This document shows, piece by piece, positions 1-38,934 of a stretch of DNA of 38,934 nt. The position numbers and the translations under genes were made by a program. The DNA comes from Candidatus Zambryskibacteria bacterium RIFCSPHIGHO2_01_FULL_46_25 (GTDB lineage Bacteria; Patescibacteriota; Minisyncoccia; Phycocordibacterales; Zambryskibacteraceae): NCBI GenBank assembly GCA_001825155.1, contig MHVH01000003.1, forward strand, positions 50,941-89,874, given 5' to 3'. Each line of letters begins with the position of its first letter. Position 1 is the stretch's first letter. The notes beneath the pieces are model-generated. The model worked only from the letters and a program-made list of their open reading frames with translations, ran no database searches and was not told the DNA's origin.

Positions 1-110
1 CTTACCGGCAACGCTACCAGAATCGAATCATTGGGTTACAATACCTGCAACTCGGAAAGTTCCCGCCGAGTGGAAAGAGCTATCCGGGCAACATACTAGA
101 AGCTTTATAA

Positions 111-2132
<2,022 letters not shown>

Positions 2133-2216
2133 ATAAGAAGAGGAGGAGAAAGGAGTTCTTTCGTCGTAGGTGTGTCCACCCCTATTATCAACGTAAGAGT
2201 CGTCGTCGGGAGAGTT

Positions 2217-2423
2217 ATGTTCAAAAGAGGACAGAAACTTCCAGAAACAATCTGCTCGCGTTGCAATCTCTCGCAGATCGACCGTCGTAGGGTGACGGAT
2301 GTCGAGCAGAAGCACTGCAACAGTTGCGGGGCCCCACTGCCACGCCTTCTCATCACGTCGTCACCGCCTGCCAATCCGCCGAAGCTCGGTCCCGGCGCCG
2401 AAGCAATCCGCGCCGGACTCTAG
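2217..2423 (+). CDS. Small zinc-ribbon-like protein (CSRC...CNSC)
   Basis: ATG at 2217 preceded by GGGAG; 68 aa with two CxxC knuckles; own promoter and terminator. The track start at 2172 is less likely. Confidence 0.6.
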   Translation: MFKRGQKLPETICSRCNLSQIDRRRVTDVEQKHCNSCGAPLPRLLITSSPPANPPKLGPGAEAIRAGL

Positions 2424-2476
2424 TCCGAGTCCGCCACCGGAACGGGGATCCCAGCCCCCGTTCACTTGAACCTTTC

Positions 2477-2511
2477 GCCGGCCACTCTCCCAGGTGGCCG
2501 GCTTTAATTTT
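2477..2511 (+). terminator. Intrinsic terminator
   Basis: GCCGGCCAC-loop-GTGGCCGGC followed by TTTAATTTT. Confidence 0.8.
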
Positions 2512-2527
2512 GTGTTAAAATAACGGG

Positions 2528-2818
2528 ATGGATGCTCAAAAAGTGCTCAACTTAGCCAAACTCGCCCGTATAGAAATGGGTGCCGAAGAGGCGGAAAAGC
2601 TCTCCAATGAGTTTGGCGCTATTTTAAATTACGTTGGCGAAGTAAAAAAAGTCGAAGAAGGTAATAAGGTGGATAAGTTTGATAAGGAAGTTTACGCCAC
2701 AAGAAACGTTATGCGCGAAGACGGCGAACCGCATGAGTCTGGTTTATATACCGAACAGATTTTGAAACAAGCTCCGGCGAGGGAAGGGGATTATCTCAAG
2801 GTGAAGAAAATTCTCTAA
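2528..2818 (+). CDS. gatC: Asp-tRNA(Asn)/Glu-tRNA(Gln) amidotransferase subunit C
   Basis: 96-aa GatC-like protein directly preceding gatA with TAATG overlap. Confidence 0.9.
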   Translation: MDAQKVLNLAKLARIEMGAEEAEKLSNEFGAILNYVGEVKKVEEGNKVDKFDKEVYATRNVMREDGEPHESGLYTEQILKQAPAREGDYLKVKKIL

Positions 2819-4224
2819 TGATTGACCTTTCCAAACTGACCATAAAGGGCGCTAGAGAATCTTTGCGGAAGAAAGAATTTACTTCGCGAGAGCTCACGCA
2901 AGCTTCACTCAGTCTTATTGAAGAGAAAGACGGCAATATTCACGCATTTCTTGAAGTCTATGATGACGTTTTGAGTCAAGCGGACGAAGCCGATAAAAAA
3001 ATATCCGCGGGTGTTGACCTTCCGCTTCTCGGCATTCCCATCGCGCTCAAAGACAACATGCTTTTTGCCGAACATAAGGCGACAGCGGGCTCAAAAATCC
3101 TAAACGGATTCACTGCCCCTTACGACGCAACCGCGGTAGAGAAGCTCAAGGCTGCCGGGGCAGTGCTCATCGGCCGCACCAACATGGATGAATTCGCCAT
3201 GGGCAGCTCAACCGAGAATTCCGCCTACGGTCCGACCAAGAATCCGCACGACCTCACGAGAGTGCCCGGCGGTACTTCCGGCGGTTCCGCTGCGGCGGTG
3301 GCGGCCAACATGGCGCTTGGCGCGCTAGGTTCAGACACGGGGGGCTCGATCCGTCAGCCAGCGGCTCTTTGCGGAATCGTGGGACTTAAGCCGACTTATG
3401 GGAGGGTTTCCAGGAGCGGACTTATAGCCTTTGCTTCGTCTCTCGATCAGATCGGCCCGTTTGCCAAAACAGTTACGGACGCAGAAATTATCTATAACAC
3501 CATTCGCGGCCTTGACCCGCTTGACTCGACGACTGTGGGAGAGGATACCTACCCTCATAAAAAGGAGTTTGAGAAGATAATCGGCGTGCCGAGAGAATTC
3601 GTCGAGAAGGAAGGCATCGGTGAAGAAACGAAAAAGAATCTGGAAGAAGCGATAGAAAAATTTGAATCACTGGGCTACAAAGTAGTCGACGTCAAACTGC
3701 CTTCCGTTCCTTACTCGCTCTCCGCTTATTACATCATTCAACCAGCAGAAGCTTCTTCCAACCTGGCGCGCTTTGACGGGGTGAAATACGGCGCGCATGT
3801 CGACGGAGAAAATTCAATTGACGATTATTTCCAGACCAGAGGTGCCGGCTTCGGACCGGAAGTGAGAAGGAGAATTATTCTTGGCACCTACGTTCTCTCA
3901 TCCGGCTACTACGATGCGTACTACGGCATGGCGGTCAAGGCAAAGGAAGCTATCACGGCGGAACTGAGGCAGACGTTTCGAAGCGTTGACCTCATTCTCA
4001 CTCCGACAACCCCTTCTCCCGCATTCAAGTTCGGTGAGAAGTCTAGCCCGCTTGAGATGTATCTCGAGGATATTTTCACCGTGCATGCCAATATCTCCGG
4101 CTGTCCGGCCATCTCTTTGCCATCCGGCTTTTCCGGCAAACTTCCTTTGGGTGTAGAATTAACGGCGGATCTGGGCAGGGAAGATAATTTATTCAAAGCG
4201 GGCAAAGAATTTTTAGGCGAATAA
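2818..4224 (+). CDS. gatA: Asp-tRNA(Asn)/Glu-tRNA(Gln) amidotransferase subunit A
   Basis: Amidase signature GGTSGGSAAAVAANMALGALGSDTGGSIRQPAALCG. Confidence 0.97.
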   Translation: MIDLSKLTIKGARESLRKKEFTSRELTQASLSLIEEKDGNIHAFLEVYDDVLSQADEADKKISAGVDLPLLGIPIALKDNMLFAEHKATAGSKILNGFTAPYDATAVEKLKAAGAVLIGRTNMDEFAMGSSTENSAYGPTKNPHDLTRVPGGTSGGSAAAVAANMALGALGSDTGGSIRQPAALCGIVGLKPTYGRVSRSGLIAFASSLDQIGPFAKTVTDAEIIYNTIRGLDPLDSTTVGEDTYPHKKEFEKIIGVPREFVEKEGIGEETKKNLEEAIEKFESLGYKVVDVKLPSVPYSLSAYYIIQPAEASSNLARFDGVKYGAHVDGENSIDDYFQTRGAGFGPEVRRRIILGTYVLSSGYYDAYYGMAVKAKEAITAELRQTFRSVDLILTPTTPSPAFKFGEKSSPLEMYLEDIFTVHANISGCPAISLPSGFSGKLPLGVELTADLGREDNLFKAGKEFLGE

Positions 4225-4228
4225 CCCC

Positions 4229-4921
4229 ATGGCAGACGACAAAAAGAAGTTCGACAAGAATAAACCGGAGCCAACTCTCGGCGTGGGCTTGAAGGAAGAA
4301 GTCATTTTCCTCCTCGCCGGACTTTTCCTCTTGGCACTTATCATAAATCAGATAGTAAGTTACATCGACTCCATCGGATGGGTCAATGCCACAAATATCT
4401 GGAATTATTTTGTACAAGCTTATTTTCGGCCATTCTGGGTGTATTGGAAGGTAATATCAGTCATTCTCGCCGCCGCTTCGGTCGTGTGGCTTGTCTACAG
4501 CAAGGGAAAAATTCTGGGGGTCATCAAGGAGGAGGAGAAAATTTACGGTCCCGCCGCCGAAGAATCTTTCCTCCGTGCCGTAACCGAAGAAGCTCATGGC
4601 ATGAAGAAGAATGGCAAATGGGAAAAAGTTCTTGAGCTCTCGCGCTCCAGCCACCAGTCCGACTGGAGGCTTGCCATCATGGAGGCGGATATTATGCTTG
4701 AGGAGGCGCTTAGGAAGAAGGGGTATGTGGGCGAGTCGGTAGGTGACATTCTCAAGTCTTTTGAACCGGGCGATTTTCTCTCGCTCGACGCCGCCTGGGA
4801 AGCGCATAAGATAAGGAACAGAATCGCTCACTCCGGCGGAGACTTTGAGCTTTCCGAAAGGGAAGCGCGAAGAGTAATCACGCTTTTCGAATCTACTCTA
4901 AAAGAGTTGGAGGTAATTTAG
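4229..4921 (+). CDS. Membrane protein with C-terminal HEPN-like helical domain
   Basis: Two N-terminal hydrophobic helices; C-terminal helical segment contains RNRIAH (R-N-x3-H). Confidence 0.75.
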   Translation: MADDKKKFDKNKPEPTLGVGLKEEVIFLLAGLFLLALIINQIVSYIDSIGWVNATNIWNYFVQAYFRPFWVYWKVISVILAAASVVWLVYSKGKILGVIKEEEKIYGPAAEESFLRAVTEEAHGMKKNGKWEKVLELSRSSHQSDWRLAIMEADIMLEEALRKKGYVGESVGDILKSFEPGDFLSLDAAWEAHKIRNRIAHSGGDFELSEREARRVITLFESTLKELEVI

Positions 4922-4933
4922 TCGCGTTAAATG

Positions 4934-5004
4934 TTGCGGGGCCAGGATTTGCACCTGGGGCTGAAGGTTATGAGCCTTCCGAGATACTGCTTCTCCACCC
5001 CGCT
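4934..5004 (-). tRNA. tRNA-fMet(CAU), initiator-like
   Basis: Minus strand AGCGGGG TG GAGA AGCAGTA TCTC G GAAGG CTCATAA CCTTC AGCC CCAGG TGCAAAT CCTGG CCCCGCA A; unpaired 1:72 (A x A) as in initiators. Confidence 0.8.
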
Positions 5005-5090
5005 ATCCTTAAGACAGAGAAGAATTATACTCTTTTTCTTGAGAAAAGCAATGATTCTGGTATAGTAACTTAACGCATTTGTCGGCGTAG

Positions 5091-5157
5091 CTCAGGTAGT
5101 TAGAGCGTGGGACTCATAAGCCCAAGGTCGAAGGTGCAAGTCCTTCCGCCGACACCA
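5091..5157 (+). tRNA. tRNA-Met(CAU) (or tRNA-Ile2 CAU)
   Basis: GTCGGCG/CGCCGAC acceptor, CTCATAA anticodon loop, encoded CCA. Met versus lysidine-Ile cannot be separated by eye. Confidence 0.85.
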
Positions 5158-5232
5158 TGCGGCTGTCTTATTAAAGACAGTCGCGTCGCTCGGAAGCAAT
5201 GCGCAAGCAAGCTTTCGCGCTGTTCCTCGCTT

Positions 5233-5307
5233 GCGGCCGTAGCGTAACCTGGTCAACGCGTCTCCCTGTCACGGAGAAGACTGCCGGTTCAAATCCGGTC
5301 GGCCGCG
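5233..5307 (+). tRNA. tRNA-Asp(GUC)
   Basis: GCGGCCG/CGGCCGC acceptor, TCTCC CTGTCAC GGAGA anticodon arm, TTCAAAT T-loop. Confidence 0.93.
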
Positions 5308-5356
5308 CAAAGCACGAAAAACACGGATTAGGTTCCGTGTTTTTTGTACTTTCAGC

Positions 5357-5704
5357 ATGAATAATAGCTGGTATACTTCTTATATGTGGCTTTGGATTTT
5401 ACCACTTTCAATCCTTATTCTTTTCGAATTAGTGGCAGATATTTTAGCCAAGAACTGGTCAATCAAGGGTGGCTGGTTTCTGGCATCATCCGCGCTCGTA
5501 GCTTATCTCTTAGCAAACACGTTCTGGCTATTTGCATTGAGGAACGGTTCGGGCCTGGGGAGGGGAGCCATCATTTTTTCTTTGGCCTCGGCTATTATAG
5601 CCATTCTCCTGGGGGTCTTCCTGTATCAGGAAAAAGTTTCTAGTCCGCAACTTGCGGGAATGTTCTTAGGTCTTGTTTCGCTTGTACTCATATTCTGGGA
5701 ATAA
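5357..5704 (+). CDS. Small 4-TM protein, SMR/EamA-like
   Basis: 115 aa with four hydrophobic segments; C-terminal half resembles drug/metabolite transporters. Confidence 0.6.
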   Translation: MNNSWYTSYMWLWILPLSILILFELVADILAKNWSIKGGWFLASSALVAYLLANTFWLFALRNGSGLGRGAIIFSLASAIIAILLGVFLYQEKVSSPQLAGMFLGLVSLVLIFWE

Positions 5705-5734
5705 TTTTCCGCCGTTTGGATATATAATATAAGC

Positions 5735-6154
5735 ATGTCTACGCAAATATATAAGAAATCAGTTTTTGTTTTATCACTAATGGGTGTTTTGTTCTCCGGC
5801 TATCTTAGTGGCACCAAGTTTTTCACCGAAACGTGCGCTTTCAACGAGTCTTGCCCCTACTTCTATGGTTATCCGGCGTGTTATTTCGGCTTCGCCCTGT
5901 TTCTCATACTCTTCCTGACTTCGCTCATGCTCATCATGGGCAAGGTCAGATTCATGAAAGCGACGAAGATTAACACGCTCTTCTCGGGCATCGGCGTTCT
6001 CTTCTCCGGCTACTTCGCCTATCCGGAAGTGCGTGGGATGTTCGACGGCACTTTCCAGAGTCGTTTCCTCGGCCTCTCGACTTGCTCCTACGGTTTCATC
6101 TTCTTTGCCCTTGTCTTCATCATCTCGGTTTGCAGTATAATTAGGAGGCGATAA
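5735..6154 (+). CDS. Membrane protein, possibly VKOR-like (disulfide)
   Basis: Four TM segments with a Cys-rich loop (TCAFNESCPYFYGYPACYFGF). Family assignment uncertain. Confidence 0.5.
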   Translation: MSTQIYKKSVFVLSLMGVLFSGYLSGTKFFTETCAFNESCPYFYGYPACYFGFALFLILFLTSLMLIMGKVRFMKATKINTLFSGIGVLFSGYFAYPEVRGMFDGTFQSRFLGLSTCSYGFIFFALVFIISVCSIIRRR

Positions 6155-6174
6155 TTATAAATTAATAGCAAACA

Positions 6175-6255
6175 ATGAAAACACTCATAGTAATCATCGT
6201 ACTCGCGATTCTCGGCTGGATTCTCTGGCAGAGCGGTATGCTACCGTTTGTTTAG
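6175..6255 (+). CDS. Single-TM microprotein MKTLIVIIVLAILGWILWQSGMLPFV
   Basis: 26-codon ORF not in the supplied track, read directly; hydrophobic. Confidence 0.4.
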   Translation: MKTLIVIIVLAILGWILWQSGMLPFV

Positions 6256-6310
6256 AGTTTTAGACAAAACAAGCGAATTTCTGTACACTTTTAAAGTGTA
6301 TTTTTGACGT

Positions 6311-6569
6311 GCCAAGATAGCTCAGTTGGTAGAGCACATCCATGGTGGGTCGCAAACCCTGCCCACCCCGACGGTAACGTTGGGGTGAATCCCGAATAAC
6401 GGTTAAAGGCCGAAAGGTTCAGACCGTGGCCCTGAAGAATTTGAAGGGCCCGAACGACTGACAAGGGCTCCGACCCAGGTCGGAGAAGATACAGTCTAGC
6501 CCTCTTACGAAGAAGTAGAGGTGTAAGCGAAGGATGAGGTCTCGGGTTCGATCCCCGATCTTGGCTCCA
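6311..6569 (+). tRNA. tRNA-Thr(GGU) interrupted by a group I intron
   Basis: Exons 6311-6346 and 6530-6569 give GCCAAGATAGCTCAGTTGGTAGAGCACATCCATGGT|AAGGATGAGGTCTCGGGTTCGATCCCCGATCTTGGCTCCA, a full cloverleaf with encoded CCA. Confidence 0.92.
6347..6529 (+). ncRNA. Group I intron (183 nt) in tRNA-Thr(GGU)
   Basis: 5' exon ends in U, with possible U-G wobble to GCC guide at 6361-6363; GTAA-capped P2; P7 GACTG/CAGTC with S-like AAGATACAGTC; last nucleotide G. Confidence 0.88.
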
Positions 6570-6638
6570 AGAGAAGTTATCAACTGTTGACCACGGTTAA
6601 ATAGTGATTATGGTCTAGAGTTTAGGTATAATGAAGGT

Positions 6639-7094
6639 GTGCCAAATTACAAAAAACCCCGAACCCCCTGCCTCGTGTGTGGCAATGAGCCTGCTTACGC
6701 AGGGTACAAGTACTGCAGTAATAAATGTCAGCTGCAATACCAGAGAAATATTTATCTCGAGAAATGGAAATCCGGCAAGATAAGTGGTTTACAAAGCTTA
6801 GGGATTGTTTCTACAGTGATAAAGCAGTATTTAAGAAAAAAGTATGGGAATAAATGTTGTCTGTGTGCATGGTCGCAAGTTAATTTAAAAACTGGTAAAG
6901 TTCCTTTAGTTGCCGATCATATAGACGGCAACTGGCGCAATAACAAAGAGGGAAATCTTCGTTTAATTTGTCCTAACTGTGATGCGTTGCTACCTACCTT
7001 TTCTGCTTTAAATAAAGGAAGGGGTAGAGAAAATAGAGCTCCAAGCAAAAGGGCTCAAGAAGCAAGAGAATATTTGAAAAATTTGCCGAAGTAG
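6639..7094 (+). CDS. HNH endonuclease
   Basis: GTG start; zinc knuckles (CLVC, CSNKC, CCLC, CPNC) and HNH core VADHIDGNWRNNKEGNLRLICPNC. Confidence 0.85.
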   Translation: MPNYKKPRTPCLVCGNEPAYAGYKYCSNKCQLQYQRNIYLEKWKSGKISGLQSLGIVSTVIKQYLRKKYGNKCCLCAWSQVNLKTGKVPLVADHIDGNWRNNKEGNLRLICPNCDALLPTFSALNKGRGRENRAPSKRAQEAREYLKNLPK

Positions 7095-7157
7095 CTCAGT
7101 TGGTAGAGCGGCAGTATCGTAAACTGCAGGCCACCGGTTCGATCCCGGTCTTCGGCT
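7085..7157 (+). tRNA. tRNA-Thr(CGU)
   Basis: GCCGAAG/CTTCGGC acceptor, GCAGT ATCGTAA ACTGC anticodon arm, TTCGATC T-loop. Confidence 0.93.
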
Positions 7158-7166
7158 CAGTCCATA

Positions 7167-8068
7167 TGGCAACCAAAGAAGAAATCCAGGAAAAAATAGA
7201 AGAACTCGAAGCGGCCATGGCTGGCGCGGATTTCTGGTCGGATAAAGACCGAGCACAAGCTTCCATAAGGGAACTTCAGAATCTCAAAGACGAACTCGAG
7301 GGAGTAGGCAAGTACGACAAGGGTGGCGCCATCATGACCATCTTCTCCGGCGCTGGTGGCGACGATGCGGAGGATTTCTCGAGAATTCTGCTTGAGATGT
7401 ATCAGAAGCTTTTCGAAAAGAATAAATGGAATTATTCCGTAATTCACAAGAATGAGAATGATCATGGAGGATATCGGAACGTGACCCTCGAAGTACCCCC
7501 CCTTGATAAAGGGGGCGGAGGGGGATTAGGTCCCTATGGCATTCTCAAAAACGAGTCCGGCGTGCACCGCCTGGTGCGCATCTCTCCCTTTAACGCATCC
7601 CAGAAGCGCCACACATCTTTCTCCATGGTTGAAGTGATTCCGAAATTCGATAAGACGGAAGAAATAAAGATTCCGCCGGAAGATTTGAAAGTGGAACTCT
7701 CGAGAGCCAGCGGCCCAGGAGGTCAGAATGTTAATAAAAGAGAAACCGCCGTGCGGCTCGTCCACATTCCGACCAATCTAGCCGTTCACGTCGAGAGCGA
7801 GCGGAGCCAGGCGCAGAACAAGGAGATGGCACTCCACATGCTCGAAGCCAAGCTCTACAAGCTCCGTGAGGAAGAAAGAGTGGCGAAGGAGAAGGGTATG
7901 TATATATCAAAGACAACCCAAATAGAGTGGGGGAGCCAAATCCGTTCCTATGTCCTCCATCCGTACAAGCTCGTCAAGGACCATCGCACAGGTGTCGAAA
8001 CCGCCCAAGTGGAAAAAGTGCTAAACGGCGAATTAGATGAATTCCTTGAAGCGGAGAAGAATTTGTGA
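7167..8068 (+). CDS. prfB: Peptide chain release factor 2
   Basis: GGQ motif SGPGGQNVNKRE and SPF anticodon tripeptide. Start placed at 7167 because the upstream part of the track ORF is tRNA. Confidence 0.93.
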
Positions 8069-8080
8069 TAATCTAGCCAA

Positions 8081-8500
8081 ATGTTAAAAATCAGGTTGCA
8101 AAGAGTAGGGCGCAAGCACGAGCCGTCTTTCAGGCTTGTTTTGACCGACTCCAAGAACTCGACCAAGTCCGGTCGCTTAAGCGAGGTGCTCGGCTCCTAC
8201 GATCCTCGAAAGACGATTGAGTCTTTCAATACCGAGAGGATCAAGCACTGGCTCGCCCGAGGCGCCGGTCCGACCGCAAGCATCAATAACCTTCTCATCA
8301 AGCACGGCATCATCCGTGGCAAGAAAATCCACGTTTCCACTGTGCCTGCGGCACAACCGACAGCTGAACCCATTGCTATTGCGGAAGAGCCGGTTGAAAC
8401 TCCCCCTGCCAAGGGGGAGCAAGAGGGGGTTGAAATTCCTTCTGCCGAAACGTCTACTATTACCGAAGAAACTCCACAAGAACCCGAACCCCAGGTATAA
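8081..8500 (+). CDS. rpsP: 30S ribosomal protein bS16 with C-terminal extension
   Basis: MLKIRLQRVGRKHEPSFRLVLTDS...; next to khpA-like gene and trmD. Confidence 0.95.
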   Translation: MLKIRLQRVGRKHEPSFRLVLTDSKNSTKSGRLSEVLGSYDPRKTIESFNTERIKHWLARGAGPTASINNLLIKHGIIRGKKIHVSTVPAAQPTAEPIAIAEEPVETPPAKGEQEGVEIPSAETSTITEETPQEPEPQV

Positions 8501-8549
8501 TTGAAGAGTGCTTACGGAAGTTCCAGATTACCCTTAACGAATAAAAGAT

Positions 8550-8876
8550 ATGATAGATGACGTACAATTTCTAGAATACGTGGTGAAGGCGCTTGTCAGT
8601 CACCCCGACGATGTGAAGATAAAAAGGACCGTGGATGAGATGGGCGTTCTCATGACTCTCGACGTGCATTCGGACGACATGGGCAAGGTTATAGGTCGCG
8701 CCGGCAATACGGCCAAGGCCATCCGCATTCTTCTCCGCGTGGTTGGCATGAAGCATAACGCGAGAGTCAATCTCAAAATCAATGAACCCACCACGGACTT
8801 CACCCGCCGGACAGGTGACTCTACGCCGCCATCCCGCGACCTCGATGAGGCGATAGAGGATTTGAATCTGGAGTAA
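8550..8876 (+). CDS. khpA: KH-domain RNA-binding protein (KhpA-like)
   Basis: GKVIGRAGNTAKAIRILLRV KH motif; rpsP-khpA-trmD synteny. Confidence 0.88.
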   Translation: MIDDVQFLEYVVKALVSHPDDVKIKRTVDEMGVLMTLDVHSDDMGKVIGRAGNTAKAIRILLRVVGMKHNARVNLKINEPTTDFTRRTGDSTPPSRDLDEAIEDLNLE

Positions 8877-9532
8877 TGAATTTCCACATCGTTACTCTTT
8901 TCCCGAAAGCATTCGATTCTTACTTGGGAGAATCGATTCTGAAACGCGCGATAGAAGATAAAAAGATTAAAGTAACTTTCTACAATCCGCGTGATTTTGT
9001 AGAGAATAAATGGAAGAGGGTAGACAGACCGCCGTACGGCGGTGGACCGGGGCTAGTAATTGAAGCGTTGCCTGTTATCAAAGCAATTGAAAAAGCTTTG
9101 AAAAGCACAAAACCCAGGAACCAAAGCACAAAAATAATCTGGTTATCACCGTCAGGGAAGCAGTTTGATAATACTTATGCCAAAAAAGCCGCGAAAAAAT
9201 ACAAAAATATTATTTTGGTGTGTGGCCGATACGAAGGAATCGACGCGAGGGTGAAGAGAGTTTTCAAGATGGAAGAAGTTTCCGTCGGACCATTCGTGCT
9301 CACGGGAGGGGAATTGCCGGCCATGATTATCATGGACGCCGTATCTCGCCAAGTGCCCGGCATTCTGGGTAATATGGATTCTCTCGAAGAACGCCGCGTT
9401 GCCTCCCCGGACGTCTACACCCGCCCGGAAATTTTCAAATATAAGAATAAGTCTTACAAAGTGCCCAAAATTCTCTTGTCTGGTCATAAAGCAAAAATCG
9501 AAATTTGGAAGCAGTCCAGAAAAAAGGCTTAA
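8876..9532 (+). CDS. trmD: tRNA (guanine-N1)-methyltransferase
   Basis: MNFHIVTLFPKAFDSYLGESILKRA, RPPYGGGPGLV, VCGRYEGIDARV, GPFVLTGGELPAM. Confidence 0.97.
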   Translation: MNFHIVTLFPKAFDSYLGESILKRAIEDKKIKVTFYNPRDFVENKWKRVDRPPYGGGPGLVIEALPVIKAIEKALKSTKPRNQSTKIIWLSPSGKQFDNTYAKKAAKKYKNIILVCGRYEGIDARVKRVFKMEEVSVGPFVLTGGELPAMIIMDAVSRQVPGILGNMDSLEERRVASPDVYTRPEIFKYKNKSYKVPKILLSGHKAKIEIWKQSRKKA

Positions 9533-9576
9533 TTAAGCCATATTTTTGATATTCAAAAAAGAAAATAAGAAATTGC

Positions 9577-9605
9577 TTGACAATAAGTACTGGTTGTGCT
9601 AGGAT
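9577..9605 (+). promoter_or_regulatory. Promoter TTGACA-N17(..TGC)-TAGGAT
   Basis: Perfect -35, 17-nt spacer, extended -10 TGC TAGGAT. Confidence 0.75.
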
Positions 9606-9610
9606 AGTAA

Positions 9611-9820
9611 AAGACCCAGTCCGCAGCGCGACATAGGCGCCGGTTCCCAATAAGCCCCAGTGAACGAGGGGTGAGGGAGTTTCCAGTAGGGCGCAGTAAA
9701 GCGGTGTGGACCGGGTCCGTTCATGGAAAGTCGCTTTTGGGGAGCCCGGCGACATGTTGTTAGAGGGCTCCCACTCGTTTATTAATAAGGCTGTCGCATC
9801 TCGTGATGGCCTTTTCATTT
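9611..9820 (+). ncRNA. Candidate structured RNA of unknown class
   Basis: Between the promoter at 9577-9605 and a terminator at 9787-9820; closing stem GACCC.GTCC/GGAC.GGGTC and GGGAGCCC/GGGCTCCC; no convincing ORF. Confidence 0.6.
9787..9820 (+). terminator. Intrinsic terminator
   Basis: AAGGCTGTC/GATGGCCTT hairpin followed by TTCATTTTC. Confidence 0.65.
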
Positions 9821-9862
9821 TCAAAGATACGATTTAATCTGCCTATAGGCCAATAATATTGT

Positions 9863-9900
9863 ATACGTTATTTTTATGCGGTCGCACAAAAGTAACGTAT
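9863..9900. repeat. 38-bp palindromic repeat, copy 1
   Basis: ATACGTTATTTTTATGCGGTCGCACAAAAGTAACGTAT; second copy at 24073-24110. Confidence 0.85.
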
Positions 9901-9903
9901 GAC

Positions 9904-9942
9904 CTCACCCTGCCAAGGGGGAGGTGCAGGAGGGGGTGGGGA
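9904..9942. repeat. G-run palindromic element, intergenic copy
   Basis: CTCACCCTGCCAAGGGGGAGGTGCAGGAGGGGGTGGGG; same family as the elements in prfB, rpsP and dnaG. Confidence 0.7.
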
Positions 9943-9994
9943 TATCCTGTGGGTAGATGGGGGACAAAAGCATACTTTTGTCAGCCACAAGCAC

Positions 9995-10023
9995 TTGACA
10001 GCAAAAACGTCTTAGAGTACGAT
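9995..10023 (+). promoter_or_regulatory. rpoB promoter TTGACA-N17-TACGAT
   Basis: Perfect -35, 17-nt spacer, 140 bp upstream of rpoB. Confidence 0.65.
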
Positions 10024-10128
10024 GCAACAACTTCGACTCGATTGAGTTATGGCTGAAAACGAAGGTGTCCCGGGCTAGGCATTCTTCGCATTTTGAATAC
10101 CAGACTTTAATAATCTAACTTCATTTGA

Positions 10129-10160
10129 GAAGCGCGAAATGATTCGTGCTTCGAATTTTT
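10129..10160 (+). promoter_or_regulatory. Hairpin + T-tract in rpoB leader (possible attenuator)
   Basis: GAAGCGCGAA-ATGA-TTCGTGCTTC followed by GAATTTTT, just before the rpoB ATG at 10166. Confidence 0.5.
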
Positions 10161-10165
10161 GCGCC

Positions 10166-13354
<3,189 letters not shown>

Positions 13355-13355
13355 T

Positions 13356-16300
13356 ATGACCAATTACAAAAATACCGGGCCAGAACAAACCCACTTCGAT
13401 GCCATCTCTATCAAACTTGCGTCTCCAGAGCGTATCAAGGAATGGTCCTTCGGCGAAGTCACCAAGCCGGAGACCATCAACTACAGGACTCAGCGAAGCG
13501 AGAGAAACGGTCTCTTTGATGAGAAGATTTTCGGTCCAGACCGGGATTTTGAGTGTTATTGCGGCAAGTATAGGGGCATTCGCTACAAGGGCATTGTTTG
13601 CGAGAAGTGTGGTGTTGAGATTACGCGTTCTATTGTTCGCCGCGAGCGCATGGGCCATATCGAGCTCGCTTCACCCGTTTCCCACGTCTGGTTTTTGAAG
13701 AACGTGCCTTCGAGGATTTCCCTTGTCATGGGCATTCCGGTTGCCGAACTCGAGAAAGTCATCTATTTCGCGGGCTACATCGTTACCTCAGTTTCCGAGG
13801 AAGAGAAGTCGCGTGTGTTGAGAGACCTTGATTCCGAATTCAAGTCCAAGTTCAAAGCGCTTCAGGATGAAAAATCGAAGACCGCTTTAAAGGAGCTTGC
13901 GTTAGCAACCAAGCGCGACATCGAGTCATTGATTCCGGGTAAGGTGCTAAACGAAGTCGAGTATCATCGCTCAAGCGTCAAGTATCCGACTATCTTCGAA
14001 GCAGGCATCGGCGCCGAGGCCATCTACAACATATTGAAGAATATCGACCTCAAGAAGCTTTTGAAAGAGCTCGAAGCCGATATCGAAAAAGCTCCTTCGA
14101 CCGAACTTGTGCGCCTCAACAAACGTCTCTCAACCGTGCAATGGATGCTCAATTCCTCCATTCGCCCGGAGTGGATGTTCCTTATCCGCGTGCCGGTCAT
14201 TCCTCCGGCCATTCGCCCCATGGTGCCTCTCGATGGTGGTCGATACGCCACTTCCGACGTAAACGATCTCTACCGCCGTGTCATCAACAGAAATAATCGT
14301 CTGAAGAAATTGAAGGAGATTAACGCTCCGGATGTTATTTTAAGAAACGAGAAGAGAATTCTCCAAGAAGCGGTTGATGCTCTTATAGACAACACCATTC
14401 GCCACTCATCTATTGCCGGCAATCAGTCTCAGCGTCGGCCGCTGAAGTCCCTTTCGGATAACCTCAAGGGCAAGCGTGGACTCTTCCGCCAGAATCTTCT
14501 CGGCAAGCGCGTGGATTATTCCGGCCGTTCCGTCATCGTTGTTGGTCCGGACTTGAAGCTTCACCAATGTGGATTGCCCAAGCATATGGCGCTTGAGCTC
14601 TTCAAGCCATTCATCATCTCCGAGCTTCTCAAGCGAGAGTTGGCTTACAACATTCCCGGCGCGCGTCGCCTAATCGAGGACGCTATTCCGGAAGTTTGGG
14701 CCATTCTCGAAGACGTCATTCGTGGCAAGTACGTGCTATTAAACCGTGCCCCGACGCTTCACCGCCTCGGCATTCAGGCATTTCAGCCGGTTCTTATCGA
14801 GGGCAATGCCATCCAGTTGCATCCTCTCGTCTGCACAGCGTTCAACGCGGACTTCGACGGAGACCAGATGGCGGTGCATGTGCCTCTCTCCGAAGAAGCG
14901 CAGGCGGAAGCCAGGCTTGTCATGGCCGCGGACAAAAATATTTTGAAGCCGGGCAATGGCGAACCCACTCTCGTGGCGAAGCTTCTCGATATCGTGCTTG
15001 GCACTTACTGGATGACTAGAATAATTCCCGGAGAGAAGGGCGAAGGACGCTTCTACTCGAGCCCAAACAGTGCCATTCTGGCGTATGACTTTGATGCCGT
15101 CGGTTTGAGGGCCAAGATTCACGTTCTGCCTTCAAATACCGAGAGATACAAAAATTTCGATGGCAAAATCTTCGAGACCTCCGTGGGCCGTCTTCTCTTC
15201 AACGCGGTTTTGCCGAAAGATTATCCATACCAAAACCACGAGATGGAGAGGAAGAAGGTAAGCGAGCTTATCGATGACCTTATCGAACACTACGGCATAG
15301 AGAACATTCCCGCCATCATGGACAAGATTAAGTCTTTCGGTTTCCGCTATGCCACGCAATCCGGCGTTACTTGGGGACTCACCGACGTCAAGATTCCCGC
15401 TGGCAAGAAAGCTATCATCGAGGCCGGCAAGAAGACGGTGGCTGAGGTGGTCACCCAGTATCACGAAGGCTTACTTTCCGAGCAGGAGCGCATCGCGCGT
15501 TCGGTTGAAATCTGGCAGGGAGTGAGAGGCGAAGTGGAGAAGCTTATTCCTGGGACTTTAGACAAAAAGGATTCCGTCTACGACATGACGTATTCCGGTG
15601 CCAGAGGTTCTCTTGGAAACCTAAACCAGATGGCCGGCATGAAGGGTATCATCCAGAATGTCTCCGGAGACGCACTTGAGTTCCCAATTACTTCCAACTA
15701 CAAGGAAGGACTCACGCCGCTTGAATACTTCATCACCACTCACGGATCGAGAAAAGGCCTAACTGACACGGCGCTCAACACCGCCAAGGCCGGTTATCTT
15801 ACTCGTCGTCTCTTCGATGTCGCGCAGGATGAAATCGTAGCCGAGGAGGACTGTGGTACCAAGGAGGGCACTACTATTTACAGGAAAACCGCTTCAGGCA
15901 TAGAGATTCCACTCTCAAAGAGCATCAAGGGGCGCTATCTCGCCGCCGACCTCTCCCAACCCTCTCCTAAATTAGGAGAGGGCAAGGGTGAGGTTTTATT
16001 CAAGCGCGGGCACTTCGTAACCAAGGCCGACGCTATAGCCGCTGACTTGACCAAGATTGAGTCCGTCGTGGTCCGTTCGCCCTTGGGCTGCAAATCTATC
16101 CATGGTGTTTGCGTCAAGTGCTACGGCGCCGATCTCGGTAACAACAAAGTCATTGAACTCGGCGAAGCCGTAGGCACGGTCGCCGCGCAAGCCATTGGCG
16201 AGCCGGGCACGCAGCTTACGATGCGTACTTTCCACCAGGGAGGCATTGCGTCCGCGGGCGGAGACATTACCGCCGGTCTTCCCCGCGTCGAAGAAATCTT

Positions 16301-17033
16301 CGAGAAGAGGAAGCCTAAGGTGCCGGCGATAGTCAGTCACATTGATGGCGTTGTAACCGAAATTAAGCCTCTAGACTCCGAGCGTCTCATAGTTATAACT
16401 CCCGAAGCCGGCGAGGTGAAGGGAAAGAAGCTCGACAATGAGTATGCCGTCTCCGCGCTCCGAAGCATTCTTGTCCGCCCTGGGCAGAAAGTGGCCAAGG
16501 GCGAAATTATTACCGATGGCTCGGCGGATCTTGACGAACTCTTCCGCTACGCCGGCAGGGAGAAAACGGAGAATTACATTATTCACGAAGTTTCCAAGCT
16601 CTACGAACTTCAGGGCGCCGCGGTGTCGAGAAAGCATATCGAGCTCATCGTGCGCCAGATGTTCTCGAGAAGGAGAATTAAGGAGTCCGGTGGCAGCCGT
16701 TTCACCAGAGGTGATGTCATAGAAGTATCCGAGCTTATCGAGGCAAATGTCGCTCTGAAGGAGAAGGGACTCGAAGAGGCCAAAGCCGATGCCGTTATCA
16801 TGGGCATCACGGAGGTGTCGCTCTCGAGAGCAAGCTTTCTCTCGGCTGCATCCTTCCAGCACACTCCACGCGTCCTCATCCAGGCCTCCATCAAGGGAGT
16901 GGAGGATAAGCTCGTCGGTCTCAAAGAGAATGTCATTATCGGTCGCCTAATTCCGGCCGGAACCAGCTTCAAAGGCGGTTATAAAGAAAAACTCATATGG
17001 GAGGCGATGTCGAAACTATCAAAGAACGGCTAG
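13356..17033 (+). CDS. rpoC: DNA-directed RNA polymerase subunit beta'
   Basis: NADFDGDQMAVHVPLS catalytic motif, zinc site CYCGKYRGIRYKGIVCEKCGVE. Confidence 0.98.
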   Translation: MTNYKNTGPEQTHFDAISIKLASPERIKEWSFGEVTKPETINYRTQRSERNGLFDEKIFGPDRDFECYCGKYRGIRYKGIVCEKCGVEITRSIVRRERMGHIELASPVSHVWFLKNVPSRISLVMGIPVAELEKVIYFAGYIVTSVSEEEKSRVLRDLDSEFKSKFKALQDEKSKTALKELALATKRDIESLIPGKVLNEVEYHRSSVKYPTIFEAGIGAEAIYNILKNIDLKKLLKELEADIEKAPSTELVRLNKRLSTVQWMLNSSIRPEWMFLIRVPVIPPAIRPMVPLDGGRYATSDVNDLYRRVINRNNRLKKLKEINAPDVILRNEKRILQEAVDALIDNTIRHSSIAGNQSQRRPLKSLSDNLKGKRGLFRQNLLGKRVDYSGRSVIVVGPDLKLHQCGLPKHMALELFKPFIISELLKRELAYNIPGARRLIEDAIPEVWAILEDVIRGKYVLLNRAPTLHRLGIQAFQPVLIEGNAIQLHPLVCTAFNADFDGDQMAVHVPLSEEAQAEARLVMAADKNILKPGNGEPTLVAKLLDIVLGTYWMTRIIPGEKGEGRFYSSPNSAILAYDFDAVGLRAKIHVLPSNTERYKNFDGKIFETSVGRLLFNAVLPKDYPYQNHEMERKKVSELIDDLIEHYGIENIPAIMDKIKSFGFRYATQSGVTWGLTDVKIPAGKKAIIEAGKKTVAEVVTQYHEGLLSEQERIARSVEIWQGVRGEVEKLIPGTLDKKDSVYDMTYSGARGSLGNLNQMAGMKGIIQNVSGDALEFPITSNYKEGLTPLEYFITTHGSRKGLTDTALNTAKAGYLTRRLFDVAQDEIVAEEDCGTKEGTTIYRKTASGIEIPLSKSIKGRYLAADLSQPSPKLGEGKGEVLFKRGHFVTKADAIAADLTKIESVVVRSPLGCKSIHGVCVKCYGADLGNNKVIELGEAVGTVAAQAIGEPGTQLTMRTFHQGGIASAGGDITAGLPRVEEIFEKRKPKVPAIVSHIDGVVTEIKPLDSERLIVITPEAGEVKGKKLDNEYAVSALRSILVRPGQKVAKGEIITDGSADLDELFRYAGREKTENYIIHEVSKLYELQGAAVSRKHIELIVRQMFSRRRIKESGGSRFTRGDVIEVSELIEANVALKEKGLEEAKADAVIMGITEVSLSRASFLSAASFQHTPRVLIQASIKGVEDKLVGLKENVIIGRLIPAGTSFKGGYKEKLIWEAMSKLSKNG

Positions 17034-18622
17034 ATATAGCCGAGGTTGTCGGGGGATACGTCAAACTTGAGAAAGCGGGCCAGAGCTTCAAAGCGCGATG
17101 TCCCTTCCACAGCGAGAAAACGCCGTCGTTCTTCGTCTCGCCGGCGCGCCAGAGCTATTATTGTTTCGGCTGTGGCGCGAAGGGCGATATCTTCACTTTC
17201 GTTGAGCAGTCCGAGGGCGTTGACTTCAAAGAGGCGCTGAAGATTCTTGCCGACAGGGCCGGAGTTGAGCTCAAACGCCGCACGCCGCAGAGCATCGCCG
17301 AGCACTCCGAGAAAGAGAAAATCTTTCTCGCTCTCGAGGATGCAACACAGTTCTTTGAAACGCAGTTGAAAGAAAATGATGCTGCTCGCAAATATCTGGC
17401 GTTGAGAGGTATAAGCGATGGGTCTGTGAAGGACTGGCGTCTTGGCTACGCGCCGGCCGAGTGGCGCTCGCTTTATGCTCATATGCTTGAGAGGGGATAT
17501 GGCGAGGAGATTCTTCTCAAGGCTGGGTTAATCAAAAAAGTGCCCGTTGGTTCTGACGCAGCTGCCCCGCAGCTACGTCAGCCATATGACGTCTTCCGCG
17601 ACAGGCTCATTTTCCCGCTCAAAGATTCTTCCGGCCAAGTCGTCGCCTTCTCCGGCCGCGCGCTGGCGAAAGAGTCCGAGCCGAAGTATCTCAACAGTCC
17701 GGATACAGTTGTCTTCAAGAAACATGAAGTGCTCTATGGTCTCGACAAAGCCAAGGAGAAAATTCGTCGCAAGGACTACGCCGTCTTGGTGGAAGGACAA
17801 ATAGACTTGGTAATGTCGCATCAAGTCGGAATTGACAATGCTATCGCATCGTCTGGAACAGCATTTACCGCCGCGCACCTTGAGCGTCTTAAGAAACTTT
17901 CGAAAAGAATCATTCTTGCGTTTGACGGAGACAAGGCCGGCGCCGCCGCCGCAGATAAGGCAACGGAACTTGCCTTATCAATGGGCCTTGAGGCAAAGAT
18001 TGCCAGATTGCCGGAAGGGGAAGATCCGGCCGAGGTGGCAAAGGATGATGCGACAAGATGGAAGGAAGTCTTACGCCAATCCAAGCCAGCCATAGAGCAC
18101 TTTCTTGACTTGGCGCTCGAGAGCGAGCCAGACCACAGGAAGTTAGGCAAGCTCATAGAGAAGAAAATTTTGCCGCTCATAGTGCTTCTCGAGAGCTCGA
18201 TAGAGCGTTCGCATTTCGTCTCACTCATCGCCAAGAGAACAGGCATCAAAGAGGACATTGTGTGGGAGGATTTGAAGCGGGTAAAAATTTCTCCCCCTGC
18301 CAAGGGGGCTGAAAAGGCATGGGATGCCTTTTCAGAGGGGGTCAGTGAAGTAAAGAATAGGAAAGAGCAATTACAAGAAAGACTAAGCGAAGTGAGATTG
18401 TGGTTGAAGGAGGTATCGGAAGACACGGACTTCAAGAAGGAAGAAGCGGAACTTGAGAACAATCTCGCGCAGGAGATTATCAAGGATGAGCTCGGCGCCG
18501 TGCTTGTATCATTGTCTGCCGCCGAAACGTCTAAGGACAATGAGAGGGTAGAGGAACTGGCCAGGCGCGTCAAAGAGCTTCATGGCGAGATAAGAGCGCT
18601 GGAAATAAGGAAAGAGGTGTAG
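16997..18622 (+). CDS. dnaG: DNA primase DnaG
   Basis: CPFHSEKTPSFFVSPARQSYYCFGCGAKGD zinc finger and TOPRIM VLVEGQIDLVMSHQ / FDGDKAG. Confidence 0.95.
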   Translation: MGGDVETIKERLDIAEVVGGYVKLEKAGQSFKARCPFHSEKTPSFFVSPARQSYYCFGCGAKGDIFTFVEQSEGVDFKEALKILADRAGVELKRRTPQSIAEHSEKEKIFLALEDATQFFETQLKENDAARKYLALRGISDGSVKDWRLGYAPAEWRSLYAHMLERGYGEEILLKAGLIKKVPVGSDAAAPQLRQPYDVFRDRLIFPLKDSSGQVVAFSGRALAKESEPKYLNSPDTVVFKKHEVLYGLDKAKEKIRRKDYAVLVEGQIDLVMSHQVGIDNAIASSGTAFTAAHLERLKKLSKRIILAFDGDKAGAAAADKATELALSMGLEAKIARLPEGEDPAEVAKDDATRWKEVLRQSKPAIEHFLDLALESEPDHRKLGKLIEKKILPLIVLLESSIERSHFVSLIAKRTGIKEDIVWEDLKRVKISPPAKGAEKAWDAFSEGVSEVKNRKEQLQERLSEVRLWLKEVSEDTDFKKEEAELENNLAQEIIKDELGAVLVSLSAAETSKDNERVEELARRVKELHGEIRALEIRKEV

Positions 18623-18640
18623 AATATAAAACAGTTTTTC

Positions 18641-19828
18641 ATGACAAAGAAGAAAACACAAAAGAATAAGAAAGGCAAAAAAACTCTCAAAAAAAGAGTA
18701 AACAAAATTTCTAAGAAGAAACCGGCCAAGAAGCCGAAGACGAAGAATACCAAGAAGAAGGTTGACGACGCGTTGAGAACGGAACGTCTGATTGCTCGCG
18801 GCAAGGAGCGTGGCTTCGTCACCTATGACGAGATTTTGCGCGAATTCCCGACCATCGAAACTGACATCATGTTCCTCGACGAGCTCTATGAGAAACTCGC
18901 TAAGCTCGGCATAGACGTGCTTGAGGGCGGAGGACTTCTCGAGATTCCGGAAGAAGAGCCGAAGAGTAAGTATGCCTATTCACGCTCCGATTCTTCCTAC
19001 GATTCAATCCAAATGTATTTGCGGGAAATCGGTCAGTATCCGCTTATTGCCGGCTCGATGGAGAAGGAGTTGGCTCGCCGCATCGAGAAGGGCGACCTCG
19101 ATGCCAAGAATTTGCTCATGAAGGCAAACCTGCGTTTGGTAGTCTCCATCGCCAAGAAGTATGCGAACCGTAGTCCCGACCTTACGCTTCTCGACCTCAT
19201 CCAGGAAGGAAATTTAGGCCTCCACAAGGCGGTGGAGAAATTCGACTGGACCAAGGGGTTCAAATTCTCGACATATGCCACATGGTGGATTCGCCAGGCC
19301 ATTACCCGCGCTCTTGCCGACCAGAGTCGCACCATCCGCGTGCCGGTGCACATGGTGGAAACTATCGCCAAATACAAACAAGTTGTCCGTCGTCTCACTC
19401 AAGACCTCGGTCGTGAGCCCTTGCAGGAAGAAATTGCCATGGAGATGAATCTCGACGTGGACAAGATTTACCAGATAGAGAAAATCGACCAATCCACAGT
19501 ATCCCTCGAATCTCCGGTGGGGGAGGATGGCGATGATGGCAAGAGTAAGCTCGGAGACTTCCTCGCTGATGACAAGATTCTCTCGCCCGACATGAATTCC
19601 TCGCGTCGCATCGTTTCCGACCAGGTCAAAGAAATTTTAAATGACCTGCCGCCCAAAGAGAGGAAGATTCTGGAGATGCGCCACGGTCTGCTTGATGGCT
19701 ATACTCACACACTTGAAGAAGTCGGTCGTGTCTTCGGCGTCACTCGCGAACGCATTCGCCAAATCGAAGCCAAAGCGCATGAGAAGATAAGGCAACATGA
19801 AAAGATTGATAGATTGAGGGGGTATTAA
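18641..19828 (+). CDS. rpoD: RNA polymerase sigma factor RpoD (sigma70)
   Basis: Region 2 [37 protein letters not shown] and region 4 [22 protein letters not shown]. Confidence 0.96.
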
Positions 19829-19829
19829 A

Positions 19830-19928
19830 ATAAAAAACGTCGATGCGGTTGCATCAACGGCGGTGGTTGGCCCATCCCAAGCGATTTGTTCATCGCCTGC
19901 AGGTGGACCAACCACACTATTATACCAC
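19830..19928 (-). ncRNA. Candidate small RNA (~95 nt) of unknown class
   Basis: Minus-strand promoter at 19935-19963, rod-like hairpin GTGGTTGG..CCAACCAC, terminator CGTTGATGC-AACC-GCATCGACG-TTTTTT. Confidence 0.65.
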
Positions 19929-19934
19929 TCCTTA

Positions 19935-19963
19935 AGTTTAGCATACTCCATTCTATTTGTCAA
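19935..19963 (-). promoter_or_regulatory. Promoter TTGACA-N17(..TGC)-TAAACT
   Basis: Reverse complement read directly. Confidence 0.75.
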
Positions 19964-20036
19964 GCACTTTCTCCACTTCATTAAAATAAGCCTAGAAACA
20001 AGGGTTTGATGTATACGAACTTTACATAGGCAAGGC

Positions 20037-21455
20037 CTATGTAACGAGCGAAGATAGCTCTTTCCAAATGGCATACATAGCGTAAGTGTCGAGCTTGCAG
20101 TATTCGAGCAGGTTTCGGATAATTTCTTCTTTTTCATCTTCTGCAAGCTGCAAACTGTTAGCTACAAGCTTATTCCACGTCTCCGCCGCGGTGCCACCTT
20201 CTTTGATAGGCAGGTCGTCATATTTGAGAGAGGGGACGAGGACCGGCAGAACTTTTTTGATAGAAGATGAGCCTTTGTAATCTTTGTGCACGTGGTGCTG
20301 TTTTTTGAAAATGACTTCGAGGTCGTAGATTCTCTCTTTGATATTGTCGAAGAATTGTTTGGAAGAGGGGATGCGGCTTGCCAGTTCATCGTTTCTCCCG
20401 CATTCGAAATCTTTGTGCCAGACGATTACCGAGCCCTTCGGGCCGATGTGCGATTGCAGAGATTTTACGAATGCTTCGCTCGGGTCATTCTTCTCGGTGT
20501 ATAGAAAATCTTTGTGTTCCGGTTCATCTTCCGTGTTCTTCAAGATATGAAGAGAATATTGGAAAGGAATTTGATTATACGGCGAGAAGCCATCGAAGCG
20601 GGGAATGGCCGCTGGGAATGTCTCATAGTCGAGGAAGTAGAGTGGAAACTCGAGCCCATCCAGTTCCTCCGAGATATTTTCTCGAGAAATAATTACGCGG
20701 TCATTGAGATACGTCCATATCTGATTTTTCTGTATGTCGGAGAGTTTCAAGCCTTCTGGCACGTCTTCGAGTCTAAACTTGTTTCCGTCCACGAGCTCAG
20801 TGAGTTTGGCTTTGCTGTTGCCTATGCGGGCGAGGTCATGCACGCCGTATTCCGGTATGTCCGGGTTCGAGTAATGGAATGTCGTGCAGTGAGCCGAGCG
20901 GCCTTTGTATATGCAATCGCACGGTCCCTTCGGCTCATCTTTCTGCGAGAGATATTTTTTGGCAAGTTGCATTTCCGCCGCCACTTCCTCGGTCATCTCC
21001 TTCACCGTCTCCGTCATATCCTCTGTGACGAAAAGTTTTGTGAGTTCGAGCTCGCCTTCTCGCACGTATTCCGAGTTCAAGTGTATAAGATTGGCGCTTT
21101 CTACCTCCAATCCCGCGCGTTTCAACACAATGTATTGGAAAGTTAAGTCGTGAAGATGAGTCTTCTTATCTATTTCATTTGTCGCCTTGACTTCATATAA
21201 ATTAACTTGCTCTGAGCTTGTCGAAGGGTGCAAAATGTCGGTAATAGCCAAATAACCGTCAGCTTCGAATTTCTTCTGGAACTCGGCAGAGGGCATGAGG
21301 CTTCTCGCGAGCAAGTCCACTTCGTTTCCGGTCTCTATAATCTGCTTCTCGAACTCCGAGAGCTCGTTTGCATAATAAATATCCGGCTTGTGTATTTTGA
21401 GCCAGGCATTCTTATGGCAATCCCGCCAGATTATGTAATTAGTTTTCGATAACAT
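20037..21455 (-). CDS. DUF2779-type protein (predicted nuclease)
   Basis: RNase H-like segment PLYFLDYETFPAAIPRFDGFSPYNQIPFQYSLHI and N-terminal PD-(D/E)XK-like region. Confidence 0.8.
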   Translation of the reverse strand: MLSKTNYIIWRDCHKNAWLKIHKPDIYYANELSEFEKQIIETGNEVDLLARSLMPSAEFQKKFEADGYLAITDILHPSTSSEQVNLYEVKATNEIDKKTHLHDLTFQYIVLKRAGLEVESANLIHLNSEYVREGELELTKLFVTEDMTETVKEMTEEVAAEMQLAKKYLSQKDEPKGPCDCIYKGRSAHCTTFHYSNPDIPEYGVHDLARIGNSKAKLTELVDGNKFRLEDVPEGLKLSDIQKNQIWTYLNDRVIISRENISEELDGLEFPLYFLDYETFPAAIPRFDGFSPYNQIPFQYSLHILKNTEDEPEHKDFLYTEKNDPSEAFVKSLQSHIGPKGSVIVWHKDFECGRNDELASRIPSSKQFFDNIKERIYDLEVIFKKQHHVHKDYKGSSSIKKVLPVLVPSLKYDDLPIKEGGTAAETWNKLVANSLQLAEDEKEEIIRNLLEYCKLDTYAMYAIWKELSSLVT

Positions 21456-21470
21456 AATCGCGATACTAAT

Positions 21471-21848
21471 CTACGAATTCATGCGAATTATACGAATAGG
21501 TTTCAGGTACTTATTTCTAAAATTCACAATTAACCCTAGTTTGTGGCCACTTGCCTGTAGGTATTTCTGCGTTTGGTAATAGTCTTCCTTTAGCACAAAA
21601 GGTTTTGCCTTCAGCTCAAGGATCACTTTATCATCGACAATGAAATCTACTTTATTTGTATTTTTATTTTCAATCATTTCTACAGAAGCTATTTCTTCTC
21701 GTTTAAATGGTATACCCTCGGATTTAAGTAGTTTTTCAAGTGCGTCACCATACTGTTTTTCTCTGCAATATCGACCTAGTTCGTTATGAACCTTGAACAG
21801 TAAACCGCCTATCCTATAAGAGATTTCCTTATGAATGATTTCAACCAT
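21471..21848 (-). CDS. GxxExxY family protein (PD-(D/E)XK-like)
   Basis: HNELGRYCREKQY, KVDFIVDDKVILELKA. Confidence 0.8.
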   Translation of the reverse strand: MVEIIHKEISYRIGGLLFKVHNELGRYCREKQYGDALEKLLKSEGIPFKREEIASVEMIENKNTNKVDFIVDDKVILELKAKPFVLKEDYYQTQKYLQASGHKLGLIVNFRNKYLKPIRIIRMNS

Positions 21849-21916
21849 GGACTAATTATACTTGTCTCTCCCATTCGTTTCATTCGTCGAATTATTCGTA
21901 GATTGGTATCGTGACG

Positions 21917-22606
21917 CTATTTGAGAAGCGCGTCAAGCTTCACTTTGACGCTTTCAATTGGTTCGGCGCCCTTTATGGTTCCTTTCACCTTGCCGTCTTG
22001 GTCGAGGATTATAGAGTATGGAGTAGCCAAAGGTACTCCAGCTTTATAACTTTCCTCTACACCACTCTTGATTATTTCGGTGTATTTGCCACTCGCGAGA
22101 CAAGTATTGAAGGAGGGTACATCGAGCCCTATCGTTCCGGCAATTCTCGGTAATTCCGCAGGGTCAAGTCCGTCGTTTGAAGGCGTGGTGCGGAAAAGTT
22201 CGTCAAGATAGTTCCAGAAGGCCTGGTTTCCTCCAAGTTCCGCCGCGCATTCGGTTGCTTCCGCTTCCTTTATCGCTTTAGAATGGAGCTGGGGGATGGG
22301 GAGTTGGCGGAAGACCCATGCCACATCGTTGCCGTAAGAATTCATAATATCTTTCATGGTGTAATGGAATACTTTGCAGAATGGGCATTCGGTATCGGAG
22401 TATTCGACTATTATCACTTTCGCGCTTCTGCTCCCGAGATAATGGTCTTGCGCTGTCACCGCCGGCACTTCTACTTCAGCATTATTTGGCGTACGTTCCG
22501 CATAGTTCTGCGGCTTCTCGCCGCCAAAGTAAACCGCGCCAGCAATAAGCGCCCCCGCCGCCACTATTGCGAGTGGGATGGTAAATTTGTTTAACGGTTC
22601 TTCCAT
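21917..22606 (-). CDS. DsbA-family thiol:disulfide oxidoreductase
   Basis: N-terminal membrane anchor, EYSDTECPFCKVFH CxxC thioredoxin fold. Confidence 0.88.
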   Translation of the reverse strand: MEEPLNKFTIPLAIVAAGALIAGAVYFGGEKPQNYAERTPNNAEVEVPAVTAQDHYLGSRSAKVIIVEYSDTECPFCKVFHYTMKDIMNSYGNDVAWVFRQLPIPQLHSKAIKEAEATECAAELGGNQAFWNYLDELFRTTPSNDGLDPAELPRIAGTIGLDVPSFNTCLASGKYTEIIKSGVEESYKAGVPLATPYSIILDQDGKVKGTIKGAEPIESVKVKLDALLK

Positions 22607-22637
22607 AGTTTGTGAATTATAACATAAGCCGCCATAG

Positions 22638-23213
22638 TCAAAACGGCAAGGAGAAATTCATTTTATTGTCTCCGGGGGTTTCCCAGTCCGACGTGTCGAG
22701 CTTGAATTCTCGTAGCTGGCCACCTTCTTTAAACATTAGCTTCTGGTTCGCCATGGCGAAATCGTAAATTTCTTTGGTAATCTTCACGTCGTCGAGACAG
22801 TAGCTCTTCACTTTGTCGTACTCACCCTCTTTCCACCACTTTGTGGCCTCGAGTCCGTGTCCGGATTTGTTCTTGCCGAGTGTCCCCTCGGCAAGTTGGT
22901 CGAGCTTCATGCCACGACCGTATTGCTTCCTGATTTCTTTCAAAATATCGAGGTGTTTTATTTTCGAAAGGTCGCCCGGATAGTATTTATTGAGGAGCGG
23001 TAGGTCAAAATGTTCCGAGTAGAAGCCTATAAGCATATCCGCGCGCTCAAGTATCGGCCATAGCTTCGCGAACTCGACTTGGGTGAAGGAGGACAGAGTG
23101 TCCGTCTCGGAATCGTGTATGCCCACGACGGCAATATCAAGATCGGCAGGGTCGCTTGAACCCACATCGCTGAAGATATTTGAAGTTTCTATGTCGAAAA
23201 CTATTTTTCGCAT
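22638..23213 (-). CDS. RNase H-like 3'-5' exonuclease domain protein
   Basis: VFDIETS...GFYSEHFDLPLL...YCLDDVKITKEIYDF exonuclease motifs. Confidence 0.8.
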   Translation of the reverse strand: MRKIVFDIETSNIFSDVGSSDPADLDIAVVGIHDSETDTLSSFTQVEFAKLWPILERADMLIGFYSEHFDLPLLNKYYPGDLSKIKHLDILKEIRKQYGRGMKLDQLAEGTLGKNKSGHGLEATKWWKEGEYDKVKSYCLDDVKITKEIYDFAMANQKLMFKEGGQLREFKLDTSDWETPGDNKMNFSLPF

Positions 23214-23217
23214 CCCG

Positions 23218-24009
23218 TTATTTCGGCAAAAGCCCGTGTGTTTCGAGAAAATCTCTCAGAGTAATATCACCCCAGCCGAAGCCGACCGCCGGCACGGGAT
23301 CAGCGTCGAAAAGTTCGAGCAAATTATCATATCGCCCGCCGCCGCAGAGAGCGCGAGGATTAGCTGGGTCAGTGTCGAACATTTCGAAGACAATGCCCGT
23401 ATAGTACGCCTGTCCGCGGGCAAGTGTCTCGTCAGTTTTCGTATTTTTGATGCCTTTTTCCGCGAGTTTCGCTTGGAAATCTTTGAGTTCGTCTATGCTT
23501 CCTGTTGGGAAATTGAGACGGAATTCAAATAGCTCGTCTTTGGCACCGAATTCTTTCATAATCTCGTAAGCGAGAGTGATGACCTCAAGGTCCGCGCTCG
23601 TGTCGGCGATACCCAGGAGGTCCACGTTGAGCTGGTAGTGTTCGCGCCTTCTGCCGCGCTGCGGCTTCTCATAGCGGAAGAGGTTTGGTATCGAGTACCA
23701 GCGGAGAGGGAACTTCAGTTCACGCCTTCTGGCTGCCACCATGCGGGCGAGTGTCGGCGTCATTTCCGGACGCAGCGTAACAGAGCGTCCACCTCGGTCG
23801 ATGAAGGTGAATGTTTGCTGGTTTACAATCTCATCGCCCGATTTCTCGGTGTAGAGTTCGGTTGGTTCCAGAGGAGAAGCGCTGTACTCGACGTAACCGA
23901 ACTTCTCAGCGACCCTTCGCCAAACATCGAAGATATGATTCTGGACAACCATATCTTCCGGATAGAAGTCCTGCACGCCCTTATAGGGCTCTGTTGAAAG
24001 TTTTGACAT
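23218..24009 (-). CDS. hisS: Short histidine--tRNA ligase-like protein
   Basis: GVQDFYPED, TLRPEMTPTLARM, LARGQAYYTGIVFEMF, GGGRYDNLLE; ends before an anticodon-binding domain. Confidence 0.75.
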   Translation of the reverse strand: MSKLSTEPYKGVQDFYPEDMVVQNHIFDVWRRVAEKFGYVEYSASPLEPTELYTEKSGDEIVNQQTFTFIDRGGRSVTLRPEMTPTLARMVAARRRELKFPLRWYSIPNLFRYEKPQRGRRREHYQLNVDLLGIADTSADLEVITLAYEIMKEFGAKDELFEFRLNFPTGSIDELKDFQAKLAEKGIKNTKTDETLARGQAYYTGIVFEMFDTDPANPRALCGGGRYDNLLELFDADPVPAVGFGWGDITLRDFLETHGLLPK

Positions 24010-24072
24010 ACGGATAGTATAACAAATCCTAAATCCTAAGCACTAAATCCTAAATCAATCTCAATTTACCCA

Positions 24073-24110
24073 ATACGTTACTTTTATGCGGTCGCACAAT
24101 AATAACGTAT
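24073..24110. repeat. 38-bp palindromic repeat, copy 2
   Basis: ATACGTTACTTTTATGCGGTCGCACAATAATAACGTAT; 35/38 identical to copy 1. Confidence 0.85.
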
Positions 24111-24269
24111 ACATAATAAGCCAGTTATAGCATTGTTATTATGTATTTGGGAAAAATTAAGCAAACGAAAAAACGTGCCACAATCTTCCCCACTTAGTAA
24201 TTGAATGTAAAAGAGTTGCATAAATAGAGAACGGACCGACCCAGCGCGATGCTGAATCAGTCCGTCGAT

Positions 24270-24470
24270 TTACCTAACTTTTTGGCCAGCCTCAAACCCG
24301 CGGTTGTAGGCGGCAACTAGCAGGAATATGAACCATAGGACCGCAAGGGTCCCGAAAAATTCGACCCCCGCGACCCACTGCCCAAACTGGTTTTTGTCTT
24401 CTGGTATTCGTGCCAGAAAACATCCCAATATGAACAGCAAACAAAAGAACTGTCCGAAAAGCAACACCAT
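24270..24470 (-). CDS. Small two-TM membrane protein
   Basis: MVLLFGQFFCLLFILGCFLARIPEDKN...; ATG preceded by AGGAG. The longer track ORF start is unlikely. Confidence 0.6.
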   Translation of the reverse strand: MVLLFGQFFCLLFILGCFLARIPEDKNQFGQWVAGVEFFGTLAVLWFIFLLVAAYNRGFEAGQKVR

Positions 24471-24538
24471 AACGACTCCTGTCTCAGGATTACCAGCAAC
24501 TCCTCGTCGCTGGCTACTGCCATCAAGGCAGTACTTGT

Positions 24539-24886
24539 TTACGACACTTTCACCACGAGACAACCGTTGTACACGAAACGCTGGGCGTAGGCGGGCGGGT
24601 TGGTGATTTCCACCGACCGTCGTTCCCACTCGCCGGGGAGCCCAAATCCCGGTTTTGCGACTTCGCAGACGATGAAAAACTCTGCGAAGCCATGACCTTC
24701 CGGGTGGTCAGTACGCAGGAGGATCTGTACCTCCTTGCGGATGGACTTGCCGTCTGCCGGCAAGTCTCCCATCACATAGTCGCGCCGGTGCCACGCCAGG
24801 TCCCGCCCGAAAGTGGCGCGCAGAATGTCCTGCGCCATCCGCTCTGCGAGCGAGACATGCTCCACGATCGAAAGCCGTTTTGCCAT
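24539..24886 (-). CDS. Uncharacterized ~115-aa protein
   Basis: ATG at 24886 preceded by GGAGG; downstream of a strong promoter and leader hairpin. Confidence 0.6.
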   Translation of the reverse strand: MAKRLSIVEHVSLAERMAQDILRATFGRDLAWHRRDYVMGDLPADGKSIRKEVQILLRTDHPEGHGFAEFFIVCEVAKPGFGLPGEWERRSVEITNPPAYAQRFVYNGCLVVKVS

Positions 24887-24937
24887 TTGTCCCTCCGTCA
24901 AGGAGAGCATCTGATAATATTCTCAGACGGCCACTGT

Positions 24938-24984
24938 CTCAGCAGCGACTTGGTAAGAACTTTTCCAACCAAGTCGCTGCCGAG
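24938..24984 (-). promoter_or_regulatory. Long 5'-UTR hairpin
   Basis: CTCAGCAGCGACTTGGT/ACCAAGTCGCTGCCGAG, 17-bp arms with one mismatch. Confidence 0.6.
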
Positions 24985-25007
24985 AAATATATCAAGGTGC
25001 TTTTTTC

Positions 25008-25036
25008 AGCTTAGCACACTTCAATATATTTGTCAA
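25008..25036 (-). promoter_or_regulatory. Promoter TTGACA-N17(..TGC)-TAAGCT
   Basis: Reverse complement read directly. Confidence 0.75.
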
Positions 25037-25129
25037 GCACTTTTTTGGCACATTCAACTTCCAAATTTAAATATCAAAAATATGGCTTAAAACAAGGCTA
25101 GTCCCTAGCACCTAGCCTCTAACAGCTAG

Positions 25130-26917
25130 TTATTTTCTCTGTGCCTTGTTTCGTTCTTGCTGAGTGAGGAAAACCTTGCGCAGGCGGACGGAGGAGGGGG
25201 TAATTTCTATATATTCGTCGTCATTCATAATCTCCATGGCGCGTTCGATTGAAAGTTTAAAAGCCGGCACGAGGAAAATGCCTTCGTCGGAGCCCGAGGC
25301 GCGCATGTTGGTAAGCTGTTTGCCTTTGGTTGGGTTTACATAAATATCTTCGCCTTTAGATGTGTTGCCTATCACTTGCCCCGCGTATACCTCATCGCCT
25401 GGCTCGGCGTAGAGCACACCTCTCTGTTGCAGATTGTCGAGAGAGAAGGCGAGGCACTTACCCTTCTCCATCGATATCATCGCTCCCACATCCTTATGGT
25501 CTATTTCTCCGGCATATTTTTTGAAAGCGGTGAAGCGGGAGGACAGTATGCCAAGACCCTTGGTCGTGACGATGAACTGTCCTCTGTAGCCGAGGAGCCC
25601 TCGGGTCGGTACTTCGAAGGTAAGCCTGGTCTGTCCATCCTCGGTCTTCATATCCATGAGCTGTCCTTTGCGGACGGTGAGCGAAGAGATGATAGAGCCG
25701 CTCATCTCTTCGGGCACGTCGACCAGTACTTCTTCAAATGGTTCTGTTTTCTCGCCATTCGTTTCTTTGTAGATAACGTGAGGTTGGGACACTTGGAGTT
25801 CGAAGCCTTCTCGGCGCATATTCTCACAGAGGATGGCGATGTGGAGTTCCCCTCGACCATAAACCGTATAGAAGTCGCTTGTGGAAAAATCGACTTTGAG
25901 CCCGACATTCACTTCAAGTTCTCGTTCAAGTCTCTCGCGGATTTGTCGTCCTGTTACAAATTTTCCTTCGCGTCCGGCGAAGGGGGAGTTGTTGACAAGG
26001 AAGTTGAGGGAGATGGTCGGTTCATCGATATTGATAGCCGGCAAGATTTCGAATTCTTCCGTGCCGGAAACTGTGTCGCCGATATAGATGTCGGAGAGTC
26101 CGGCAATCATGCAAATATCTCCAGCCACCGCCTCCTCACTTTCTACGCGGTTGATGCCGGAGAAGGAGAAGAGCTTAGTGATCTTGCCTTTGTATTCCTC
26201 TCCACTATGCTTCTTCACCCACACATCCGAACCGGATTTAAGAACTCCTTGATAAATTCTCGCGATAGCCAAGCGTCCGAGGAAGTTGTCGTAGGCCAAG
26301 TTAAACGGTTGCAGTAAGGCTGGCTTGTCCGCCGAAGCCTTGGCGGAGGCGGAGGGCACATGTTCAAGAACCGTGTCGAGAATTGGGGTAAGGTCCTTCG
26401 CTTCGTCGGCGAGGTTCATTTTCGCCACGCCCTCTCGCCCAATAGCATAGACGGTAGGGAAGTCTATCTGCTCGTTGTTCGCGCCGAGTTCGAGGAAAAG
26501 TTCGAGAACCATTTCGTGCACTATCTCGGGGCGGGCTGCCGGTTTATCAATTTTATTTATGATGACGATAGGTTTAAGGCCGAGCTCGAGCGACTTCTTC
26601 AAAACGAATCTTGTCTGCGGCATCGGCCCTTCCTGCGCGTCAACTACCAGAAGCACTGTATCAATAGAACGTAGCACTCGCTCGACCTCGGAGCCGAAGT
26701 CGGAGTGCCCGGGCGTGTCGACGATATTGATTTTCGTGTCTTTATAAAAGATTGATGTGTTCTTGGAGTAAATGGTAATGCCGCGCTCGAGCTCAAGAGC
26801 GTTACTATCCATAGAAACACCTTCTTCGACCATGCCGGTCTGACGCATCAAAGCATCGGTCAGAGTAGTCTTCCCGTGGTCAACGTGAGCAATAATCGCT
26901 ATGTTCCTGATTTCCAT
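25130..26917 (-). CDS. typA: Translational GTPase TypA/BipA
   Basis: MEIRNIAIIAHVDHGKTTLTDALMRQTG, VDTPGHSDFGSEVER, NKIDKP; start placed at 26917. Confidence 0.95.
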   Translation of the reverse strand: MEIRNIAIIAHVDHGKTTLTDALMRQTGMVEEGVSMDSNALELERGITIYSKNTSIFYKDTKINIVDTPGHSDFGSEVERVLRSIDTVLLVVDAQEGPMPQTRFVLKKSLELGLKPIVIINKIDKPAARPEIVHEMVLELFLELGANNEQIDFPTVYAIGREGVAKMNLADEAKDLTPILDTVLEHVPSASAKASADKPALLQPFNLAYDNFLGRLAIARIYQGVLKSGSDVWVKKHSGEEYKGKITKLFSFSGINRVESEEAVAGDICMIAGLSDIYIGDTVSGTEEFEILPAINIDEPTISLNFLVNNSPFAGREGKFVTGRQIRERLERELEVNVGLKVDFSTSDFYTVYGRGELHIAILCENMRREGFELQVSQPHVIYKETNGEKTEPFEEVLVDVPEEMSGSIISSLTVRKGQLMDMKTEDGQTRLTFEVPTRGLLGYRGQFIVTTKGLGILSSRFTAFKKYAGEIDHKDVGAMISMEKGKCLAFSLDNLQQRGVLYAEPGDEVYAGQVIGNTSKGEDIYVNPTKGKQLTNMRASGSDEGIFLVPAFKLSIERAMEIMNDDEYIEITPSSVRLRKVFLTQQERNKAQRK

Positions 26918-26963
26918 ATTGAAACCGCCTTGCGGCGGATAGGCGTCAATTAAAGCACGTATT

Positions 26964-27485
26964 TTACTTCTCCACAAGTTCTCCACCTTGGTAGACGAAC
27001 ACTTTGGCGGTTGGGACGGTCGGTTCGGCGGCGTAAGGCTCGTCATCCCGGCGGTCGAGGAAGCGCACCGTTACGGCTCCATTAGCTATGGAAATTGATT
27101 GCGGAGCGATACGGTCGCCGAGGAAGACGGCGTTCGTACCTTTGTAATTTACCGGGCCGGAAACGTATGCCGCCGCGTAGACGAAGACTCCCGAGCCACC
27201 ACCCGAGCGGGCAAGCAGGATAACGGAATCTTCTTTGCCATCGGCATTTATGTCGCCGAATGCCCTATCATCGAGAATGGACACCTCTTCGTTGTCGCTC
27301 TCACTTCTGCCTTGGGATAATGTAATCGGACCTTCATCGAAAGCGAAGGTGGCATTCGACGGGTCGGGGCGGAAAGTTTCTCCCGTTGTATTGTCGTTCG
27401 TGTTCACGTCCACCTTATCGTCTCGCATGAAGAAGGCGTAGTATCCGAGAGCGAGAATAAGGATTAAGAATATAACTTTCTTCAT
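26964..27485 (-). CDS. Membrane-anchored or exported hypothetical protein
   Basis: N-terminal signal/TM helix, FGDINADGKEDSVILL segment. Confidence 0.7.
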   Translation of the reverse strand: MKKVIFLILILALGYYAFFMRDDKVDVNTNDNTTGETFRPDPSNATFAFDEGPITLSQGRSESDNEEVSILDDRAFGDINADGKEDSVILLARSGGGSGVFVYAAAYVSGPVNYKGTNAVFLGDRIAPQSISIANGAVTVRFLDRRDDEPYAAEPTVPTAKVFVYQGGELVEK

Positions 27486-27499
27486 ATGGGTATTTTACC

Positions 27500-27538
27500 A
27501 CAAAGCAAAATCCCGTCATTGCTGACGGGGTTTTGCTT
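27500..27538 (-). terminator. Intrinsic terminator, possibly bidirectional
   Basis: CCCCGTCAGCAATGACGGG flanked by AAAA/TTTT. Confidence 0.6.
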
Positions 27539-27710
27539 AGCGAGGCCTGCTTCTGGAGCACAACACAGAATGAGGCTCATAATAAATCTCTTCCACCTTG
27601 CCTCCGAAGCTGACCTGCAATCATTTTAAATTTAAAATTTTCAATTTTCAATTTTCAAACAGTGGACATCCTGTGCATGAAATGTGTATAGCTTTTGACC
27701 CGCTCAAAAC

Positions 27711-28259
27711 CTAGAATTTATTCCCAGCCCAAGGGACGCCCACTTTCGGCAATACCCATTTGTCGAGGCCGTGCCAGCCGGCAATTCGCCAAGCCATGAT
27801 GAGGAAGAGCTGGAGGAAGAGCAGAACCGGATTGATGCTTACCGTACCGGCGAAGAGGAAATTGAGATTGAGGAAGGTGCCGAAGAACGCCGCGATGCCC
27901 GTAAGGAGTCCGAGTATGAGAGCGATGCCCACGGCGGTTTCTCCATAAGCGATGAGATAAGAAAATGTTTCTGCATTCGGCAAGGCGAAGTTCTGGATGA
28001 ACGCCGCGTACCAGCTGGTTACATCCGGGTGGAGGCCGCTAGTCTTGGCGAGAGCGCCTTTGAGGAATCCTGTTACCGCAGTGCCCGCGTTATCTCCCGT
28101 CCAGGCCGGGTTGCCGAGCTTACCCCAGCCGGACAAGAGCCACTCGTAGCCGACGTAGACGCGCACGATGAACCAGAACCACGCCATCTTCGGATTGGCG
28201 AAGAGGAATCGAGCGAAGGGTGGCTCGGGCACGTGGGTAACGTAGGTAAGAGATTTCAT
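27711..28259 (-). CDS. DoxX-family membrane protein
   Basis: RVYVGYEWLLSGWGKLGNPAW..., IAYGETAVGIALILGLLTGIAAFFG. Confidence 0.85.
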   Translation of the reverse strand: MKSLTYVTHVPEPPFARFLFANPKMAWFWFIVRVYVGYEWLLSGWGKLGNPAWTGDNAGTAVTGFLKGALAKTSGLHPDVTSWYAAFIQNFALPNAETFSYLIAYGETAVGIALILGLLTGIAAFFGTFLNLNFLFAGTVSINPVLLFLQLFLIMAWRIAGWHGLDKWVLPKVGVPWAGNKF

Positions 28260-28302
28260 GAATCAGAAATTAATTTTTTAATCTCTATATTATATATCCG
28301 AT

Positions 28303-28806
28303 TCAGTAAAACGATACGATACTGCCGGTGGCTATGCCTATGGCGATGGCGGTTCCTCCGATGGCAACCATGCGCAAAGTATTTTTGGAAACGCTGGTTT
28401 TAGTAACTTTGGCGCCAACTATGCCGAGGAGGAATAGCGCGGCTACGGATAAGGCGATGGAAGACGGCAAGGCCTTGCTCACGGGCCAGGCGAGATACGG
28501 CGCGAGCGGTATGAGGCCGGAGAGGAAATAGGAGAAGAACATTACCGCTCCGGAAATAAAACTGCTTCTCTCCACCTTGTTACTGCCGCTCTCATATTCC
28601 TCGGCCGTTGATTCCGAGAGGAAGCTGCCGGCCGCCATCGAAAACGCTTCCACGAAGATAAGCACTATGCCCGTGAGGAAAATAGTTTCTTTGGCAACTC
28701 CGGCGATGGCGACTCCGGAGAGCAATCCCACCGTGGAAACCAGACTATCTTCCACTCCGAAGATAAAATTCCTGAAGTACGATACGAAAGGAGCTTTTTT
28801 AAACAT
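28303..28806 (-). CDS. VIT1/CCC1-family transporter
   Basis: NFIFGVEDSLVSTVGLLSGVAIAG and SMAAGSFLSESTAEEYE. Confidence 0.88.
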   Translation of the reverse strand: MFKKAPFVSYFRNFIFGVEDSLVSTVGLLSGVAIAGVAKETIFLTGIVLIFVEAFSMAAGSFLSESTAEEYESGSNKVERSSFISGAVMFFSYFLSGLIPLAPYLAWPVSKALPSSIALSVAALFLLGIVGAKVTKTSVSKNTLRMVAIGGTAIAIGIATGSIVSFY

Positions 28807-28918
28807 ACTTCTATTTAATCACTAAAGAGGTTTGGTATCCACCAGAACTTTTTGTTTGCAACTTTAAGATTTCTGCCTTTTTCTGATACGCAGCATGTCA
28901 TAGTAGATTAAAAAAGAG

Positions 28919-28947
28919 AAAAGGCCTCATCGTGAGATGGGCCTTTT
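28919..28947 (-). terminator. Intrinsic terminator
   Basis: AAAAGGCCCATC-TCAC-GATGAGGCCTTTT followed by CTCTTTTTT on the minus strand. Confidence 0.7.
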
Positions 28948-29197
28948 AATAAAGAGCGAGAGTGAATACTTCCTCTTGTCGGTGGGCGCGTGCGCCGGCC
29001 AACAGCTTATGTGACCAAATTCTGTCAAATAAGCCTCTGTCTAGTCCGTATCGTCGTACGAACACCCTGGGCTCGCTCGACTCCGCGCCATCTAAGGCGC
29101 CAATGTCAGCGTAAGGGACTTCAACTGAGCTGTCTCCGTTTTCCAGAACGTCTTCGTGCGGCGGCATCGATGCGACGACTGTCGCCGACAACGTCAA
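28946..29197 (-). CDS. Possible small protein (TTG start), or ncRNA
   Basis: 83-aa ORF within a promoter-to-terminator unit; no clear Shine-Dalgarno. Confidence 0.3.
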   Translation of the reverse strand: MTLSATVVASMPPHEDVLENGDSSVEVPYADIGALDGAESSEPRVFVRRYGLDRGLFDRIWSHKLLAGARAHRQEEVFTLALY

Positions 29198-29231
29198 CTG
29201 AAAATTTCGGACTACTCACTCTCTACCTTAA

Positions 29232-29260
29232 AGTTTAGCACACCTTATAATTTCTGTCAA
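29232..29260 (-). promoter_or_regulatory. Promoter TTGACA-N17(..TGC)-TAAACT
   Basis: Reverse complement read directly. Confidence 0.75.
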
Positions 29261-29330
29261 GTACAAAATTGACTCCGTTCAGCCTAATGTCTAAATATGG
29301 CTCAAACAGGGGATTTTCAAGGGAGTCAAA

Positions 29331-29492
29331 TTAATTGAGCTTCCGACTCTTTACTATACCCATAATACCTACAACTATTGCCACCAGTCCCAAGAACTGT
29401 CCGCCGGGACTGTCGTCCATTTCGCCGTACACGACCATAAACCCGCCAAGTAATATCAAGAGCACAAAGCTCGCCAATTTGATTTTATACAC
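29331..29492 (-). CDS. Small two-TM protein (53 aa)
   Basis: GTG start; MYKIKLASFVLLILLGGFMVVYGEMDDSPGGQFLGLVAIVVGIMGIVKSRKLN; not in the supplied track. Confidence 0.55.
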   Translation of the reverse strand: MYKIKLASFVLLILLGGFMVVYGEMDDSPGGQFLGLVAIVVGIMGIVKSRKLN

Positions 29493-29525
29493 ACAAAAAT
29501 ATTACCACGACAACAAAAAATGAGT

Positions 29526-30082
29526 TTATGAGCCTTGTAATTCCCAAGCTCCAACCTTCTTTACACATGTCCCGTTATCTCCCATTTCAAATAAACCAAT
29601 CGCTATATAAGTACCGCCGAAGTCCTCTTTCGGTGGCAGAGATTCAACTATTTCCGGATGATCACTCTTAAATCTTGTGAAGGTAAGATGCGGAGCGTAC
29701 AAATTCCCAACATTGATCCAGCCGTACTTAATAAGGTTAGAACGAGCTTCTCAACAACCTTATTTTGAAGGTCAACGATCTCTTTGTTTTTAGCATATCC
29801 AACATCTATGTATGTATTTTCGTAATTATATTTGTTTGTGTTTAATTTAATAACCACTGTGTTTCTTGCTATTTCTGACAGGATATTTTTCGCTTTTTCC
29901 AGCCCGTCTTCATTGAGTTGTGTCATGTAGACTGAGATGTGCGGGAAAACATTATGGTTGTCGAGGGTAAAATGCGTACCCAGCTTCTCTAGGTCTTTAC
30001 TTAATCGAAGAGCTTTACCCAGTAACCCTTCTGAGGGCAAGAGAACAATGTTATAGGGTTTAGATTGCATGAATTTATTCAA
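29526..30082 (-). pseudogene. 2H phosphoesterase (2'-5' RNA ligase-like), frameshifted
   Basis: First motif FPHISVYM in the track ORF; second motif APHLTFTRF in another frame after about 29750, reading to a stop at 29526. Confidence 0.7.
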
Positions 30083-30089
30083 ATAGAAA

Positions 30090-30242
30090 CTATTTTTTTA
30101 CTCGCCAATTTATTTCGAAAGAAACAGAATACTTATCCGGTATTCGCCATTTGGAGAATCTGAAGCACAAAAACTGGAATTTATTTTCAGAAATTCTACC
30201 GAATCCGAATCTATTCAAAGTTAGCTCTATATCTATAACCAT
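30090..30242 (-). CDS. Small uncharacterized protein (50 aa)
   Basis: ATG at 30242 after GGAAG; extended -10 TGCTATACT upstream; not in the supplied track. Confidence 0.4.
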   Translation of the reverse strand: MVIDIELTLNRFGFGRISENKFQFLCFRFSKWRIPDKYSVSFEINWRVKK

Positions 30243-30412
30243 TTGGCTTCCAAAGTATAGCATCTCTACCCGTTGAGCGGGTAATTACTCTAAGTAACAT
30301 ATACGATAAGATTAAGCCATGGCTGACTTATAACGTATAGTATAAGAGTGGAAAATGTCGTAGCTATGGCTATAATGGTTAAGTTCCTTAAAAAATAAAT
30401 AGAACGTTCAGT

Positions 30413-30708
30413 TCCGCGATAGCTCAGTCGGTAGAGCGCCTCCCTGTGTTAGTTACGCAGCTTTCCCGAGTAATCGGGATTGAAAAATAAGGTGAATTGC
30501 TGGAAACCCTAACGTAGAGTCGAGGGTAATCAGCAGCCCAGCCCCGCCGCGGCGGGGAAGGTTCAGAGACTATCCCTTCGGGGAGTACTCCGGCTCAGGC
30601 CGGCGGAAGCGCCTTACGCCCTTCGGGGCGATGATATAGTCCACCCCCAAAAGAGATTTCGGGATAAGTGTAAGGAGGATGTCCCAGGTTCGAGCCCTGG
30701 TCGCGGAG
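30413..30708 (+). tRNA. tRNA-Asn(GUU) interrupted by a group I intron
   Basis: Exons 30413-30447 and 30671-30708 give TCCGCGATAGCTCAGTCGGTAGAGCGCCTCCCTGT|TAAGGAGGATGTCCCAGGTTCGAGCCCTGGTCGCGGAG. Confidence 0.93.
30448..30670 (+). ncRNA. Group I intron (223 nt) in tRNA-Asn(GUU)
   Basis: P AATTGCTGGAAA, Q AATCAGCAGCCCAG, R GTTCAGAGACTA, S GATATAGTCC; P1 CTGT/GCAG with U-G wobble; terminal G. Confidence 0.95.
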
Positions 30709-32574
30709 CAAGGAGCGTGAAATGGGCAAAATGTGCCCGTGTCGTGCTTTGACCGAGAACTTTCCTGAGGTTCGAGATTTACCTCGAAGCTCCGAAAGTT
30801 CCAACGATGGTTCTATTTTCAAGGAATGCAAATTACCGCTAGGACTAAGGTCTTTAGTGGTTTTTTGCGTTGCCCAATTATAGGTTAATCCCTCTTCCAC
30901 CCCTTCATTTAATTCAAGAATTATTCCCCCATTTTCATCCTTTCTCGCACTGATTTTTTTAGGTTCGAACTCTGGATTTTCAGCTCTTATGCTTTTTACG
31001 CCTTCGACTAGCTTGTTTATCGCTAAATCGTTATAAACAAACAGTTCTTTTTCGTTCCAAACTAGGTTCGAACCAAGTTTTGAGAGGATATTCCTTTTTG
31101 CCTGCATGGTGCCATTTTGGAGGATTTCTTTGGTGCAGAGAGTAAGGTCTATAATCTCATTCATTCTGGCATACCAATCTACTACCCCCTGTTTGGGCTC
31201 TGAAGTGGCGTACCGCTTGTTTAGTGCCTCAAGGTCGGCTTTATACTCCTCATGGGTTATCTGCTCATCACGGAGCATTTGGCGTAAACGGGTCTTTTTA
31301 GCTTCATATTCGGCTTTATCGGCTTCGCCCTTCTCTTTTCTGAATACCGTATCGTTAATCTCTTTATCCCGTAGTTCCGTAATGTACTTTTTTGACCATT
31401 CGGCAAGATCTCTGGAAAAGGTCAGATTTTCATCAACAAATAATAATAATTTCTCTACGATATTTACTTCAGAGAGAGATTTATATTCTTGGCGGGCTTT
31501 CTTCTTCTTTACATTGTAATAATACGTAAAATTCAGATATTTGGGATGTTCCAGCATCGCGATCTCCTTACCACATTTAGGGCAGTGCGTCCTGCTTAAA
31601 TAGGCAATCTTGTTTTTGCAATCACAAATAAGTTGATACTTTACATCTTGGCCGATAAAAGCACCTTCATCTGATTGTAAAAAGCCGGAAAATGTTGCTT
31701 CATTGGTTTGGGTTTTGGGAATATTTTTTCGGGCAAGGATATTTTTGATTTTAATATGTTGATCCTCTGTTATTATTCTAGGAAGACTCTCATTGAGTTC
31801 GTATCTCTCACCGCCATAGAAGAAAAACCCGGCGTATATTGGATCTTTTAAAATCTCATATATTCGAGAAAGTGTGATAAGGTTTCCTCCGATCTTCTTT
31901 CTCTTTACAGTGTTTAATTTGAGCTCTTTGACGGCGTATCTATGTAACTTACCGGCAGAGTAGGTGCCGGTCAAAAACATTTCGAGGATGATCTTGATTG
32001 CCTCAAACCTTAACTTATCTACTAGCCATTTCCTGTTGCCCTTTTCTTCTGATTTGTCGTTAAGGAAACCAAGAGAAGCTACTCCGTGAGGATAGCCCTT
32101 CAGTGCCTTTGTCTTCTGGCCCTCTTTCACCATCTCACCCTTATCGTCGCTATCTTTCTTTGAAAAAATAAGCTCAAGAGCAATCATCATTTTATCGGTA
32201 GATGAACAGGTATAGCAGGTTGAATTAGGGGTTCTGATGTATAACAGCTTCTTCTCATCCATAAGAGAAATCACACAACCTGCGTCTATAGGGTTTCTTG
32301 AAATACGATTAGCGCGAATGACGAGAATTGCATTGGCTTTGCCGGACTTGATGAGGTGCATCATCTCGTTAAACCCCTCGCGGCCTGTCTTAAAAGCGGT
32401 CTTACTTTCAGAAATAGTCTTGACGATATTAAGTCCATTTCGCTCCGCATGTTCTCCGAGTTCCCTTATTTGGGTGGGTAGTGACTGAATTTGCTTATCT
32501 TCACCCTCTTCGCTTGATTTGCGACAATAGAGGATATATTTTAGCTTACTTGTGTCTAGGTTGTAGTTGTTCAT
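30595..32574 (-). CDS. Large serine recombinase
   Basis: Resolvase N-terminus YCRKSSEEGEDKQIQSLPTQ, RISRNPIDAG, zinc ribbon CDCKNK...CPKCG. The last ~40 codons overlap tRNA-Asn in antisense. Confidence 0.92.
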   Translation of the reverse strand: MNNYNLDTSKLKYILYCRKSSEEGEDKQIQSLPTQIRELGEHAERNGLNIVKTISESKTAFKTGREGFNEMMHLIKSGKANAILVIRANRISRNPIDAGCVISLMDEKKLLYIRTPNSTCYTCSSTDKMMIALELIFSKKDSDDKGEMVKEGQKTKALKGYPHGVASLGFLNDKSEEKGNRKWLVDKLRFEAIKIILEMFLTGTYSAGKLHRYAVKELKLNTVKRKKIGGNLITLSRIYEILKDPIYAGFFFYGGERYELNESLPRIITEDQHIKIKNILARKNIPKTQTNEATFSGFLQSDEGAFIGQDVKYQLICDCKNKIAYLSRTHCPKCGKEIAMLEHPKYLNFTYYYNVKKKKARQEYKSLSEVNIVEKLLLFVDENLTFSRDLAEWSKKYITELRDKEINDTVFRKEKGEADKAEYEAKKTRLRQMLRDEQITHEEYKADLEALNKRYATSEPKQGVVDWYARMNEIIDLTLCTKEILQNGTMQAKRNILSKLGSNLVWNEKELFVYNDLAINKLVEGVKSIRAENPEFEPKKISARKDENGGIILELNEGVEEGLTYNWATQKTTKDLSPSGNLHSLKIEPSLELSELRGKSRTSGKFSVKARHGHILPISRSLLRDQGSNLGHPPYTYPEISFGGGLYHRPEGRKALPPA

Positions 32575-32581
32575 AAAGACA

Positions 32582-32643
32582 AAAATGAGGTGACGACTAT
32601 TACTTTTAGTTGCTACACCAAGAGAAAGTCATCACCTCGTTTT
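32582..32643. promoter_or_regulatory. Stem-loop 5' of the recombinase gene
   Basis: AAAATGAGGTGACGACT/AGTCATCACCTCGTTTT, followed by T-run in the minus orientation just before the recombinase ATG. Confidence 0.55.
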
Positions 32644-32747
32644 TATTTACAAAAATACTTATAGTTTATGGGTATTTTTATACTCCTCTGGTGTAGCGTT
32701 TGTTATTGTAGCACGGCCCCCGGAACCCCTTATTCAGCCCTAAGTAA

Positions 32748-32912
32748 TTAAGCATTTTTAACCTTCATTTTTAAATTTTCTGCTAAAATAGTCAGTAAAA
32801 GTAGGCCTATTCTATCTAAATCTTCGTCAGAGAAGTCACTAGTTCTGTCTAATCCGATTTCTTTTTGTAAGATATTTCTTAAGTTCTCTTTCGCCTCAAT
32901 GCTAAGAATCAT
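32748..32912 (-). CDS. Small protein (54 aa) overlapping the end of the PrimPol/RepA gene
   Basis: MILSIEAKENLRNILQKEIGLDRTSDFSDEDLDRIGLLLLTILAENLKMKVKNA; not in the supplied track; 11-nt overlap with the upstream gene. Confidence 0.6.
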   Translation of the reverse strand: MILSIEAKENLRNILQKEIGLDRTSDFSDEDLDRIGLLLLTILAENLKMKVKNA

Positions 32913-34953
32913 GTTGGCTAGGAGTCTCCGTTAAATCACCCTTTTCATCTTCCTGCTTTCCCGCCTCTATAGACAACTGGGAAACAGGAAGATCGTCGTC
33001 CTCGGCAGAGTAGTAGGAGTCAGTACCAGGAAGGTTCGAATAATCCTTTGGTGGGAGACGATAATAGGCTTTTTTCCTCTGGTCTTTTTCTAATTCTTCC
33101 TTTGGAACGCGCATGTTTTGTCCACTCTTTTCAGCAATCTTTATACCGTCATCTATGGCTGTCTTACCGAACTCTTCACTAAGAGCTACATGAATATCGT
33201 CCCGACTTTTCATTCCATCGCTGAGGAAATCAGTAAGTGCTTCAGCTGCTTCTTCGGCCTTTTTCTTTTTCTCGTCATGATCACCGGCATACTCAAATCC
33301 TGACGGGCTTGGTTTACCAGCATCATCCAGTGCGTCTTTAAGAATTTTGACCTCAAAAGGCTTTAATAATTCATCTTGGCGTAATTTTGTCTGTCGAATA
33401 ATGAGACAATCTTCATCCTGTTTTTTCTCAATGACAATATGGCAATCCACTGCCGCCAAAATATCGGATGATCCTCTCATACTTTGGCCGGGGTTAATTT
33501 TCCCGAAACCTTGTTGTTTCCTGTGGTGATGAGTGAACAGGATGGATGCTCCCGCGCCAGTTATTTTCTGGAGCCAACTGAACACCTTCGCCATACCCTT
33601 TGCATCATTTTCATCCTGTTGATGTACCCTGACGAGAGAATCAAGGATGAGAAGTTTGATATTCTTCTCCTTTATAATCTCTAAGATTGCGTTGCTTGTT
33701 TCCTCATTATCAACTTTAATGCCATTTTGTGAGAGATAGTAAATGTTGTCTGTTTCCTTAGCTCCAAGCAGCCTTAAACGCTTCTTTAAAAGCCGTAGGT
33801 GGTCTTCCTCGTCTATCACTAATACCCCTCCTTGTGTCGCTTTGTATTTACCGAACACTAATCCTCCTCGTGCCACACAGAGAGCCTTGTGAATAGACAC
33901 CCACGTTTTGAAGTCCCCTGGATGGCCGGAGAGTGCCGTTATGCCTTGTTTGGAGATTAACGACTCAATAAGCCAATCTTCCTCGCCGAAGTCATGTGAT
34001 AAGATTTCGCCTATGGTCCAGATGTGGAGTTTGTCTATGGGGGCTTTTTCAGTAGGGGTTGCTCCTGTCTCTCTACTAGCTATTTCACGCTCTAATATTC
34101 CCTCTATTGTGTTATCTAATTCTTTTTTTCTCTGATGAAATGGCTCTGGCGACTTTACCACCGTTCTATCCCAACCATAGAGGGCTAAACGGGCAATTTC
34201 TACCTGTTTAGGTGTTGTGGCATCCTTTAATACAAGTCCGGCAACTTGGGCCATAGCCATATGTCGCATACCTTCGCCCACCTTCACTCCTTCCCGTAAT
34301 ATTTCGATCGCAGATGTCTTATTGCCATTGCTTTCGTTTTCAGAATATTCCGGCACGGCTATATCCAATTCTTCAAGTGTGTATTTTGCCTCTGGTTTGT
34401 AGTACATTATCCTTATTTCAAAAGGATTATTCGGATCTTTTAGATGGAGAGTATATGGCACGCGAAGCACCCTAGATGGGTCAATAGCTGCCTTATCGCC
34501 CTTAAAACATTGCACTAGTCGTTTCTGCACATTTCTCCACTTTTCAATATTCCCTGACGTTGGTACAAGGTGTTCCAGGTAGAGCCAGATTAGATGAACT
34601 CCTTTTTGGGTACGATTTATTATTGTTGGGGCCGGCACGCCTTCTTCCATACCGGACATGATTGCTTCTTGTATAAGTTTTTCTTTTTCTTCTTGCGACA
34701 AGGTGGCATCCACATCGAAATCTACGTAGTTGCCATTTAACGACAATAATTGTGATTGATCCGCACTACCTGTTGGAGGAAAGCCATTAACAGTGAAGAA
34801 TACGCCGTACCCCTTCTGGTTCCACGTTAGATCTAATTTGTCATTCCCCTGTATAGTTTGGCCATTCACATCATGGATATAGCGAAACCGGGTCCCGGGG
34901 AAGAAACCTATAAATTGATTCTGCGTCAGTAAGTTTTCGTTTGAGTTCTTCAT
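32902..34953 (-). CDS. PrimPol-like + RepA-like AAA ATPase replication protein
   Basis: N-terminal AEP-like region (YVDFDVDATLS...HLIWLYLEH...RVLRVPYTLHLKD) and RecA-like ATPase (GHPGDFKTW, VLVIDEED, LLILDSL, ILFTHHHRK). Confidence 0.8.
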   Translation of the reverse strand: MKNSNENLLTQNQFIGFFPGTRFRYIHDVNGQTIQGNDKLDLTWNQKGYGVFFTVNGFPPTGSADQSQLLSLNGNYVDFDVDATLSQEEKEKLIQEAIMSGMEEGVPAPTIINRTQKGVHLIWLYLEHLVPTSGNIEKWRNVQKRLVQCFKGDKAAIDPSRVLRVPYTLHLKDPNNPFEIRIMYYKPEAKYTLEELDIAVPEYSENESNGNKTSAIEILREGVKVGEGMRHMAMAQVAGLVLKDATTPKQVEIARLALYGWDRTVVKSPEPFHQRKKELDNTIEGILEREIASRETGATPTEKAPIDKLHIWTIGEILSHDFGEEDWLIESLISKQGITALSGHPGDFKTWVSIHKALCVARGGLVFGKYKATQGGVLVIDEEDHLRLLKKRLRLLGAKETDNIYYLSQNGIKVDNEETSNAILEIIKEKNIKLLILDSLVRVHQQDENDAKGMAKVFSWLQKITGAGASILFTHHHRKQQGFGKINPGQSMRGSSDILAAVDCHIVIEKKQDEDCLIIRQTKLRQDELLKPFEVKILKDALDDAGKPSPSGFEYAGDHDEKKKKAEEAAEALTDFLSDGMKSRDDIHVALSEEFGKTAIDDGIKIAEKSGQNMRVPKEELEKDQRKKAYYRLPPKDYSNLPGTDSYYSAEDDDLPVSQLSIEAGKQEDEKGDLTETPSQHDS

Positions 34954-34954
34954 T

Positions 34955-35491
34955 TTATTTCCAGTTTCGATCTTCCGGCTCAGCGTAGGGTAGACCTAGT
35001 AAGCGGAAAAGATCCTTTTCTTCCCGGACTTCGTACTTTTCACCGTCACGGTCGTATAAGTAGCCACCTTTACTATGGAGCCCATGCCGGACCCAACTTT
35101 TAGCCAACACGTTGTGACTATATTCCGCTGGGCCGGTACGGATGCCGAGGATGGATCCCCAATTGCCCTCTTCCGCGAAGAAAAGGTCTAGCTTTATGCC
35201 ACTAGGAAGTATTCTCTGGGTATATTTAACTAGGCCAAAGGTCATTTCTCCCTTAACTTTTGGCCACTTATTGACCACCGCTGCTAGACCATTTTCAAAA
35301 AGTCCGCTTGAATATGGTTTTGGGATAGCCACGATCTCAATATCTCCAATCTCAGTTTTCTTTCTACGGATCGAGCCGGCTACCTCGATGCGCTCACAGT
35401 AGGGGCGTAATTGTTCTACAACATCCAAAGCTATTGCATGCGCCTTATCGAGAGGATATTTATTTTCTTTTGTTGCGACTTTTGTTTCCAT
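34955..35491 (-). CDS. Pol-beta/PolX-type nucleotidyltransferase, stand-alone palm
   Basis: VAGSIRRKKTEIGDIEIVAIP and IKLDLFFAEEGNWGSILGIRTGP. Confidence 0.82.
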   Translation of the reverse strand: METKVATKENKYPLDKAHAIALDVVEQLRPYCERIEVAGSIRRKKTEIGDIEIVAIPKPYSSGLFENGLAAVVNKWPKVKGEMTFGLVKYTQRILPSGIKLDLFFAEEGNWGSILGIRTGPAEYSHNVLAKSWVRHGLHSKGGYLYDRDGEKYEVREEKDLFRLLGLPYAEPEDRNWK

Positions 35492-35492
35492 T

Positions 35493-35780
35493 TTATTTTT
35501 TAGATGCGCGATTACTCAGGGACTTTTCATTACGTGCTAATCGTCCCATCATTGGAAAGAACACTAGGTCCGCCCATTTCAAGTCGTAATGGGCAATTGA
35601 TTCGCCGTTCATGCTAATCTCTATGGAGCTTCCATACTTCTTACCTTCTCTAGTGGCAATAAGATCAAGGTGTAGGCCGTCTACAAGTTCTGCTAAACAT
35701 AAGGAGATACAGAGTGGAGATTTTTCCCCAGAACTGTTTGATGAATTTCTCTTTTTGGTTGATAACTTTTTATTTTTCAT
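35493..35780 (-). CDS. Hypothetical protein
   Basis: 95-aa ORF packed tightly in the replication cluster. Confidence 0.6.
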   Translation of the reverse strand: MKNKKLSTKKRNSSNSSGEKSPLCISLCLAELVDGLHLDLIATREGKKYGSSIEISMNGESIAHYDLKWADLVFFPMMGRLARNEKSLSNRASKK

Positions 35781-35857
35781 TTTTAGCTTTGTAAATTATT
35801 AATTTAGTAGGCGTGTTAATTGGCCTGCGTCCATCATAAAAAATGACCCACGAGTAG

Positions 35858-35879
35858 GGTGAGTCAAAGGTGAGTCAAA
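35858..35879. repeat. Tandem 11-bp direct repeat x2
   Basis: GGTGAGTCAAA GGTGAGTCAAA with partial inverted copy TGACCCAC just upstream. Confidence 0.6.
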
Positions 35880-35926
35880 AAAGCACCTTAAAATGAGGCT
35901 TTGTTATTAAGTTATTTAAATAAAAC

Positions 35927-36730
35927 TTAATTTAATAAACAGAAACTGCCATCAGTGCTATTTATTTCAAAAATCTCTTTCCCTAATTTTTCATCCTTAA
36001 TGGATTCCATGTTGATGTTATTAACAGCATCTCTTACAGACCGTACTGAAATATCAGGACGTTCACCATCATTTTCTATTTCTCTAAGTATGTCGGACAT
36101 TTCTGAAAAGCTAATGTAATCGCCAGTATCGTAATTAGAGCCGTGATACAAAGATATAGAAATAAATCGTGCATCTTTAGGTCTGTGGGGCAAATCTATA
36201 TGTCCTCCAACCATAAGTTTGACTATATTAGCCTGTAAATGAAGGCCGCGTCCTCCGCGGATGCTCATACTCTTGTTTCCTGAAATTATTCTCACTCCTC
36301 CGTTTTGAATATCTTCTATTTTGAGTATATTTGCAGCTCTCTCAGCCTTAGAGGTCGCTTCTTTAAGTGTTTCAATGTAATCCTCAAGATCTTTGCTAGA
36401 ACATTGAACCATCAGATATTCGTTTGCTTCAAAATTAGAAGCAAAATCCTTAAATATCTCCATATTTTCAATTTCCAAAGGAACTCTGCGCCCTTTGTCA
36501 CCAAATCTTTCGTCATTCAGTTTGTTAAGCTCTATGGCCAAATCATCTATACGATTGTCTCTTTTAGAACTTACGGCATACTGAAGCAATTCTTCCATCT
36601 CACTTAACCTTATGACCAATGGCCTCCCAATAGTGTCATCCTCGCGCTTCTTAGCAAGAAGAAATTGACATATCTCGTACCTCAAGGTTTTTCTTGGATA
36701 CATAGCGGACAAAAAGATCTTATGTGCCAT
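35927..36730 (-). CDS. Hypothetical protein
   Basis: 267-aa ORF, no family recognised. Confidence 0.75.
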   Translation of the reverse strand: MAHKIFLSAMYPRKTLRYEICQFLLAKKREDDTIGRPLVIRLSEMEELLQYAVSSKRDNRIDDLAIELNKLNDERFGDKGRRVPLEIENMEIFKDFASNFEANEYLMVQCSSKDLEDYIETLKEATSKAERAANILKIEDIQNGGVRIISGNKSMSIRGGRGLHLQANIVKLMVGGHIDLPHRPKDARFISISLYHGSNYDTGDYISFSEMSDILREIENDGERPDISVRSVRDAVNNINMESIKDEKLGKEIFEINSTDGSFCLLN

Positions 36731-36748
36731 ATTTAGGGCTATTCTATC

Positions 36749-36898
36749 CTATTTCCACCCCTCAAGCTCAAAACGAATGATATTCCGGCACAAGGCCTCA
36801 AGGTATTGTAGTCGTTCAGCGATCTTTTCGTCAGTGCTGGTCGAGTCATTAAGAAGATGCCGGTACTTCGCAATTGGGATGATAGTGTTATTTTTCAT
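36749..36898 (-). CDS. Small hypothetical protein (49 aa)
   Basis: MKNNTIIPIAKYRHLLNDSTSTDEKIAERLQYLEALCRNIIRFELEGWK; overlaps the upstream gene; not in the supplied track. Confidence 0.6.
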   Translation of the reverse strand: MKNNTIIPIAKYRHLLNDSTSTDEKIAERLQYLEALCRNIIRFELEGWK

Positions 36899-37616
36899 TC
36901 CTAAGTCTTTTATGAAGCCGGATTAACATTTTAGTCAAGATTGAATTTTCTGGCAGTTTTCTATTCCCCTCATGAGGTAAGACTGCCCTAATTAAGTGAT
37001 ACCATCTTGCTGATACTATTCCACGTTTGCTTCTGCCGTGATGCAGTAATTGCATTACAACGTCTCCTACAGGCGGGAGAATAGAATATAAGCGATAAAT
37101 TGAGTGGTAATGATGACCATTTAATCCTTTGTAGTTCGCTATAAAAAGAGCCGGGGTTTCGGCCTGAATTCGCTTATGTGTTTCTCTATGCAGATCATCA
37201 GGAATTAGGCGAAATAGAAAGCGCATCATGTCAGAAGCCTCTACTCCGCCATTAGGAGTTGCCACCCACATTTTTAATTCTTTCTCTTGCCCAGCCCCCA
37301 GGACTCGATCGTCCAGGTGGAACGTGTATGTAAAAAGACCTCGTGGCTCTTCATTAAGAGCTATCGGGTAAAACTCAATATCATAAGCAGGACCTCTCCC
37401 TATATTCTTTATCCTTATAATACCGTTCGAGCTACTTGTCCCTGGTCTGGTGGTATCCTCAAAATTAAGTGTAACGGCCGGACTTGTTTGAAGTTCATTT
37501 GCTTTTTGTGTTGCACGAGTATAAATCCATACAATTACTGCTGTGATAAGCAAGATTAGATCACTTGTAGCAAGTGGCCCTATATTAAAGAAGGATGAAA
37601 AAGTCATAATAATCAA
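36888..37616 (-). CDS. Membrane-anchored hypothetical protein
   Basis: N-terminal TM helix and a beta-rich segment (IIRIKNIGRGPAYDIEFYPI). Confidence 0.7.
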   Translation of the reverse strand: MIIMTFSSFFNIGPLATSDLILLITAVIVWIYTRATQKANELQTSPAVTLNFEDTTRPGTSSSNGIIRIKNIGRGPAYDIEFYPIALNEEPRGLFTYTFHLDDRVLGAGQEKELKMWVATPNGGVEASDMMRFLFRLIPDDLHRETHKRIQAETPALFIANYKGLNGHHYHSIYRLYSILPPVGDVVMQLLHHGRSKRGIVSARWYHLIRAVLPHEGNRKLPENSILTKMLIRLHKRLRNEK

Positions 37617-38934
37617 AGGCTAAATGACCTAACCAAATCTTTAAAATTACGAGGCTTCTGATGAAGTTTCTCCCACTCTTCCTGCTTGATGTAGAGCATG
37701 TGGTAGGTGGCCTTATGTTGGTTAGCGTTCACATCCTCGCACCATTGCTCAAGGCGCTTGATTTTCTCAACATCATCCAAGTCTTCGCGTCCTTTTGTCT
37801 CGATCACGTAGTATTCCTTCGACGATACCTTCACGATAAAATCTGGGTAGTAGTCAGAGATACTGCCGTCGGCATTGCGATAATCAATCTTGAAATGCAC
37901 AGCGAAATAGTTCTTTACATACGACACAATGTCCTCGCAGTCCTCAAGGAAACTAGCAAATTCAAGTTCTAGATGGCTATCTCCAATCGTTTTATTGAAT
38001 ACGCTCTTTTTTGCCGGCAGATATGGCTGGTCCCTAACAACGAACGGCCGGCTTCTGCTGACTTTGATATAGTCTCGTATCTCTGCTTCTCCTTTATCGA
38101 GAACGGTAAGGTCGTTGATGGCTTTCTTAAATGTCTCGACAATAGTGCGGGTTGCTTCAATCTCGGAAAGATTACGTAGGTCATTCAGATTATCTAGGTC
38201 AATATGTTGCTTAAATAAATACTCTTGAATAAACTCCTTAACCTTGCCATAGAGGATATCGTAGCCGGATACTAGGCGAAGGTCTTTCATTACAACCTGG
38301 GTGAAGTAGCGAATAACACTCTCATAGTCGGGAATGAAATGGCTATCTAACTCTGTCTTATGGGTAATCTCACCACTTGAGATGTCGCGGAAGACAATTT
38401 CTCTCTTTTCTTCCTCACTAAATTTTTTCACTGCCAGTTTCTTGTGTCCAAATCCTGCCACATCAAGCCCTGAAAGATTTTTATATTCGCGATAGATACG
38501 CGGCGTAAGGACCGGTATCTCGATATCGAGCTTCTCAATATCTTTCTTTAGATTCTCTTTGTCCACCTCAATGACAAGAGGGGCTTTGGGACCGCTATCT
38601 CCACCCATTTTACGATGCTCAAGTTCGACACCCTCGCTTTTGATTGATTCCACAAAGTCCATAAAAGCATCCGTGCCGACAACGCTTACGAATTCTGAAA
38701 GATTGGGGTCGCGATACATACGCCGTAAACCTCGGCCGAGCGTTTGCTCCGGAAGAATCTTGCTCTCTGAACCATAAGGGCGAAGGCCGACTATAGTGGT
38801 CACATTACGCACATCCCAGCCTTCCTTGAGCATCAGGACAGAGACAATGGCCTTATAGGGGCTATCCAGGCGATCTATTGAGTTGGCGGCATCGCGAAGT
38901 ACCTTTAGCTCCTCTTCTTTCTTACCGGTAACAC
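37613..38934 (-). CDS. Type III restriction endonuclease Res subunit (partial, runs off window)
   Basis: Helicase motif VSVLMLKEGWDVRNVTTIVGLRPY...LPEQTLGRGLRRM; nuclease-like YPDFIVKVSSKEYYVIETKG. The frame is open to the window edge. Confidence 0.88.
   Translation of the reverse strand, partial: VTGKKEEELKVLRDAANSIDRLDSPYKAIVSVLMLKEGWDVRNVTTIVGLRPYGSESKILPEQTLGRGLRRMYRDPNLSEFVSVVGTDAFMDFVESIKSEGVELEHRKMGGDSGPKAPLVIEVDKENLKKDIEKLDIEIPVLTPRIYREYKNLSGLDVAGFGHKKLAVKKFSEEEKREIVFRDISSGEITHKTELDSHFIPDYESVIRYFTQVVMKDLRLVSGYDILYGKVKEFIQEYLFKQHIDLDNLNDLRNLSEIEATRTIVETFKKAINDLTVLDKGEAEIRDYIKVSRSRPFVVRDQPYLPAKKSVFNKTIGDSHLELEFASFLEDCEDIVSYVKNYFAVHFKIDYRNADGSISDYYPDFIVKVSSKEYYVIETKGREDLDDVEKIKRLEQWCEDVNANQHKATYHMLYIKQEEWEKLHQKPRNFKDLVRSFSL

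Follow-up and report, generated by a model that had tools for sequence, protein, structure and literature searches.

Palindromic elements of Rickettsia and Wolbachia occur as several families per genome, lie in frame within essential genes and contribute peptides to exposed regions of the encoded proteins (PMC3767692, PMC10969869). Different groups of these Rickettsia palindromic elements (RPEs), which are about 100-150 bp long (PMC3767692), have been found near one site in orthologues (PMC3767692, PMC10969869), and for different elements at one gene position in Rickettsia the choice between a hot spot and divergence from a single insertion was left open (PMC3767692). MITEs and intragenic ERIC-type elements are non-autonomous and can form in-frame fusions with genes of the host (PMC10969869). 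A literature search that missed most subscription journals yielded no earlier report of coding palindromes in Patescibacteria.

Here we describe a palindromic insert in prfB, the gene for peptide chain release factor 2 (RF2), of a Patescibacteria genome, and by analogy it is best read as a miniature, Rickettsia-palindromic-element-like insertion at a tolerant RF2 loop. Like RPEs, the Patescibacteria units are palindromic, repeated in the genome and placed in frame within pre-existing genes of unrelated function; because they measure 16-42 nt, they are not classed as RPEs. They belong to another phylum and are compared by features, and the units that occupy the same site in RF2, unlike RPEs, are clearly unrelated and tied to the repeats of their own genomes. 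As regards exposure of the peptide, the insert falls in the inter-strand loop of a low-confidence predicted model, where RF2 homologues have a short turn. The resemblance to REPs and REPINs with their RAYT (TnpA-REP) genes lies in the short, often paired palindromes and in the Y1 transposases that the genomes encode. REPs, however, are mainly extragenic, whereas 8 of the 11 copies inspected here are genic, and REPs flank their own RAYT gene, whereas the five Y1_Tnp loci here carry other palindromes. With MITEs and ERIC-type elements the repeats share their non-autonomous nature and in-frame fusions with host genes, but they are far shorter, and no structure of terminal repeats plus internal region was seen in them.

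The insert in prfB

The window, meaning the whole analysed stretch of 38,934 nt, belongs to a 582-kb genome in 7 contigs, to which Ca. Zambryskibacteria MAGs are the closest named relatives. The following features define the locus:

7166..8068, + strand: prfB (peptide chain release factor 2, RF2), intact open reading frame from ATG at 7166 to TGA at 8066-8068, with GGQ and SPF motifs
7487..7534, + strand: RF2 loop region, LEVPPLDKGGGGGLGP (16 residues), flanked by GYRNVT and YGILKNESG; most relatives have 8 residues here
7498..7527, + strand: palindromic repeat unit CCCCCTTGATAAAGGGGG-CGGA-GGGGGATT, 30 nt, in frame, PLDKGGGGGL

The top PDB matches of the prfB product are RF2 structures (E 3e-69). 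A preliminary description of this DNA had proposed an in-frame palindromic element between intact, in-frame RF2 motifs, and both parts hold: the gene is open throughout, and the element at 7498-7527 is a dispersed repeat of the genome. The peptide and coordinates given there were right as well, while the quoted DNA was one C short, the run having seven C rather than six. Positions 7493-7531 read GTA CCC CCC CTT GAT AAA GGG GGC GGA GGG GGA TTA GGT, and the region translates as ...LEV-PPLDKGGGGGL-GPYG... Compared with synonymous versions that encode an identical peptide, the insert forms a more stable RNA hairpin (z -2.1, p 0.02); when DNA folding parameters and dinucleotide-shuffled controls are used, z reaches only -1.6. 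A plasmid search left the repeat unmatched.

At the insert position, PDB structures of RF2 show a short turn and align to the insert with gaps. In the predicted RF2 model, which is weak overall (mean pLDDT 68.5), the loop joins strand 103-110 to strand 132-139, and confidence is low at 116-119. Such a strand-loop-strand placement would be expected of an exposed turn.

Upstream, a tRNA-Thr(CGT) gene (7085..7158, + strand) ends 7 nt 5′ of the prfB start codon and leaves almost no leader space. A tRNA-Thr(CGT) gene directly 5′ of prfB, often adjoined by tRNA-Thr(GGT), is found in many genomes of the order and represents a conserved neighbourhood (loci L006, L009, L012, L014, L017, L021, L022, L027, L181, L182, L097 and L105).

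Copies of the repeat across the genome

The insert is more than a chance palindrome, because its 18-nt stem CCCCCTTGATAAAGGGGG recurs genome-wide, with two exact and two one-mismatch occurrences, while the reversed pattern gives 0. A genome-wide search for the element, which the preliminary description had proposed, returned nine sites for the stem pattern CCCCCTN{2,9}AGGGGG in the 582-kb genome, 0 for the reversed control and 0-2 in congeners. Among the 11 copies inspected, eight lie in frame within genes (prfB, rpsP, dnaG, polA, cysS, mnmA, a DUF192 gene and a TPR membrane-protein gene), and the remaining three are intergenic or beyond recognisable genes. The repeats fall into two subfamilies, CCCCCTTGATAAAGGGGGNNNNGGGGGATT and CTCCCCCTGCCAAGGGGGAG...GAGGGGGTT, the second of which is read in one frame (KGE) both in cysS here and in the ribosomal protein L3 gene of another genome of the order (G013). 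Three further copies are specified as follows:

8400..8431, + strand: CTCCCCCTGCCAAGGGGGAGCAAGAGGGGGTT, a copy of the second subfamily; in frame within rpsP (8081-8500), at the C-terminal tail, TPPAKGEQEGV
18291..18342, + strand: dnaG copy, in frame, SPPAKG-AEKAWDAFSE-GV; host gene assigned by its DnaG domains
Inside the TPR membrane-protein gene (L002): second unit, CCCCCTTGATAAAGGGGGTTGGGGGATT

The cysS insert is absent from congeners G001 and G004, and the bulk of the stretch that corresponds to the mnmA insert is missing from MnmA structures. The spacer of the dnaG copy itself holds CTGAAAAGGCATGGGATGCCTTTTCAG (18309-18335), a palindrome with 12-bp arms and thus a nested in-frame element, which encodes AEKAWDAFSE. 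As a separate observation on cysS, the CysRS of several congeners (L157, L158, L169, L171, L172, L175, L176) apparently has no C-terminal domain, unlike that of the window's genome; the congener matches stop near query residue 222, at an in-frame stop, and the open frames span about 400-530 aa.

Occupants of the RF2 loop in other genomes

The order-wide scan covered 397 genomes, in 153 of which the prfB pattern was matched and scored. Between GYRNIT and YGTLKNESG the loop has exactly 8 residues in most relatives, while about 21 of the 153 carry long loops of 12-28 residues, whose excess length is always a multiple of 3 nt. A loop of equal length that aligns, holds no repeat and is shared by all close relatives had been named beforehand as evidence against the proposed element; this is not what we see, since most congeners have an 8-residue xGKNx-YG loop. 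A phylum-wide scan for long loops matched the window's own genome alone, with a pattern that may not fit the RF2 of other classes.

Many of the long loops are different, unrelated palindromes:

G026 prfB loop: CCTGCCTGCCGGCAGGCAGG
G008 prfB loop: CGCCTGCCGGCGAGGCAGG
G050 and G136 prfB loops: AATCCGCCAGCTGGCGGA
G266 prfB loop: tandem TCCGCCAAAGGCGGATCCGCCTCGGGCGGA
G363, G281 and G021 prfB loops: CTTCGACTCGCTCTGCTCGCTCAGG types
G022 and G049 prfB loops: CTTCGACAAGTTCAGG types
G005, G007, G013 and G256 prfB loops: CTTCGC..AAGGCTACG types
G324, G303 and G344 prfB loops: CCCCAC..GCGGGG

In G303 one palindrome is nested within another at the loop, and a second RF2 loop has an additional SAKGGPASGG insert. 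Several other long loops lack a palindrome (G112, G172, G036, G094, G334, G291, G225), and the site therefore also takes, or decays to, ordinary sequence. The insertion in G136 substituted a few native bases and was not a clean addition; loop comparisons by eye revealed no consistent target-site duplication. Besides its true prfB, whose loop of 21 residues belongs to the CCCCAC...GCGGGG family, G344 encodes a divergent second prfB-like gene (L098, G344:C4:1619-4319; match G344:C4:2919) whose loop holds AATCGATCAATTGATTCGGG.

In the cases counted, the palindrome in prfB is one that is abundant in the same genome, for instance TCCGCCAGCTGGCGGA, the TCCGCC...GGCGGA tandem pairs and TTCGAC...GCTCAGG; this match between occupant and genome was examined for the TCCGCC..GGCGGA and TTCGAC..GCTCAGG families only. 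Copies of the former number 15 in G050, 13 in G136 and 15 in G266 (controls 0 each), the prfB copy being part of each set; the tandem-pair units of G266 number four, and prfB holds one. G058, a congener of G136 with a short loop and no insert, has 3 copies and 0 exact ones. TTCGAC..GCTCAGG occurs 14 times in G281 and 7 times in G363 (controls 0), and 0 times in the short-loop relative G260.

These repeats also enter genes of other functions. The exact G136 palindrome lies in frame in dnaE, a relA/spoT homologue, topA, cysS, rpsI and the genes for PBP2 and a lactamase-fold protein, with a variant in dnaK; G266 has tandem units in atpA and dprA, and the copies of G050 include those in leuS, tgt, dus, a CMAS-family methyltransferase gene and a class II aldolase gene. 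Where the 16-nt palindrome of the TCCGCC..GGCGGA type is coding, 14 of 16 copies are read in the PPAGG frame (p 1.2e-5, assuming three equal frames and from a count made post hoc, after the data had been seen). Such a bias is consistent with translation, after which purifying selection would remove copies read as SASWR or RQLA.

Origin of the inserts

The insert in prfB very probably represents one copy of a small palindromic repeat, non-autonomous and lodged in a tolerant loop of RF2, and unrelated families very probably reached the same site independently in other lineages. The repeat, possibly selfish or neutral in nature, would have spread through the window's genome, and one copy would have entered prfB in frame, at what is presumably a surface turn of the RF2 β-hairpin, to be translated as an 8-residue extension. 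We propose that it was retained because the loop tolerates insertion, and the same tolerance may underlie the recurrence at this site, which would have taken up several unrelated palindrome families, each apparently abundant in its genome.

Could a single long loop ending in GPYG, ancestral or transferred, have given rise to all of these, its palindromes swapped or diverged in place with few true insertions and much turnover? Several features speak for such a history. Gly-Pro precedes the invariant Tyr-Gly in nearly all palindromic loops and in 0 short loops; in 7 of the 17 GPYG loops the codons around this motif fold into a second hairpin, more strongly than synonymous sequences would, and short loops as a group show no such hairpin. 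Moreover, G281 and G021, genomes that belong to different families, share a highly similar 54-nt stretch, and the test does not reject one clade for the five long loops of the window's genus taken by themselves (p 0.059). When the loop is left out, however, the tree of 86 prfB proteins requires at least 22 changes between the long and short states; a 49-gene prfB subset, likewise without the loop, requires 15 and rejects the grouping of the 17 long-loop genes into one clade (p-AU 2.7e-40). The GPYG ending itself changes at least 15 times on the tree, and clean exceptions end in VYG (G008, G171 and G266). Nor is the GPYG hairpin a dispersed repeat of its own: of its 14 matches in 397 genomes, 6 fall in prfB, which leaves 8, a number close to the 5 obtained with the control. 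Finally, the loop occupants are unrelated and match the repeats of their own genomes, which argues for repeated arrival. We therefore consider a single ancestral loop unlikely; the GPYG pattern may stem from templated changes upon insertion or partly from common ancestry.

How would the independently arriving repeats have moved? An enzyme that works on hairpins of single-stranded DNA could have mobilised them in trans, with the genome's Y1 (RAYT-type) transposases as candidates, a route to which we give somewhat less than even chances; template switching at hairpins would be an alternative. Five RAYT-like Y1_Tnp genes (L036-L040) are present in the 0.58-Mb genome, and the prfB-type repeat lies beside none of them. 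Because these loci are flanked by other palindromes, we can only infer trans movement by Y1. The palindromes near most of the Y1_Tnp genes include TGCAACACCGAGTGTTGCA, ACCAAGGCAAGGCCTTGGT and CATCGTGCCGACCGGCACGATG. The genomes compared showed no mobility of the repeat.

A functional regulatory element of the prfB mRNA, serving for example the control of RF2 synthesis, would account for a stable hairpin within the coding sequence, and prfB is autoregulated in many bacteria. This reading is highly improbable: the families differ, most relatives have no insert and some long loops no hairpin, the same repeats occur in unrelated genes, and an Rfam search returned only the tRNA and one sub-threshold match, with none for the prfB hairpin. 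An ordinary hypervariable loop, slippage in C/G runs or an assembly artefact, which the GC runs, the 7-contig genome and some plain Gly/Ser-rich long loops might suggest, is more improbable still, as complete repeat units recur in the genome (control 0), independent assemblies behave alike and reading frames are kept in all cases.

The in-frame copies show that reduced Patescibacteria genomes tolerate selfish-looking DNA within essential translation and replication genes, and coding palindromes offer an explanation for puzzling short insertions in Patescibacteria proteins. More tentatively, the RF2 β-hairpin loop might be a true hot spot for insertion throughout the order, with unrelated miniature palindromes continuing to arrive and to replace one another or nest. 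If so, a class of mobile palindromes, active and compatible with coding, would be reshaping essential proteins in Paceibacterial genomes.
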